Shown here: in pieces, positions 1 to 64,000 of the stretch | How the letters are laid out: each line of letters opens with the position of its first letter | How positions within the stretch are numbered: position 1 is the first letter of the stretch | Assembly: GCA_030746435.1 (NCBI GenBank) | Contig: JASLMV010000005.1 | Coordinates: 1 to 64,000 of the forward strand | Reading direction: 5' to 3' | From: Gammaproteobacteria bacterium | GTDB taxonomy: Bacteria > Pseudomonadota > Gammaproteobacteria > Steroidobacterales > GCA-2729495 | DNA length: 64,000 nucleotides | Program-made: the position numbers and the translations under genes | The notes under the pieces: model-generated | Database searches by the model: none | What the model was told of the DNA's origin: nothing | Seen by the model: the letters and a program-made list of their open reading frames with translations, nothing else

Positions 1-46
1 CAGGAAACTACGCAACTGATCACTGCGCGACGGGTGCCGGAGCTTT
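1..46. repeat. Duplicated fragment of the rpoD 3' end
   Basis: These 46 bases match positions 175-220, inside the rpoD 3' end, with 2 mismatches. The copy touches the window edge and may extend further left. At base 46 it passes directly into the inner part of a long family A element (CTTTAAATGAC), so the two copies of the rpoD tail flank that element as direct repeats. The copy has no start of its own and is probably not functional. Confidence 0.85.
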
Positions 47-132
47 AAATGACACGGCATTCCGTGCGGCAGAAACATGCGCGGAATGCCAGTAGTGGAA
101 TTTACATCGGCAAACCGCTGGTTTGCCGATAG
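43..132 (+). repeat. Long family A palindromic element, left end replaced
   Basis: The element begins CTTTAAATGAC and carries two hairpins. The first pairs GGCATTCC with GGAATGCC. The second pairs ATCGGCAAACC with GGTTTGCCGAT around a 3-nt loop. The usual left end (GTAGGAGCGG) is missing and replaced by the rpoD-tail copy, and the usual right end (GCCGCGA) is degenerate. It lies just downstream of the rpoD stop codon on the rpoD-transcribed strand, where it may also act as a 3' structure. Confidence 0.7.
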
Positions 133-162
133 TTTCGTTAACAGATGAATGCGACGAGGCTG

Positions 163-2004
<1,842 letters not shown>

Positions 2005-2175
2005 TCGATGAGCCTCGGGTGGGGAACGTAAACGATTAATTTTAACAAAGCAGCGGATTCCTGACCAGATTCTGTAGATATTTCTGGCCCGGCCAAAGGC
2101 CCCGGATTGGCTGGATTCAGGACGCCGGGGGCGGGTTGCCCCGGGGCGCTGGTGCCCCGAACCGGTGCAGGCGCC

Positions 2176-3945
2176 CTAACTCGCCTTGGAACGTGGACCC
2201 GCGATCTGCGCCTGAAGTTCCCGGAACTCGGCCTTTTCGGCGTCCGTCAGTCCGTGGTTGGCCTTGTCTGTCAGTTCGGCAAAGCGGCGTTCCAGGTCGT
2301 CGTGCAGGATGCTGTCCAACGTGTCCTGGAGCTGCGCCGCCCAGTCTGACTCTTCGTCGAGCGGCAGTTCCTGGGTCAGGAGCTTTGTTAAGTGGCTGCC
2401 CCCGTCGGGATGCTCGCTTAACTGTTCGGCCAGCCGGGCCGGCTTGATATCCGGGTTGTCCTCGGCCGTGGCCAGCAAATCCCTTAGCAGTTGCAGGCCA
2501 GGCTGATCCAGTTCATCGAAGCCTTCCGGTACCCGGATCACGCTCGCCGTTGCCGGCTGATGAAGAGCCAGCGTTATAGCCTGGCGTACCGGGCCGGGAC
2601 GGCCATAGCTTACCCGCTGCGACGCGCGTATCCGCGTTTGTGGCCGTTCGGCCGGGGCAGCCCCCGGATCGCTCAGCAACCGTGCCAGCCGTTCTGCGCT
2701 TAAGCCTACTTCCGCCGCCAGCCGTTCCAGCAACAACTCTCGATACACCCCTTCGGGTATACGGTTCACGAGCGGCCGGGCCAGTTCCGCAAGGCGGGCC
2801 TGCCCGTCGATGCTGGCGAGGTCGGTTTCGGCCTTCAGGTGTTCAAGCAGGTAATCGGACAAAGGCTGACTGTCCTCGACCAGCCTTAAAAATGCTTCCG
2901 GCCCGATTTCGTTGACCATCGAGTCCGGGTCCTGCCCGTCGGCCAGGAACAGAAAGCGCACCTGCCTGCCTTCGCGCAGTTCGGGTAACGTTACCTGCAG
3001 GGCGCGCCATGCCGCCTCGCTGCCCGCGCGGTCACCGTCGAAACAAAATACGATTTCATTACTGGCGCGGAACAACCGTTGCAGGTGGTCCGGTGTGGTC
3101 GCGGTGCCGAGGGTTGCCACCGCCGTCGTGATGCCATGGCGGGCGAGGGCAACCACGTCCATATAACCTTCGACCACGAGCAGCCTGTCCAGATTGCGAT
3201 TGGCGCGGCGTGCTTCGAACAGGCCGTACAGTTCGCGGCCCTTGTGGAATACCGGTGTTTCGGGTGAGTTCAGGTACTTCGGCTCGGTGTTGTCCATTAC
3301 GCGTCCGCCGAAACCGACGGTCCGGCCGCGGCTGTCGCGAATTGGGAACATGATTCGATCACGGAAGCGATCGTACACGCGACCTTCTTCGTTACGCAGC
3401 ACCAGGCCGGTCTTTAGCAGCCGGTCGCGGCCCGCCTCATCGCTGCCGAAGCGCTTCAGCAGGAAATCCCAGCCCGCCGGCGCAAAGCCGATTCGGAAAT
3501 GGTTCGTGGTATTGCCGTCGAGTCCACGGGATTTCAGGTATTCAATTGCCGCCGGGTTGTCACGCAGCTGCTCGCAATACAGGTTGGCTGCTTTCTCGAG
3601 CAGATCGAAAAGCGGCGTCGTCGGTGTGCCGGGGGCTTTACCTTCTTCGCGCGGCACGTCCACACCGTTCAGGGCGGCAAGTTCTTCGATGGCTTCAACG
3701 AATTCCAGCCGGTCGTGCTCCATCAGGAAACCGACGACGGTGCCGTGCGCGCCGCAACCGAAGCAGTGATAGAAACCTTTTTCCGGGCTGACCGTAAACG
3801 ATGCGGTTTTTTCCCCGTGGAAGGGGCAACAGGCTTTGTATTCCCGGCCGGCCTTTTTAATCTGAATCCGGCTGCTGATGACCTCGACGATATCCGAGCG
3901 ATCGATGAGGTCGTTAATAAAATCCTGGGGAATTCGGCCTGGCAT
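2176..3945 (-). CDS. dnaG: DNA primase
   Basis: Synthesises RNA primers for Okazaki fragments and works with the replicative helicase at the fork. An N-terminal CHC2 zinc finger is visible (CCPFHG, then YHCFGCG), followed by the catalytic core with TOPRIM motifs (VVEGYMD and FCFDGDRAG) and a C-terminal helicase-binding region. I start it at the ATG at 3945 (MPGRIPQDF, 589 aa). The frame stays open 19 codons further upstream, but that extension is not like the family. It is the third gene of the macromolecular-synthesis operon. Confidence 0.97.
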   Translation of the reverse strand: MPGRIPQDFINDLIDRSDIVEVISSRIQIKKAGREYKACCPFHGEKTASFTVSPEKGFYHCFGCGAHGTVVGFLMEHDRLEFVEAIEELAALNGVDVPREEGKAPGTPTTPLFDLLEKAANLYCEQLRDNPAAIEYLKSRGLDGNTTNHFRIGFAPAGWDFLLKRFGSDEAGRDRLLKTGLVLRNEEGRVYDRFRDRIMFPIRDSRGRTVGFGGRVMDNTEPKYLNSPETPVFHKGRELYGLFEARRANRNLDRLLVVEGYMDVVALARHGITTAVATLGTATTPDHLQRLFRASNEIVFCFDGDRAGSEAAWRALQVTLPELREGRQVRFLFLADGQDPDSMVNEIGPEAFLRLVEDSQPLSDYLLEHLKAETDLASIDGQARLAELARPLVNRIPEGVYRELLLERLAAEVGLSAERLARLLSDPGAAPAERPQTRIRASQRVSYGRPGPVRQAITLALHQPATASVIRVPEGFDELDQPGLQLLRDLLATAEDNPDIKPARLAEQLSEHPDGGSHLTKLLTQELPLDEESDWAAQLQDTLDSILHDDLERRFAELTDKANHGLTDAEKAEFRELQAQIAGPRSKAS

Positions 3946-4050
3946 GGTTGGCAACGGGTCTCGTGCAGCTGTTGTTGTCGTTAGGGATTGACGGATCAGC
4001 ATAAGCCCGCCGGCCCGGTGAGTCCAACGGGTGCACGGTTTGTAACTCGC

Positions 4051-4500
4051 CTAGCCTGCCAGGCGGCTTTTGACGAGCGTGCTCAACGCGCCCATGTCGG
4101 CGCGGCCCTGTGCCTTTTCCTTGATCATCCCCATGACCTTGCCCATGTCCTGCATACTCGCGGCATTGGTCGCTTCGATCACTTCGCTGACCAGGGCTGC
4201 GAGTTCGGCCTCACCGAGTTGCTCGGGCATGTAGGCCTTGAGGATTTCCGCCTCGGCGAGTTCCTGCGCCTCGCGGTCGGCACGCCCGGCATCGGCATAC
4301 TGTTGCGCCGAGTCCTTGCGCTGTTTAATCAGCTTTTCGGTTACCTGCAGGATGGTGTTGTCGTCGAGATCCTGCCGGTCCTCGATTTCGCGTGACTGGA
4401 TGGCCGCGAGCAGCATCCGGATGACGCTCAGCCGTTCTTTCTCGCCGGCCTTCAAAGCCTGCTTCATATCGGACTGGATTTGTGCTTTCAACGTGGCCAT
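4051..4500 (-). CDS. yqeY: GatB/YqeY domain protein
   Basis: Small helical protein related to the tRNA-binding tail of GatB. Its exact role is unsettled, but it is very often found between rpsU and dnaG, as here. The ATG at 4500 (MATLKAQIQSDMK) gives 149 aa, the family length. A longer reading would run back into the repeat at 4559-4669 and is rejected. The C-terminal half shows the typical pattern ILKAYMPEQL, then DMGKVMGMIK. Confidence 0.93.
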   Translation of the reverse strand: MATLKAQIQSDMKQALKAGEKERLSVIRMLLAAIQSREIEDRQDLDDNTILQVTEKLIKQRKDSAQQYADAGRADREAQELAEAEILKAYMPEQLGEAELAALVSEVIEATNAASMQDMGKVMGMIKEKAQGRADMGALSTLVKSRLAG

Positions 4501-4558
4501 TAGTAGACGCCTGAATATTGGCGGGGCCTGGTGTGGCAGCTGATAGTCGGGTTTGCCT

Positions 4559-4669
4559 GTAGGAGCGGCTTTAAATGATGCCATATTTCCGTGCGGCAAA
4601 AAGTACGCACGGAAATATCTTAGGGAGAATATATTTCGAGGGATCCACAGGATGCCGAGATAGCCGCGA
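4559..4669 (+). repeat. Long family A element between rpsU and yqeY
   Basis: Complete copy starting GTAGGAGCGGCTTTA and ending TAGCCGCGA. The outer stem is GCGGCT/AGCCGC. Hairpin 1 pairs ATATTTCCGTGCG with CGCACGGAAATAT. Hairpin 2 lies near 4635-4662 (TTTCGAGGGATCC against GGATGCCGAGA, imperfect). It ends 1 base from the rpsU stop codon, so it lies inside the transcribed operon and may form or influence the rpsU-yqeY intercistronic structure. Confidence 0.9.
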
Positions 4670-4670
4670 A

Positions 4671-4886
4671 TTAATAAAGCCGCTGGCGGCGGTTTACATC
4701 GCGCGCCGTCTTTTTCATCTGGCGCTTTACGGCCGCGGCTTTCTTGCGCTTCCGTTCCTGCGTGGGCTTCTCGTAATACTCGCGTCTGCGGAGTTCCGAC
4801 AGGATGCCGGCTTTCTCGCAGGCACGCTTGAAGCGCCGCAGGGCTGCGTCGAAATGCTCGTTTTCTCTGACTCGTACGCTTGGCAA
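4671..4886 (-). CDS. rpsU: 30S ribosomal protein S21
   Basis: Small basic ribosomal protein involved in initiation on the 30S subunit. The family start (M)PSVRVREN falls on a TTG codon at 4886, preceded by GGAGAAGG at a suitable distance. This gives 71 aa, exactly the usual length, so I prefer it to the 99-aa reading from further upstream. The body ([29 protein letters not shown]) and Lys/Arg-rich tail are typical. It heads the operon, with tsaD divergent. Confidence 0.95.
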
Positions 4887-4936
4887 AACTTTAATCCTTC
4901 TCCGTTTATCACTCTGACTCGTTAAGAAACGGAGCG

Positions 4937-4959
4937 AAAAAAACCGGCACTGCTGCCGG
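4937..4959 (-). promoter_or_regulatory. Hairpin plus U-run in the rpsU leader
   Basis: On the minus strand CCGGCA and TGCCGG pair around a 4-nt loop and are followed by seven T residues. It resembles an intrinsic terminator but lies within about 5 nt of the predicted start of the transcript. It could be a 5' stabilising stem, an attenuator, or a terminator for transcription arriving from upstream. Confidence 0.6.
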
Positions 4960-4969
4960 AAGGCGGGCA

Positions 4970-4998
4970 AATATACCGCCGGAAACCGCGAAATGCAA
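4970..4998 (-). promoter_or_regulatory. Predicted sigma-70 promoter of the rpsU operon
   Basis: TTGCAT (4998-4993), a 17-nt spacer and TATATT (4975-4970) on the minus strand. It is correctly placed to drive rpsU-yqeY-dnaG-rpoD, with a start near 4963. Confidence 0.6.
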
Positions 4999-5061
4999 AG
5001 GCAGGGCGCGGATTCCGGCGGTTTCAGGCATGATTAGCGGTCACCGCACGCGGGGGGCGAT

Positions 5062-6096
5062 TTGCAGGTTCTCGGCATAGAAACCAGTTGCGACGAGACA
5101 GGCGTGGCCGTATTCGACTCGGAGCGCGGCCTGCTTGCGCACGAGCTATACAGCCAGGTGGAGCTCCACCGGGACTATGGGGGCGTGGTGCCCGAGCTTG
5201 CGTCCCGCGACCATATACGCAAGCTCCTGCCGCTGATCGATCAGGTGTTTCGTGACGCGCAGACGACGACCGGCGATCTGGACGGAGTCGCCTACACCGC
5301 GGGGCCGGGCCTGATCGGGGCGCTGCTCGTGGGGGGCACGGTGGCGGAGGGCCTGGCACTTGGCTGGGGCATCCCGGCGGTCCCCGTGCACCATATGGAA
5401 GCGCACCTCCTCGCTGCGCTACTCGAAGACCCGGCGCCTGCTTTTCCCTTCGTCGCGCTGCTCGTGTCCGGCGGCCACAGTATGCTGGTGGACGTATCGG
5501 GTCCCGGCGAGTACCGCGTACTCGGGCAGACCCTGGACGACGCAGCCGGAGAAGCCTTCGACAAGACGGCGAAGCTGCTCGGACTACCGTATCCGGGTGG
5601 CCCCGCACTGGCCGAACTGGCCACCCGCGGCAAGCCGGGCCGGTTTAACCTGCCCCGGCCCATGCTTAAAAAACCCGGCCTGGAGTTCAGTTTCAGTGGC
5701 CTGAAGACGGCCGTGATGCTTACCGTGCGTGAATTTGAAGCCAACGGCCCCCTCGGTGAATCCGACAAAGCCGATATAGCGAAATCCTTTGAGGAAGCGA
5801 TAGTCGATACGCTGGTCGCAAAGTCGGTCAGGGCAATTGAGGCCACAGGTTATTCGAGCCTTGTTATAGCCGGCGGTGTAGGTGCTAATCGCAGTCTGCG
5901 GACAGAACTGCGTGCAGCGCTGAAGAAAACAGGTGGCGAGGTTTACTATCCGAGTCCTGAGTTGTGCACGGACAACGGAGCGATGGTTGCCCACGCAGGA
6001 TTACTGCGACTTGCAGCCGGGCATCGATCCACCGGCGAAGTACTTGCAAGGCCGAGGTGGGAACTGGACGAACTTCAGCCTATGCAAACCAGCTGA
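5062..6096 (+). CDS. tsaD: tRNA threonylcarbamoyladenosine biosynthesis protein TsaD
   Basis: Transfers the threonylcarbamoyl group to A37 of ANN-decoding tRNAs, working with TsaB, TsaE and TsaC. The start is TTG ([14 protein letters not shown]), and 344 aa fits the family. The metal-binding HMEAH motif near residues 112-116 and the nucleotide-binding glycine motifs ([18 protein letters not shown]) are intact. It is divergent from rpsU and followed at 14 bp by folB. plsY, often found here in relatives, is absent. Confidence 0.97.
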
Positions 6097-6110
6097 ACCA
6101 GGGGACGCGG

Positions 6111-6467
6111 ATGGACATCGTTTTAGTACGGGATCTCCGTTTCAAGACCATTATCGGTATCTGGGACTGGGAACGGCAGCTCCCGCAGATTGTCAATATA
6201 GATCTTGAGATGGGCTGGGATATGTCCGCGGCTGTGGCGAGCGAAGACCTGGAGGATGCGCTGGATTACAAGGCGGTATCGAAACGGGTCGAAGATTTCG
6301 TCAAGGAACAGGAGTTCAGGCTGGTAGAGAAGGCGGCGGATGCGGTTGCGAACATGGTGATGGAAGAATTTTCGGTCCCATGGATACGCGTATCGTTTCA
6401 GAAACCCCACGCGGTGACCCGCTCGAAGTCGGTTGGAGTCATCGTAGAGCGAGGTAGTCATGGCTGA
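6111..6467 (+). CDS. folB: Dihydroneopterin aldolase
   Basis: Cleaves 7,8-dihydroneopterin to 6-hydroxymethyl-dihydropterin in folate synthesis. The ATG at 6111 follows AGGGG and gives 118 aa (MDIVLVRDLRF), the normal size. Hallmarks are GIWDWERQLPQ, the conserved DYKAV region and the C-terminal SFQKPHAV. A longer in-frame reading starts inside tsaD and is rejected. The end overlaps folK by 8 bp. Confidence 0.95.
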   Translation: MDIVLVRDLRFKTIIGIWDWERQLPQIVNIDLEMGWDMSAAVASEDLEDALDYKAVSKRVEDFVKEQEFRLVEKAADAVANMVMEEFSVPWIRVSFQKPHAVTRSKSVGVIVERGSHG

Positions 6468-6966
6468 TGGCAGTAGTGCAGCAGTTGGCGTTTACCTGAG
6501 CCTCGGGAGCAACATTGCCCCCGAGAAATATTTGCAAATGGCCTGCAACGAACTGGCGAGCAGTTACGGCGACCTGGAGTTGTCGTCGGTGTACGAAAAC
6601 TCACCGGTGGGTTTTTCGGGCGATAACTTCCTGAACATGGTCGTGGGATTCGCAACCTCCGAAGAACCGGAGCGCATAGTGGCCCGCATCGAGCGCCTGC
6701 ACAGGAAAGCCGGCCGGGTCAGGAAAAGCGATCCCTTCAGTTCGCGGACCCTCGACCTCGACCTGCTGCTGTACGGTGATGCGGTGCGCCGCCGCCCGAA
6801 GCTGCCGCGCGAAGACATAGAAAAGTACAGTTTCGTGCTCGGGCCGCTGGCCGAGGTAGCGCCCGAACTCCGCCATCCGGTGAGCGGCGTTACCATGCAG
6901 GCAATCTGGGACGATTTTGATCAGGAAGAACATCCCATGACCCGCGTCGACATCGGCCTGAACTAA
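6460..6966 (+). CDS. folK: HPPK (folate pyrophosphokinase)
   Basis: 2-amino-4-hydroxy-6-hydroxymethyldihydropteridine diphosphokinase transfers pyrophosphate from ATP to the pterin alcohol, the step after FolB. The 168 aa contain the family signatures YLSLGSNIAPE, ENSPVGF and RTLDLDLLLYGD. It overlaps folB by 8 bp, indicating translational coupling. The family A repeat at 7001 follows within 40 bp. Confidence 0.96.
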   Translation: MADGSSAAVGVYLSLGSNIAPEKYLQMACNELASSYGDLELSSVYENSPVGFSGDNFLNMVVGFATSEEPERIVARIERLHRKAGRVRKSDPFSSRTLDLDLLLYGDAVRRRPKLPREDIEKYSFVLGPLAEVAPELRHPVSGVTMQAIWDDFDQEEHPMTRVDIGLN

Positions 6967-7000
6967 CTGAAAAACTCTCAGCCGGCACGATCCGTTCGCT

Positions 7001-7111
7001 GTAGGAGCGGCTTTAAATGAGACCATATTTCCTCGCGGCGAAGAAAACGCGTGGAAATATCTGAGGCCGAATATATTTCGAGGAATCCACAGGATTCCGA
7101 GATAGCCGCGA
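7001..7111 (+). repeat. Long family A element after folK
   Basis: Complete copy from GTAGGAGCGG to GATAGCCGCGA. Hairpin 1 pairs ATATTTCC with GGAAATAT, and hairpin 2 pairs GGAATCC with GGATTCC. It lies between the convergent folK and pteridine-reductase genes, where a bidirectional 3' structure is plausible. Confidence 0.9.
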
Positions 7112-7128
7112 CGCCGAGTGCTTTTAAA

Positions 7129-7896
7129 CTACCACCCAATCGAGCGGCCGCCATCGACGGCTATGATCTGGCCCGTAATATAAGGCGCATCCTTGACGAG
7201 GAACAGCACAGCGCGTGCTATGTCGTCCGGCTCGCCCGTGTGTCCCATCGGGATCTGTTTGATGATGCTTTGCTCAACTTTTTCCGGCAGGCCATCTTCG
7301 GGCCACAGGATTGCACCGGGCGACACGCCGTTCACGCGCACCTCGGGGGCGAGGTCTTTCGCGAGTGAACGCGTCAGCATGGCGAGGCCTGCCTTGGCCG
7401 GTCCGTACACCGGGTGATTCCGCAGCGGTCGGTGCGCATGGATGTCGACGATATTGACGATGCAACCGCCCGTCGCGCGCAAATGCGGCGTGGCGGCCTT
7501 GGCAAGGAACAGGGGCGCCTTCAGGTTGGTACCGAGCAGGTCGTCCCAGTCTTTCTCCGTGACTTCCTCAAGTGGGGTTGCATAGAACGTCGACGCATTG
7601 TTGACCAGCACATCGAGACGTCCGCTTTGTTCCACCAGGCCTGTAACCACTTGCGCAAGCCCGCCGCTGTCGAGCAGGTCCGCCTGCACGGTCAGCGCGG
7701 AGTCTGCACGCTCGGCATTCAGGGCGTCGGCAAGCTTGTTCGCATCATCAGCGGAACCCCGGTAGTGAACGGCTATGTTCGCACCGTGCGCGTGCAGCGC
7801 ATGCGCAATGGCCGCACCGATGCGCCGGGCGGCGCCGGTAATCAATGCCCACTGACCGTCCAGTGCGGTCGAATTGTCTGTCGTTGCTGCGTTCAC
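7129..7896 (-). CDS. SDR oxidoreductase, pteridine reductase (FolM-like)
   Basis: Short-chain dehydrogenase of 255 aa. The cofactor motif is TGAARRIG, whose Arg is typical of NADPH-dependent pteridine reductases. The NNAS motif and the catalytic YGPAK (Tyr/Lys) are present, and the end is ITGQIIAVDGGRS. The likely role is reduction of dihydro-pterins or dihydrofolate (FolM/PTR1 group), supported by convergence with folB-folK. The start is GTG. Other SDR substrates cannot be excluded. Confidence 0.8.
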   Translation of the reverse strand: MNAATTDNSTALDGQWALITGAARRIGAAIAHALHAHGANIAVHYRGSADDANKLADALNAERADSALTVQADLLDSGGLAQVVTGLVEQSGRLDVLVNNASTFYATPLEEVTEKDWDDLLGTNLKAPLFLAKAATPHLRATGGCIVNIVDIHAHRPLRNHPVYGPAKAGLAMLTRSLAKDLAPEVRVNGVSPGAILWPEDGLPEKVEQSIIKQIPMGHTGEPDDIARAVLFLVKDAPYITGQIIAVDGGRSIGW

Positions 7897-8022
7897 TTCT
7901 GACTACTCACCAGCCGGGGTTGTCCGGAAGGCGTGTAAGATTACATCAGCACGTACTATTCACCAACGATTGAATAGTACATGCACAGGCTTTTCCTTCT
8001 TAAATAAGCTATCCCTTTGCCT

Positions 8023-9198
8023 ATGCTCACTGATTTACCGGAACCGGATGCGGAAGCCCGTGTGCACAGTGAAAAACTGCGCAGGCATGTACAGGAGCGC
8101 ATCGAATCCGCGGGCGGCTGGATCAGCTTTGCCGATTACATGGATATGGCGTTGTATGCCCCGGGCCTCGGTTACTACAGTGCCGGTGCGGCAAAGTTCG
8201 GCGAGGCCGGGGATTTCGTCACTGCCCCGGAAATCTCCCCGCTGTTTTCGCAGTGTGTGGCGGGACAATGTGCACAGGTGCTCGGGGAGGCGGGGGGCGG
8301 CGATATCCTGGAGCTGGGCGCCGGTAGCGGCGCCATGGCGGCCGAGATGTTGCTCGAACTGGAACGTCTCGACTGCCTGCCCGGACATTACCTCGTACTC
8401 GAACCTTCGGCCGACTTGCGCGCACGGCAGGAAACAAACATCCGCGAACGGGCGGGGTCGCTCGCGGATTGCGTGCGGTGGCTCGACACCGCTCCGGCAG
8501 AACCCATCCGGGGCGTGCTGGTCGCCAACGAGGTTGCGGATGCAATCCCGGTGAACCGTTTTGTGCTCGAAGGTCCCGATTCCAGCGAAATCGGCGTCGC
8601 GCTGCGCAACGACAAGTTGCGGCTCGAGGCCCGGCCGGCGGGACCTGAACTCGTACAGGCCCTGGAACCGGTCCGTGCGCTGCCCGGCCTGGCCGGCAAC
8701 GCCCCCTTCCAGTCGGAAATATCGCTCCGGCTTCCGGCGTGGCTGCTGACCGTTTCGGCCTGGCTGGAGGAGGGTGTGGCGCTATTGTTTGATTACGGGT
8801 TTTCGCGACCTGAGTACTATTTGCCGGAGCGCAGCTCAGGTACCCTGCGTTGCTACTACAGGCATCGTGCGCACAACGACCCGTTGTTCTGGCCGGGATT
8901 GCAGGACATTACCGCCTGGGTCGATTTCACCCTGCTCGCGGAAACGGCCAGGGACGCACAACTGGATGTCCTGGGTTACTCGACGCAGGCGCACTTTCTG
9001 CTTGCCGCCGGGCTTGACGAGCGGGTTGGCCGGCACGTGGTTGAGACGCAACAGTTGCGGACGGAAATTGCGCACGGGATACGTCAGTTGATTATGCCGG
9101 GCGAAATGGGCGAGTCGATCAAGGTATTGGCGCTCGGCAAGGGTGACGTAACAGTGCCGGAAGGAATGACGGGACGCGATATGCGTTCCAGTCTTTAA
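8023..9198 (+). CDS. SAM-dependent methyltransferase, MidA/NDUFAF7 family
   Basis: COG1565 family protein, 391 aa from the ATG at 8023; a TTG two codons earlier is possible. N-terminal ISFADYMDMALYAPGLGYYS and the SAM-binding ILELGAGSGAMA are diagnostic. The mitochondrial homologue NDUFAF7 dimethylates an arginine of complex I. The bacterial substrate is not established. It is followed 18 bp later by uppP. Confidence 0.85.
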   Translation: MLTDLPEPDAEARVHSEKLRRHVQERIESAGGWISFADYMDMALYAPGLGYYSAGAAKFGEAGDFVTAPEISPLFSQCVAGQCAQVLGEAGGGDILELGAGSGAMAAEMLLELERLDCLPGHYLVLEPSADLRARQETNIRERAGSLADCVRWLDTAPAEPIRGVLVANEVADAIPVNRFVLEGPDSSEIGVALRNDKLRLEARPAGPELVQALEPVRALPGLAGNAPFQSEISLRLPAWLLTVSAWLEEGVALLFDYGFSRPEYYLPERSSGTLRCYYRHRAHNDPLFWPGLQDITAWVDFTLLAETARDAQLDVLGYSTQAHFLLAAGLDERVGRHVVETQQLRTEIAHGIRQLIMPGEMGESIKVLALGKGDVTVPEGMTGRDMRSSL

Positions 9199-9216
9199 AG
9201 TGCACAAGGAATATTT

Positions 9217-10020
9217 GTGGGATACCTGGAAGCGGTTTTGCTTGCCCTCGTGCAGGGTATTACGGAGTTTTTGCCGATATCGAGTTCGGCACACCTTATC
9301 CTGGTGCCTGCACTGCTCGACTGGGAAGACCAGGGCCTGGCTTTCGACGTTGCAGTCCATCTCGGCAGCCTGCTCGCGGTCTGCCTGTATTTTCGTGACG
9401 AAATAGTTGCGATCTGCCAGTCGTGGTACGCATCGCTTAGCAGGCATACCAAACCCGATGCCGAAGCCATGTTTGGCTGGTACATCTGTGCAGCCACGAT
9501 CCCGGCCGGGCTGGTCGGCCTGTTTTTCCGTGACCTTATCAACCTGCATCTGCGCGATCCGCTGGTCATCGCCGCGACCACCGGCGTCTTCGGCGTCGTG
9601 TTGTGGCTGGTGGACAGGCGTGGCGGTGCAGGTGCCGATGAGCACACGCTGAATTTCCGGACTGCACTCCTGATCGGTTGCGCACAGGCGCTGGCGTTTG
9701 TCCCGGGCACTTCGCGGTCGGGCATTACGATCACCGCGGGGCTGGCGCTCGGACTGTCGCGGCAGGCTGCCGCACGCTTTTCTTTCCTGATGGCGATTCC
9801 GGTTATTACGCTCGCCTCGCTCCTGGAGATCTGGACGCTGATCCAGACAGAAGGCCCGGTACCCTGGCTCATCATAATTGCCGGTACGACGGTTTCCTGC
9901 CTGTCGGCCTACCTGTGCATCAAGGTTTTCGTGAATATGCTGGCGCGCGTAAGCATGCTGCCGTTCGCGATTTACCGGGTGGTGCTCGCCGTTGTCCTGG
10001 TTGTGATATTCGCGGGCTGA
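9217..10020 (+). CDS. uppP: Undecaprenyl-diphosphatase
   Basis: Inner-membrane enzyme that recycles undecaprenyl pyrophosphate for peptidoglycan and O-antigen synthesis. The GTG start at 9217 follows AAGGA. The 267 aa hold about 8 membrane segments and the two BacA motifs, GITEFLPISSSAH near the N-terminus and PGTSRSGIT near residue 167. It converges on the DUF456 gene with a 13-bp gap. Confidence 0.96.
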   Translation: MGYLEAVLLALVQGITEFLPISSSAHLILVPALLDWEDQGLAFDVAVHLGSLLAVCLYFRDEIVAICQSWYASLSRHTKPDAEAMFGWYICAATIPAGLVGLFFRDLINLHLRDPLVIAATTGVFGVVLWLVDRRGGAGADEHTLNFRTALLIGCAQALAFVPGTSRSGITITAGLALGLSRQAAARFSFLMAIPVITLASLLEIWTLIQTEGPVPWLIIIAGTTVSCLSAYLCIKVFVNMLARVSMLPFAIYRVVLAVVLVVIFAG

Positions 10021-10033
10021 CCGCCGATCCGGT

Positions 10034-10519
10034 TCAGCCGAAACGCAGCCATGCGAACAGGCCAATCATCGAGAACGCGATGGCCAGCTTGGCGACGGCG
10101 CCGAGTAGAAATCCTATAGTCGCACCTATGCCGGCCCAGCCGGCCCTGCGAAGTTCCTTGTGCAGTAAGAGTTCGCCGCTTACCGCGCCGACGAACGGGC
10201 CGAAGATGATCCCGAGCGGGCCCACAAAAATGCCGAGCAGGGCACCGAGCGCTGCGCCCACTATGGCCTGTTTCGATGCCCCGAATTTTTTGGCGCCCAA
10301 AGCGCCCGCCAGCAGATCGACGATATAGGTCAGCAAAGCCAGCAGAGCCAGCACAATTATTGAGCCCAGACCCACGTATTCGAAGTCTTCGGACCAGGCC
10401 GCTATCACCAACCCGCAGAATAGCAACGGCGCGCCGGGCATGGCCGGCAACGCCAGGCCTACGACACCGGTTAAAACAAATATCGCTGCGATGGCCCAGA
10501 GTATGTAGGTGGTTTCCAT
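10034..10519 (-). CDS. DUF456 family membrane protein
   Basis: 161-aa hydrophobic protein with four or more membrane segments and glycine-rich repeats (LGALLGIFVGPLGIIFGPF) typical of DUF456. Function unknown. Its ATG overlaps the cca stop codon by one base (ATGA arrangement), so it is translationally coupled to the tRNA nucleotidyltransferase. Confidence 0.85.
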   Translation of the reverse strand: METTYILWAIAAIFVLTGVVGLALPAMPGAPLLFCGLVIAAWSEDFEYVGLGSIIVLALLALLTYIVDLLAGALGAKKFGASKQAIVGAALGALLGIFVGPLGIIFGPFVGAVSGELLLHKELRRAGWAGIGATIGFLLGAVAKLAIAFSMIGLFAWLRFG

Positions 10520-11751
10520 CAGCCCCCGCGGACTCCCGCCAGTGCTGCAGTCACCGCTTCGAGTCTTGCTTGCCGGAGGGCCGCACCGAATTCAGGCCCC
10601 TCCAGTCCCTGTTCCTGCAGAGCTTCGCTGCTGATATCGACCGCCGCCGCCAGGGCCGCGCGCAGAATAGTGGCCTGATGATAAGGGCGCTCTTCCATCC
10701 CGGTCCGGCCGCGCGCATCCGCTTCGCATGCAAGCAAAAACTCCTCGAAACGTTCCGGCCGCCGGAAGGCGTCGGTGTTTTCGATCAGTTTCAGGACGGT
10801 ATCCGGCCTGAGTTGCAGGGCGCGATGGCTGTGACCGTGATACAGCCCGACGTGCAGCGCTATGTCGCGGCAGTGGTTCGGCGCGCCCAGGCGGTCGCAG
10901 AGTTCATTAATCAGTTCCACGCTGCGTTGCTCGTGGCCCCTGTGGCTCGGCCACCAGCGTTTATCCGTGGTGCCTTTGCCGAGGTCGTGGACCATTGCGG
11001 CGAAGCGTACCGGTAACGAATCGGATAAAGCGGCCGCCTGCTGCATGACCAGCAGCACATGGATGCCGGTATCGATCTCCGGGTGCCACTTTGGCGGTTG
11101 CGGTACGCCGAACAGGCGATCGATCTCGGGGAAGACAATCTCCAGCGCGCCGCAGTTGCGGAGCGTCTCTATAAATATGTCGGGCCTGCTTTCGCCCAGC
11201 GCAATAGCCGTCTCCTTCCAGACCCGTTCGGCAACCAGCGTGTCCAGTTCGCCTCCTGCCGCCATTTCTTTCATAAGCTCAAGCGTATCGGTTGCCACGC
11301 TGAAACCGAGTTTGTGAAAACGCGCGGCAAAGCGTGCTACCCGTAATACACGCAGCGGATCCTCGCGGAAGGCATCGGACACATGGCGCAGCAACTTCGC
11401 CTCGATGTCGGCCCGGCCTCCGTAAGGGTCGGTCAGTGTGCCGTCGCTGCTTTCGGCAATGGCATTGATGGTCAGGTCGCGCCTGAGCAGGTCGTCTTCC
11501 AGGCTGACGTCGCTCTCCGCATACACTTCAAAGCCGCGGTGGCCGGGCCCGGTCTTGGTCTCCGTGCGTGCCAGTGCGTATTCTTCGCCGGTTTCGGGGT
11601 GCAGAAAAACCGGGAAATCCTTGCCGACCTGCTTGTAGCCGTCGGCCTCCAGTTCGGCAGGGCTGCCACCGACCACGACCCAGTCCTTTTCGCCGACCGG
11701 GCGATTGAGTAACTTATCGCGAACCGCGCCGCCAACGAGGTAGATTTCCAT
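10519..11751 (-). CDS. cca: Multifunctional CCA tRNA nucleotidyltransferase
   Basis: Adds or repairs the 3' CCA of tRNAs. The 410 aa carry the nucleotidyltransferase head (YLVGGAVRD, then RRDLTINA), an RNA-binding core and a C-terminal HD domain (VHDLGKG with downstream His/Asp). This is the E. coli-type enzyme with additional phosphohydrolase activity. It overlaps the downstream DUF456 gene. Confidence 0.96.
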   Translation of the reverse strand: MEIYLVGGAVRDKLLNRPVGEKDWVVVGGSPAELEADGYKQVGKDFPVFLHPETGEEYALARTETKTGPGHRGFEVYAESDVSLEDDLLRRDLTINAIAESSDGTLTDPYGGRADIEAKLLRHVSDAFREDPLRVLRVARFAARFHKLGFSVATDTLELMKEMAAGGELDTLVAERVWKETAIALGESRPDIFIETLRNCGALEIVFPEIDRLFGVPQPPKWHPEIDTGIHVLLVMQQAAALSDSLPVRFAAMVHDLGKGTTDKRWWPSHRGHEQRSVELINELCDRLGAPNHCRDIALHVGLYHGHSHRALQLRPDTVLKLIENTDAFRRPERFEEFLLACEADARGRTGMEERPYHQATILRAALAAAVDISSEALQEQGLEGPEFGAALRQARLEAVTAALAGVRGG

Positions 11752-11783
11752 TGCGGCATTGTACCCGTATCGTGTGGTTTCAA

Positions 11784-12863
11784 ATGATCCCCTGCCTGTC
11801 GAAAAAACTGCTGATAGCCGTGCTGACCATAACGCTGCTGTCCGGATGTTCCATCCCTTATTACTGGCAGGCAGCGCGGGGTCAGATGCGCATCGTGCAG
11901 GGTCGTGAACCGGTAGCCGAACTCCTTACGCGCGACGATCTTTCCACCGGGTTACGTGAGCGGCTCGAGGTGTCGCAGGCCGCGCTTGAGTTTGCACACG
12001 GCGAAATGCTGTTGCCGGACAACGGGAGCTATACCAACTATTACGATACGGGCGACCTGTACATCGTGTGGAATGTGTTCGCGGCACCGGAGTTTTCCCT
12101 GGAACCACGGACCTGGTGTTACCTGGTCGTGGGGTGCATCTCGTACCGGGGTTATTTCAGCGAAGCAAAGGCGCGCAGCTACTCAGACAAACTGGCCGCA
12201 AAAGGTGCGGACGTTTATGTCAGCGGTGTCGCCGCCTATTCCACGCTCGGACGGTTTCGCGATCCGCTGTTAAACACCATGCTGCAGATGAGTGAAGCGG
12301 ATTTCGCGGGCCTCCTGTTCCATGAACTGGCACATCAGCAGCTCTATATTCAGGACGACAGCGCCTTCAACGAGGGTTTTGCGACTGCGGTCGAAGCCGA
12401 GGGGCAGCGCCGCTGGCAGCAGGCGCGCGGGGTAACGGTTGCAGCGCGCACCGCTGAATTTATGACGCAGAAGCGACAGGTGATGGCGCTCATTGACGGC
12501 ACGCGTGCGAAGCTCGAAGAACTGTACGCAAGCGAGATTGATCAGGAGCAGAAACGGGCGCGCAAACAGCTTCTGTTCGCGGAACTTAAACTCGAGTTCA
12601 TCGCGCTCAGCGAGAGCTGGGCACGCGACGGCTTAGAGCGCCGGCCATACTCCGGCCTGTTCGCCATGGAGTTGAACAATGCATCGCTTGGCGCCGTCGC
12701 GACCTATGCAGACTACGTGCCTGCATTCGAACAACTGCTCGAACAATGCGCGGGCGAACTGGACTGTTTTTACGAACGTGCGGCGGACCTGGGAGACCTC
12801 GATGCGGACACGCGTGAGGCGCGCATAGCAGAACTGGTGGCTGCGGCCCGCAAAAGCCCCTGA
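11784..12863 (+). CDS. Lipoprotein aminopeptidase family (COG4324)
   Basis: Predicted zinc aminopeptidase anchored as a lipoprotein. From the ATG at 11784 (359 aa) a signal sequence ends in the lipobox LLSGC (Cys22). Zinc motif HELAH lies at 179-183, with a probable third ligand in NEGFAT (Glu196). This matches the Aminopep (PF10023) pattern. A TTG at 11751 would spoil the signal peptide. The substrate is unknown. Confidence 0.8.
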   Translation: MIPCLSKKLLIAVLTITLLSGCSIPYYWQAARGQMRIVQGREPVAELLTRDDLSTGLRERLEVSQAALEFAHGEMLLPDNGSYTNYYDTGDLYIVWNVFAAPEFSLEPRTWCYLVVGCISYRGYFSEAKARSYSDKLAAKGADVYVSGVAAYSTLGRFRDPLLNTMLQMSEADFAGLLFHELAHQQLYIQDDSAFNEGFATAVEAEGQRRWQQARGVTVAARTAEFMTQKRQVMALIDGTRAKLEELYASEIDQEQKRARKQLLFAELKLEFIALSESWARDGLERRPYSGLFAMELNNASLGAVATYADYVPAFEQLLEQCAGELDCFYERAADLGDLDADTREARIAELVAAARKSP

Positions 12864-12891
12864 TCCGTTTATCTGGTCGTCCCTGGTTCGT

Positions 12892-14271
12892 TTACCGTAT
12901 GGTCCTTAACAGCGTGCGCCGGCCGCGGTAAACTTTCAATACCAGCAGGTTCTGATCATTCGCCAGTGTCTGCAGGTCGCTGACCGAGGTGACCGGCTGC
13001 TGATTGATCAGGACGATCACGTCGCCGGCCTGCAGACCGCGGAACTCGGCCGGACTGCCCTCGGCAACCGAATCGATGATCACTCCCTTGCCTTCATAGG
13101 GCTGCGATGCCCCGTCGTAAGTCGAGAAGGTGGCGCCGGCCAGGCCGGGGTGTATTTCGCCCGCGACCAGTTCCGGTTCCGTTTCCAGCTGACCGAGCGT
13201 GGCGTTGAGCCGTATTCGTCCGTCTCCCCGCTGGACGGTGACCCGCACTTTATCGCCGCTACGCTTGAGGCCGATGGTCGTGCGCAAATCACCGGCGCCG
13301 CTGATGGTCTTGCCGTCGACCGAGGTAATCACGTCACCGACTTCGATGCCTGCCTTTTCTGCAGGTGAGTCGGGGAATACTTCCTCGACCAGTGCACCCT
13401 GGTAGTTGTCGGTCTCGATGCCCAGCGCTTCGGCGGTGTCGGCGCTGAAGTCCCGGATGCTTACACCCAGCAGCCCGCGTTTGACTTCACCGAATTCGAG
13501 GATCTGCGCCATGATCGATTCGGCGATATTTACGGGTATAGCGAAGCCGATGCCGATGTTGCCACCGTTGGAACTGTAAATGGCGGAGTTGATGCCGATC
13601 AGTTCGCCGTTCAGGTTGATGAGTGCGCCGCCGGAGTTGCCGGGGTTGATCGATGCATCGGTCTGGATGAAATCTTCGTAGCCGCCGCGCTGGATACCGC
13701 GCCGGCCGAGTGCGCTGACGATTCCGGACGTTACCGTGTGCTCCAGGCCGAAGGGGTTGCCGATCGCGAGCACGAAATCGCCGACGCGTAATTTGTCGGA
13801 GTTGCCCAGCCGCATTTCGGTAAGGCCGGCAGGGTTCTTCACCTGGATAACGGCGATGTCCGTGCCTTGGTCCGAACCGATAACGGTCGCCTCGAGCGTG
13901 CGGTCGTCGTTCAGGAATATTTCGATTTCGTCAGCTTTACTGATGACGTGGTGGTTAGTCAGTATGTAACCTTGCTCCGCGTCTACGATGACACCAGAGC
14001 CGGCCGCGCTGACTTCACGCTGCCGCTGGCGGCCTTCCGGCACGCCGAAAAAGCGCCGGAAAAAAGGATCCTGCATCAGCGGGTTGTTAGGGGCGGACAC
14101 GGTCGCCTTGGTACGGATATTGACGACCGCCGGCGAGGTCTTGTCGACGAGCGGCGCGAGGCTCGGCATTTCAGTGCCGTTAAGGCTGCCGGGCAGGGCT
14201 GCATGGGCCAGCGTTGTTGAAAAGAAGAGTGCAACAGCAGCACCCAATAGTCCGGTTCGCACGTGCGTCAT
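12892..14271 (-). CDS. degQ: Do-like periplasmic serine endoprotease
   Basis: HtrA-family protease for periplasmic protein quality control, 459 aa. The signal peptide ends at ALAHA-like residues near 24. The catalytic triad is visible as His108 (TNHHV), Asp138 (GTDIAV) and Ser213 (GNSGGA), followed by two PDZ domains (about 260-350 and 380-455). Size and loops resemble DegQ/MucD more than DegP. It lies downstream of, and on the same strand as, hsp20, so both stress genes may be co-expressed. Confidence 0.93.
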   Translation of the reverse strand: MTHVRTGLLGAAVALFFSTTLAHAALPGSLNGTEMPSLAPLVDKTSPAVVNIRTKATVSAPNNPLMQDPFFRRFFGVPEGRQRQREVSAAGSGVIVDAEQGYILTNHHVISKADEIEIFLNDDRTLEATVIGSDQGTDIAVIQVKNPAGLTEMRLGNSDKLRVGDFVLAIGNPFGLEHTVTSGIVSALGRRGIQRGGYEDFIQTDASINPGNSGGALINLNGELIGINSAIYSSNGGNIGIGFAIPVNIAESIMAQILEFGEVKRGLLGVSIRDFSADTAEALGIETDNYQGALVEEVFPDSPAEKAGIEVGDVITSVDGKTISGAGDLRTTIGLKRSGDKVRVTVQRGDGRIRLNATLGQLETEPELVAGEIHPGLAGATFSTYDGASQPYEGKGVIIDSVAEGSPAEFRGLQAGDVIVLINQQPVTSVSDLQTLANDQNLLVLKVYRGRRTLLRTIR

Positions 14272-14425
14272 CAGGGTCGGTCCTTAAGTAAAAACTGGGG
14301 GGCAGTATAACCCGCCCGGGTAAAGGGCTTTAGCCCTTCATTCGAGCAGTATTGAGTGAGTAACGACAATACCGGCGGGCCAAAGTTTCAGCGCGCCGGT
14401 AACTATCTGCCGTTTCGGTGCCGGG

Positions 14426-14866
14426 TCAGGCCGCCTTTACCTCGACCTTCCGGGGCCGGCTTTTGGCCTGCTTGTCGATGCTGACTTCGAGCACACCGTG
14501 GTTGGTCCTGGCCTTGATCGAGTCGCCGTCTGCCGTATCGGGCAGCGTAAAGCGCCTCAGGAAGCTTCCCGTGACCCGCTCGAAGCGGCGAAAGCCTTCC
14601 TCGCTCTCGTCCAATCCCTGCTCACGCCGTCCCTGGATAGTCAGCACACCATTCTCCATGGTGACGTCTATATCGTTTGGATCGACACCGGGAAGATCGG
14701 CCCGCAGCAAATAGCGGTCTTTTTCCTCGCGGATGTCTACGGCCGGCAACCAGTCCGATACGCTGTCGGCTTCAGAGTTGACCAGCCGGTCCAGCTCAGG
14801 GTCCTGGAGCAGGCGTCCGAGCAAACCGAGCGGCCGGTAACGCGGCTCATAACGCATAATGTTCAT
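14426..14866 (-). CDS. Hsp20/alpha-crystallin small heat-shock protein
   Basis: ATP-independent holdase, 146 aa from the ATG at 14866, which is preceded by AGGAG; a TTG five codons earlier is less likely. The alpha-crystallin domain spans about residues 40-135 (LRADLPGVDPNDIDV; GVLTIQGRRE; NHGVLEVSIDK). It belongs to the Hsp20 class common in proteobacteria. A near-consensus sigma-32 promoter lies 40 bp upstream. Confidence 0.93.
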   Translation of the reverse strand: MNIMRYEPRYRPLGLLGRLLQDPELDRLVNSEADSVSDWLPAVDIREEKDRYLLRADLPGVDPNDIDVTMENGVLTIQGRREQGLDESEEGFRRFERVTGSFLRRFTLPDTADGDSIKARTNHGVLEVSIDKQAKSRPRKVEVKAA

Positions 14867-14905
14867 AACGTTCTCCTGCAATGATTAGTTGTCCACATGG
14901 CAGGA

Positions 14906-14933
14906 AAATGGGGTTGCGCACAGCAAATTCAAG
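14906..14933 (-). promoter_or_regulatory. Sigma-32 heat-shock promoter of hsp20
   Basis: Minus strand reads CTTGAA (14933-14928), 14 nt, then CCCCATTT (14913-14906). This matches the RpoH consensus CTTGAA-N13-15-CCCCATNT. The position fits a short leader for the ATG at 14866. Confidence 0.85.
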
Positions 14934-15008
14934 ATTCGGGGGGGGCAAAATCGGACTGATTTTGTGGAAAAACTGTGGATATATGGCTTAGAAGCTGGGG
15001 AAAGCCAA

Positions 15009-15024
15009 ACACAAGATATTGTGT
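15009..15024. promoter_or_regulatory. NrdR-like box 1
   Basis: The 16-mer ACACAAGATATTGTGT is an almost perfect palindrome and fits the NrdR box pattern (ACAC-WATAT-GTGT type). It lies 123 bp upstream of the nrdJ -35 element. Confidence 0.7.
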
Positions 15025-15146
15025 TTTTGCATTGCGAAACGCGCTGTTGGCCAAGCATCATATGCCTTCTTTAGTGATTTGACAAATATGATATAAGTCA
15101 TTGTTTTATAATTCTTTGTATAAAAAATAACCAACAAAAAAAGCAC

Positions 15147-15175
15147 TTGACAGCACCCGAAGGCAGGCATATTCT
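15147..15175 (+). promoter_or_regulatory. Strong sigma-70 promoter of nrdJ
   Basis: TTGACA (15147-15152), a 17-nt spacer and TATTCT (15170-15175). The predicted start near 15182 leaves a leader of roughly 225 nt before the ATG at 15409. The region just upstream is AT-rich, like an UP element. Confidence 0.8.
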
Positions 15176-15187
15176 GATCCGCAGTCA

Positions 15188-15203
15188 ACACAACATCTAG
15201 TGT
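15188..15203. promoter_or_regulatory. NrdR-like box 2
   Basis: ACACAACATCTAGTGT starts about 6 nt after the predicted transcription start, a position expected to block RNA polymerase. With box 1 it forms a pair about 180 bp apart (close to 17 helical turns), wider than the about 31-bp spacing usual for NrdR. Confidence 0.7.
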
Positions 15204-15408
15204 TGGCATTTTGGGCGGGATAGTCGCATTTTTGGGCAAATCGGCCATTTATGGTCGTCGGGGAATATTTACGGTAGAGAGTGCATTATTGGCCCGTGTT
15301 GAAAGGGTAAATGTACTCTCAGGGGCCGTAGTTCCTAACCGACTCAAGGGGTTTTTCGGGGCCCCGGATTATTGGGTTGGTGCTTAACCAGGGGAGTGGA
15401 AGCACACC
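15204..15408 (+). promoter_or_regulatory. Structured 5' leader of nrdJ (candidate nrdJ RNA motif)
   Basis: Three hairpins are readable: GAGAGTGCAT (15277-15286) with ATGTACTCTC (15311-15320); GGGGCC (15322-15327) with GGCCCC (15360-15365); and GTGCTT (15380-15385) with AAGCAC (15400-15405). The last holds the Shine-Dalgarno AGGGGAG in its loop, 4 nt before the start codon. No B12-box-like sequence was seen, so it is not an obvious cobalamin riboswitch. From memory, a candidate RNA called nrdJ has been described upstream of such genes; a match is not verified here. Confidence 0.55.
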
Positions 15409-17556
15409 ATGAAAACTGCAGTGCAAAGGGAACCTGCCGCAGGACCGGCGATCGAGTATCAGGAAGCATCTATAGATATCTGGGACAAGAAGTATCGCCT
15501 CAAGTCAAAAAACGGTCAGACCATTGACGAAACAATGGACGATACCTACCGGCGTGTTGCGCAGGCGCTGGCAGACGTAGAACAGGAAGCCGATCGCGAA
15601 CAACGGTTTGAAGCATTTCTGTGGGCGTTGCGCAGGGGCGCCATTCCGGCCGGGCGAATTATTTCCAATGCCGGTGCGCAGGAACACAAACCCGCAACCT
15701 CCACGATTAACTGCACCGTGTCAGGCAGTATCCGCGACTCGATGCACGACATACTCGACAAGGTGCATGAAGCCGGCCTGACGCTGAAAGCCGGTTGCGG
15801 TATCGGCTACGAGTTTTCCACCCTGCGTCCCAAGGGTGCCTACGTGTCCGGCGCGGGCGCTTATACATCCGGCCCGCTGTCGTTCATGGATATCTACGAC
15901 AAGATGTGTTTCACCGTGTCATCGGCAGGCGGCAGGCGCGGCGCACAGATGGGCACCTTCGATATCGGTCATCCCGACATCATCGATTTTGTCCGGGCCA
16001 AACGCGAAGACGGCCGGCTGCGGCAGTTCAACCTTTCGCTGCTGATCACCAACGATTTCATGCAGGCGGTGCAAAGGGACCGGGACTGGACGCTGGCGTT
16101 CCCGCTCGACGAAAAACAGTTACAGCAGGAGGACGTCGACCTTAATGATTCTTCCGAGGTCGTCTGGCGTGACTGGCCCGTGACCGAAGGTTACGTCACC
16201 GACGATACGGGCCAGGTCGCGTGCAAGGTCTACAAGACCCTGCCGGCGCGCCGCGTGTGGGACATGATCATGGCCTCCACCTATGATTTCGCCGAACCGG
16301 GTTTCGTGTTGATCGACCACGTTAACGACATGAACAACAACTGGTTCGACGAAAACATCCGTGCCACGAATCCCTGCGGCGAGCAACCGCTGCCGCCTTA
16401 CGGTTCGTGCCTGCTTGGTTCGGTTAACCTGACGCGTTTCGTGCGCGAGCCGTTCACGGACAAGGCGCATTTCGACTGGGAAGAGTTCCGCGAAGTCGTG
16501 CGTATCTTTACCCGGATGCTCGACAACGTAGTCGAGATCAACGGGCTGCCGCTCGACGGCCAGCGTACCGAGATACTGCGCAAGCGGCGTCATGGCATGG
16601 GTTTCCTCGGCCTGGGCTCGACGCTTACGATGCTGCGCCGGAAGTACGGTTCGGAAGCATCGGTCGAATTTACCGAGATGGTCGCGCGCGAACTGGCGGT
16701 TGCCGGCTGGCAGACCGCACTCGAGCTGGCCCGCGAGAAAGGCCCGGCGCCGATTATGTCGGAAGAGTTCGAGGTGACGGCAAAGATGCTCCGCCTGCGC
16801 CCGGAAATGGAGGCTGACGGCTGGAAGCTGGGCGACCGGATCACGGGTCGCGAACTGCACGGCCGTTACAGCCGTTACATGCAGCGCCTGGCCGAGGTCG
16901 AGCCGGAACTGGTCGGGCAACTCACCGAAGAGGGCGCACGCTTTACCCACCACAGTTCCATTGCGCCGACGGGCACGATCTCGCTGTCGCTGGCCAACAA
17001 CGTAAGCAACGGCATCGAGCCGAGCTTCGCGCATCACTATTTCAGAAACGTTATACGCGAGGGCCGCAAGACCAAGGAAAAGGTCGATGTCTTTTCCTAC
17101 GAGCTGCTGGCATACCGGCAACTGATCAACGCGAATGCGATGCCCTTTTCGGAAGAAGAAGGCAGCGCATTGCCGGAGTATTTCACCTCGGCCGAAGACG
17201 TGACGCCGACCGAGCACGTCGATATCCAGGCGGCCGCACAGAAGTGGGTGGATTCCTCCATTTCCAAGACGGCCAATGTCCCGACGGATTTCCCGTACGA
17301 TGATTTCAAGGATATTTACCTCTACGCGTACGAGAAAGGCCTGAAAGGTTGCACGACCTTCCGCTTCAACCCCGAGGCTTTCCAGGGCGTGCTGGTTAAA
17401 GAAAAGGACCTGCAGAACACCAAGTACACCTTCGTGCTCGAGGACGGTTCTGAGGTGACATTAGCAGGCGACGAAGAGGTGGAATACGACGGCGAGATGC
17501 ATACCGCCGCAAACTTGTTCGATGCACTTAAAGAAGGCTACTACGGCAAGTTCTGA
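15409..17556 (+). CDS. nrdJ: Adenosylcobalamin-dependent ribonucleotide reductase, catalytic subunit
   Basis: Class II reductase making deoxynucleotides with or without oxygen, using adenosyl-B12. The 715 aa contain Cys102 (NCTVSGS), the finger loop NPCGEQPLPPYGSC with radical Cys323, and a second redox Cys in KGCTTFRF near the end. The chain ends at GYYGKF without the C-terminal TSCPD and Cys-rich tail, which are encoded by the separate gene at 17738. This resembles the split NrdJa/NrdJb of Pseudomonas. The ATG sits behind a strong SD in a hairpin loop. Confidence 0.95.
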   Translation: MKTAVQREPAAGPAIEYQEASIDIWDKKYRLKSKNGQTIDETMDDTYRRVAQALADVEQEADREQRFEAFLWALRRGAIPAGRIISNAGAQEHKPATSTINCTVSGSIRDSMHDILDKVHEAGLTLKAGCGIGYEFSTLRPKGAYVSGAGAYTSGPLSFMDIYDKMCFTVSSAGGRRGAQMGTFDIGHPDIIDFVRAKREDGRLRQFNLSLLITNDFMQAVQRDRDWTLAFPLDEKQLQQEDVDLNDSSEVVWRDWPVTEGYVTDDTGQVACKVYKTLPARRVWDMIMASTYDFAEPGFVLIDHVNDMNNNWFDENIRATNPCGEQPLPPYGSCLLGSVNLTRFVREPFTDKAHFDWEEFREVVRIFTRMLDNVVEINGLPLDGQRTEILRKRRHGMGFLGLGSTLTMLRRKYGSEASVEFTEMVARELAVAGWQTALELAREKGPAPIMSEEFEVTAKMLRLRPEMEADGWKLGDRITGRELHGRYSRYMQRLAEVEPELVGQLTEEGARFTHHSSIAPTGTISLSLANNVSNGIEPSFAHHYFRNVIREGRKTKEKVDVFSYELLAYRQLINANAMPFSEEEGSALPEYFTSAEDVTPTEHVDIQAAAQKWVDSSISKTANVPTDFPYDDFKDIYLYAYEKGLKGCTTFRFNPEAFQGVLVKEKDLQNTKYTFVLEDGSEVTLAGDEEVEYDGEMHTAANLFDALKEGYYGKF

Positions 17557-17585
17557 GGACCACCCATGCGGGCCATAACTTTGTC

Positions 17586-17715
17586 AGGAACGGACTCAAA
17601 AATGCTCATGTACTCCTTTGTACACTCCACTTTTTTCGTCCGTCCCTTTCGCGTTCTGGCCGTGCCTGAATGGCCCTCAGCAGAAATAGCGAGCTGAGGC
17701 TGAACGAGCCGGCAC
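17586..17715. repeat. Family B palindrome between the nrdJ subunit genes
   Basis: Contains the family core CTCATGTAC-TCCTT-TGTACACTC flanked by ACGGAC (17590-17595) and GTCCGT (17638-17643). A second nested palindrome follows: GTGCC...CTCAGC (17676-17681) with GCTGAG...GGCAC. It fills the 181-bp gap between two genes expected to be co-expressed. Confidence 0.7.
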
Positions 17716-17737
17716 AGAATTCTGAGGAAAGTAAGTA

Positions 17738-18436
17738 ATGAAAATCGAAAAGAAAATCGTTGACTACAAAATCGACCAGCCGCGCGAAGAAGTGCCCGCG
17801 GAAGTAAAAGTTGCGGACCTGGCGACCAGTTCCGATGGCAAGGTCGTGCACATGCACGAAAAGCTCGACCGCCCGGAAATGCTGCGCGGTTCCACCTACA
17901 AGGTGAAAACGCCGGTGGACGACCACGCGATGTACGTCACGATCAACGACGTCGTGCTGAACGAGGGTACCGAATATGAGAGTCAGCGGCCCTTCGAGAT
18001 TTTCGTGAACTCGAAGAACCTCGATCACTACCAGTGGATCGTGGCACTGACGCGCATCATGTCGGCGGTGTTCCGCAAGGGCGGCGACGTGGCTTTCATA
18101 GTCGAGGAGCTGAAGGCGGTATTCGATCCGCGGGGCGGCTACTGGCAGCCGGGCGGCAAGTACATGCCCTCGATCATTGCGGAGCTGGGGCACATCGTAG
18201 AAAAGCACCTGCAGTATATCGGCATGCTGCCCAAGGACACTCTGGACGAAAACCAGCGCAAGTTAATAGAGCAGAAGCGCCAGGAGTACGAAGAGTCGAA
18301 AAGACAGCAGGACGCGTTCGCGAAAAGCGAGTACCCGGAAGGGTCCAAGATGTGCGGGAAGTGCAGTACTGTCGCGGTCATCATGCTTGATGGGTGTATG
18401 ACGTGTCTTGCCTGCGGCGACAGCAAGTGTAGCTAG
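17738..18436 (+). CDS. Class II ribonucleotide reductase second subunit (TSCPD/NrdJb)
   Basis: 232-aa partner of the upstream reductase. The middle has the TSCPD-type region (RKGGDVAFIVEELKAVFDP). The C-terminus is rich in cysteines (CGKCS, then CMTCLACGDSKC), the pairs expected to re-reduce the active-site disulfide. An RBS (GAGGAAAG) precedes the ATG. Separation of the redox tail from the catalytic chain matches the NrdJb of pseudomonads. It is not a stand-alone enzyme. Confidence 0.88.
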   Translation: MKIEKKIVDYKIDQPREEVPAEVKVADLATSSDGKVVHMHEKLDRPEMLRGSTYKVKTPVDDHAMYVTINDVVLNEGTEYESQRPFEIFVNSKNLDHYQWIVALTRIMSAVFRKGGDVAFIVEELKAVFDPRGGYWQPGGKYMPSIIAELGHIVEKHLQYIGMLPKDTLDENQRKLIEQKRQEYEESKRQQDAFAKSEYPEGSKMCGKCSTVAVIMLDGCMTCLACGDSKCS

Positions 18437-18564
18437 GTTTGAGCACGATCTTGCCCGCCTGACTTTGTTGCAGCCCTCCGCGAGCTTCCTCACATACTGG
18501 TTTGTATGCTCCGGTACTCGCGAAGGCCTGCGCCGCGTCAGTCGACCAATCTCGCGGCTCAAAC
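18437..18564. repeat. Family B long palindrome after the nrdJ operon
   Basis: Begins directly after the stop codon. The outer arms GTTTGAGC (18437-18444) and GCTCAAAC (18557-18564) are perfect. Inner arms pair imperfectly (TGAC...GCAG...CGCGAG). The centre is CTCACATAC-N6-GTATGCTCC. It forms one long hairpin of about 128 nt and could end transcription of the operon. Confidence 0.75.
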
Positions 18565-18611
18565 ATATTTACTGGGTGTATTTTGAAAACTGTTAAGTAT
18601 TGAGAATTGCT

Positions 18612-19606
18612 ATGGCAGATAACAAGCTAGTTAATTTTGCGGCAAACGTAGAGCCGGAGGAAGCAGCTCCAGATAATGAGGAGCAGCCAGATCTATCCGA
18701 AAGCACTGAAGAAGCTGTACCAGACCAGCCTGAAGTAATACCTCTCCCAGTATTCTTGGAAACCGCTGAACGAGGCCAGGTTAATAGGCGTTTTTATGCT
18801 GATGCTGTCGAAATAACTGACCGCTATAGCCAGCTTCTTGAAGCTTATACCGTTGTTGTGCTCATGGATAGTTATACGTTCATTGGTGAGTATGATCTAA
18901 ATAGAATTTTTTCTGCACTAAATACCCAAAACCCGAATGCAGACAAAAACGTGCTGTTGGTTATCGTAAGCCGTGGCGGAAGCATAGAATCTGCTTATCA
19001 ACTTAGTAAGCTTTGCCGTGCCAAATCAAAAGAAAATTTGTTGTTGCTGTTCCACGAAATGCAAAATCTGCAGCAACTCTTATATCGATCGGGGCAGATG
19101 AGATTCATATGGGACCCCTGGGTCACCTAGGACCTATCGACCCGCAACTTGATGGTTTGCCGGCTCTAGGTGTAGTGAAGGCGCTTAAGACTATTGCATC
19201 ACTAACCGAGGAACATCCTGGCAGTGCAAAAATGTTCTCGATGTATTTACATTCGACATTAACTACTGAGCAAATCGGTTATTGTGAAAGAATATCGGAA
19301 TCGGCAGAACAATATGCTGTGCGACTACTTTCCAATAAGCAGAATCTTAAAGATAGCTCAGCAGAAATTGCTAGGGAGCTCGTCAGGGAGTATAAGCATC
19401 ACGGTTTTGTTATAGACGCTGAAGAAGCTAAGGAGCATCTTGGCAATGAGTGGATAAAAACAGATACAACAGAAGTAGCTTTTGCGGAAGAATTGTATGA
19501 GCTTTTCGATGACTATAACCTGTTTCTTAATCTTCACCAGAAAAAAAGAATTCTGTTGGTGGGCGGGCTGGACGATGTGCTTACTTTGGATGTGCCTAGG
19601 AGATAG
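18612..19606 (+). pseudogene. SDH_sah family ClpP-like serine protease, frameshifted or recoded
   Basis: Frame 1 from the ATG at 18612 holds an acidic N-terminus and VSRGGSIESAYQL, then diverges and stops at 19130. A frame one base back (from about 19034 to 19606) continues the family pattern VPRNAKSAATLISIGADEI...GPIDPQ. Joined by a -1 shift they give about 331 aa of a serine dehydrogenase-type proteinase (PF01972-like). The switch point holds the slippery heptamer A AAT TTG (19034-19040), followed after 2 nt by a 7-bp stem (19043-19049/19071-19077). It may be a broken gene, a sequencing error or programmed frameshifting. The region is clearly more AT-rich than its neighbours. Confidence 0.7.
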
Positions 19607-19635
19607 CCGAATAGGTAATAAAAACCGGAGTCGAA

Positions 19636-19679
19636 CAGCGGTAAGTCACAGATCGTGATCCTTCAACTGTTTACCGCTG
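19636..19679. promoter_or_regulatory. Inverted repeat downstream of the first oxygenase
   Basis: CAGCGGTAA (19636-19644) and TTACCGCTG (19671-19679) form a perfect 9-bp stem with a 26-nt loop, without a T-run. The loop contains CAGATCGTGAT (19649-19659), repeated at 20498-20508 downstream of the second oxygenase. Confidence 0.55.
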
Positions 19680-19696
19680 GGTAAATTACTTCCTCG

Positions 19697-20437
19697 TCAC
19701 CTACCCGCCGGTCTCTTCAGCGCACCGAGCGCGTTCGCAAGCTTCGGGTTGAAGACTTTTATATGCCGGCGCACGTTAGTCCAGTGGTTAGAGAACCACA
19801 TGATCATCGTGTAGCGTTTGCCGGAGGTCACTTTGGTCACGGCATGAGGTGTTTCCACCGCATTGAAGCCGATCAGGCGGCCCGTCGCCGGGGGCAGTTC
19901 GCGAAAGGGGCCCCAGTCGGCCTCTTTCATGCAGGTGTGGCCGCCTTCGTAGTCGTCGTTTAAATAAAGAATGCCCGTGTGCGTGCGGCGCCAGATCAGG
20001 GGGCCGTGGTTGTCCATATGCCAATCCATGCTTAAGTCTTCCGGAGGCGCGCCTTCCTGGGGTTGGGTGGGCTCGCGCGAAAGAATTTCCGCATGGTCTA
20101 TCCACAGGAACGGCAGCCCGAAATGTTTCATGAGTTGTTTCCGGACGCGGTTGAGAATACGCAGGGCTACCTCGTGCTCTTTCCGGAATTCTTCGGTAGG
20201 TTGGCTTTCCTTGAGAAAATAGCCGATGTAGACCTCATTGTCGGAGTTGGACTGGCCGACTTTTTCACCATAGCCACCACCTACCGTCCCGTACTTGTCC
20301 GCCAGGGCTATGAGTTCCCGGCACTCCTCCGGCGTGATGAAGTTATCCATGAGCAGCCGGTACTCCAGCTCGCTGGGACTCAGCTCAAGATTCTGGGCTG
20401 CGGCGTTACCGGATAAGGCAGACTCGCTTGTGTTCAT
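19697..20437 (-). CDS. 2OG-Fe(II) oxygenase (prolyl 4-hydroxylase-like)
   Basis: 246-aa double-stranded beta-helix dioxygenase. The iron ligands are His140 and Asp142 (WHMD) and His198 (TPHAV), with Arg208 (GKRYT) for 2-oxoglutarate. Asn-Asp-Asp-Tyr-Glu-Gly-Gly (LNDDYEGGH) is the usual strand between them. The substrate is unknown, either a protein or a small molecule. A paralogue lies upstream on the same strand. Lack of a signal peptide suggests a cytoplasmic enzyme. Confidence 0.85.
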   Translation of the reverse strand: MNTSESALSGNAAAQNLELSPSELEYRLLMDNFITPEECRELIALADKYGTVGGGYGEKVGQSNSDNEVYIGYFLKESQPTEEFRKEHEVALRILNRVRKQLMKHFGLPFLWIDHAEILSREPTQPQEGAPPEDLSMDWHMDNHGPLIWRRTHTGILYLNDDYEGGHTCMKEADWGPFRELPPATGRLIGFNAVETPHAVTKVTSGKRYTMIMWFSNHWTNVRRHIKVFNPKLANALGALKRPAGR

Positions 20438-20497
20438 GGTGCTTCAACCTTCGATCGGATTCGGCGGCGCAAGGTGGCGGTAAACCGCGCTGAGCTT

Positions 20498-20508
20498 CAG
20501 ATCGTGAT
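20498..20508. repeat. Short direct repeat shared with the neighbouring gene's 3' flank
   Basis: CAGATCGTGAT recurs at 19649-19659. Both copies lie 30-40 nt after the stop codon of an oxygenase gene, and similarity extends some 20 nt further imperfectly. It supports tandem duplication of gene plus flank. Confidence 0.55.
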
Positions 20509-20537
20509 TTATCAGTTATCTAGCGCTTCCCCATTAT

Positions 20538-21209
20538 CTACCGGTGTTTGCGGAATTTCATCCAGCTCGTAGAAAACCACATATTCAGGACATAGCGCCT
20601 GCCGCTTCTAAGCTTTGCTACCGCGTGGTCGTTGTCGACCACACTGAACCCGGCTAACTTGCCGGGTTTGGGCGGGATTTCGCGGTACGGACCGAATTCG
20701 GTTTCCCTGAAGCAGGTCTCACCACCTTCGAATCCGTCGTTCACGTACAGGATCGCGGCATGCGTCCGGTATTTCACACCCTCGGACTGGTTATCGAAAT
20801 GCCAGGGGTGACTGAGTTCTTCCGCCTCGTGTTCATCGCCCGCGCCGGTTGCTTCCCGAAACACGAGCTGCGAATAGTCAAGCCACAGCCAGGGCAGGCT
20901 GAAATGAGCCTGTAACTGCCGGCGCGCGCGCTGGATCAGCTCAAGACCGAGTTCGTGGCCCGGCGTGCCAGGGTAGCCTTTACCCATGTTGAAGGAATAA
21001 CCGCCAAAGGTTTCGTTGGGTGTATGCGGATGAGGGTTGCCGCCGTAACCTTCTCCGATCTCACCGTGCTCTTCGAGCAGTTCGATAAGCCGGCGGCATT
21101 CGTCCGGACTTGCGAAGTCTTCCTTCAGCATCCGGTATTTCTTTTCGAGTTCGCTGAGCTCGACCGGCTGGGCGGTACTGACTGAACTGGTCTGGGATTG
21201 GAGCGTCAT
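20538..21209 (-). CDS. Second 2OG-Fe(II) oxygenase, paralogue
   Basis: 223-aa relative of the protein at 19697-20437, sharing the layout from the N-terminal LEKKYRMLKEDF to the end. Ligands are His137/Asp139 (WHFD) and His195 (DNDHAV), with Arg204/205 (SGRRY). The loop around residues 55-82 and the acidic insert near 125 differ, so the substrate probably differs. The 100 bp between the two genes contain no clear terminator, so co-transcription is likely. Confidence 0.85.
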   Translation of the reverse strand: MTLQSQTSSVSTAQPVELSELEKKYRMLKEDFASPDECRRLIELLEEHGEIGEGYGGNPHPHTPNETFGGYSFNMGKGYPGTPGHELGLELIQRARRQLQAHFSLPWLWLDYSQLVFREATGAGDEHEAEELSHPWHFDNQSEGVKYRTHAAILYVNDGFEGGETCFRETEFGPYREIPPKPGKLAGFSVVDNDHAVAKLRSGRRYVLNMWFSTSWMKFRKHR

Positions 21210-21820
21210 TGTAAAAAGTATTATCGGCTGAAGGCCGGGTCATTGTACAGGAATGCTATTTGGCGTATCGGGGCGTGCGTCAGGGAATACACCTAGTTTG
21301 CTTCTATAGGTACTTTGTCTGGCAGGAAGTTTCCATAATCTTTATGAAAATGTCTCAGCTGGCGCGATCCGGCGTTAAGCATCGGCTCACAATGCTCATG
21401 TACTGGAGTGTACACTCTGCTTATTCGCCGATCCTTGCCTTGTTTCGCACTCACCTGAGATATTTTCAATGAGCTGTTAGGTGGCAGCATTTTTCTGCGT
21501 CGCCGCGACCGACGACGTGCGCGATTGCAGCGACGCGAAGTATTTACATATAAGCGCTTCGCAGGATGGTACCAACATGGTACCCGCAGGCTGCCTGTAT
21601 GGCAGCATCGTCGCAGGCCGCGATTCCTGCCCCCGCATCCGGCTCTCCACCAGATGAATCCCGGCCCGCAAAGGGCGGTGCGCTTGCCAGCGCTTTCAGC
21701 TAGTATCGTGATCCCGGTCAACCCGGTCATCATCACGGTCCGCCCGACCCGCAGCTTATTGCCAGTCGCGGGTTCAGAAGCTCCCCGGCAACAGCCGTTA
21801 TAACAAACAGGAAAAAACTC
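21210..21820. other. Intergenic region with dense inverted repeats
   Basis: No convincing gene in 611 bp. Besides the family B element (21346-21467) it contains GCGTCGC (21497-21503) with GCGACGC (21540-21546), GGTACC twice around ATGGTACC-AACAT-GGTACC, and GGCTGCC/GGCAGC hairpins near 21590. It must also hold divergent promoters for the oxygenases and the DUF1838 gene. A small RNA is possible but unsupported. Confidence 0.5.
21346..21467. repeat. Family B long palindrome
   Basis: The outer arms GAAAATGTCTCA (21346-21357) and TGAGATATTTTC (21456-21467) pair with one wobble. Inner arms ATCGGC (21381-21386) and GCCGAT (21427-21432) are perfect. The centre is CTCATGTAC-TGGAG-TGTACACTC. Same architecture as 18437-18564. 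Confidence 0.75.
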
Positions 21821-22705
21821 ATGTCTATCGAATTCGAAACAAACATAGATTTCATGAATCCCGTCTGGAACAGGGATGCATGGTCCCGGATCCAGGGCGA
21901 CCTCAATCCCGAGAACCAGAAGTTCGGGGATGTACGGGGGGTTATCCTGGGCGTAAAGCCCGGCGAGGCTGCCAAAGAGTTGTGCGGTTTCGAGGCCTTC
22001 CTCGCGACCCGGCTGGTGCCGCAGGACGATGGCACGATTCGCCGCCTGAACCGCGAGGTAATTTTCTACACCAACCCGCGCACCGGCGAGATCATCGAAA
22101 ACTGGACAAACCCCTGGACCGGCGAAGAAGTGAATGTCGTGCAGGTGGCAAACGATCCGTTTAACTACACGATCAGCGAGTGGCTGATTCTTGCGCCGGA
22201 AGATTTCAAAAGCTCCGACCCGGAGAAATCCAAGCCACGCAAGTTCCCGCTGATTTTCCCGTGGTACGAGTTTGGCGACAACTTGCTAAGCCTGTCTACG
22301 GATATGCATCTTTATTATCCGAATTCGCTGGACCCGAAAAAGTTCGTACGCGAGTCTTCGGGCCCGATGGTGCAGGTAACCGAAATGATGAGGTACAACG
22401 TCAGCCGAGCCGACCTGCAAAACCCGGACCTGACGACCGTGCCGTATACCGGAACCTGGGTGCGCGTCACCCCGTGGCTGCCCTGGATGCTGATGGGTCA
22501 GGAAGAGGGCCACGTGCTGTACAACGGTTCGATGACCGGTGGCCCGACCACCGACATCATCTCACCGCAGGCACTTGCCTATGCGAAGGAACATTATCCC
22601 GAGTTCCTGTCGGCGCCGACCGAGGACTACGGTCCGAGTCATTCCAGCCTGGAGATATACGCCCGGACGCAGGAACCCGCTCCGCCGCGTGGCGAAGCTG
22701 CCTGA
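21821..22705 (+). CDS. DUF1838 family protein
   Basis: 294-aa soluble protein of the DUF1838 family, recognised by features such as FYTNPRTGEI, ENWTNPWTGEEV and GPMVQVTEMMRY. Function unknown. Family members often occur in marine proteobacteria near oxidative enzymes. Here the neighbours are two 2OG-Fe(II) oxygenases, divergently oriented. No signal peptide. The RBS CAGGAAAA is close to the ATG, and a clear terminator follows. Confidence 0.8.
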   Translation: MSIEFETNIDFMNPVWNRDAWSRIQGDLNPENQKFGDVRGVILGVKPGEAAKELCGFEAFLATRLVPQDDGTIRRLNREVIFYTNPRTGEIIENWTNPWTGEEVNVVQVANDPFNYTISEWLILAPEDFKSSDPEKSKPRKFPLIFPWYEFGDNLLSLSTDMHLYYPNSLDPKKFVRESSGPMVQVTEMMRYNVSRADLQNPDLTTVPYTGTWVRVTPWLPWMLMGQEEGHVLYNGSMTGGPTTDIISPQALAYAKEHYPEFLSAPTEDYGPSHSSLEIYARTQEPAPPRGEAA

Positions 22706-22724
22706 GTCTGGCAAGCATGAATCG

Positions 22725-22750
22725 AAACGGGCCCTGCGGGGCCCGTTTTT
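22725..22750 (+). terminator. Intrinsic terminator of the DUF1838 gene
   Basis: AACGGGCCC pairs with GGGCCCGTT around a short loop and runs into TTTTT. It lies 20 bp after the stop codon. Confidence 0.9.
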
Positions 22751-22845
22751 AAGTGACGCCAGGATTCGAGCGCTCGTGCAGCCAGCGCTCGAATGCTAGA
22801 TGGCGGAACTTATGTCGGTAAAGCACAGCTTTACCGACCTCTATC
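22750..22845 (+). repeat. Divergent long family A element without REP ends
   Basis: Starts TTAAGTGACGCC. Hairpin 1 pairs ATTCGAGCGC (22764-22773) with GCGCTCGAAT (22785-22794). Hairpin 2 pairs GTCGGTAAAGC (22814-22824) with GCTTTACCGAC (22828-22838). Neither arm resembles the other copies in sequence, but order, spacing and the GTGACGCC and GGCGGAA joints match. Confidence 0.65.
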
Positions 22846-22849
22846 TCCA

Positions 22850-22920
22850 GTAGGAGCGGCTTTAGCGGGTTGCATCACTGGTTTCACCTTCAGCACCTGT
22901 AGGAGCGGCTTTAGCCGCGA
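22850..22920 (+). repeat. Two short family A (REP-like) units
   Basis: GTAGGAGCGGCTTTA at 22850-22864 continues as GCGGG (degenerate). A second, complete copy at 22899-22920 continues as GCCGCGA. GCGGCT and AGCCGC form the hairpin with a TT loop. REP units of this core are common in Pseudomonas and related gammaproteobacteria. Confidence 0.85.
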
Positions 22921-23013
22921 ACCAATGTTGCTTTCTGCGGGTACAGAATGTGGAAAGCGCCGAACCGGACTGAGTTTCCAAATCTGGCAGCTGTTGGTCA
23001 GGTTTTGGTGGGT

Positions 23014-23123
23014 TCGCCGCTATCTCCGAATCCGTTGGATTCTGCGAAATAAATTTCGACTTTTAGCCTTCCAGGCGTTTTTCTGCCGCCTGGAAGCCTG
23101 TCGTCATTTAAAGCGGCTCCTAC
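23014..23123 (-). repeat. Long family A element, inverted
   Basis: Read on the minus strand it begins GTAGGAGCCGCTTTAAATGA and ends TAGCGGCGA. Hairpin 1 pairs CAGGCTTCCAGGCG with CGCCTGGAAGGCT. Hairpin 2 pairs CAGAATCC with GGATTCGG-type sequence, imperfectly. It faces the short copies at 22850-22920. The rest of 22921-23013 holds nothing recognisable. Confidence 0.85.
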
Positions 23124-23223
23124 AGGTACAGGGGGGCGAAACAAGCAACAGTTCCCGCTGTGCTACCATCGCGGCGTCTTTCACAGACGATTAGAAGACC
23201 AGGCGCCACATGGGAACAGGTTT

Positions 23224-24663
23224 ATGAGTCTCTCAATTCCGGATTTTTCCGCGCTGAAAATACTCGTAGTCGGCGACCTGATGCTCGACCAGTACTGGTT
23301 CGGGCCGACCTCCCGGATTTCACCGGAAGCTCCTGTGCCGGTCGTGCAGGTCACGCGTTCCGAGGCACGGGGCGGCGGCGCGGCCAACGTTGCGATGAAC
23401 CTCGTTAGCCTCGGGGTACAGACGACGTGTTCCGGGGTTGTAGGCGATGACGGCACCGGCAAGGACCTGCAGGGCCTTTTGGAAGTCGAGGGCATCGCGA
23501 CGGCACTGGCGCATTCATCGAAGCATCCGACGATTACAAAGCTCAGGGTCTTAAGCCGTAACCAGCAGTTAATCCGGCTCGATACCGAACAGGTATACAG
23601 CGAAAAGGATGCGGCCGAGGTTGTGGAAGTGGCCGCGAAAGAGCTTGCCGGTACCCATGTTTGTATTCTGTCCGATTACGCCAAGGGCAGTCTCGGGCAG
23701 GTTGGTAAACTGATCGCGGCCTGCCGCGAACAATCCGTTCCGGTGCTCGTCGATCCCAAGGGAAAGGATTTCGCGCGCTACAAAGGTGCAACCGTGCTTA
23801 CGCCGAACCTTGCCGAGTTCGAATCGGTCGCGGGTAAAGCGCTCGATGACGCGGACCTCGTGCAGCGGGCGCGTTCTTTGTGCGCGGACCTCGATCTGAC
23901 CGCCGTTGTCGTTACCTTGAGCGCGCGCGGCATGCTGGTCGTCAGCACCGACAGCGATACCTTGTTGCCTGCGCGTGCCCGCCAGGTCTTCGATGTAACC
24001 GGCGCGGGCGACACGGTTATCGCAGCACTCGCCGCGGGCATCGGCTCGGGCCTGACCATCGAAGACGCAGCCACGCTTGCCAACCTCGCCGCCGGCCTGG
24101 TGGTGCGCAAGATCGGCGCCGCATCAGTTACACCGGCGGAACTCAACCTGGCGCTGCACGAGCAGGGCGAGGGCGGCCGTGGCCTGCTGACCCGGGAACA
24201 GGCGCTTGTCGTCGCCAATGAGGCCCGCGCACGCGGCGAAAAACTCGTCATGACCAACGGCTGTTTCGACATCCTGCACCAGGGCCATGTGGCTTACCTG
24301 CAGGAAGCCAAGTCGCGCGGTGACCGGTTGATGGTAGCCGTAAACAGCGATGAGTCAGTCGCGAAACTTAAGGGCCCGGACCGGCCGATCAATCCCCTGG
24401 AGGACCGCATGGCCGTGCTCGCCGGGCTGGCCGCCGTCGACTGGGTGGTACCGTTCGGCGAAGACACGCCGGAAGAAATTATCAGTGGCATCCTGCCGGA
24501 TGTGCTCGTTAAAGGCGGTGACTACGAACCCGATTCCATCGCCGGCGGCAAAGCGGTACTCGAGAACGGCGGTACGGTAGAAGTACTGCGTTTTCATGAA
24601 GGACGGTCAACGAGCACTATTGTTGACACCATTCGTGGGTCCGGCAGCAAGAAGGCCGGCTAA
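23224..24663 (+). CDS. hldE: Bifunctional heptose kinase/adenylyltransferase
   Basis: Makes ADP-heptose for the LPS inner core: D-glycero-beta-D-manno-heptose 7-phosphate kinase plus heptose 1-phosphate adenylyltransferase. The 479 aa split into a PfkB-type kinase (about 1-320; GGGAANVAMN and DVTGAGDTV) and a cytidylyltransferase-like domain (about 340-479; TNGCFDILHQGHVAYL with the HxGH motif). Followed 29 bp later by waaA, so an LPS-core operon. Confidence 0.97.
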   Translation: MSLSIPDFSALKILVVGDLMLDQYWFGPTSRISPEAPVPVVQVTRSEARGGGAANVAMNLVSLGVQTTCSGVVGDDGTGKDLQGLLEVEGIATALAHSSKHPTITKLRVLSRNQQLIRLDTEQVYSEKDAAEVVEVAAKELAGTHVCILSDYAKGSLGQVGKLIAACREQSVPVLVDPKGKDFARYKGATVLTPNLAEFESVAGKALDDADLVQRARSLCADLDLTAVVVTLSARGMLVVSTDSDTLLPARARQVFDVTGAGDTVIAALAAGIGSGLTIEDAATLANLAAGLVVRKIGAASVTPAELNLALHEQGEGGRGLLTREQALVVANEARARGEKLVMTNGCFDILHQGHVAYLQEAKSRGDRLMVAVNSDESVAKLKGPDRPINPLEDRMAVLAGLAAVDWVVPFGEDTPEEIISGILPDVLVKGGDYEPDSIAGGKAVLENGGTVEVLRFHEGRSTSTIVDTIRGSGSKKAG

Positions 24664-24692
24664 AACCGTCGCGAACGCACCCGGCGGCACGC

Positions 24693-25967
24693 ATGCATAT
24701 ACTCCTGCGATTTTTCTATATTTGTTTTTGCTACCTGCTGGTCCCGATATTTCTGCTGGTTTTGTTTCGCAAGGGTTTCGGTAACCCGGCGTACCGGCAA
24801 CGCGTGGGGGAGCGTTTCGGTTTTTTGCCCGAACCTGCGCCGCGCGGCGCAATCTGGGTACACGCGGTGTCGGTTGGCGAAGTCCAGGCGGCGGAGACGC
24901 TCGTCAAGGCGCTGTTGGAACGTTATCCGAACCACCCCGTTCTGCTGACCACGACGACACCCACCGGTTCGGACCGCGTTAAAGCCCTGTTCGGTGACCA
25001 GGTCGTGCACTGCTACGTTCCCTTTGACGTGCCCGGGTCCATCAAACGGTTCTTTGACTGGTGTCAGCCCCGGCTGGCGATCATCCTCGAGACCGAGATC
25101 TGGCCGAATCTCTACCACGAATGCGGCAACCGCGAGATACCGCTGGTGCTGGCCAGCGCCCGCGTTTCGCCGAAGTCACTTAACCGCTATCGTTTGCTGG
25201 TCAGTCTGTTCAAGAAGACCCTGTCGCACGGAATCGTGATCGCCGCGCAATCGCAGAGGGATGCCGACAGCTTCCTCGCGCTTGGCGCCAGTGCGGCGCG
25301 CACGCATGTGACCGGCAACATAAAGTTCGACTTCGAATTGCCGGAGGGTGTGCAGCAGCGCGGTCAGGAGTTTCGCTCGCTGCAGGCGGTGGATCGCCCG
25401 GTGTGGATTGCGGCGAGCACCCATGCCGACGAGGAAGAAAAAGTCGTGGCGGCGCACCTTAAAGTGTGCGAGCGGATTCCCGAAGCGCTGCTGATACTCG
25501 TGCCGCGGCATCCCGAGCGTTTTGATACGGTCGCAAGCCTGCTGGACCGGCAACACATCGGGTATATACGCCGCAGCAGCGGAGGTACCTGTGACGAACA
25601 CAGCACCGTCATACTCGGCGACACGATGGGTGAGCTAACGATGTTTTATGCGGCGTCCGACGTGGCCTTCGTCGGCGGCAGCCTGGTCAACATCGGCGGT
25701 CACAACCTGCTGGAACCGGCGGCCCTGAATTTGCCGGTGATTACGGGCCCGAACAATTTCAATGCGCAGGAAATTGCCGATCAGTTCCTGGCTGCAGGGG
25801 TCATCACGATTGTCGAGGATGCATACTCGCTGGCTGCGGGAGTGGTCGCGTTGCTCGAAGACCCGGCCGAGCGGTCGCGCCAGGGCGAGGAGGCCAGGGC
25901 GCTCATCGAGGACAGCCGGGGAGCGCTCGGCCGGTTGCTGGAACTGGTTACGCCGCTATTGCGCTGA
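24693..25967 (+). CDS. waaA: Kdo transferase
   Basis: 3-deoxy-D-manno-octulosonic acid transferase, which adds Kdo to lipid IV-A at the inner face of the inner membrane. The 424 aa start with a membrane anchor (about 4-26). The catalytic Glu63 is in HAVSVGE, followed by ETEIWPN and the nucleotide-sugar binding region GGSLVNIGGHNLLEPA. The 3' end overlaps the convergent tolC by 12 bp. Confidence 0.96.
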   Translation: MHILLRFFYICFCYLLVPIFLLVLFRKGFGNPAYRQRVGERFGFLPEPAPRGAIWVHAVSVGEVQAAETLVKALLERYPNHPVLLTTTTPTGSDRVKALFGDQVVHCYVPFDVPGSIKRFFDWCQPRLAIILETEIWPNLYHECGNREIPLVLASARVSPKSLNRYRLLVSLFKKTLSHGIVIAAQSQRDADSFLALGASAARTHVTGNIKFDFELPEGVQQRGQEFRSLQAVDRPVWIAASTHADEEEKVVAAHLKVCERIPEALLILVPRHPERFDTVASLLDRQHIGYIRRSSGGTCDEHSTVILGDTMGELTMFYAASDVAFVGGSLVNIGGHNLLEPAALNLPVITGPNNFNAQEIADQFLAAGVITIVEDAYSLAAGVVALLEDPAERSRQGEEARALIEDSRGALGRLLELVTPLLR

Positions 25968-27458
25968 CTCGAGCTCGGGCGGCACCGGTTCGGTTACGGT
26001 CGTATCCGGCATGCTGGCGTCCGGCTGTCCGCCGCGTCCGGGGATGGCCTGCAATTCTTCTTTGGTAACCAGCCAGCTGTCGAGTTCGCTGAGGTCGTCC
26101 GGCGCCAGCGTCCCGGCAGCTTCTTTCAGCTTGATCACATTGATCAGGTAATCGTATTTGGCACGTGCGTACTGGGTCTGGGCGAGGAACAGGCTGCGCC
26201 TGGCGTCCAGCACGTCGACGGCAGTACGCGTACCGACCTCGTAGCCGGCCTCGGTGGCCTCCAGCGCGATCATGTTTGATTCTTCCGAACGCGCCAGCGC
26301 CTGCACACGGGCGATTTCGGCGATGACGCCCAGGTAGGCGTCGCGCGTTTCGCGTTCGGTCTCGCGCGCAACCTTCTCGAAGTTCTCACGCGAGGCGCGG
26401 TGCAGGTAAACCTGCTCCTGTACCTGGGACGAAACGCCGCCGCCGGAATAAATAGGTACGTTCAGACTTATGCCGACGCGGCTCGAATTCGTATCCGAGG
26501 TTCGGGGGCTTGTGGCTGAAGTGCCACTAGCCTCATCGAATGTATCCTGTTCACCCCTGTACCGGTTGTTGTTGCCCCTGGACGCGGAAAAGTCCAGCGT
26601 GGGTGCGTGACCAGTGCGGGCGATGCGGACATTGTCGCGGGAGATTTCGGTGCCGATGCGCGCCGACTCCAGCGCAAAGTTCTGTTGCAACGAGACGTCC
26701 ACCCAGTCCTGTTCGACCTGGGGATCCGGCGGTATAAGCGGGAACTCCTCGCCCGGGGAGGCCAGCGTCTGCGGGTACTCGCCGGTGATCTCGCGCAATA
26801 CTTCCTTCGCATTTGCTAACGCACGCCTGGCCTCGATCTCCAGCGCGACGGCGTCGTCGTAAGCGGCCTGCGCTTCCTTGACGTCGGTAATCGCGATCAG
26901 CCCGACCTCGAAACGCCGCTCGGCCTGTTCGAGCTGCCGGCCGATGGCTTCCTTCGATGCCTGCTCGGAAACGAGCGTGTCCTGTGCGGCTAGCACATTA
27001 AAATAAGCTTCGGACACCCGGATCATCAGGTCCTGCTGCGCGGCCTGGTAATCGACCTGGGCCTGCGCGACTTCCTTGCCCGACTTTTTAAGGCGGAACC
27101 ACTGCTCGGTATTGAAGAGTGTCTGGCGAAGATTCACGGACCAGCTCTTGGTATCGATGTCCGATTCGGAGGCTCTGATGACCGTAGCGCCGATTGGCGC
27201 CCCGGGACTGGTGTCGATAATGTTCGAATCACCATCGACGTAGTCCCTCGTCCAGTCGGCCGATAAATCGAGCTGCGGCAGCAACGCGGCCCACGCCTGT
27301 GGCTTGGCCTGCATCTGTGCCTGCATGTTGGCTTCGGCCTCGCGCAGGGCCGGGTCGCTGCGCAGCGCCTGGTTGTAGATTTCCATCAGGGTCTGGCCCT
27401 GGGCGGCGGTGGTCAGAAACAGTGCAAGGCCGAGGGCCGTGATTCGGGTTGTTATCAT
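25956..27458 (-). CDS. tolC: TolC family outer-membrane channel
   Basis: Outer-membrane exit duct for efflux pumps and type I secretion. 500 aa with a signal peptide (cleavage near AAQGQ, about residue 22) and two OEP repeats of long helices and strands. SEAYFNVLAAQDTL and GTRTAVDVLDARRSLFLAQ are typical. The C-terminus is proline-rich. It is transcribed away from the upstream Pcm-like gene on the same strand. The 151-bp gap before it holds no recognised signal. Confidence 0.92.
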   Translation of the reverse strand: MITTRITALGLALFLTTAAQGQTLMEIYNQALRSDPALREAEANMQAQMQAKPQAWAALLPQLDLSADWTRDYVDGDSNIIDTSPGAPIGATVIRASESDIDTKSWSVNLRQTLFNTEQWFRLKKSGKEVAQAQVDYQAAQQDLMIRVSEAYFNVLAAQDTLVSEQASKEAIGRQLEQAERRFEVGLIAITDVKEAQAAYDDAVALEIEARRALANAKEVLREITGEYPQTLASPGEEFPLIPPDPQVEQDWVDVSLQQNFALESARIGTEISRDNVRIARTGHAPTLDFSASRGNNNRYRGEQDTFDEASGTSATSPRTSDTNSSRVGISLNVPIYSGGGVSSQVQEQVYLHRASRENFEKVARETERETRDAYLGVIAEIARVQALARSEESNMIALEATEAGYEVGTRTAVDVLDARRSLFLAQTQYARAKYDYLINVIKLKEAAGTLAPDDLSELDSWLVTKEELQAIPGRGGQPDASMPDTTVTEPVPPELESAQ

Positions 27459-27609
27459 GCGGGCATCCTGATGCGTTGGGGCTTGGGAATGATACTAGAT
27501 GTTGCGGGCCTTACCGCGTAACAAATTGTATCCGCCCGTGGCAGCCCAGTAGCGGCAGCTATATCGTAACGATTGACGGGTCCCCGGACCGGCCCTGTCT
27601 GCGACCCCT

Positions 27610-28257
27610 CTAGAACTCAAATGCTTCGGGGAGGGGTACATTTTCCAGTCGCTGGACCACCGTTTCAAACAGCCGGGTACGCGTGTAGCTGCTGCCGGTG
27701 CGGGCTACCCGTTCGACATGCATAGTCGGCTCGCTGCCGATGATCGCGACCAGCCGGCCGTCCGGTTTGAGCCATTCGGGCAGGCGCGGGTCGAACAGCG
27801 GCATCGAGCCGCTAACCAGTATCCGGTCAAATTTTGTGCCGGGTTCCAGTTCGTTAAAGTCGGCGAGCCTCAGTTCGACGTTAGGAATTTTTTCATCCGC
27901 CAGTTTGACCGACGCGGTGTCGATCAGTTCGGCGTGTATATCGACACTCGTAACGTGGTCGACGAGCCGGGCGAGTACAGCGGATACGAAACCGCTGCCG
28001 GTGCCGACGACGAGTGCACGGTTACCCGGGTTCGCCGCGAGGGCCTGCAGCAGGCGGCCTTCCTGCACGGGTTTGAGCATGTGCTGGCCGCAGGGCAGGG
28101 GGATTGCCGTATCCGCGAAGGCCAGTTCGCGGTAAGCGTCGGGCACGAACCGCTCGCGCGGCACGTCGCCGAGCGCTTCGAGCACCCGGTCGTCCGATAC
28201 GTCCCACGGACGTACCTGGTGGTAGATCATCTGGTGGCGGGCGGATTCTGTGTGCAT
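27610..28257 (-). CDS. Pcm-like methyltransferase
   Basis: Class I SAM methyltransferase related to protein-L-isoaspartate O-methyltransferase. Start chosen at 28257 (MHTESARHQMIYHQVRPW, 215 aa); the frame is open 16 codons further. SAM motif ALVVGTGSGFVSAVL and VTSVDIHAEL are clear. The usual isoaspartate-binding loop (GQTISQP) is replaced by GQHMLKP, so repair of isoaspartate is uncertain. Neighbouring tolC is a recurrent partner of this subgroup. Confidence 0.75.
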   Translation of the reverse strand: MHTESARHQMIYHQVRPWDVSDDRVLEALGDVPRERFVPDAYRELAFADTAIPLPCGQHMLKPVQEGRLLQALAANPGNRALVVGTGSGFVSAVLARLVDHVTSVDIHAELIDTASVKLADEKIPNVELRLADFNELEPGTKFDRILVSGSMPLFDPRLPEWLKPDGRLVAIIGSEPTMHVERVARTGSSYTRTRLFETVVQRLENVPLPEAFEF

Positions 28258-28612
28258 ATTTTCGAGCCTGTAGCCGTACGGATTCGGGAACCCCTGCGGC
28301 TCCATGGGCGGGCAAGATTACACCAAAGCTGCGCGCATACAAGCGTATCGAACAGGCAGCTTATGTTAGCTGTGGTATGTACCTATGCACCAGCGGCACC
28401 TTTGACCTGCTTTATCGAAGGTTGACTGCTACGCTCCAGCAGGGTGCCTCGTGTAAAATCCTGCGCTTCGCTGAACTTTCAGGCAGGTCACGTGGCCGGA
28501 CGGCCGGAGACCTGCAGGGTACGCTTAAGTTTATGCGGCTACTTATGCGGGTATGGCAAAAACCGGCATGGTGCAACCAAAGCTCTTTCGAACATCGGAA
28601 CAACAATAATTA
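28258..28612. other. Intergenic region between divergent Pcm-like and permease genes
   Basis: 355 bp without a convincing gene. The clearest structure is GCAGGTC (28483-28489) with GACCTGC (28509-28515), enclosing GGCCGG-type inner pairing, about 100 bp before the permease start. No T-run follows. Promoters for both genes should lie here but none stands out. Confidence 0.5.
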
Positions 28613-31600
28613 ATGACCAGTTTGCTGCGTAACAAGGCTTTTCTCCTGTCACTATTGATCGTCGTCGGACTGGCTTTCGAGTTCTGGACCGGTTCCCGTT
28701 ATCCGGCGCTCGATCAAAAGGCGATGATGGCGGGTACCGCGGGCCTGGAGCCGCTCGGTTTCGATACCGTGCTCGTTATCACGGACGACGATCCGACTTA
28801 CATGCGGGTGCTTAAGGGCACCGTAAACTGGGGCAAGACCAACCAGCGGGGCATGACCTTCGGCATCCTGTTCGCCGCTGCCCTGCTGACCATGATTTCG
28901 CTGTTCAAGCGTAAGAGTTTCGAAGGCTCCATAGCCAACAGCGCGCTGGGCGTGCTGATCGGTACTCCGCTCGGGGTCTGTGTCAACTGCGCGGCGCCCA
29001 TTGCGAAGGGCCTGCACTCATCGGGCTTAAGGCTCGAAACGACCCTGGCGGCCATGATCAGTTCACCGACCCTGAACGTGATCGTACTGGCGATGGTTTT
29101 TTCGCTGTTTCCGTTTTACATGGCTGCGATGAAGGTGGGCGCCACGCTGGTGTTCCTGCTGTTGCTGATTCCCCTGATGTCGAAGTATCTCTTCAAGGAA
29201 GAGGTTTCGTTGACGGCGCAGCGGGCTATCGCCGGGGCGTCCGGTAACGAGGACCCGAAGTTCATGGCGCTCGATGCGCCGGTGCCCGAAGACGAGGAAA
29301 TCGCAACCTGGCCCAAAGCCTTTATCTGGACCCTTAAAGCCTTTCCGCGCAACCTCTGGTTCATCATCAGGACCACGTTGCCGTTAATGGTACTGGCCGG
29401 TTTCCTCGGTTCGCTGGCCGTCACCGTCGTGCCTATGGATACGCTGGCCAGCCTGTTTCCCTCCGGCTCGATATTGATGATCCTGGCGGGCCTGGCTATC
29501 GCGTCGCTCATCGGCGTCTTTATGCCGGTGCCGATTACATTCGACGTCATTATCGTATCGGTGCTCATGGCGACCGGGATGCCGGTGATGTATGCGATGA
29601 CGCTGCTGTTTACGCTGGGTATCTACAGTGTCTATTCCTACATGATCGTGGCCCAGGCCATATCGCGGAAGGTCGGTGTCACCATCTGGCTGGCGATCGC
29701 TGCATTAGGTGTGGTTACCGGCCTGATTGCACGCGAGTACGATCAGCGCCTGACGGCGATGCAGAACACCTTCCTGCTCGAGTCATGGGCCAAACTGGAT
29801 AGTTTGGTGGAATATCGTGCCCCGCTGGCGCCCGCTGGTGAAGCCGCTGCCGCTATGCTGCCAGGTCTGCAGGCTGATGCGCTGGTACCGGAGCCGGCTA
29901 ACGCGATTGCCGCGAGCGGTATAGACGTCGCGCTAACGCCACTCGCTCCCCCCGCAGCCGGAGACGGCAAGATGTTCCGGCGTATGGCCGGTGTCGAACT
30001 GGGTATTGAGCAGCCCTACCAGTTTTCCTTGTTGCGCTGGTCGCAGCCGTTTAGTGAGTTCGGTGGTATAGCCTCGGGAGATGTGCACAACGACGGCTGG
30101 GTCGACGTCGTAGTAACCTCGCAAAGCGGTGCGTACCTGTATGCGAATACCGGCGGCCAGTTCGTACAGCAGGAACTCGATATCCCCGGGCTGCACGACG
30201 AGTTCGTCGCCAATGCGGCGCTGGTCGATATCGATAACGACGGCTGGCTCGATCTCTTCTATTCGACCTACCGCAACGGGACTTACCTGGTTTACAACGA
30301 CCGGGGTGCTTTCAGAGATGAGAACCGGGTGCGGCTGCCGAACCATGAGCAGGCCTGGGTAAGCGCCGCTATGGGCTTCGGCGATATCGACGAAGACGGC
30401 CGGCTGGATATCGTACTCGGCAACTGGACACTGGGTTCCGCACTCAGCCGCAAATTCCTGGGCCGCGATACGTCGCGTAACGTGGTGCTCCTGAACCGCA
30501 GCACGGGTTTTGAAGCCAGGGAGTTGCCGGGCCCTGACGGTGAGACGCTGACCGTGTTGCTGTCCGACTGGAACGGCGACGGCCACCTGGACCTGATCGT
30601 CGGCAACGATTTCGCCGTTCCCGATCTTTATTATCTCGGTGACGGCGCCGGCAACATGCAGCTGGTTCAGGCGGACGATGAAATCATCCCGGTCACGGCA
30701 CTGTTGACCATGAGTGCCACGACTGCAGATATCAATAACGATCTCAAGCCCGAGATATACATCGGCAATGTCAGCGGTACCGATCACTCGACGATGTCAC
30801 GCATTCCCGATATGTGTGTCGATACCGAGGGTACGACCATCCACGAGCAGTGCCTGGAAGTGCGTGCCAACCAGGAACTGATGAACACCAGTCTGAGCGG
30901 TAACGATCCGCTCATGTGCGTCGATTTCGGTGACGCGGAATTGGCGGAGCAGTGTATCGGTATGCACCTGAACCTGAAGTCCTGGTGGAAGAACGATCCT
31001 GCTTCATGTCATATGTTGCAGGGTAAGTTTCCCGCATTGAGCGATATCTGTGAGGAATACTTCCGGGAGGAGCTGCAGCCGGTCAAGGGTGCCTTTATAC
31101 CGCTGATCCCGCAGGGTGCCCGCCGTGCCAATGTACTGCTCGTACCGGGCGCAGACGGCAAGTTCGTTGACCAGGCGCTGGAGCTGAACCTGCGCGAGGC
31201 GGGCTGGGTGTGGAACGCGAAATTTGCCGACCTCGATCACGACGAATATCAGGACATTTACATCGTCAACGGTTACTTCAACGAAACCACGCAGCCGGCC
31301 CGCGAGTCGAACCACCTGTTCCGCAATAATGCCGGCCAGGGGTTCGTCGATGTCACCGACGCAGCCGATATGCAAATGTTCGCGGAATCGGCCGCTTATA
31401 CCTACATCGATTTCGATAACGATGGCGACCTGGACGTCATTACACGGGAAGTGCTGGGGCCGGTCTGGATTTACCGCAACAACAATAATGCCGGCAACTC
31501 GATTGAGATCAGCCTCGATGATGCAGTCGGTAATCGCTCAGGCATCGGTTCGAAAGTCACGATCCATTATGGTGACGCAGCGCAGGTACGGGAAATACAG

Positions 31601-31762
31601 GCAAGTGGTGGTTTCTCGTCGTTCGATGCGCCGATGGCTCATTTCGGTCTGGGTGCCAGCGAAGCGGTAGACCGCGTAGAAATTTCCTGGTCGACCGGCG
31701 GCATAACCGAGCTGCGTGGCGAATTCAAAGCGGGGCACCACTACCGTATAAGCCGCCCGTAG
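28613..31762 (+). CDS. Permease fused to FG-GAP/VCBS repeats and ASPIC domain
   Basis: 1049-aa protein with an uncommon architecture. Residues about 1-390 form a polytopic permease of the YraQ/DUF318 type, including GVCVNCAAPIAKG in a membrane loop and ISSPTLNVIVLAM. A Pro/Ala-rich linker (about 400-460) leads to at least six Ca-binding-like repeats (DVHNDGWVDV, DIDNDGWLDL, DIDEDGRLDI, DWNGDGHLDL, DLDHDEYQDI, DFDNDGDLDV). An insert with several Cys (about 735-820) separates two repeat groups. The end is an ASPIC/UnbV domain (GSKVTIHYGD, GFSSFDAPMAHFGLG). The tail is probably periplasmic, and the cargo is unknown. Confidence 0.8.
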   Translation: MTSLLRNKAFLLSLLIVVGLAFEFWTGSRYPALDQKAMMAGTAGLEPLGFDTVLVITDDDPTYMRVLKGTVNWGKTNQRGMTFGILFAAALLTMISLFKRKSFEGSIANSALGVLIGTPLGVCVNCAAPIAKGLHSSGLRLETTLAAMISSPTLNVIVLAMVFSLFPFYMAAMKVGATLVFLLLLIPLMSKYLFKEEVSLTAQRAIAGASGNEDPKFMALDAPVPEDEEIATWPKAFIWTLKAFPRNLWFIIRTTLPLMVLAGFLGSLAVTVVPMDTLASLFPSGSILMILAGLAIASLIGVFMPVPITFDVIIVSVLMATGMPVMYAMTLLFTLGIYSVYSYMIVAQAISRKVGVTIWLAIAALGVVTGLIAREYDQRLTAMQNTFLLESWAKLDSLVEYRAPLAPAGEAAAAMLPGLQADALVPEPANAIAASGIDVALTPLAPPAAGDGKMFRRMAGVELGIEQPYQFSLLRWSQPFSEFGGIASGDVHNDGWVDVVVTSQSGAYLYANTGGQFVQQELDIPGLHDEFVANAALVDIDNDGWLDLFYSTYRNGTYLVYNDRGAFRDENRVRLPNHEQAWVSAAMGFGDIDEDGRLDIVLGNWTLGSALSRKFLGRDTSRNVVLLNRSTGFEARELPGPDGETLTVLLSDWNGDGHLDLIVGNDFAVPDLYYLGDGAGNMQLVQADDEIIPVTALLTMSATTADINNDLKPEIYIGNVSGTDHSTMSRIPDMCVDTEGTTIHEQCLEVRANQELMNTSLSGNDPLMCVDFGDAELAEQCIGMHLNLKSWWKNDPASCHMLQGKFPALSDICEEYFREELQPVKGAFIPLIPQGARRANVLLVPGADGKFVDQALELNLREAGWVWNAKFADLDHDEYQDIYIVNGYFNETTQPARESNHLFRNNAGQGFVDVTDAADMQMFAESAAYTYIDFDNDGDLDVITREVLGPVWIYRNNNNAGNSIEISLDDAVGNRSGIGSKVTIHYGDAAQVREIQASGGFSSFDAPMAHFGLGASEAVDRVEISWSTGGITELRGEFKAGHHYRISRP

Positions 31763-31966
31763 TCCCGCTGTCGCGAGGCTCCGCCATACAAAGCGCCTGA
31801 TGTGTCTACCGGGGCCTGCGGCAGCCCGGATTATGGTGAATGATCCCTGAGTCCGTGAAGTCCATGCGTTATCCTTTAATGGTGCTACAGGAAGCAGCGC
31901 CAACTATCTCGTGACTAAGGGATTTTGCACCCCTGTGTCACACAAAATCATAACAGCAGTGCCGGG

Positions 31967-32047
31967 ATGCCTCAGTTACCAGAAACACGAGTCCTTACTC
32001 AGCAGGTCGATAAGCTGAACGCTACCCGAGAGCGGAGTTTGCTGTGA
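31967..32047 (+). CDS. Possible 26-aa leader peptide coupled to the GGDEF-EAL gene
   Basis: ATG at 31967 opens 26 codons (MPQLPETRVL to TRERSLL). The TGA overlaps the GTG start of the next gene (GTGA). No strong SD precedes it. The rest of the 280-bp gap (31763-31966) holds nothing clear. It may be chance, but the stop-start overlap is the classical pattern of translational coupling. Confidence 0.3.
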   Translation: MPQLPETRVLTQQVDKLNATRERSLL

Positions 32048-34344
32048 ACGGGGTACAGCCGCTGCTCGGACTGGTGGCCGTGGCACTGGTCCTGGGGTTG
32101 ATCTGCCTCCTGATGTGGCGTGCCCGCCGCGTCTACCGCAAGCGCATACGCACACTCCATGACGAACTGCAGGAAGCGGCCGCAGCAAGCAGTTTCGGTC
32201 GCCGGGTCGAGTCCATTACCGGCGAGACCGAGTTCAACGAACTGGGTGAAAGTATTAACCAGTTGCTGGATGCCCTCCAGGCGAAAGAAAAGCAGGTGCA
32301 GCAGCGCGAGGCATTATTCCGGAACCTCGCGAACACGCTGCCCGAAGTTGCGCTGGTGCACACGGACAAAGTCATTTACGCCAATCGCGAAGCCGGTGCG
32401 CTGCTCGGGATCCCGCCCGATCAACTGATCGGCCGGGACGTTACCGACATGGTTCGGCCCGCTTATCGCAGCCTTGTGGCTAACGTAATCGAGCAGCAAC
32501 TGGCGGGCAAACGCAACGGCGTGCGTTACGAGTTGCAGTTGATCGACGGCGAAGAACGCACCCGTTGGGCGGAAGCAACGGCAATGTGCATGCGTTACCG
32601 TGGCCAGCCCGCAATCCTGACCGTCGCGCGCGATATCAGTTACCGCAAGAGTGTCGAAGCGACACTCGGCCGCGGCCGGCAGCAGGCGCAGATCACGCTC
32701 GAATCGCTGGGCGAGAGCGTCATCACCGCCGACACGGACGGCAATATCGACTACATGAACGCCGCGGCCGAAAAACTCACCGGCACCCAGCGCGACGAAG
32801 CGTTAGGGCAGCCCTTCGGCGATATCGTAAAACTGGTTCGTGAAGACGACCGGCGCGACCTCGGCGATCCCGTCAGCCGTTGTTTGCAGAAACGCCGCCG
32901 TATAAGCATGGGCCGCCGAGCCCTGTTGATGCCGTCGAACGGCAATGGCGAAATCTCCATCGAGGCAACCGCATCGCCCATTATGAGTCCCGACGAGGAA
33001 CTGGCCGGCGCGGTCATTATCATGCGTGACGTGAGCGAGTTACGTGGCCTGACCCGCGAAATGAGCTACCAGGCCTCGCACGACCCGCTGACGGGCCTTG
33101 CCAACCGGCGGGAGTTCGAGCGACAGGTCAACGCGGGGCTGGAAGCGGCCAGGGCGGAGGGCTCGCAGCATGTGCTGTGTTACATGGACCTCGATCGCTT
33201 CAAGGTCGTTAACGACACCTGCGGTCACCAGGCCGGCGACAACATGCTGCGCGAAGTCGCAGGACTGCTGCGCGAGCACGTGCGCGATTCGGATGTCGTC
33301 GCGCGGCTCGGCGGCGACGAGTTCGGCATGCTGCTCGTGGGTTGTCCGCTCGACAAGGCGCGCCAGATTGCCGACGACGTCTGTGCGGCGGTGCGGGGTT
33401 ACCGCTTTGCATGGCAGGACCGGATTTTTGATGTTGGCATCAGCATCGGGCTGGTCGAGATGAGCGACAAGAGCGGTTCGCCGGAAGAAGTTCTGAACGC
33501 CGCCGACTCGGCCTGTTACGTGGCCAAGCAGCAGGGCCGCGGGCAGGTGCATGTATACTCGGCGCGCGACGAGGTGGCGGCGACCCAGCGCGGCGAGATT
33601 GTCTGGCTGCGCAAACTGCAGGCCGCTATACACGATGAACAATTCGAACTCTACGTGCAGCCAATCATCTCGGTGGCCGGCCGTATCCCGAGCGGACCCG
33701 CGGTGGAAGTATTACTGCGTATGCATGACCCGGAGGACGGGCTGGTCATGCCGAACGAATTCATCGGCGCCGCGGAACGTTACCAGCTCATGGGCACCCT
33801 CGATCGCTGGGTCGTGGAAGCGACGCTCGCAGCGGTCGCGAGTGGCACGATACGTTTACCCGACGAGCGCAGTGTGGCCATTAATATTTCCGGGCAGACG
33901 ATGGCCGATGAGGGATTTCTTGACTTTGTAGTGACCACCCTGGACCACAGCCAGGTGAACCCCGGACAGATCTGTTTCGAAGTAACCGAGCAGGCCGTAC
34001 TCAGGGACATCGAACAGTCGCGACGCTTCATCGGCGTGCTGCACGGGATCGGCTGTTCCTTCAGCCTCGACGATTTCGGCAGCGACGTCGGTTCACTTGC
34101 CAGCCTGCAGGGACTGGAGATCGACTTCCTGAAACTCGACGGCGTTTATACTCATGACATCGATATCAACAGCGTAAACCAGGAAGTAGTGTCGGCCGTG
34201 ACCCGGCTGTCACGCGCGGTCGGCTTTAAAGTCGTGGCCGAACAGGTGGAGGACCAGCCGAGCTTTGACGGGCTTCGTGACCTCGGCGTGAACTTTATCC
34301 AGGGCAACTATGTGGAAAAACCCCACGCGCTCGGCGGCCACTAA
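32044..34344 (+). CDS. PAS-PAS-GGDEF-EAL cyclic-di-GMP enzyme
   Basis: Membrane-anchored c-di-GMP signalling protein, 766 aa, GTG start behind GCGGAG. One N-terminal membrane helix (about 4-24), a coiled linker and two PAS domains (about 95-200 and 215-325). The GGDEF domain has an intact RLGGDEF near 420-426 and an RDSD inhibitory site upstream. The EAL domain carries EVLLR instead of EALLR, but the metal and base residues are kept (INIS, FEVTE, LDDFGS, FLKLD, AEQVE). Both synthesis and breakdown are possible. Confidence 0.9.
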   Translation: MNGVQPLLGLVAVALVLGLICLLMWRARRVYRKRIRTLHDELQEAAAASSFGRRVESITGETEFNELGESINQLLDALQAKEKQVQQREALFRNLANTLPEVALVHTDKVIYANREAGALLGIPPDQLIGRDVTDMVRPAYRSLVANVIEQQLAGKRNGVRYELQLIDGEERTRWAEATAMCMRYRGQPAILTVARDISYRKSVEATLGRGRQQAQITLESLGESVITADTDGNIDYMNAAAEKLTGTQRDEALGQPFGDIVKLVREDDRRDLGDPVSRCLQKRRRISMGRRALLMPSNGNGEISIEATASPIMSPDEELAGAVIIMRDVSELRGLTREMSYQASHDPLTGLANRREFERQVNAGLEAARAEGSQHVLCYMDLDRFKVVNDTCGHQAGDNMLREVAGLLREHVRDSDVVARLGGDEFGMLLVGCPLDKARQIADDVCAAVRGYRFAWQDRIFDVGISIGLVEMSDKSGSPEEVLNAADSACYVAKQQGRGQVHVYSARDEVAATQRGEIVWLRKLQAAIHDEQFELYVQPIISVAGRIPSGPAVEVLLRMHDPEDGLVMPNEFIGAAERYQLMGTLDRWVVEATLAAVASGTIRLPDERSVAINISGQTMADEGFLDFVVTTLDHSQVNPGQICFEVTEQAVLRDIEQSRRFIGVLHGIGCSFSLDDFGSDVGSLASLQGLEIDFLKLDGVYTHDIDINSVNQEVVSAVTRLSRAVGFKVVAEQVEDQPSFDGLRDLGVNFIQGNYVEKPHALGGH

Positions 34345-34445
34345 CCCAAAGCACCCACCGCACGCCAAAAATCAGCGGCGTGTCCGCCTGCATTTTTGGC
34401 GCGCATTTTCTCCATGAGTACCGGTGCCCAGTAATTTTTGGTGAT

Positions 34446-34508
34446 GGCCTACGGTTGCGTTCGCGAACGCATGACGGAGGCCTAAGAGAGCGAACGCAAC
34501 CGTAGGCC
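34446..34508. repeat. Perfect 19-bp inverted repeat with nested palindrome
   Basis: GGCCTACGGTTGCGTTCGC (34446-34464) is exactly complementary to 34490-34508, with a 25-nt spacer. The left arm itself overlaps a 16-bp palindrome TGCGTTCGCGAACGCA (34456-34471). It sits between the converging GGDEF-EAL and hppA genes, just before a terminator. Confidence 0.8.
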
Positions 34509-34522
34509 GAGCCTGAAGCCAC

Positions 34523-34552
34523 AAAAAAGCCCCGCAATGCGGGGCTTTTCTT
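34523..34552. terminator. Bidirectional terminator between GGDEF-EAL gene and hppA
   Basis: AAAAGCCCCGC pairs with GCGGGGCTTTT around AAT. The A-run on one side and T-run on the other fit termination from both converging genes. Confidence 0.9.
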
Positions 34553-34575
34553 GTTTGATATACAGCAATTAAAAT

Positions 34576-36627
34576 TTACAACAACGGCACCATCAACAAC
34601 GCCACAATATTGATGATCTTGATGAGCGGGTTAATAGCCGGACCCGCCGTATCCTTGTAGGGATCGCCGACCGTATCACCCGTAACCGCAGCCTTGTGGG
34701 CATCGGTGCCCTTGCCGCCGCAGTTGCCGTCTTCGATGTATTTCTTGGCGTTGTCCCATGCACCGCCGCCGACGGTCATCGAGATCGCAACGAAAATACC
34801 AGTAACGATCGTACCGATCAGCATGCCGCCGAGCGCCAGCGCGCCGCCGTTTTCGCCGAAGGCCAGGTTGGCCGCAAGCACCAGTACTATTGGCACCAGC
34901 ACGGGGAGTAATGACGGCACGATCATTTCCTTGATGGCTTCGGTAGTCAGCAGGCCGACACAGCGCGAGTAATCGGGCTTGCCGGTACCTTCCATGATGC
35001 CGGGAATCTCCCTGAACTGACGGCGTACTTCTTCCACTACTTTGCCGCCGGCACGACCGACAGCTTCCATTGCCATTGCGCCGAAGAGGTAGGGCACCAT
35101 GCCGCCGATGAACAGGCCAACAATGACTGCCGGATTGCTCAGGTCGAATACGAGGTCCTTGCCAAGGTTTTCCAGGTTGGCGGTGTAGTCGGCAAACAGT
35201 ACCAGCGCTGCCAGGCCGGCCGATCCAATTGCGTAACCCTTGGTAACCGCTTTGGTTGTATTGCCAACTGCGTCCAGCGGGTCCGTGATATTACGAATCT
35301 TTTCGTCCAGTTCCGCCATCTCGGCAATACCGCCTGCGTTGTCCGTAATAGGCCCGAATGCATCCAGTGCCACGATCATGCCGGTCATCGAAAGCATGGC
35401 GGTCGCAGCAATCGCGATGCCGTACAGTCCCGCCAGTTCATGTGCGCCCCAGATGCTGAGACAGACTGCAATAACCGGTCCGGCTGTTGCCTTCATCGAT
35501 ACGCCCAGGCCGGCAATGATGTTCGTTGCGTCACCGGTAATCGATGCGTTGGCGATGTCCTGCACCGGTTTGTATTCTGTACCGGTGTAGTACTCGGTGA
35601 CCCACATCAGGAACGCGGTGAGCGCCAGTCCTATTAATGAAGCCAGGTAGAGATCCGTCGTGGTGAATTTGTCGCTGACACCTTCCATCATGCCCGTCGT
35701 GACGGGATAGAAGGCGATTGCAGCAAGCACGCCCGAGATGATGACACCTTTATAAAGCGCGCCCATCACGCTACCGCCTTCCTTCGTTTTTACGAAGAAG
35801 GTACCGATGATAGAAGCTACGATGGATACGGCACCGAGCACGAGTGGATACAGTGCACCGGCTTCTGCGTTTTCACCCAGCAGCAGGCCTCCGAGCAACA
35901 TTGTGGCAATAATGGTAACGCCGTAAGTTTCAAACAGGTCGGCCGCCATACCTGCGCAGTCACCCACGTTGTCGCCGACGTTATCGGCAATAACGCCCGG
36001 GTTACGCGGGTCGTCTTCCGGAATACCCGCCTCGACTTTACCGACGAGGTCGGCACCAACGTCCGCGCCCTTGGTAAAGATGCCGCCGCCGAGTCGCGCG
36101 AAGATCGAAATCAGCGAGCCGCCAAAGGCCACGCCGATCAGTGCGTGCAGCGTGTCATCGAGCGAGTTACCGAGACCGGTTAGCAACCAGTAGTAACCGG
36201 CTACGGCAAGGAGTCCGAGACCGACCACCAGCATGCCGGTGATCGCGCCGCCACGGAACGCTACAGCCAGTGCTGCGGCCATACCCTCATGGGCGGCCTG
36301 GGCCGTACGCACATTAGCGCGTACCGAGATATTCATGCCGATGTAGCCGGCGGCACCGGAAAATACCGCGCCGATGATAAAACCGATTGCGGTCGTTGTG
36401 CCGATGGCTTTCCATAGAACCACCGTAAGCACGACACCTACGATACCGATAGCCGTGTACTGCTTGTTGAGGTAAGCACTCGCGCCTTCCTGGATGGCGC
36501 CGGCAATTTCGACCATGCGTTCGTTACCGGCCGACTTGCCGAGTATCCATTTAACCGACAAGGCGCCATAGATCAGCGCAATAATTGCGGCGCCTACACT
36601 GATTGGCAAAGCCATATTGCTAAGCAT
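34576..36627 (-). CDS. hppA: Membrane H+-translocating pyrophosphatase, K+-independent
   Basis: Couples PPi hydrolysis to proton export across the inner membrane. The ATG at 36627 ([10 protein letters not shown]) follows GGGAGA and gives 683 aa with about 16 membrane segments. A longer reading has no family match. Conserved PPi/Mg sites such as [20 protein letters not shown] and [19 protein letters not shown] are present. [10 protein letters not shown] carries Lys where K+-dependent enzymes have Ala, which marks the K+-independent type. It neighbours a PPi-dependent phosphofructokinase. Confidence 0.95.
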
Positions 36628-36763
36628 TTGGTATCTCCCAAGGAGTTCAAAAAACAGTCGGAACGTCCCGTTCCTACTGGGTTTATTCGAAGGCCGGAGC
36701 CTGTTTTCGGGCCTGCCGGGAGGCCCGCGAGGGCGGGTAGCGCCCCCGCAAAACCAAGGCACG

Positions 36764-38032
36764 CTACCTTAGCTTAAAATCCTTGTCCAGCTTCCGTTTT
36801 ACCGGCACGTTCTTCAGTTCGACATAAATCGGCATGCCATCCTTGTAGGGCGGGTAATCCTCGCCCTTTATAAGGGGTTCCAGGTAGCGCCGGCAGGCCG
36901 CGGTGATGCCGAAACCATCCTTCGAAATAAAGCGTTTCGGCATCATTTTCTCGCGGTTTGCGACCTTGCTTAGCGGTGCCTTGCCGATGGTCCAGCGGTA
37001 GGGCTTGTCCGACTTCCTGACGATCGCCGGCATGACCGAGTTTTCGCCGGCCAGGGCCATCTCCACGGCCGCCTTGCCGACGGCATAAGCCTGGTCGGCA
37101 TCGGTCTTCGATGCGATGTGTCGAGCTGAGCGTTGCAGGTAATCGGCAATTGCATAGTGGTACTTGAAGCCGGTTGCGTCTTTCACCATCTGTGCCACGA
37201 CCTGCGCCACGCCACCGAGTTGTTTGTGTCCGAAGGCGTCGGTCGTTCCGGCATCGGCGAGGAACGTACCGTCCTTGTAGGCGGCGCCTTCGCTGACCAC
37301 AACGACACAATACTCATAGTCGCGCACGCAGTCCTTCACCCGTTTCAGGAAGGTACGCTTGTTAAAGGGCACTTCGGGGAACAGGATGATATGCGGTGCA
37401 TCGGCCGGACCTTTGCCTGCCAGACCTCCGGCCGCCGCGATCCAGCCCGCGTGCCGGCCCATGACTTCGAGTACGAATACCCTGGTCGATGTGCGCGCCA
37501 TCGATGCGACGTCCAGCGCCGCTTCCCTTGTCGACACCGCTATGTACTTGGCCACCGAACCAAAACCGGGGCAGGTGTCCGTCACGGGCAGGTCGTTGTC
37601 GACGGTTTTCGGCACGTGTATGGCCTGCACGGGGAAACCCATCTTCTTCGATAGCTGGGAGACCTTGTAACAGGTGTCTGCGGAGTCGCCGCCGCCGTTA
37701 TAAAAGAAATAGCCGATATTGTGCGCCCGGAACACCTCTATAAGGCGTTCGTACTCCGCACGGTTTTCCTCGAGGCTTTTCAGTTTGTAGCGTGCCGAGC
37801 CGAAGGCGCCGCCGGGCGTATGCCTGAGCATGGCAATTGTCTTGGCCGACTCGCGGCTGGTATCGATCATGTCTTCCGTAAGCGCCCCGATAATGCCATT
37901 CCTGCCGGCATACACTTTGCCCATCTGGTGCTTATGCTTGCGCGCAGTTTCGATTACGCCGCAAGCGCTGGCGTTAATGACTGCGGTGACCCCACCGGAC
38001 TGGGCGTAAAAAGCTTTTTTCCTGGCTGGCAT
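36764..38032 (-). CDS. pfp: PPi-dependent 6-phosphofructokinase
   Basis: Reversible phosphorylation of fructose 6-phosphate with pyrophosphate. 422 aa. The substrate loop is GGGDS (113-117), not the GGDGS of ATP enzymes, and PKTVDND has Lys142 where ATP-PFKs have Gly; both mark PPi use. [13 protein letters not shown] is family-typical. It lies 137 bp upstream of hppA on the same strand. Both enzymes share the PPi pool, and such pfp-hppA pairs are known from methanotrophs and other proteobacteria. Confidence 0.9.
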
Positions 38033-38207
38033 TTGTGAAACCTCGGTGCTGGAGCCGCAGCATACTGCCCCAATAGACGCCTCAACAGCAAGCTATCCCG
38101 ATTGACCATTCCGGGGCGACAAGTTAGCTTACGCGGCATCATTGCTTTCCGGGCCATGCATAAGTCTGTCGCCGGATTCGAACCACAAGACATAAGCGAG
38201 AAAAGGC

Positions 38208-38855
38208 ATGCGAATCGTTTTTCTGGGTGCACCGGGTTCCGGGAAGGGGACCCAGGCACAGCGCCTGATGGCAGATTTCAATCTGCCGCAGGTATCGACC
38301 GGTGACCTGTTGCGTGCAGCAGTTGCCGACAAAACAGAACTCGGCAAGCGTGCCAAGGTCGCGATGGATGCCGGGGAACTGGTTACCGACGACATCGTGC
38401 TCGGGATCATTGCGGAACGACTGTCGCAGGACGACTGCTCTGACGGTTTCATCCTCGACGGTTATCCTCGCAACCTGCAGCAGGCCAAAGACCTGGAACC
38501 GGTGCTGGCGGAAATCGGGCAAAGTCTCGATGCGGCGGTATTGCTCGACGTGGATATGGACATCCTGATGAAGCGGCTGACGGGTCGCCGTACCTGCTCC
38601 AAAACCGGCAAGCTCTTAAATATCTATTTTTCCCCGCAGGAAAAACTCGACGCGGTCACGGCCGCGGGTGGTGAGCTGATTCAGCGTGCCGACGACAACG
38701 AGGAAACAATCTCAAATCGTTTATCGGTTTATCGCGAACAAACAGAACCGCTGGTTGATTACTACCGCGAGGCCGGGTTGCTCAAAACCGTTGCAGGCGA
38801 AGGCGAGATTGAAGAGATTTATACGCGACTCAGGGAGACTCTTGGTCTCGGTTAG
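38208..38855 (+). CDS. adk: Adenylate kinase
   Basis: Balances AMP, ADP and ATP. 215 aa with P-loop GAPGSGKGTQ (7-16), DGYPRN and the LID region. The LID is unusual for a gammaproteobacterium: GRRTCSKTG...GGELIQRADDNEET resembles the zinc-binding LID type of other phyla rather than the usual VEGKDDVTGE form, but only one of four expected Cys is left. RBS-like GAGAAAAGG precedes the ATG. Confidence 0.95.
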   Translation: MRIVFLGAPGSGKGTQAQRLMADFNLPQVSTGDLLRAAVADKTELGKRAKVAMDAGELVTDDIVLGIIAERLSQDDCSDGFILDGYPRNLQQAKDLEPVLAEIGQSLDAAVLLDVDMDILMKRLTGRRTCSKTGKLLNIYFSPQEKLDAVTAAGGELIQRADDNEETISNRLSVYREQTEPLVDYYREAGLLKTVAGEGEIEEIYTRLRETLGLG

Positions 38856-38873
38856 CTGCGTGACTCCCTTTTC

Positions 38874-39983
38874 CTACAGGGCTGCCAGCAGCTCCGCGCC
38901 GATTACCGACTGACGCCAGCCGCTGTTAACCCGTAAGGCAGGTTCGTTGCGGATCAGTGCGCTGATATCGCGTTTGCTCGCGAGCACTTCCGCGGCGATG
39001 CCCAGTTCTTCGGCACGGACGCGCACCAGTTTCATCAGTTTTTTGCTCAGGGTGTTTTCGGTGCCACGTTCAACAGTCTGCTGAGTAAGTTGCAGTTCGC
39101 CTTTTTCCAAAGCCTCGTTAGCAGCGCCCATGACGGCAATTAACTTGCTGCCTTGTTTACGCGCTACCTGTGGCGGCAGGTCTTCTATAGGGCCCAGTGC
39201 ATTTACGGAAGACGGGTTAGCGGCAGCGAGTTGCAAGAGCGCTTTATCGCTCAGGATCCACTGGCGCGGCTTATCGGCCTTCACGGCGCGATTTTCCCGC
39301 CACCGGGCCAGCGCGCGGGCGCGTGCCTGCTCGCCGGGCGGCAGGAACGGAATGCTCTTTATGCGTTGCCATGCGTTGTCAGGGTCTGGCTGGTACAGGC
39401 CGATATCGCCGAGCTGCCTGCTGTCTTCCAGGGCCCAGGCCAGGCGACCGAGTTCTTCCAGTTGCCGGATGAGTAATTCCTTGATCTCTGGCAGGTAGGC
39501 GACGTCTTCCTCGGCATAGGCGAGTTGCTCGGATGACAGCGGCCTGCGTGACCAGTCCGTCCGGGTCTGCGTTTTGGCAAGTTCTTTGCCGAGCAGTTCT
39601 TTCACGAGGCCTGCGTAGCCGATTTGCGCCGGATGGCCCAGTAGTGCCGCACAGGTCTGCGTGTCCAGCAGATTGCTGATGACCTGTTGCTGTTCGTACC
39701 ACAGCACTTCCATGTCCTGCTTGGCAGCGTGCAGGATACACATGCGCTCCCCGTCGAATAACTGTGACCAGAATTCCTGCAGGTCCAGGCCTGCCAGCGG
39801 ATCGATGCAGGCGGTCAGCTCTCCCGCTTTGAGTTGGAGTAGCCCTAAGTGAGGCGCGTAGGTTTTAGTGCGGACAAATTCCGTATCCACGCAGAGTTCC
39901 GCACAGTCAGCCAGCACATTGCAGACCCGGTCGAGGTCGGGTTGGTTATCGATTAGCAGGGGGAGCTTTGCTGGGGCTGGCAT
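38874..39983 (-). CDS. rnd: Ribonuclease D
   Basis: 3'-5' exoribonuclease that trims tRNA and other small-RNA 3' ends. ATG at 39983 (MPAPAKLPLL) gives 369 aa. DEDD-family residues are visible: DTEF (about 33-36), AAKQDMEVLW and YAEEDVAYLPEI. HRDC-like helical segments follow (about 210-290). A longer upstream start is open but unlike the family. Divergent from the membrane-protein gene at 40038. Confidence 0.93.
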   Translation of the reverse strand: MPAPAKLPLLIDNQPDLDRVCNVLADCAELCVDTEFVRTKTYAPHLGLLQLKAGELTACIDPLAGLDLQEFWSQLFDGERMCILHAAKQDMEVLWYEQQQVISNLLDTQTCAALLGHPAQIGYAGLVKELLGKELAKTQTRTDWSRRPLSSEQLAYAEEDVAYLPEIKELLIRQLEELGRLAWALEDSRQLGDIGLYQPDPDNAWQRIKSIPFLPPGEQARARALARWRENRAVKADKPRQWILSDKALLQLAAANPSSVNALGPIEDLPPQVARKQGSKLIAVMGAANEALEKGELQLTQQTVERGTENTLSKKLMKLVRVRAEELGIAAEVLASKRDISALIRNEPALRVNSGWRQSVIGAELLAAL

Positions 39984-40037
39984 AAGGCGCGAGTGTAGAG
40001 GATCATGTCGGCCAGTCCTATATATAAGTGACGTTCT

Positions 40038-40523
40038 ATGCAGGCCATACTGGGTGCATTCTGGCAAATAGCATTATTGCGGCAGGGCCCCGAAAATCTG
40101 CCCGACTCGCGGTTCCTGCTGGCGCTTGCGGCGCTGGCTTACGTTGCCGCGAACATGATCGTTATTGTCACGCTGTATCCGCCACAGCTCTATCTGCCGC
40201 TGTTGCTTGTCGATCTGCTGTTGCTGGGTGTCTGGACAACCGGTGTTCTGTTCCTCTTCAGTTTGCTGGCGCGCGCACGACGTACGCTGACCGCGCTGCT
40301 GGGCGCAGGGGCATTAATCCAGTTGCTGAGTTTTCCGTTTAGTCTGCTGCCGCAAACCGTCAGCACGCTGCCGCTGATTCTGATGCTGCTGTGGTCCGTG
40401 GCCGTCAATGGTCACATCATCGCCCGGGCGCTGTCGAAATCATTTGGCGTGGGTGTTGCTTTTGCGGTGGTCTATTTCATACTTGTTTTCGAACTTGTGG
40501 GTCGAATGATTCCGGCAGACTAA
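40038..40523 (+). CDS. Hypothetical membrane protein upstream of mpl
   Basis: 161 aa with four or five hydrophobic segments (about 28-50, 52-75, 80-105, 108-130, 135-158). No recognised family. The stop codon directly abuts the mpl ATG (TAA-ATG), so co-translation with the peptidoglycan-recycling ligase is likely. A role in the envelope is only an inference. Confidence 0.7.
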   Translation: MQAILGAFWQIALLRQGPENLPDSRFLLALAALAYVAANMIVIVTLYPPQLYLPLLLVDLLLLGVWTTGVLFLFSLLARARRTLTALLGAGALIQLLSFPFSLLPQTVSTLPLILMLLWSVAVNGHIIARALSKSFGVGVAFAVVYFILVFELVGRMIPAD

Positions 40524-41876
40524 ATGCATATACACATACTCGGCATTTGCGGAACATTCATGGGCGGCATCGCTGCGATAGCCCGCGCGGCCGGTTACGA
40601 GGTGACCGGCAGTGATGCAGAGGTCTATCCGCCCATGAGCGATCAGTTACGCGATCTCGGCATCGAACTGATTGACGGCTTCGAACCGGATCAGCTCGAC
40701 CTGAAACCCGACCTGGTTGTCGTCGGCAACGTCATGAGCCGGGGTATGCCCATCGTCGAGGAACTCCTGAACAGGGGCATGCCCTATACATCCGGGCCGG
40801 CCTGGCTGGCCGAGTATGTCCTGCAGGACCGCTGGGTTATTGCCGCTGCCGGCACCCACGGCAAGACCACGACTGCCAGCATGACCGCCTGGCTACTGGA
40901 AGCTGCAGGGCTGGAGCCCGGCTTTCTTATCGGCGGCGTGCCCGCCAATTTCGAGACAACGGCGCGCCTGGGGCTGGGTGAGTTTTTCGTAATCGAGGCA
41001 GACGAATACGACACGGCGTTTTTCGACAAGCGCGCCAAGTTCATGCATTACGGTCCGCGCACGCTGATTATTAATAACCTCGAGTTCGACCATGCCGATA
41101 TTTACAAGGATATGGACGCGATACTCTGGCAGTTCCACCAGTTGTTACGGATCCTGCCCGGCAGCGGCCAGGTGATCGCCAACGCCGCTGAGCCCGAGAT
41201 CAGGCGACTCTTTGAGATGGGCTGCTGGACACCGTTAGAACGTTACAGCAGTTCACCGGACGTCGCGGCGGACTGGCAATTGCAACGCACGGATTCGGGC
41301 GGTTTTTCCCTGTCGGATGGGAAAATCGATTTGAGCACCGGGCAACTGTCGCTACCCGGTACGCATAACCTCGAAAATGCCGTGGCTGCCGTGCTGGCCG
41401 CACGGCATGCCGGGATCGATCCGCAGGAATCGCTGCAGGCACTGACAGAATTCCGTGGCGTCAAGCGGCGGCTGGAACACCTCGGTACTTATAAAGGCGT
41501 GCGGATCTACGATGATTTTGCACATCATCCGACCGCAATACGCCGCACGCTGGAAGCGTTGCAGGAAATGTCCAAAGGTCGTGTGCTGGCAGTACTTGAG
41601 CCGCGTTCCAACAGCATGAAGCTCGGCGCCCACAAGGAGGGGTTGCAGGATTCGCTTGCGCCGGCAGACCGGGTCTGGGTGTATCAGCCACCGGAGCTTA
41701 AGTGGAGTGTTGCGGACGCGCTCGGTGGTATGCAAAACCTGAGCGTCGACAGCGACCTCGATGCGCTGGTGGACGGTATCGCAGGCGAAGCACAACCGGA
41801 CGACGATGTGGTCATCATGAGTAACGGTGGTTTTGGTGGCATCCATGGCCGGTTGTGTCGCCGCCTGGAGGAGTGA
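40524..41876 (+). CDS. mpl: Murein tripeptide ligase Mpl
   Basis: UDP-N-acetylmuramate:L-alanyl-gamma-D-glutamyl-meso-diaminopimelate ligase, which reattaches recycled murein tripeptide to UDP-MurNAc in the cytoplasm. 450 aa of Mur-ligase fold: N-terminal HILGICGTFMGG, ATP loop GTHGKTTT near 113-120, central domain EADEYDTAFFDKR and C-terminal domain DDFAHHPTAI. It implies peptidoglycan recycling. Confidence 0.96.
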   Translation: MHIHILGICGTFMGGIAAIARAAGYEVTGSDAEVYPPMSDQLRDLGIELIDGFEPDQLDLKPDLVVVGNVMSRGMPIVEELLNRGMPYTSGPAWLAEYVLQDRWVIAAAGTHGKTTTASMTAWLLEAAGLEPGFLIGGVPANFETTARLGLGEFFVIEADEYDTAFFDKRAKFMHYGPRTLIINNLEFDHADIYKDMDAILWQFHQLLRILPGSGQVIANAAEPEIRRLFEMGCWTPLERYSSSPDVAADWQLQRTDSGGFSLSDGKIDLSTGQLSLPGTHNLENAVAAVLAARHAGIDPQESLQALTEFRGVKRRLEHLGTYKGVRIYDDFAHHPTAIRRTLEALQEMSKGRVLAVLEPRSNSMKLGAHKEGLQDSLAPADRVWVYQPPELKWSVADALGGMQNLSVDSDLDALVDGIAGEAQPDDDVVIMSNGGFGGIHGRLCRRLEE

Positions 41877-41910
41877 GCGCCCGCCGTTGACGGCTAACGC
41901 CGCCCCGCGC

Positions 41911-42567
41911 ATGATGAACAAGGGCCTGGAGCCCGAATGTCCGATTAAACATGCAGCCGTTGTGAACACCAAAGCAATCCCGCTGTTTCCCCTGCAAACC
42001 GTTTTGTTCCCCGGCGGTCCGCTGCCGCTGCGCGTATTCGAACCCCGTTATCTCGATATGGTCAGCCGTTGCATGAAAGACAGCGAGCCCTTCGGCGTGT
42101 TGCTGGTCGCCGAGGGTCCGGAAGTGGGGGGCAAGGCAGCCATCATGCATACGCAGGCGGTCGGTACGCTGGCAACCATATGCGACTGGTACCAGGGTAC
42201 TGACGGGCTGCTCGGCATCACCGCACTCGGCGGAGACCGCTTCCGCTTGCTGTCCATGACGCGCCAGGATGACGGCCTGAGCATAGGTGAGGTGGAATTG
42301 ATCGAGCCGGAAGCCTATACGCCGCTGCCGGATAAATATGCCCTGATGTCGGACCTGCTCCGGGGAGTCATCGAAGACCTTGGCCGTCTGTACGAGACGG
42401 TCGAGAAACATTACGACGATATGAGTTGGGTCGGGTTCCGCTTTGCGGAAATTCTGCCGCTCGACCTGCAGCGCAAACAATACTGCCTTGAGATGGAAGA
42501 TCCGCTCGCACGGCTGGAATTCCTGCGGCCTTTCCTGCGTGCGATCAGGGAAGAACAAACCCAGTAA
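41911..42567 (+). CDS. LON-domain (substrate-binding) protein
   Basis: N-terminal LON-type domain without the protease part (KAIPLFPLQTVLFPGG; LRVFEPRYLDMV; GLLGITALGGDRF). About 218 aa from the ATG at 41911. A GTG at 41962 (MNTKAIPLFP) is also plausible because neither start has a clear RBS. COG2802-like proteins of this kind are common, with no settled function. It follows mpl closely. Confidence 0.82.
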   Translation: MMNKGLEPECPIKHAAVVNTKAIPLFPLQTVLFPGGPLPLRVFEPRYLDMVSRCMKDSEPFGVLLVAEGPEVGGKAAIMHTQAVGTLATICDWYQGTDGLLGITALGGDRFRLLSMTRQDDGLSIGEVELIEPEAYTPLPDKYALMSDLLRGVIEDLGRLYETVEKHYDDMSWVGFRFAEILPLDLQRKQYCLEMEDPLARLEFLRPFLRAIREEQTQ

Positions 42568-42578
42568 CGGGAGCATTG

Positions 42579-43100
42579 ATGAGCCAACCGGCAGACCGTC
42601 TCGAATCGGTGCAGGCCGATATCACCGGACTCGAAGTCGATGCGATTGTAAACGCGGCGAACGAATCCCTGCTGGGCGGCGGCGGCGTGGATGGCGCGAT
42701 CCATGCGGCTGCAGGTCCCGGGCTGCTTGCTGAATGCAGGACTCTGGGCGGATGTCCGACGGGCGAGGCACGCATCACCGCCGGATACGAACTGGCTGCC
42801 CGCTACGTTATTCATACAGTCGGTCCGGTCTGGCGCGGCGGGATCCGGCAGGAAGCCGAACTGCTGGCCTCGTGTTACCACACTTCATTGACGCTGGCGG
42901 CCGGCCACGATGTGCGGTCGATTGCATTTCCTGCGATCAGCACGGGCATCTACGGTTATCCGCCGCGGGGGGCGGCCGAAGTTGCCGTTGCCGCGGTGGA
43001 AAACTGGCTCACGGGTCGCGCGACTATCGAACGCGTAGTATTTTGCTGCTATAACAATGAAAGTCTGGAAATTTACAAGCAACTGTTAGCGAAGAATTGA
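42579..43100 (+). CDS. Macrodomain protein, O-acetyl-ADP-ribose deacetylase type
   Basis: 173 aa from the ATG at 42579, behind GGGAG. YmdB-like macrodomain: ADITGLEVDAIVNAANESLLGG... with the Gly-rich GGGGVDGAIHAAAG loop, TAGYELAARYVIHTVGP and AFPAISTGIYGYP. It likely hydrolyses ADP-ribose esters such as O-acetyl-ADP-ribose. It precedes the rubredoxin gene by 2 bp. Confidence 0.92.
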   Translation: MSQPADRLESVQADITGLEVDAIVNAANESLLGGGGVDGAIHAAAGPGLLAECRTLGGCPTGEARITAGYELAARYVIHTVGPVWRGGIRQEAELLASCYHTSLTLAAGHDVRSIAFPAISTGIYGYPPRGAAEVAVAAVENWLTGRATIERVVFCCYNNESLEIYKQLLAKN

Positions 43101-43102
43101 TT

Positions 43103-43267
43103 ATGAAAACCTGGATGTGCCTTATCTGCGGACATGTATACGACGAAGCTGCCGGAGATCCGGATAACGGGGTTCCTCCGGGAACGAAATGGGAAGACGT
43201 GCCGCTGTCGTACCGTTGTCCCGACTGCGGCGCCGGCAAGGAAGAATTCGATATGGCGGAGGTTTGA
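43103..43267 (+). CDS. Rubredoxin
   Basis: 54-aa mononuclear iron protein, one-electron carrier. Iron ligands Cys6/Cys9 (CLICG) and Cys39/Cys42 (CPDCG) are in place, with the typical YDEAAGDPDNGVPPGT loop between. The ATG at 43103 starts 2 bp after the macrodomain stop codon. No rubredoxin reductase or alkane hydroxylase lies near, so the partner is unknown. Confidence 0.95.
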   Translation: MKTWMCLICGHVYDEAAGDPDNGVPPGTKWEDVPLSYRCPDCGAGKEEFDMAEV

Positions 43268-43293
43268 TCCGGCTTCGAACATCAAAACATTGT

Positions 43294-43316
43294 TGTAGGA
43301 GCGCGTTTAGCCACAA
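43294..43316 (+). repeat. Short degenerate family A unit
   Basis: GTAGGAGCGCGTTTA followed by GCCACAA. It has the same layout as the REP-like unit, with changes in the stem. Confidence 0.6.
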
Positions 43317-43348
43317 CCATAAGTTTTAGCAATAGTGGGATCGAATCT

Positions 43349-43459
43349 GTAGGAGCAGCTTTAAATGACGCCATATTTCCACGTGGTAGAAACCACGCGT
43401 GGAAATATTTGAGGCGGAATCTATTTCGAGGAATCCATAGGATTCCGAGATAGCCGCGA
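43349..43459 (+). repeat. Long family A element
   Basis: GTAGGAGCAGCTTTAAATGA to TAGCCGCGA. Hairpin 1 pairs ATATTTCCACG with CGTGGAAATAT. Hairpin 2 pairs CGAGGAATCC with GGATTCCGAG (imperfect by one bulge). It closely resembles the copy at 7001-7111. Confidence 0.9.
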
Positions 43460-43490
43460 CCAAAGTTTCAGCTACGGCAGGATTGAATAT

Positions 43491-43512
43491 GTAGGAGCGG
43501 CTTCAGCCGCGA
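43491..43512 (+). repeat. Short family A unit
   Basis: GTAGGAGCGGCTTCA followed by GCCGCGA; a perfect GCGGCT/AGCCGC stem. Confidence 0.85.
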
Positions 43513-43599
43513 ACCGAATTTGCGTGTATTCGGACACGCAGATTTAATAGTCGCGCAGCGACACGAGGCCATCTCTGAAGAATTCCAACACAGGTCGTT

Positions 43600-43622
43600 T
43601 CGCGGCTAAAGCCGACTCCTAC
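43600..43622 (-). repeat. Short family A unit, inverted
   Basis: Reverse complement reads GTAGGAGTCGGCTTTA then GCCGCGA. With 43491-43512 it forms a face-to-face pair like a BIME. Confidence 0.85.
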
Positions 43623-43681
43623 GGGGTGTTAATTCGAATGTGCTGGCTCAAGAAAGAAGCGGTAGCAGCATCTCGCTACGG

Positions 43682-44554
43682 CTAATTGGAAAGTTGTCGC
43701 GACTCGATCCCCGCATCCTCAAGCATTTCCAGCACACTGTTTTTCCCGACCAGGTGCATAGCGCCGACGATGACGAGGTAATTATCGGATTGCCGCGTGA
43801 GATCGCGGATCGGCTCGACCCAGCTCCGGTTGCGTTTCACCAGGATGGCGTCGTAGAGTGCGGGCGCCGACGCAATGCCGGCAATCAGGAGCGTTTCCAG
43901 GGTGTCTGTATCGCCCCCGCGCCAGGAACTGACTATCGTGTCAACTTCCTCCTGTACGCTCGCCGCGTCGTCGAGTGACTGCAACAGAAAAGCGCGCTGG
44001 GAACCGGCATCGAGGCGGTCCATAAAACCGAGCTGTTCCTCCAGCGTCTCCAGGCCCAGGATGGATTTGCCGTCCGTGGCAGCCTTTTGCATCAGCCGGG
44101 TTTCTATACCCCACGCAGGATCGAAACCCAGTTGCATCATGCGCATCTGGGTAATAGACAGCGCGGCGAACCACGGCTCGAACTGACTGAAGAGATCCAG
44201 CGGCACACCCAGTTCTTTGGCTTTCGCAGAGGCATCGTTGTAGGCGGGTGCGCCAATCATATCCTTCAGCGTTCTGCCCGATCGGTCCGTGCCCATGGTG
44301 GTCATCGTGGTCAGCGTTGCCATCGGGTCCAGGTTATCCAGGTCGATTTCCATGACCAGCGTGTCTGCCTGGTCGTAGGCTTCCATCATCCCGTCGGGCA
44401 GCGGGTAATCGCTGGCACGCAGAAAATGCACGGAACCCATGATCAGCACCCGGTTGCCGTCGGTTTCCAGTTCCCAGAGGGGCAGGGGGTCGGCAAGGGC
44501 CGGGCTCGTGGCAAGCAGTGCGACTAAAGTTGCCCTGAGATTCGTTACAGCCAT
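43682..44554 (-). CDS. TraB/GumN family protein
   Basis: 290 aa with a signal peptide (LLATSPALADP, cleavage near 21). TraB/GumN motifs GSVHFLRASDYPLP and GLETLEEQ are present, plus the conserved C-terminal GAMHLVGKNSV. The family is proposed to be metal-dependent peptidases acting in the envelope, but function is not firmly known. The start overlaps cpdA by 10 bp. Confidence 0.85.
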   Translation of the reverse strand: MAVTNLRATLVALLATSPALADPLPLWELETDGNRVLIMGSVHFLRASDYPLPDGMMEAYDQADTLVMEIDLDNLDPMATLTTMTTMGTDRSGRTLKDMIGAPAYNDASAKAKELGVPLDLFSQFEPWFAALSITQMRMMQLGFDPAWGIETRLMQKAATDGKSILGLETLEEQLGFMDRLDAGSQRAFLLQSLDDAASVQEEVDTIVSSWRGGDTDTLETLLIAGIASAPALYDAILVKRNRSWVEPIRDLTRQSDNYLVIVGAMHLVGKNSVLEMLEDAGIESRQLSN

Positions 44555-45300
44555 ACGACCTCCGTATCGATTGAGCCGTCGGGCATCAGTCCTATCCAGC
44601 GGTACCCGGGCGGCAGGGTATCCAGCATGAATGCTTCCGTTTCCGGAAGAAACTGCGCGCCGGTCGAGGGCGTGCTGATCAGCCGCACGCCGTTACGCTC
44701 CCGGTCAGAGCATTGGTGCACGTGTCCCCAGACTATGCCGCGCACGTGCGGATACCGGTCGATGATTTTGAAGAACTCGTCACTGTTGCGCAGGTTGATA
44801 CCGTCGAGCCACGGGCTACCCATCGGGACCGGATGATGATGCATGCAGACCAGTGCATGGTGTGCCGTATGTGCACCCAGGGTGCGGTCGAGTATTTCGA
44901 GTTGCGCTGCTTCCAGGCGCCCGCCCGCATCCCAGCGTATCGCGGTGTTGAGCATGATCAGTACCCAGTTGCTGTAGGTAGCCGAGCCGCAGAACTGGAA
45001 CGGGGGGAGGCTCAGCAGTTCCGCCATGATGCGGGGAGAATCGTGGTTGCCCGGTATGCAGTGCACGGGTACCCCGAGTTCGCCGATCAGCTTCCGGAAC
45101 CGCTCGTAGCCCTGCCGGGTTTCGTCCTGTACCAGGTCGCCGGTAGCGATAACGGCATGCGGCGTGCGGTTATCTGCCTCTATCAGTTCGACGATGGACT
45201 TGAAGGAATCATAGGTATTCAGTCCGCGCATCATCGCATCCCGGTGCGCATGGAGGTGCGGGTCCGTGATGTGCAGTAACCGAACAGGTTGGTGCGCCAC
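44545..45300 (-). CDS. cpdA: 3',5'-cAMP phosphodiesterase (calcineurin-like)
   Basis: Metallophosphoesterase of 251 aa with a GTG start. Metal motifs are in order: DPHLH (D and H), ATGDLVQDE, GNHDSP, MHHHP and GHVHQ. This fits CpdA/Icc, which hydrolyses cAMP in the cytoplasm. Related class III phosphodiesterases cannot be ruled out. It overlaps the TraB gene, suggesting co-expression. Confidence 0.85.
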   Translation of the reverse strand: MAHQPVRLLHITDPHLHAHRDAMMRGLNTYDSFKSIVELIEADNRTPHAVIATGDLVQDETRQGYERFRKLIGELGVPVHCIPGNHDSPRIMAELLSLPPFQFCGSATYSNWVLIMLNTAIRWDAGGRLEAAQLEILDRTLGAHTAHHALVCMHHHPVPMGSPWLDGINLRNSDEFFKIIDRYPHVRGIVWGHVHQCSDRERNGVRLISTPSTGAQFLPETEAFMLDTLPPGYRWIGLMPDGSIDTEVVWL

Positions 45301-45382
45301 TGTATGAGTCCGAAGGGCCGGTTAAAGCTGAAATATAACTGCGGGGTAAACTGCCGGAAGGACGTGGTTCACACTCGGGCGA

Positions 45383-46120
45383 CTAGCCATCACTCTTCAT
45401 AGCGATGACTCCCGCGTGGTCCCGCCCGTTTGCATGCTTTGTCGAGCTCGACAGGAAGCTGGCCGAAAGCACCTCGAGACCCGCATCGAGACACACTCGT
45501 GCGAGTATGTCGGGGTCAAGCGGGTTGATGAAATCCGGATGTTCCGCCGGATTAACGTGGTCGGGCAGGAAGGAAGCGTAGTCAGCGACATAGCCGGGCC
45601 AGGGATCGCCCTCGCTTTTGCGCCGCTCGTACTCACCCGATCGTGGTGCCCACGGTCCCGTATAGGGGGAATCGGCAACCAGGTACAGGCGCCCGCCGGG
45701 GCTGAGCCAGTCTTTCATTTTGCGAACCGTGAGTTCGATGTCCGCTCCGTTCAGGAAGTGCAGGACCCGGGCCGCCAGGATTGCGGCAAACGATTCCGGC
45801 GGGAAATCGACGTCGGGCATCACAGCCGCCTGGCTGCGGTAGCGTTCCCGCAACCGCTCGGGTACGCGCGCGTCCAAAACTTCCAGGTGCCGTGGGTCCA
45901 TATCACAGGCGAGCACCCGTGCCCCGTTCTCCAGTGCGGCCAGCGTGGCGATACCGTAGGCGCAGCCGATGTCCAGCACTTCGCCCCGCACGGTCCCCGC
46001 ATACTCGGCAAAGTCGGCCGAATAAGCATCCATTTTCTCCGTCATCCAGCCGGTATTGTTCAGCGTCGGTATCAGCCCTTCGACGGGCGAATCCGGCAAG
46101 TGGGGGTCGGTTTTGCTCAT
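45383..46120 (-). CDS. Class I SAM-dependent methyltransferase
   Basis: 245 aa with SAM motif VLDIGCAYGIATLAAL (about 49-64), acidic ribose-binding ACDMD and a C-terminal sheet around LSPGGRLYLVAD. Substrate unknown. It is divergent from the MetE-like gene with a 55-bp gap. A second membrane or binding domain is not seen. Confidence 0.8.
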   Translation of the reverse strand: MSKTDPHLPDSPVEGLIPTLNNTGWMTEKMDAYSADFAEYAGTVRGEVLDIGCAYGIATLAALENGARVLACDMDPRHLEVLDARVPERLRERYRSQAAVMPDVDFPPESFAAILAARVLHFLNGADIELTVRKMKDWLSPGGRLYLVADSPYTGPWAPRSGEYERRKSEGDPWPGYVADYASFLPDHVNPAEHPDFINPLDPDILARVCLDAGLEVLSASFLSSSTKHANGRDHAGVIAMKSDG

Positions 46121-46175
46121 GGCTGCCTGTAATTCCGCGTTGGGTTAGTCTAGCCGGTATCGGGAGTCCGGTGAT

Positions 46176-47309
46176 ATGAAAAAAGTTCTGACAACACACG
46201 TAGGGAGCCTGCCGCGGCCCGAAATACTGCTGAAACTGATGCAGGCGCGCGACGATGGCGAAGCAGTGGATGAATCCCGGCTTGCTAACGAGCTGCGGAC
46301 CGCGGTCGCCGATGTTGTGGCGAAGCAGGTCGAGATCGGCGTCGATATCGTCAGCGATGGGGAAATGAGCAAACCCGGCTACGTTTCCTATGTGAATGAG
46401 CGGCTGGAAGGGTTCGGCAGTTCATGGGAAGGGCATATCGCCCAGGACCTGCGTGATTACCGCAACCTTGCGATACACCTGGTAAAGACCGGACTTGTTA
46501 TTCCGACCGGCGGCGGCCCGTGCTGTATAGGACCGGTCGCCGTTCGGGATACCACAGCCCTCGAGGCCGACCTTGCCAATTTTGCGGCCGCACTTGGCAA
46601 GTCAGGCCATAAGGATGCGTTTATGAATTCGGCATCACCCGGTGTCGTCGCCGTGTTTCAGAAGAACGAGTATTACCCGTCCGAGGATGCGTATATCGAG
46701 GCGGTGGCTGAAGCGCTGCGGTCGGAGTATGAGGCGATTGTCACTGCGGGCTTCGCATTGCAACTAGACAGCCCGGATCTCGCGATGGGGCGGCACCTGG
46801 CGTGCGCGGACATGAGCGACGATGAATTTCTGGTGGTTGTCCGGCGCAATGTTGCGGCCCTGAACGAAGCAACCCGGAACATTCCTTCCGACAGGTTGCG
46901 CATGCACGTTTGCTGGGGCAACTACCCGGGACCTCATCACCACGATATTCCGCTCACAAAAATTCTGCCGGCAGTACTGGAGGCCAGGCCTCGCTACCTG
47001 CTCCTCGAAGGTGCCAACCCGAGGCACGCGCACGAGTACGACCTGTTCGGCGCGATCGAGCTGCCGGAAGACAAGGTGTTGGTGCCGGGCGTGATCGACT
47101 CGACCTCGAATTACATCGAACACCCCGATCTGGTGGCGCAGCGGATTTGCAATTATGCGGATATCGTCGGCCGCGACCGGGTCATGGCCGGCTCAGACTG
47201 CGGTTTCTCGACCTTCAGGGGTCTGCCCACCGTGTACCCGGACATCACCTGGGAGAAACTCAAGTCGCTGGTTGAGGGGGCGAAGCGGGCAACAGAACGG
47301 TTGTATTAA
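46176..47309 (+). CDS. MetE C-terminal-type methionine synthase family protein
   Basis: 377 aa, equal to the catalytic half of cobalamin-independent methionine synthase. N-terminal VLTTHVGSLPRP and zinc-ligand candidates in HVCWGNY (His/Cys) and GSDCGFSTF (Cys) are present; the MetE N-terminal half is missing. Core-MetE proteins may take methyl groups from donors other than methyltetrahydrofolate polyglutamate. Its exact donor here is unknown. The ahcY/metK genes follow downstream. Confidence 0.8.
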   Translation: MKKVLTTHVGSLPRPEILLKLMQARDDGEAVDESRLANELRTAVADVVAKQVEIGVDIVSDGEMSKPGYVSYVNERLEGFGSSWEGHIAQDLRDYRNLAIHLVKTGLVIPTGGGPCCIGPVAVRDTTALEADLANFAAALGKSGHKDAFMNSASPGVVAVFQKNEYYPSEDAYIEAVAEALRSEYEAIVTAGFALQLDSPDLAMGRHLACADMSDDEFLVVVRRNVAALNEATRNIPSDRLRMHVCWGNYPGPHHHDIPLTKILPAVLEARPRYLLLEGANPRHAHEYDLFGAIELPEDKVLVPGVIDSTSNYIEHPDLVAQRICNYADIVGRDRVMAGSDCGFSTFRGLPTVYPDITWEKLKSLVEGAKRATERLY

Positions 47310-47323
47310 GTTTCAGGTGCGGC

Positions 47324-47434
47324 TGTAGGGGCGGCTTTAAATGACGACAGGCTTCCGGGCGGCAGAAAAACGCCTGGAAGGCTAAAAGTTGGAATCTATT
47401 TCGGAGAATCTGAGGGATTCGTAGATAGCCGCGA
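47324..47434 (+). repeat. Long family A element
   Basis: GTAGGGGCGGCTTTAAATGA to TAGCCGCGA. Hairpin 1 pairs AGGCTTCCGGGCG with CGCCTGGAAGGCT. Hairpin 2 pairs GAGAATC-type with GATTCG-type sequence. Most similar to the inverted copy at 23014-23123. Confidence 0.88.
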
Positions 47435-47469
47435 ACCAGCCATAAATAGAAAGCATATGTGTATACAAA

Positions 47470-47576
47470 AGAAGTCGCCCAATGCAGTGCATTGGCGACA
47501 TAAATTCTGAGAAGATCTTTCATGACTTGCTGCGCGAGTCCTGAAAGCTGCTCGTCATTTAAAGCAGACTCCTGCA
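47470..47576 (-). repeat. Divergent long family A element, inverted
   Basis: On the minus strand it starts CAGGAGTCTGCTTTAAATGA. Hairpin 1: 47517-47527 with 47537-47547 (one mismatch). Hairpin 2: 47474-47485 with 47489-47499 (one bulge). Arms differ from all other copies. The right end GCCGCGA is lost. The remainder of 47310-47649 contains only this, the copy above and a terminator. Confidence 0.65.
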
Positions 47577-47599
47577 GCATATCGTTGAAGTTTGGCAAA

Positions 47600-47629
47600 C
47601 AATAAAGGCGCCGCAAGGCGCCTTTATTG
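47600..47629. terminator. Bidirectional terminator after ahcY
   Basis: CAATAAAGGCGCC pairs with GGCGCCTTTATTG around GCAA. The A/T-rich flanks suit termination of ahcY (minus strand) and of transcription from the MetE-like gene. Confidence 0.88.
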
Positions 47630-47649
47630 TTGTTGCTATGGCAAAGCAA

Positions 47650-49068
47650 TCAATAACGGTAATGATCTGACTTATACGGTCCTTCCACTTTTACCCCGAT
47701 GTAATCTGCCTGTTCCTGGGTCAGGGTCGTCAGCTTTACGCCCAGTTGTCCGAGGTGGAGGCGGGCGACTTTTTCATCGAGATGCTTGGGTAGCACGTAG
47801 ACTTCATTCTTGTAGTCGTCCGGTTTCTGCCACAGCTCTATCTGCGCCATCACCTGGTTGGTGAATGAATTCGACATCACGAAACTCGGGTGACCGGTTG
47901 CACAGCCCAGGTTAACGAGACGGCCTTCGGCCAGCAGGATAATCCGCTTGCCGTCGGGGAAGATCACGTGGTCGACCTGCGGCTTGATGTTTTCCCACTC
48001 GTATTTTTGCAGGGAAGCGACATCGATTTCATTATCGAAGTGGCCGATGTTGCAGACAATCGCCTGGTTTTTCATCGCAGCCATATGATCGTGCGTGATG
48101 ACGTTGAAGTTACCCGTCGTGGTCACGAAGATATTTGCCTGCGGTGCCGCTTCTTCCATCGTCACGATCCGGAAGCCTTCCATAGCTGCCTGCAGCGCGC
48201 AGATAGGATCGATCTCGGTTATCCAGACCGTTGCGCCAAGGCCACGTAAAGACTGCGCGCAGCCTTTACCAACATCGCCGTAACCGCACACAAGGGCTAT
48301 TTTTCCCGCCACCATCACGTCGGTAGCGCGCTTGATGCCGTCCACGAGTGACTCACGGCAGCCGTACAGGTTGTCGAACTTCGATTTGGTCACCGAGTCG
48401 TTCACGTTGATAGCCGGGAAGGGCAGGTCGCCGTCGGCCTGCATCGTGTAAAGCCGCTGCACACCGGTCGTGGTTTCCTCGGTAACGCCGCCGATTGCGT
48501 CGCGGCGCGTACTGTACCAGCCCGGTTCGTTGTCCAGGCGCTTCTTGATTGATTTGAACAGCGCTATTTCTTCCTCGCTGCCCGGGTTATCCAGGATGGA
48601 TGGATCCTGTTCCGCTTTAGACCCGAGGATGACCAACAGGGTTGCGTCGCCGCCGTCATCCAGGATGCGGTTGGGGACACCGCCGTCGGCCCATTCCATC
48701 GCGCGGTGCGTGTACTCCCAGTATTCGTCCAGCGATTCGCCCTTGTAGGCAAATACCGGTACGCCGGAAGCTGCTATCGCTGCGGCCGCGTGGTCCTGGG
48801 TAGAGAAAATATTGCAGGACACCCACCGCACTTCGGCACCGAGTTCAACCAGTGTGTCAATCAGCACAGCCGTCTGGATGGTCATGTGCAGCGAGCCCAT
48901 GATGCGTGCGCCTTCGAGCGGCTTTTTACCCGCATATTCCTCGCGCACAGCCATCAGGCCCGGCATTTCAGTTTCGGCAATCGCAATCTCGCGGCGACCG
49001 AAGTCTGCCTGTGACAGATCGGCCACTTTGAAATCTTCCTGCATAGCGACGGCAGGTTCCGTGCTCAT
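47650..49068 (-). CDS. ahcY: Adenosylhomocysteinase
   Basis: Hydrolyses S-adenosylhomocysteine to adenosine and homocysteine, relieving inhibition of methyltransferases. ATG at 49068 behind GGAGAAAAG gives 472 aa. The frame is open 26 codons further upstream without family similarity. NAD-binding [13 protein letters not shown], catalytic [13 protein letters not shown] and C-terminal SDHYRY are diagnostic. It lies 81 bp downstream of metK on the same strand, probably co-transcribed. Confidence 0.97.
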
Positions 49069-49149
49069 ATTCTTTTCTCCGCTTGTATTTTTAGAGCTTT
49101 TGTACTGCTCCGGGTCAAAAGGTGTCTCCGGTGGTTGCATCGGCATGAT

Positions 49150-50310
49150 TTATGCCGCGGCTTCCACCTTCAGTTGTTCGGCTTTATCCGTATTTTCCCA
49201 GCCGAAGCCCTCGTTCTCACGGCCGAAGTGGCCGTAGGCTGCAGTCGAGCGGTAGATGGGCTTGATCAGGTCGAGCATTTCCATGATGCCGTAAGGCGTC
49301 AGGTCGAAATGCTGCCGCACCAGCGCGGTGAGCTTGTCCTCGGTTATCGTGCCCGTACCGAAGGTTTCGACGGTGATCGAAGTCGGTTCGGCGATGCCGA
49401 TGGCGTAAGAGACCTGTACCTCGCAGCGTTCCGCAAGTCCGGCCGCGACGATGTTCTTGGCCACGTAACGCGCGGCATAGGCCGCCGAGCGGTCGACCTT
49501 CGACGGGTCCTTGCCCGAGAATGCGCCGCCACCGTGGCGCGCCATGCCGCCGTAGGTATCGACAATAATCTTGCGCCCGGTCAGGCCGCAGTCACCGACA
49601 GGACCGCCGATAACGAAACTGCCGGTTGGGTTGATGTGGTACTTGGTGTCTTTGGTCAACCAGTTGGCGGGCAGAATTGGCTTGATAATCAATTCCATGA
49701 CACCTTCACGAAGATCTTCGTTGCTGACACCAGGATCGTGCTGGGTCGACAGAACCACGGCGTCGATTGCGATCGGCTTGTCGTCTTCGTAAACCAGCGT
49801 GACCTGGCTCTTGGCATCCGGGCGCAGCCAGGTCAGTTCACCCGCCTTGCGGATTCTTGCCTGCTGCTCGACCAGCCGGTGTGACAGCTGAATCGCGGCC
49901 GGCATCAGAACGTCCGTTTCGTTACTGGCATAGCCGAACATGAGTCCCTGGTCGCCGGCACCCTGCAGGCGGGGGTCACCCCGGTCCACACCCATGGCGA
50001 TATTCCGGGACTGCTTGCCGATGGCATTCAGCACGGCACAGGAAGCACCGTCGAATCCCATGTCCGAACTGTTGTAACCGATGTCCAGAACGACTTCGCG
50101 AATGATTTCCTCCGCCTCGATGGAAGCATTCGAGGTCACCTCGCCCGCGACGACGACGAAGCCCGTCTTGACCATGGTTTCTACTGCGACCCTGGAGTTG
50201 CCGTGCTGTGCAATCAGGGCGTCGAGGATGGCGTCCGAGATCTGGTCGCACATCTTGTCGGGGTGGCCTTCCGAGACCGACTCGGAGGTGAACTGGTAGC
50301 GTTTTGTCAT
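49150..50310 (-). CDS. metK: S-adenosylmethionine synthetase
   Basis: Makes SAM from methionine and ATP. 386 aa with [21 protein letters not shown] near the start, [12 protein letters not shown] and [16 protein letters not shown]. First gene of a metK-ahcY unit that makes SAM and clears its by-product. A 26-bp perfect palindrome lies about 120 bp upstream of the start. Confidence 0.97.
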
Positions 50311-50396
50311 TTGAACAACCTGCGATTGATGGTTTTTGTGTGTCTTTTGGCCTCAGATCGCTTTGTCGAGCCTTGGCAAAAGGTATTGAAAAACAG

Positions 50397-50408
50397 TAAC
50401 TTAAGTTA
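50397..50408. promoter_or_regulatory. 12-bp perfect palindrome
   Basis: TAACTTAAGTTA, 22 bp from the larger palindrome on the metK side. It could be part of the same operator region or a site for another dimeric repressor. Confidence 0.45.
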
Positions 50409-50429
50409 AAAATATCCCAGTAGAGACAT

Positions 50430-50455
50430 AATATATAAAGATATCTTTATATATT
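50430..50455. promoter_or_regulatory. 26-bp perfect palindrome, candidate SahR operator
   Basis: The centre is ATAAAGATATCTTTAT, extended by AT-rich arms to 26 perfectly symmetrical bases. From memory, ArsR-family SahR regulators of SAM-cycle genes bind palindromes of this AAAGATATCTTT type. The site lies upstream of metK-ahcY, which fits. It may also overlap the metK -10 region. Confidence 0.6.
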
Positions 50456-50718
50456 CGGCGGAACTGTATACCAAAACGGGACAAATTTCGACCCCCTTTT
50501 TGTCATTATCCGCAAATTCCGGGGCGGGCTGCACGGGGTACATTCTTACGCTATTCGTTGTCAGCCCGGGGACCGGCAGCTTTGCCGCTTTCGTTCCGCA
50601 TCTCCTTTTCGGGTGCGCGCGGTCGGCACGGGTAGTCCGGTATTTGCGACTCTACGGGGAGTAAGCGACAATGCGCGCCTTTGCTGCGGGTCCGCGGCTC
50701 GACAATAGCTAGAATAAA

Positions 50719-52749
50719 ATGGCCTCAACACCGGAAACGGCTGTCGGACAGCCTTCTCGACGCGATTTAGCGAACACGATTCGCGCGCTTTCCATGGATG
50801 CAGTGCAGGCCGCCAATTCGGGCCACCCCGGTGCGCCGATGGGCATGGCCGATATTGCCGAAGTCCTCTGGAACGATTTCCTCAAACACAACCCGGGCAA
50901 CCCGCAATGGGTCAATCGCGACCGCTTTGTATTGTCGAACGGCCATGGCTCGATGCTGCTTTACTCCTTACTGCACCTCAGCGGTTACCCGTTAGGCATA
51001 GACGAGATCCGCAACTTCCGGCAACTGGGTTCGCGCACTGCGGGTCATCCCGAGTACGAACCGGAACTGGGCATCGAGACGACGACCGGACCTTTGGGTC
51101 AGGGCGTAACGAATGCCGTTGGAATGGCGCTCGCAGAAAAAATGCTGGCGGCCCGTTACAACCAGCCTGGTCTGGACATTATCAATCACCGTACCTGGGT
51201 GTTCCTCGGCGATGGTTGCCTTATGGAAGGCATCTCGCACGAGGCGTGTTCGCTGGCCGGCACACTGGGCCTGGGTAAACTGATTTGTATCTACGATGAC
51301 AACGGCATCTCGATCGATGGCGAAGTGCAGGGCTGGTTTCGTGACAACACGCCAGAGCGCTTCCGGGCCTATGGCTGGCAGGTAATTGAAGATGTTGACG
51401 GCCACGATCCGGCAGCAATACACGAGGCTATAGAAGAAGCGACCGCGAACAACGAGCAGCCCACCCTGATTTGCTGCAAGACCGTGATTGGCTTTGGCGC
51501 ACCCAACAAACAGGGCACCGAAGCGACCCACGGCGCACCTCTTGGCGATGAAGAAGTTGCGGCTGCGCGCGAAAACCTGGGCTGGAGCTACGCACCGTTC
51601 GAAGTGCCGGAAGCCATCAGGGGTGAATGGGATGCCCGGGATGCCGGGTTGCTGCTCGAACAGGAATGGCGGGACAAACTGGCGGACTACCGGAGCAAGC
51701 ACCCGGACCTTGCGGCCGAACTCGAGCGTCGCCTGGCGGGCGAACTGCCCGCGGGCTGGGAGTCGGATGCCGATGCGGTGATTCACGCAATTGCCGCGAG
51801 TGACAAGGCGCTGGCTACGCGCAAGGACTCGCAGGTGGCCATCAATGCGTTTGTACCTCACCTGCCGGAAATGTTGGGCGGTTCGGCTGACCTGACGGGT
51901 TCCAACCTGACGATGCACGATGAGTCGGTAGCGGTAACTCCCGATAACGCGGCGGGCAACTACATTTATTACGGCGTGCGCGAATTTGCGATGGCTGCCG
52001 TCATGAACGGCGTATCACTGCACGGCGGATTTATTCCTTACGGCGGCACCTTCCTGACCTTCTCCGACTACGCACGCAATGCCCTGCGCATGGCGGCGCT
52101 GATGAAGATCCGGTGCATCCTGGTGTTCACCCACGATTCCATTGGTTTGGGCGAAGATGGCCCGACTCATCAGCCGGTCGAACACGTTGCAAGTCTGCGC
52201 ATCATGCCGAACATGATGGTCTGGCGGCCCTGCGACGGTGCGGAGACGGCTGTCGCCTGGCGGCAGGCCATCGAGCGCAGGAACGGTCCGACCAGCCTGG
52301 TGCTCAGCCGCCAGACCCTGCCGCGGCAGGACCGCACCGACGATCAGGTCAACGCGATTAATCGCGGCGGCTACATTCTGTATGGCGATGATGAGCCGCA
52401 GGCGATATTGATCGCGACGGGTTCGGAGGTTGCGCTCGCTGTCGATGCGGCGAAGGAACTGCAGTCACAAAACCTGCGTGTGCGCGTCGTGTCCATGCCG
52501 TGTGTGTCGCTATTCGCAGAGCAGGATGCCGGCTACCGGGACGCGGTACTGCCGGCATCGGTTACAGCTCGCGTTGCAATCGAAGCCGGCGTGGGTGACG
52601 GGTGGGAAAAATATGTGGGTTCGGATGGCGCCATAATTGCTATGGAGGGTTACGGAGAATCAGCCCCGGCCCCTGACTTATTCGACAAGTTTGGTTTCAC
52701 GATTAAGCGGATCACCGCAACAGTCAAAGAACTGCTGGCAGCGGACTGA
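50719..52749 (+). CDS. tkt: Transketolase
   Basis: Thiamine-diphosphate enzyme of the pentose phosphate pathway, 676 aa. N-terminal [23 protein letters not shown] motif [18 protein letters not shown], transketolase signature [20 protein letters not shown] and a C-terminal domain are all present. The first gene of tkt-gapA-pgk-pyk, a common gammaproteobacterial order. A weak RBS precedes the ATG. Confidence 0.97.
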
Positions 52750-52810
52750 AGAACCGCGCCGCATCAGTAAAGGCCGTTCGTCGTGAACGGCAAGCGAGAG
52801 GAGTTAAGGC

Positions 52811-53824
52811 ATGGCAGTAAAAGTTGCGATTAACGGCTATGGCCGCATCGGCCGGAATATTTTGCGTTCCCTGTATGAAGGCGGGCGCACGGGTGAGATT
52901 GAGATCGTAGCGATCAACGACCTCGGCGATGCGGAGAGCAATGCCTACCTGACCCGGCATGACAGTGCCCACGGTCCCTTCCCGTTCGAGGTGGAAGTTG
53001 ACGGCGACGCCCTGATCGTTGCCGGCGACCGCATCCGGGTGCTCGCTGAACGCAACCCGGCCGAATTACCCTGGGCAGAACTGGGTGTCGATGTAGTGCA
53101 CGAATGCACAGGCCTGTTCGCATCCAAGGAAAAGGCGCAACCGCACCTGGATGCAGGTGCGAAGAAAGTACTGATTTCAGCCCCCGCGGGTAAGGACGTT
53201 GATGCCACGATTGTGTACGGTGTGAATCAGGATGTGCTGACCGCCAACGATACAGTTGTTTCGAATGCATCCTGCACAACCAACTGCCTGGCTCCGCTCG
53301 TCAAGCCGCTCCACGATGCTATCGGCCTGGAGCACGGCATCATGACGACCATCCATGCTTATACGAACGACCAGGTCCTGACCGACGTATACCACAAGGA
53401 TCTGCGGCGGGCGCGGTCTGCCACACAGTCGATGATCCCGACCAAGACAGGTGCCGCTGCCGCGGTAGGACTGGTCCTGCCGGAACTGGACGGGCGGCTC
53501 GACGGCTTCGCCGTGCGCGTGCCCACGATTAATGTTTCGATGGTCGATCTGACTTTCTGCGCTGCGCGCGATACGACGGTCGATGAAATCAATTCGTTGC
53601 TGAAAGCGGCGAGTGAAGGACCGCTTAAAGGTGTACTCGCCTACAACGACGGGCCGCTGGTTTCGATCGATTTTAACCACGACCCGGCCTCGTCGACCTA
53701 CGATGCGACACTGACCAAGGTCATGGGCGGCAACCTGGTCAAGGTCTGTTCGTGGTACGACAACGAGTGGGGGTTTTCGAACCGGATGCTCGACACCACC
53801 CTGGCTCTGGCAAGTACTGGCTGA
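52811..53824 (+). CDS. gapA: Glyceraldehyde-3-phosphate dehydrogenase
   Basis: Oxidises glyceraldehyde 3-phosphate with NAD and phosphate. 337 aa with NAD-binding [10 protein letters not shown], catalytic Cys in [10 protein letters not shown] and a typical C-terminal [12 protein letters not shown]. Asp in AINDLGD favours NAD over NADP. AGGAG precedes the ATG. A GCCGTTC/GAACGGC hairpin lies in the 61-bp gap after tkt. Followed 18 bp later by pgk. Confidence 0.97.
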
Positions 53825-53842
53825 GGGTAGCTGTTCGCCAAG

Positions 53843-55003
53843 ATGAACGTACTGCGAATGACGGATCTGGGCCTCGCGGGCAAGCGGGTCATGATCCGCT
53901 TCGATTTCAACGTCCCGCTCGAAGACGGCAAGGTCACCAGCGACACGCGTATCCAGGCGGCGTTACCGACGATCCGGCGTGCGCTGGATGCGGATGCCGC
54001 GGTTATCCTGCTGTCGCACCTGGGCCGCCCGACCGAAGGCGAATTCGAAGATCAGTTTTCGCTGGCGCCCGTCGCGCATCACCTTAGCGTTCTGCTGGGC
54101 CAGGAAGTCCGCCTCGTCGAAAACTGGCTCGACGGTATCGATGTCGATAACGGCCAGGCCGTGCTGTGTGAGAACGTGCGCTTTAACAAAGGTGAAAAAG
54201 CCAACGACGACGCACTCGCCAGGCAGATGGCCGCGCTCTGCGACGTGTTTGTCATGGATGCGTTCGGTACCGCGCACCGCGCGCAGGCCAGCACTTACGG
54301 CGTCGCGCAATATGCGCCCGTGGCCTGCGCCGGCCCCCTGCTGGTCGAGGAACTGGAAGCGCTCGGCAAGGCACTCGAGAATCCGGCACGGCCGATGGTA
54401 GCGATTGTCGGGGGGTCGAAAGTATCGACGAAGCTCACCGTGCTCGATGCGCTGTCGAAACAGGTCGACCAGCTCATCGTGGGCGGAGGGATCGCGAATA
54501 CCTTTATCGCGGCTGCCGGAAACCCGGTGGGCAACTCGTTGTGCGAGAGCGGGATGCTCGATCAGGCGCGCGCGTTGCTGGAACAGGCATCCATACCGAT
54601 GCCGACCGATGTCGTCGTTGCAAATGAGTTCAGCGCCGAAGCCGAAGCCGTGACGCGTCCTGTAGGTGATATCCGGGGGAACGAGATGATCCTCGATATC
54701 GGCCCTGATACGGCCGAGGCTTATGCCGGAATGCTGCAGTCGGCCGGCACCATCGTCTGGAACGGTCCGGTCGGGGTCTTCGAGATCGACCAGTTCGGCG
54801 GGGGCACCGAACGGGTGGCCCGGGCCATTGCCGATAGTCCGGCCTTCTCGATTGCCGGCGGCGGCGACACGCTCGCCGCACTGGAAAAATACGGACTGGG
54901 CGAGCAGATGTCCTATATCTCTACCGGCGGCGGTGCGTTCCTGGAACTGCTCGAGGGCAAAAAACTTCCCGCCATCGAGGTGCTGGAATCCCGGGCCGGG
55001 TGA
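53843..55003 (+). CDS. pgk: Phosphoglycerate kinase
   Basis: Transfers phosphate from 1,3-bisphosphoglycerate to ADP. 386 aa with [37 protein letters not shown] (substrate side), [10 protein letters not shown] and the nucleotide-side [13 protein letters not shown]. Directly downstream of gapA, so likely one transcript. Confidence 0.97.
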
Positions 55004-55097
55004 TACCCGCAGGCATACCGAAGCTTTTCGCGCCAATGTGTGATAATCCGGTCACGCGTTATTTTGCTGTTGTCCCGCGCTAATCGATAAGCCCCCT

Positions 55098-56522
55098 ATG
55101 CGTCGAACCAAGATCATCGCAACCCTCGGCCCCGCAACCGACGACCCCAAGGTCCTGCGTCAATTGCTCGAGGCCGGCACGGATACCGTGCGGATCAATT
55201 TTTCGCACGGTGACTGGAGCGAACAGGAAAGGCGCATCAACGCAGTCCGGGAGTCGGCGGCGGAACTGGGCCGGTATGTGTCGGTACTCGGCGACCTGCA
55301 GGGTCCGAAAATACGGATACGCCGGTTCAAAAAATCGCCCGTCATACTTGAAGAAGGACAGGAATTCATCCTGGATTCAACATTGGCCGGAGATGCGGGC
55401 ACGTCGAAGGCAGTGGCCGTTGCCTACGAGGGCTTGAGCGGTGACGTGGAGAAGGGCGATACGCTGTTGCTCGACGACGGTCACCTGAACCTGCTCGTGG
55501 AAAAGGTGAAGGGCCCGCGGATCATCTGCAAGGTGGTCGTCGGCGGTGAGCTGAGCGACCGTAAGGGTATCAACCGCCAAGGCGGCGGACTGTCAGCGGC
55601 GGCGCTGACGGACAAGGACCGCGAAGATATCAAGTTGGCCGCCGGTGTGGATGTTGACTGGATTGCGGTCTCTTTCGTGCGCGGCGCCGACGATGTAAAC
55701 GAAGCACGCCAGTTGTTGCGTGACGCAGGCGGTACGGGCCACGTCGTTGCAAAAATCGAACGCTCGGAGGCGATCGAAAGTCTGGAGTCGATTATCGATG
55801 CGAGCGATGCGGTTATGGTTGCCCGCGGCGACCTCGGCGTCGAATGCGGTTATGCCGGACTTACCGGCCTGCAAAAGCAGATCATTCGCAACGCTCGTCA
55901 CCGGCACAAAATTTCGATCACCGCAACACAGATGATGGAGTCGATGATCCGCAGCCAGGTGCCGACGCGTGCGGAAGTGTCCGATGTCGCCAACGCCGTA
56001 ATGGATGGTACCGATGCAGTGATGCTGTCGGCAGAGACTGCCGTCGGTGAGCATCCGGTGCGGGCCGTGGAAACCATGGCGGAGGTATGCGTGGGGGCGG
56101 AAGAATACCGGCTCATCAGCAGCCCGCGGCGCCACGAAGAACATTTTGAATACGTCGACCAGGCTATCGCGATGGCTGTCATGTATACCGCCAACCATAT
56201 GGATGTGCATGCCATTATCGCGCTGACCGAGTCGGGCTCGACGGCACTTTGGATGTCACGTATCCGTTCGGATATCCCGATCTATGCGTTCAGTCGGCAC
56301 AAGGCTACCTTGCGGCGTGTCAGTCTCTACCGGGGGGTCTACCCGGTGTTATTCGACGTCACTCACACCAGCACCGACAGCCTCTACCGGGATATCTTCG
56401 ACCGGCTGCTCAGCCTCGGCCAGGCCGAGGAGGGCGATCTGCTGATCTTCACAAAAGGTGATATGCGCGGTGTGGCCGGTGGTACCAACGCCATGACCGT
56501 GCTCCGTATGACCAGCCAGTGA
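55098..56522 (+). CDS. pyk: Pyruvate kinase
   Basis: Converts phosphoenolpyruvate and ADP to pyruvate and ATP. 474 aa: N-terminal RRTKIIATLGPATDD, VARGDLGVE, the ITATQMMESMI active-site helix, and a C-terminal allosteric domain ending TNAMTVLRMTSQ. Fourth gene of the glycolytic cluster. With a PPi-phosphofructokinase elsewhere in the window it completes much of lower glycolysis. No fba or eno here. Confidence 0.96.
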   Translation: MRRTKIIATLGPATDDPKVLRQLLEAGTDTVRINFSHGDWSEQERRINAVRESAAELGRYVSVLGDLQGPKIRIRRFKKSPVILEEGQEFILDSTLAGDAGTSKAVAVAYEGLSGDVEKGDTLLLDDGHLNLLVEKVKGPRIICKVVVGGELSDRKGINRQGGGLSAAALTDKDREDIKLAAGVDVDWIAVSFVRGADDVNEARQLLRDAGGTGHVVAKIERSEAIESLESIIDASDAVMVARGDLGVECGYAGLTGLQKQIIRNARHRHKISITATQMMESMIRSQVPTRAEVSDVANAVMDGTDAVMLSAETAVGEHPVRAVETMAEVCVGAEEYRLISSPRRHEEHFEYVDQAIAMAVMYTANHMDVHAIIALTESGSTALWMSRIRSDIPIYAFSRHKATLRRVSLYRGVYPVLFDVTHTSTDSLYRDIFDRLLSLGQAEEGDLLIFTKGDMRGVAGGTNAMTVLRMTSQ

Positions 56523-56595
56523 ATGTAGGCGTTGTCCCCGGATTAGCCCCTGCGGATTGCTGCGTATACTTCTGCACCCTTGGGAAATCACAGTG

Positions 56596-57387
56596 ATGAG
56601 TTTGTACAAGATGAAAACAGCGAACTTGAGCAGATGGCTGTGCACCGCCGCAGCGGCATTGTGCATTGCGTTGCTGACCGGTTGCAGTGTCGGCACATCC
56701 ACCACGGGCGCCGGGAAGGGGCTGGTGCTGGTTGCCGGCGCCACCGGCGGAACCGGAAGGGCATTGGTTAAAGGGCTGGGTGACCAGGGTTACCAGGTAC
56801 GGGCCTTTGTCCGCGATGAGAAAAAGGCCCGCGTAGTCCTCGGCGATGACATAGGTTACGCGGTGGGCGATGTCCGTGAGATCGATTCGATAAGCGCCGC
56901 ACTCGATGACGTCGACTACATTATTTCTGCGATCGGATCCAGCCCGTCCGACAAGTCGAATAACCCCGAGGCGGTCGACTACGGTGGCACAAAGAACCTT
57001 GCCGATGCCGCAGCCGGCACAGGCGTGAAACAGATGGTGCTGGTTTCGTCTTCGGGGGCCACCCAGGAAGATCATTTCCTCAACAAGGCTTTCGATAATG
57101 TCCTGATCTGGAAATTCAAAGGCGAGGAGGCACTGCGTGCGAGCGGAGTGCCCTATACAGTGGTCCGTCCTGGCGGGTTGGTAAACAGGCCCGGCGGAGA
57201 GTTTACGGTGGTTTTTGCCCAGGGCGATACGACGACGGGCATAATTAGCCGCGAAGATGTCGCATTAATTTGTATTGCCGCCCTACAAAATCCAGCGGCA
57301 CTGAATAAAACCTTCGAAACATTTAGCAGCGACGTCGAAGGTGAGAATAACTGGCCGTCATTATTTGGCGCACTGGAGGCAGACTGA
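56596..57387 (+). CDS. Atypical NAD(P)-binding SDR with lipoprotein signal
   Basis: 263 aa from the ATG at 56596. Residues 1-30 form a lipoprotein signal (basic N-region, hydrophobic core, lipobox LTGC with Cys30). The rest is an NmrA/HSCARG-like Rossmann protein: VAGATGGTGRALVKGL, YIISAIGS and VVRPGGLVNRPGG. It lacks a clear YxxxK. An NAD(P)-binding fold outside the cytoplasm is unusual. A downstream start would remove the Cys but also lies close to the Rossmann motif. Function unknown. Confidence 0.75.
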   Translation: MSLYKMKTANLSRWLCTAAAALCIALLTGCSVGTSTTGAGKGLVLVAGATGGTGRALVKGLGDQGYQVRAFVRDEKKARVVLGDDIGYAVGDVREIDSISAALDDVDYIISAIGSSPSDKSNNPEAVDYGGTKNLADAAAGTGVKQMVLVSSSGATQEDHFLNKAFDNVLIWKFKGEEALRASGVPYTVVRPGGLVNRPGGEFTVVFAQGDTTTGIISREDVALICIAALQNPAALNKTFETFSSDVEGENNWPSLFGALEAD

Positions 57388-57467
57388 GCTACTGAGGTCC
57401 ATCCGGATACTGCTCCGCTGATTGCCGGGCGCACAGGCTCCCGGCTTGGTCTGATACGGACAGAAAG

Positions 57468-58841
57468 ATGAATGAACAGAAACCAAATTTACTGGCACGT
57501 ATCATGAAGTCAGCCTCGACAATCGAACCGAACGAGCTACGTTCGGTAATTACCTCTTTTATTTTCGTGTTTACGCTGATGGCTGGGTACTACATCCTGC
57601 GCCCTGTACGTGATGCGATGGCCAGCGACTGGACCCGCACCGAGATTTCCCAGCTCTGGAATATAAATTTTTTCCTCTGCCTGGCGGTCGTCGCGATCTA
57701 CGGTTTGTTCGTTACAAGGGTCAAGTTTAAATACCTGGTGCCCGGTGTGTATGCGTTCTTCGCAACGACCTTCGTTATTTTTTACCTGGCCACGAGCGGC
57801 GCAGGAGATACCCTTCTCCTTGATCTCAAGGTCGATGCATTTAACTACGAGCTGTACCTGACGACAGACAAGGCATTTTATCTGTGGGTCAGCGTGTTCA
57901 GCCTGTACCACGTGTCCGTATTCTGGACCTTCATGGCAGACCTCTACACGAAGGAACAATCCAATCGGCTGTTCGCATTTATTGCTGCCGGATCGAGCGC
58001 AGGCGCCCTGGTGGGTCCGTCTATTCCCAGTTTCTTCGCGGAGTCCCTGGGAACGGATACATTATTGCTGATCGCGGCCTCGTTGCTTGTGGTTCCCATT
58101 ATTTTGTCTTTCTATCTTGAGCGGCTCAAGGTTACTGATTTGCACAATGAAGCCGTGCATGTCGATTTGTCCAAGATTCAAATCGGCGGCAATCCACTTG
58201 CCGGCTTCAAGATGTTTTTCACAAACCCTTACCTGCTGGGTATAGGTGCCTTCCTGTTGTTCTATACCGCGCTGGGTTCGTTTGCCTATATGGCTCAAAC
58301 CGATGTTTTGCGGCCGTTCGAAGAGGTTGTGCGCCAGAAGTACCTGGCCAGGGTGGACCTGACGGTGAACGTGCTGACTTTTGTTATCGGCATGTTTGCG
58401 ACCAGCCGGATCGTTACCCGGTTCGGCATGTCGGTAACGCTGGCACTGGTCCCGATAATTATTGTGGCCGGCATGCTTATCGTGGCATTTGCACCAATCA
58501 TGATCGTTGCGCTCGCGCTCCAGGTTGTGCGCCGCGCCGGCAACTACGGTATTACGAGGCCCGCACGCGAAATGTTGTTTACGGCACTCGATCGTGAGAC
58601 TCGATTCAAGGCGAAACCGGTTATTGACGTAGCGCTGTACCGTGGTGGTGATGCCGTCTGGGGAAACGTTTATGCCTACCTGAGTGACGGACTGGGTTTC
58701 GGCCTTGCCGCAATGATGGCTATAGGTGCGGGGCTGGCGGCGGTATGGGCGATGATTGGCACATACCTGGGTGGCATGTTCAATCGCCAGGGCGACGATC
58801 ACGACGTTCAGAAAACCGGCCCGATTGAACAGACGGGCTAA
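57468..58841 (+). CDS. Npt1/Npt2-like nucleotide or MFS transporter
   Basis: 457 aa with about 11-12 membrane segments. The N-terminal pattern GYYILRPVRDAMASDW and FIAAGSSAGALVGP match the ATP/ADP-translocase (Npt)-like group of the MFS seen in free-living proteobacteria. Substrate unproven, perhaps nucleotides or something else. Gap of 80 bp from the lipoprotein SDR gene on the same strand. Confidence 0.75.
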   Translation: MNEQKPNLLARIMKSASTIEPNELRSVITSFIFVFTLMAGYYILRPVRDAMASDWTRTEISQLWNINFFLCLAVVAIYGLFVTRVKFKYLVPGVYAFFATTFVIFYLATSGAGDTLLLDLKVDAFNYELYLTTDKAFYLWVSVFSLYHVSVFWTFMADLYTKEQSNRLFAFIAAGSSAGALVGPSIPSFFAESLGTDTLLLIAASLLVVPIILSFYLERLKVTDLHNEAVHVDLSKIQIGGNPLAGFKMFFTNPYLLGIGAFLLFYTALGSFAYMAQTDVLRPFEEVVRQKYLARVDLTVNVLTFVIGMFATSRIVTRFGMSVTLALVPIIIVAGMLIVAFAPIMIVALALQVVRRAGNYGITRPAREMLFTALDRETRFKAKPVIDVALYRGGDAVWGNVYAYLSDGLGFGLAAMMAIGAGLAAVWAMIGTYLGGMFNRQGDDHDVQKTGPIEQTG

Positions 58842-58847
58842 GAAATG

Positions 58848-59378
58848 TCAGCTTTCCGTTTCCCCGGTGTTACCGATGAGTTTGCTGAGGTCGGCCAGCA
58901 CTTCCTCGGAATGTTTTTCCGCGTTGACCTTCGAGTAATGTTTCACCACTTTGCCCGAGGGATCGATCAGGAATGATTGCCGGCTGGCCAGCTCCATCGG
59001 GCCGATTTTCATGACCACACCATAGGCGGATGCCGCCTGTTTTTCGGTATCAGCAAGGATGGAAAAGGGCAGGCTGTATTTTTCTGCAAATTCGGCATGC
59101 GACTCTACGTTGTCGAGGCTTACCCCAAGCACGACGGCGTTCAGCTTATCAAAAGCGAATATATTGTCGCGAAACGCGCAGGCTTCTTTCGTGCAACCCG
59201 GCGTGTCGTCCTTCGGGTAAAAATACAGCGCGACCCACCGGCCACGATACTGTTCGAGGCTATGCCAGGCGCCGTTCTGATCCTGCAGGCGGAAATCCGG
59301 GGCGGGGTTCCCCACCAGCCCGGCGGCAAGTGTGCCGGCTGAGAGCGATATGCCGATCAGCGTCAGGCATGTGCGCAT
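58848..59378 (-). CDS. Exported thiol peroxidase (Bcp-type peroxiredoxin)
   Basis: Reduces hydroperoxides using Cys62 in DTPGCTKEAC, with Cys67 as likely resolving residue. Start at 59378 gives 176 aa with a signal peptide (cleavage near LAAG), so the enzyme is probably periplasmic, unlike E. coli Bcp. A longer frame upstream lacks meaning. Its end lies 6 bp from the convergent transporter gene. Confidence 0.88.
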   Translation of the reverse strand: MRTCLTLIGISLSAGTLAAGLVGNPAPDFRLQDQNGAWHSLEQYRGRWVALYFYPKDDTPGCTKEACAFRDNIFAFDKLNAVVLGVSLDNVESHAEFAEKYSLPFSILADTEKQAASAYGVVMKIGPMELASRQSFLIDPSGKVVKHYSKVNAEKHSEEVLADLSKLIGNTGETES

Positions 59379-59501
59379 AAAGCTGTGCAAGACCTTTCCT
59401 CCGCTGGTGTTGTGCGTCGAGCTTAGCACGCATACCAGTTCCTTGTGGACACTCGAAACGTGTGTTTAATATGGCCTCAGGACAAGCTGAACGGCGCTCG
59501 A

Positions 59502-60767
59502 ATGTCTAAATACCAGCAACAAAATTCTGTATCGGCAGACCACAGCATAGGGCTCGTGTTGCCCGGCGGCGGAGCGCGAGGTGCCTACCAGGTGGGCGTA
59601 CTTAAAGCGTTGGCAGAAATGTTCCCCCGGCGCTCGGCCAACCCCTTTTCGGTAATCAGCGGCACCTCGGCCGGTGCAATTAATTCGGTCGTGCTGGCGA
59701 GCCGGGCGCAGTTGTTCCATGTGGGCGTGGCGGAACTCGAACACGTGTGGCGCAATTTCAAATCTACCCAGGTGTTCCGCGCGGATACGTGGACAATGCT
59801 CCGCAACGGGACGCACTGGATGCTTGCGGTCGCTACCGGCGGACTGGGCCGTAGCAACCCGACCGCTTTGCTCGATAATTCACCGCTCAGAGACCTGCTG
59901 AAAAAGCGCATCAACTTCGAGTCGATCCAGCGGTCTATCGACAGGGGTTTCATCGACGCAGTTTCCGTTACTGCGGCAGGGTATTCCTCGGCCCGCTCGG
60001 TATCGTTTTACCAGGGTAGCGGGCCGGTACACCCATGGCGTCGTGTCAGGCGCAGCGGGCGGGAAGAGAAGATCAATGTCAATCACCTGATGGGCAGCAT
60101 CGCCGTCCCCATCGTGTTTCCGCCGGTGCTTATAGGCCAGGAGTATTTCGGTGACGGCGCAATGCGTCAGGCAACACCGTTGTCGCCGGCGGTGCACCTG
60201 GGAGCCGACCGTATTCTTGTGATCGGCGCGCGCAACGAGGTTCCCGATCCCGAACCCGTTGTCGAAGGTAACGCTCAATACCCCAGCCTTGGCCGGGTGG
60301 CGGGGTACATGCTGGACGCGCTGTTCATGGACGGCCTGTCCGCGGACCTCGAGCGGCTGACGCGTATTAACCTGATCCTCGACCAGCTTGGCGAAAAAAC
60401 CGTCGAAGGTGACGAGGGCGACCTGCGCACCATCGAGGCATTCGTCATGTTGCCGAGCGAGGATATACGTGAGATAGCTGAGCGCCATGTACACGAAATG
60501 CCGCGCTCGGTCCGCATACTCCTGAAAGGTCTGGGTGCAATGAACAAGGGCGGCATGCAGCTCGCCAGTTATTTGTTGTTCGAGTCCGGGTACACGCGGG
60601 AATTAATCCGGCTGGGATACCGGGACGCCATGCACCGGAAGGAAGAGCTCGAATCCTTTATGCGCGGTGAGCCCCTGCATGCGCCGGGCGGAATAATCGG
60701 CTGGCGTGACCTTAGCCAGGAATACACGGCCCGCCACAAAATCCTGAAGCTTTCAGATCAGGAATAA
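59502..60767 (+). CDS. Patatin-like phospholipase
   Basis: 421 aa from the ATG at 59502. The oxyanion loop is GGGARGAYQVG (22-32). The nucleophile Ser56 is in GTSAG, and the dyad Asp is in FGDGAMRQATPL. No signal peptide seen. It likely hydrolyses membrane lipids or acyl esters. The end overlaps convergent mgtE by 15 bp. Confidence 0.88.
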   Translation: MSKYQQQNSVSADHSIGLVLPGGGARGAYQVGVLKALAEMFPRRSANPFSVISGTSAGAINSVVLASRAQLFHVGVAELEHVWRNFKSTQVFRADTWTMLRNGTHWMLAVATGGLGRSNPTALLDNSPLRDLLKKRINFESIQRSIDRGFIDAVSVTAAGYSSARSVSFYQGSGPVHPWRRVRRSGREEKINVNHLMGSIAVPIVFPPVLIGQEYFGDGAMRQATPLSPAVHLGADRILVIGARNEVPDPEPVVEGNAQYPSLGRVAGYMLDALFMDGLSADLERLTRINLILDQLGEKTVEGDEGDLRTIEAFVMLPSEDIREIAERHVHEMPRSVRILLKGLGAMNKGGMQLASYLLFESGYTRELIRLGYRDAMHRKEELESFMRGEPLHAPGGIIGWRDLSQEYTARHKILKLSDQE

Positions 60768-62102
60768 AGTCCCGAGCCCAAGGAAAGTCATAAAGCCGAC
60801 AACATCGGTAACGGTTGTCAGCACGACCCCCCCCGCGAGTGCCGGGTCGATATTCATTCGTTGCAGTACCAGCGGCACGATAAAACCGGCCAGCGCGGCC
60901 ACGATCAGGTTGATTGCAACCGCTGCGCCGATAACCAGGCCCACACCCCAGCCGCTGAAGAAAGTGATCGTGATCAGTATGACGACCGCGGCCCACGCAA
61001 AGCCGTTCAGGATTCCGACCGCAACTTCCTTGGTCAGCAACCAGCGCGCATTCGAATCCTCGACCCGACCGAGCGCCATGCCGCGAATCATCAGCGTCAG
61101 GGTCTGGGTGCCGGCGATGCCGCCCATGCTGGCAACGACCGGCATCAGTACCGCCAGTGTCACGACCTGTGCCAGCGTTTCTTCGAACATCCCGACGACT
61201 GCCGCCGCCAGGAATGCGGTGGCAAGGTTGACGCCGAGCCAGATGGCGCGCCGCCCGGCACTTGCTACCACGGGCGCGAAAATATCGTCTTCTTCATCGA
61301 GGCCGGCCATGCTGAGTATGTCGTGATCCGCCTGTTCCTGGATCACGTCGACGACGTCGTCAATCGTGATTTGTCCAAGCAGCCGGCCGTCTTTGTCGAC
61401 GACGGGCGCAGAAACGAGGTCGAGGTTCCGGAATTCACGCGCCACATCCGTGGCCGGCAATTCGGCGGTGAAGGTTTCGGCACTCGCATCCATCACGTCG
61501 CGGACCAGATCCTGCGGACCGCTGGACACGATGCGGGACAACCGCAGTTTTCCTACATAGTGATCATTGCGGTCGACCACGAACACGGCATAGGTATTGT
61601 CCGGAAAGTTTCCGAGCGCCCGCAGGTAACGCTGCACCACCTCGAGCGTGACATTCGGCCGTACGGCAATCGTGTCGGGGTTCATCAGTCCGCCGGCACT
61701 GTCTTCCGGGTACGACAACACGGCCTCGAGGCGTTCGCGGTCGCGCTGGTTCAGCGAACGCACAACCTCCCGGGTTATCGACTCGGGCAGGTCGGCGACC
61801 ACGTCGGCGAGGTCATCGAGATCCATGTCCTCGGTCGCAACCAGGAGTTCTGCCAGGTCCATGCCTTCCATCAGGCGCGTGCGAACTTCGTCGTTGAGCG
61901 CGGCAAGTACTTCACCGTCGTCTTCTTTATCGACCAGGTTCCAGACGATATTGCGCTTGGCAGGCGGCAGGGACTCAATCAGCCGGGCAATTTCGGCCGG
62001 GTTCAGGTCCGCGATCAGGCCCGTCGCCCGCTGCATCATGCCGCGCTCCAGTGCTTCACTGAGCACGCCGAGATCGGTTTTGTTATTTGCTTCGAGTTCC
62101 AT
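60753..62102 (-). CDS. mgtE: Magnesium transporter MgtE
   Basis: Mg2+ channel of 449 aa: N-terminal helical superdomain (about 10-130), paired CBS domains (about 135-255) that sense Mg2+, and five C-terminal membrane segments. The pore-region patterns PVVASMGGIAGTQTLTLMIRG and AVAINLIVAALAGFIVP are typical. It is near rapZ on the same strand, a common order in gammaproteobacteria. Confidence 0.95.
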   Translation of the reverse strand: MELEANNKTDLGVLSEALERGMMQRATGLIADLNPAEIARLIESLPPAKRNIVWNLVDKEDDGEVLAALNDEVRTRLMEGMDLAELLVATEDMDLDDLADVVADLPESITREVVRSLNQRDRERLEAVLSYPEDSAGGLMNPDTIAVRPNVTLEVVQRYLRALGNFPDNTYAVFVVDRNDHYVGKLRLSRIVSSGPQDLVRDVMDASAETFTAELPATDVAREFRNLDLVSAPVVDKDGRLLGQITIDDVVDVIQEQADHDILSMAGLDEEDDIFAPVVASAGRRAIWLGVNLATAFLAAAVVGMFEETLAQVVTLAVLMPVVASMGGIAGTQTLTLMIRGMALGRVEDSNARWLLTKEVAVGILNGFAWAAVVILITITFFSGWGVGLVIGAAVAINLIVAALAGFIVPLVLQRMNIDPALAGGVVLTTVTDVVGFMTFLGLGTLFLI

Positions 62103-62200
62103 CGCGGACCCCTCGGCTGTGACGCGGCTGTACAGATACCGCCCGGCGGGCGGGTGTCAGGGTTCGGGCATGGCGAGTTTAGCCGGGAACCGGGTTCAGG

Positions 62201-63097
62201 TCACGCAGTGACGGGTTCTGCCGTGTGCGAACCGGATGACGCAGGGAGTTCGCTGTGTCGAATAAGAACATTCTGATGTTCTTTCTGTAGCGCGCTGACA
62301 ATCTTGTCGGCGAGGTATATCGAGCGGTGCTGGCCTCCTGTGCAGCCGAGTGCGATCGTCAGGTAATTGCGATTGTGTTCCCTGTATTCCGGGATCCGGT
62401 TGCGCAGGAATTTCAGGATATCGTTCAGCATCGACCGCGTAATATCGTGGTTTTCGAGGAACTCGATAACTTTGGGGTCGCGGCCGTCCAGGCGCCGTAA
62501 TGCAGGGTCCCAGTAGGGGTTGGGGAGGCAGCGGACGTCGAATACAAAATCGGCGTCGAAGGGGACGCCGTGTTTGAAACCGAATGACTCGATCTGTATG
62601 GACAGGCCTTCTTCACCGCTTTGTGCGACACGCTGGTTTAGCGAGTCGCGCAGTTCGTAAATGCTCGTGTGGGTCGTATCGATAACCAGGTCGGCTGAAT
62701 ACGTAATCGGCCCGAGCAGGTCACGCTCCTTCAGGATAGCGTCCTGCAGGCTCATGTCCCTGGTGCGCAGCGGATGGCGTCGCCGGGTCTCCCGGTAGCG
62801 TGTTAGCAGCACCTGGTCATCGGCATGCAGGAAAACGATTTCACAGCGCACACCCTGTTCTTTCAGCGAGCGCAACAGTTCGGGCAGCGATTTCAGGTCA
62901 GCGGCACGGTTACGCGCGTCCACGCCCACCGCCATGTTGTCGTACAGCGCGTCCCGGGCTTCGAGCGTTTGGGTGATGAGGCCGCCGAGCAGGGCGGCGG
63001 GAATATTATCGATGCAGTAAAAGCCCATATCTTCGAGTGCGTCGAGTGCAACGGACTTGCCTGAACCTGAAAGGCCACTGACGATAATCAATCGCAT
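62201..63097 (-). CDS. rapZ: RNase adapter / nucleotide-binding RapZ
   Basis: 298 aa with P-loop GLSGSGKSVALDALED, Walker B-like VVIDTTHTS and C-terminal IALGCTGGQHRSIY. In enterobacteria it steers RNase E to the GlmZ sRNA and controls glucosamine-6-phosphate synthesis. The ATG overlaps the hpf stop codon by one base. ptsN, usually between hpf and rapZ, is missing here. Confidence 0.95.
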   Translation of the reverse strand: MRLIIVSGLSGSGKSVALDALEDMGFYCIDNIPAALLGGLITQTLEARDALYDNMAVGVDARNRAADLKSLPELLRSLKEQGVRCEIVFLHADDQVLLTRYRETRRRHPLRTRDMSLQDAILKERDLLGPITYSADLVIDTTHTSIYELRDSLNQRVAQSGEEGLSIQIESFGFKHGVPFDADFVFDVRCLPNPYWDPALRRLDGRDPKVIEFLENHDITRSMLNDILKFLRNRIPEYREHNRNYLTIALGCTGGQHRSIYLADKIVSALQKEHQNVLIRHSELPASSGSHTAEPVTA

Positions 63098-63417
63098 TAA
63101 AGGAATGTCCTCTTGCCACTTTCCCTGGCATGGTGGTCGGTCAGTTTTTCCTTGTATTTGCGGACCTGGCGGTCGAGTTTATCTGTCAGGGAATCAATTG
63201 CGGCGTACATGTCTCCTTCGACTGAATGTGCATGCAGGGTGCTGCCGCTTACGTTGAGGGTTGCTTCTGCTTTGTGTTCAAGCTTTTCGACGGTCAGGAT
63301 GCAATGTATATCGGTGGCATTTTCGAAATGGCGTTCTATGCGTTCAAGCTTTTCAGTTAAATAATCTCTGAGTGACGGGGTGATTTCTACATGATGACCG
63401 GTCAGATTTATTTGCAT
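63097..63417 (-). CDS. hpf: Ribosome hibernation promoting factor, short form
   Basis: Binds the 30S decoding region and promotes 100S dimers in stationary phase. ATG at 63417 (MQINLTGHHVEITPSL) gives 106 aa, the short HPF/YfiA class. A longer upstream frame has no family match. GGAGTAATAGGGAT precedes the ATG. Directly follows rpoN and overlaps rapZ. Confidence 0.93.
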   Translation of the reverse strand: MQINLTGHHVEITPSLRDYLTEKLERIERHFENATDIHCILTVEKLEHKAEATLNVSGSTLHAHSVEGDMYAAIDSLTDKLDRQVRKYKEKLTDHHARESGKRTFL

Positions 63418-63586
63418 ATCCCTATTACTCCTTCCTGTTATAGGACTATCCTCTCGCTCGCTGCCCGGCCCGTCAAATGAAATCAGCGGGGCGGCCAATC
63501 TGCCGCTATCAGTGGGCCTCGAGCCGTTTAGGTCGGTTTTAGCCTGTTATGGTTTACATAAACACTCGTACCTCCCCGGTCGTCGT

Positions 63587-64000
63587 TCAACGCCGTGCGA
63601 CACGTTCCCGCCGTTCGTTTGACGGCGCGATATTCATCGCCTCACGGTATTTTGCGACGGTGCGTCTGGCAACCTTGATCCCCTCGTCTTCCAGCAGTTT
63701 CGTAATCTTGCTGTCACTCAGGGGCTTGGCAGGGTTTTCCTTGCCGACCAGCCGCTTGATCCGCGCCCTGATTGCCGTAGACGACTGTTCGCTGCCGTCA
63801 TCGGAACCCAGCTGGCTCGAAAAGAAGTACCGGAATTCGAAGACCCCCCGGGGCGTATGCATAAACTTGTTCGTTGTCACGCGTGAGATCGTGGACTCGT
63901 GCATCTGCAGGGTTTCGGCAATGTCCTTGAGGATCATCGGCTTCATTGCTTCTTCGCCGTGTTCGAAAAAATTTACTTGCCGTTCGACTATCGAGATGGC
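63587..64000 (-). CDS. rpoN: RNA polymerase sigma-54, C-terminal part
   Basis: Truncated by the window edge; 137 residues visible. The sequence from [16 protein letters not shown] through HESTISRVT and [18 protein letters not shown] to [10 protein letters not shown] (RpoN box) is diagnostic. It directs transcription from -24/-12 promoters with enhancer-binding ATPases. Heads the rpoN-hpf-rapZ-mgtE run. Confidence 0.97.

Follow-up and report, generated by a model that had tools for sequence, protein, structure and literature searches.

What keeps the two hairpins of a short repeat intact while the letters of their arms change? This question is raised by eight copies of such a repeat in a 64,000-nt stretch of gammaproteobacterial DNA (hereafter, the window), in which the arms differ from copy to copy and yet remain complementary. 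On balance, we think the repeat is probably a small non-autonomous mobile element (~95 nt) whose recognition depends on how a single strand folds and not on its letters, and which has been partly captured in this genome by a RAYT/REP system.

All eight copies listed in a preliminary description of the window were found where it had placed them, each with two hairpins in which every arm has its own complement (Table 1). The copy listed at 22750 begins at 22748. The 3' end that the copies were said to share, TAGCCGCGA or its variant TAGCGGCGA, closes five of the eight (4559, 7001, 23014, 43349, and 47324) but is missing from those at 43, 22750, and 47470. Two of the eight copies (23014–23123 and 47470–47576) lie on the minus strand. 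We also noted two other repeats in this DNA. Positions 1–43 lie immediately 5' of the first copy and match 175–217, within the 3' end of the neighbouring minus-strand rpoD, almost identically and in the same direction; this may be a genuine duplication or an assembly effect, since the window begins at a contig end. At 43522–43562 and at three other loci (L064, L090, and L116), elements and REPs have members of another palindromic family (GTCGC..GCGAC, TATTAAA, GCGTGT..ACACGC) between or next to them.

Table 1. Copies of the two-hairpin element and associated features in the 64,000-nt window, with bit scores against covariance model R1
Feature	Position	Strand	Parts and remarks	R1 score (bits) or other basis
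Element without REP flanks	44–130	+	Core 44–109; hairpin 2 to 130	63.1; fold
REP-nested element	4559–4669	+	REP 5' half GTAGGAGCGGC 4559–4569; core 4570–4638; hairpin 2; REP 3' half TAGCCGCGA	77.1
REP-nested element	7001–7111	+	REP 5' half 7001–7011; core 7012–7080; hairpin 2; TAGCCGCGA	73.2
Intrinsic terminator GGGCCCTGCGGGGCCCGTTTTT	22729–22750	+	T tract continues into element; G003 has the same terminator, element absent	
Post-terminator element	22748–22838	+	Core 22748–22817; hairpin 2 22814–22838, triloop ACA	79.8
Simple GTAG REP GTAGGAGCGGCTTTAGCCGCGA, no insert	22899–22920	+		Sequence, pattern count
REP-nested element	23014–23123	-	Core 23045–23112; outer stem GCCGC/GCGGC, a swap of the usual GCGGC/GCCGC	82.3
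REP-nested element	43349–43459	+	REP 5' half 43349–43359, ending GCAGC (one outer-stem mismatch); core 43360–43428; hairpin 2; TAGCCGCGA	78.7
Simple GTAG REP, no insert	43491–43512	+		Sequence, pattern count
Simple GTAG REP GTAGGAGTCGGCTTTAGCCGCGA, no insert, opposite orientation	43600–43622	-		Pattern count
REP-nested element	about 47325–47434 (also given from 47324)	+	Core 47336–47403; hairpin 2; TAGCCGCGA	78.1
Element with degenerate REP 5' half TGCAGGAGTCTGC only	47472–47574	-	Core 47496–47563	54.7

Read 5' to 3', the element consists of TAART, GA, CNNC, hairpin 1, a bulge, GNNG, GA, AYTTA, and hairpin 2. The core consensus is TTTAART-GAC-NNC, hairpin 1, the bulge, and GNN-GGA-AYTTA, after which come NTCG and hairpin 2. 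Hairpin 1 caps a longer stem made of TAART/AYTTA, a tandem G.A/G.A mismatch, and CNNC/GNNG, with the bulge on the 3' side. Core and hairpin 2 together span ~90–95 nt, or ~110 nt with REP halves. Across 77 copies, the tandem mismatch beside the inner stem is nearly invariant, with G in 75/77 and A in 77/77 on one side and G in 69/77 and A in 77/77 on the other. The loop of hairpin 2 has 3 nt in 56/77 copies compared to 105/385 shuffles, and GCGNAGC caps hairpin 1 in 20/77 copies, the shorter CGNAG doing so in 10 more. Rfam gave no match at gathering score in the window; over ten element loci, only tRNA reached that score, with five other weak matches below it.

The hairpins are real, and the covariation within them is strong. 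In a first alignment of 24 copies (23 from the genome itself and one, L033, from G036), made with MAFFT and no structure input, 89.2% of cells in paired columns could pair vs 70.4% after shuffling. The covariation score was 0.496 vs 0.173, a value reached by none of 500 shuffles, and sliding the partner by 1–3 columns lowered it to 0.024–0.153. A larger alignment (A5) of 77 copies, 42 from this genome and 35 from relatives, was fitted to the covariance model; here, all 22 modelled pairs had double-sided changes, 91.9% of cells paired vs 66.7% in shuffles, and covariation was 0.653 vs 0.197. Pairing therefore stands well above shuffled controls in both alignments. Nor are the copies merely sequence-identical duplicates, the other outcome that would have undermined the proposed compensatory change, as median pairwise identity among the 77 aligned copies is only 57%.

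Collecting copies genome-wide for a covariance model had been proposed as the check on compensatory change in the arms, and we carried it out with relatives' copies included and with a null that takes phylogeny into account. Substitutions were simulated on a FastTree tree of 76 rows (one gappy row was dropped) to give 60 simulated alignments. Against this null, 12 column pairs were significant at E<0.05, all 12 of them modelled pairs, and the other 10 modelled pairs fell short of significance. The unfitted, structure-free MAFFT alignment gave six significant pairs, all six in the same two helices. Compensatory change thus holds up under a phylogeny-aware test, and the significant covariation is confined to the structure.

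The kinds of mismatch that are tolerated point to the strand that folds. Among the 77 copies, G.U outnumbered A.C by 85 to 36, an excess also present to a lesser degree in shuffled columns (173 vs 140), and purine-purine mismatches outnumbered pyrimidine-pyrimidine ones by 86 to 13. A smaller unfitted set leaned the same way (G.U 20 vs A.C 13; purine-purine 35 vs pyrimidine-pyrimidine 9). The preliminary description had allowed for either RNA or a DNA structure such as a cruciform. Of these, folding of just one strand, whether as RNA or as single-stranded DNA, is favoured; the two biases, along with the near-invariance of G.A/G.A on one strand, speak against a symmetric DNA cruciform. GNA triloops are very stable in DNA. 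The GNA-type and triloop caps therefore lean toward single-stranded DNA on general thermodynamic grounds, although this falls short of proof.

The same mismatches bear on a selection-free explanation, in which arm pairing would be maintained by intramolecular correction, i.e., template switching between arms. Such copying could account for subfamilies that differ in whole arm segments yet stay paired. However, a strand-neutral process would give neither the G.U excess over A.C nor the purine-mismatch bias, and it should erase the G.A/G.A mismatches, which are instead kept. We regard this explanation as very improbable.

To place the copies in context, we used a set of 77 (42 own and 35 relatives', one relative copy differing from the A5 set). 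REPs were counted with a scripted pattern wider than the GTAGGAGTC form, and 5' flanks were classed with a pattern tolerant of degenerate REP heads. The flanks of this genome's copies comprised 23 REP and 19 free; those of relatives' copies comprised 1 REP, 5 tRNA T-loop, and 29 free. A GTAG/GTRG head beside the palindrome, by which a REP would be recognised, was accordingly present at 23/42 own copies and missing from 19/42 own and 34/35 relatives' copies. Both REP halves flank the element, as GGAGCGGC-TTTAAATGAC...GATA-GCCGCGA, in 10/42 own copies and in L091 of G036; in the remaining REP copies, only the 5' half is present, with an inverted REP after several of them. Where outer stems form, their arms are mostly complementary, and once both arms were swapped together (window 23014). 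The exceptions are one mismatch at 43349 and non-matching arms at L063:1501.

A RAYT gene, which the preliminary description had suggested looking for, is present at C33:3845–4285 (NF047646, 122.3 bits against a cut-off of 80). Its sole PDB sequence match is 4er8, TnpArep, and it is flanked by inverted GTGG-type REPs at 3748 (+) and 4315 (-), as expected of a REP/RAYT unit. A second Y1 protein, on C17, scored 73.3 bits, under the cut-off of 80. These findings invite the reading that the 110-nt unit as a whole belongs with the GTAG REPs/BIMEs as an unusually long form: its core would be a structured REP loop, and the RAYT alone would make and move the unit. The REP 5' half at over half of this genome's copies, the RAYT between inverted REPs, and the mostly complementary outer stem with its one joint swap would all fit. 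Yet the copies lacking a GTAG REP on their 5' flank, nearly all of the relatives' among them, do not; nor do four element-bearing genomes (G001, G007, G008, and G016) in which Y1_Tnp had no match, or the absence of GTAG REPs from 2.14 Mb of G003 and 57 kb of G002. We therefore hold the long-REP reading to be improbable.

As for other movers, a Y1 transposase was rejected as the general one, with Y1_Tnp in 5/9 element-bearing vs 20/31 element-free genomes of the family. A reverse transcriptase was likewise rejected (PF00078 in 2/9 vs 8/31, with none in the genome itself). The RAYT is a candidate mover for the REP-joined copies only.

With covariance model R1, the 38-contig, 2.43-Mb genome yielded 42 matches at E≤1, the weakest being a member of an array on C8 (E 0.17). 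In the family, 9/40 genomes matched at E≤0.1, the genome itself included (G000, G001, G002, G004, G007, G008, G016, G036, and G039). With a wider model, R2, 10/196 genomes of the order matched at E≤0.01, the tenth being a single match in G156, from another family; of 369 genomes sampled from the class, only the genome itself matched. The order and class counts are lower bounds because these searches used stricter filters, which recovered only 26 and 13 own copies, respectively. Exact-pattern scans gave 12 genomic stretches and 3 viral ones, which were judged by eye to be chance because none had the two-hairpin order. Three viral contigs and a Muribaculaceae genome record (L055, L058, L059, and L060) carry an identical stretch, a chance pattern match as far as the element is concerned. 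Copies adjacent to one another, head to tail, occur at L093 (G002:C51), L075 (C8), L120 (C32), and L117 (C11), repeating every 92 bases in G002.

Many REP-free copies lie at gene ends. Of the 48 REP-free copies, 45 could be tested for a co-oriented ORF of at least 80 codons whose stop codon lay so that the copy started at -12 to +10, and 22/45 had one, although some of these may be chance frames (e.g., window 22748 was counted, but the terminator there lies beyond the end of its gene). At nine shifted offsets, the same count was 0–6 of 42–45. At parB and several other genes, the element itself supplies the stop codon. A sense ORF ended at the 5' side of 24/48 free copies vs an antisense ORF at the 3' side of 9/48, over a wider range; the 24 REP copies had 11 sense and 4 antisense ORF ends. 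Among 60 loci scanned, four copies directly follow the 3' end of a tRNA (for Lys and Thr in G000; for Thr and Glu in G002), one copy, on C19, having tRNA-Thr on one side and tRNA-Tyr on the other, all in one strand.

Such placement supports our main rival explanation, a functional RNA at mRNA and tRNA 3' ends. The plus strand would be transcribed, fold just downstream of a stop codon or tRNA, and control ribosome release, 3' decay, or processing, with spread being secondary. Besides the ORF ends and tRNAs, a fold specific to one strand is what such an RNA would have, and the sense orientation to genes is compatible with an RNA role as well. An effect on ribosomes is plausible for the stop-codon copies because ribosomes stall at E. 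coli REPs that lie no more than 15 nt from a stop codon, according to PMC12306157. However, six copies follow intrinsic terminators as judged by eye (window 22748, L084, L089, L092, L095, and L120), where transcription should be rare, and in G008, G036, and G039 the T-loop of a tRNA 3' fragment holds an antisense copy in five cases. Both placements weigh against an RNA role as the general explanation. The rival is further weakened by there being just four same-orientation shared loci among the fetched copies and no copy at all in a sister species, G003. Overall, we consider it unlikely, though a serious contender.

Several side observations concern these sites. The tRNA 3'-half fragments that carry the element in their T-loop (L096, L097, L103, L104, and L111) may be attachment-site remnants. 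Before the copy at L117, positions 535–561 form a tRNA-like 3' end (GGGTTCGAGTCC..ACCA) in which ARAGORN called no tRNA, with a tRNA-Leu upstream at 83–169. At L099 of G036, an apparent duplication (1371–1568) spans a gene 3' end and the element.

The sister species offers a control for mobility. G003 belongs to the same genus, is 99% complete at 2.8 Mb (of which 2.14 Mb was taken), and has matching flanks that are mostly about 65–80% identical. R1 gave no match at E≤0.1 across the whole genome, nor did R2 at E≤5 over the 1.82 Mb searched. Nine orthologous sites were read by eye (parB, L093, L113, L123, L124, L127, window 22748, L121/L131, and L084/L092), and none held an intact element. Eight of the nine were empty, as expected in a close relative if the element is mobile, and we infer that most of these absences reflect insertion, which is simpler than loss. 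Loss also occurs: G003 keeps a likely truncated remnant at the ninth site, L084/L092.

Four loci have a copy in two species. Between these copies, 10–15 pairs were unchanged, 1–6 were doubly changed and still paired, 1–2 were changed on one side, and 1–4 were broken, so pairing at shared loci is partly kept. A single insertion shared by both species and repeated insertion are not fully separable here, and at the tRNA-Thr locus good alignment is confined to the tRNA flank. Shared copies with partly kept pairing could also be explained by host selection.

Taken as a mobile element recognised by shape, the repeat would behave as follows. The fold of a single strand would be the recognition feature, hence a shape that is kept while the letters change. 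Spread would proceed via folded single-stranded DNA, such as might form during replication, and an enzyme acting on folded single strands would insert the element in or beside hairpins, with insertions presumably tolerated at gene ends. In our genome, the element probably became joined to a GTAG REP and may by now multiply together with the RAYT/REP system resident there. Transcripts may include gene-adjacent copies, which would then fold at mRNA 3' ends, with a putative effect on ribosomes or decay. A more specific version is possible but tentative: a sequence-flexible two-hairpin strand with a near-invariant tandem G.A core, which host machinery, with no dedicated linked transposase, would insert into the loops of hairpins and the 3' ends of genes, and which would parasitise other palindromes such as REPs and tRNA arms.

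If the mobile reading is right, 77 aligned repeats that keep their shape while diverging in letters, together with empty sites in a sister species, provide a test bed for the recognition of a genome parasite through its shape. Some copies are nested in another mobile palindrome, the REP, and some in tRNA T-arms. Because it often starts at stop codons and sometimes provides them, the role of REP-like repeats at gene ends becomes testable within one lineage.

Among known systems, REPs/BIMEs with their RAYTs (REPtrons, TnpA_REP) are alike in being repeated, extragenic, palindromic, and near gene ends, and our genome adds GTAG-type heads and a RAYT between inverted REPs. The element differs in its two hairpins, its conserved tandem G.A, the near absence of GTAG REPs from relatives' copies, and the element-bearing genomes with no Y1_Tnp match. 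It is also longer than the 20–40 bp given for GTAG REPs in PMC3733652. That paper describes GTAG elements nested inside other palindromes, a likeness in that one repeat lies within another's palindrome, but here it is the structured element that lies inside the GTAG palindrome or tRNA T-arm. The enterobacterial RU and bcr1 repeats are similarly short, repeated, intergenic, and non-coding; the element had no Rfam match at gathering score.

In IS200/IS605 and derived palindrome-associated elements, the Y1 transposase recognises single-strand hairpins, which would account for a one-strand fold. By contrast, our element encodes no transposase and shows no correlation with Y1 across the family, contrary to what would be expected of a non-autonomous derivative of that group. 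Group IIC introns and integron attC sites also sit after terminators or stop codons and depend on structure over sequence, much like the element. Unlike them, it has no intron or attC-type core motif that we noticed on the basis of generally known motifs, and its flanks include core genes such as parB. Readings as a group II intron, attC, k-turn, or hammerhead were dropped on the same basis. REPs, RAYTs, and nested palindromes are already known, as PMC2817692 and PMC3733652 describe, and in open full text we recognised no account of the two-hairpin element. We would place it among the small mobile structured repeats, a known kind, from which it stands out by an unusual G.A core and a habit of nesting.
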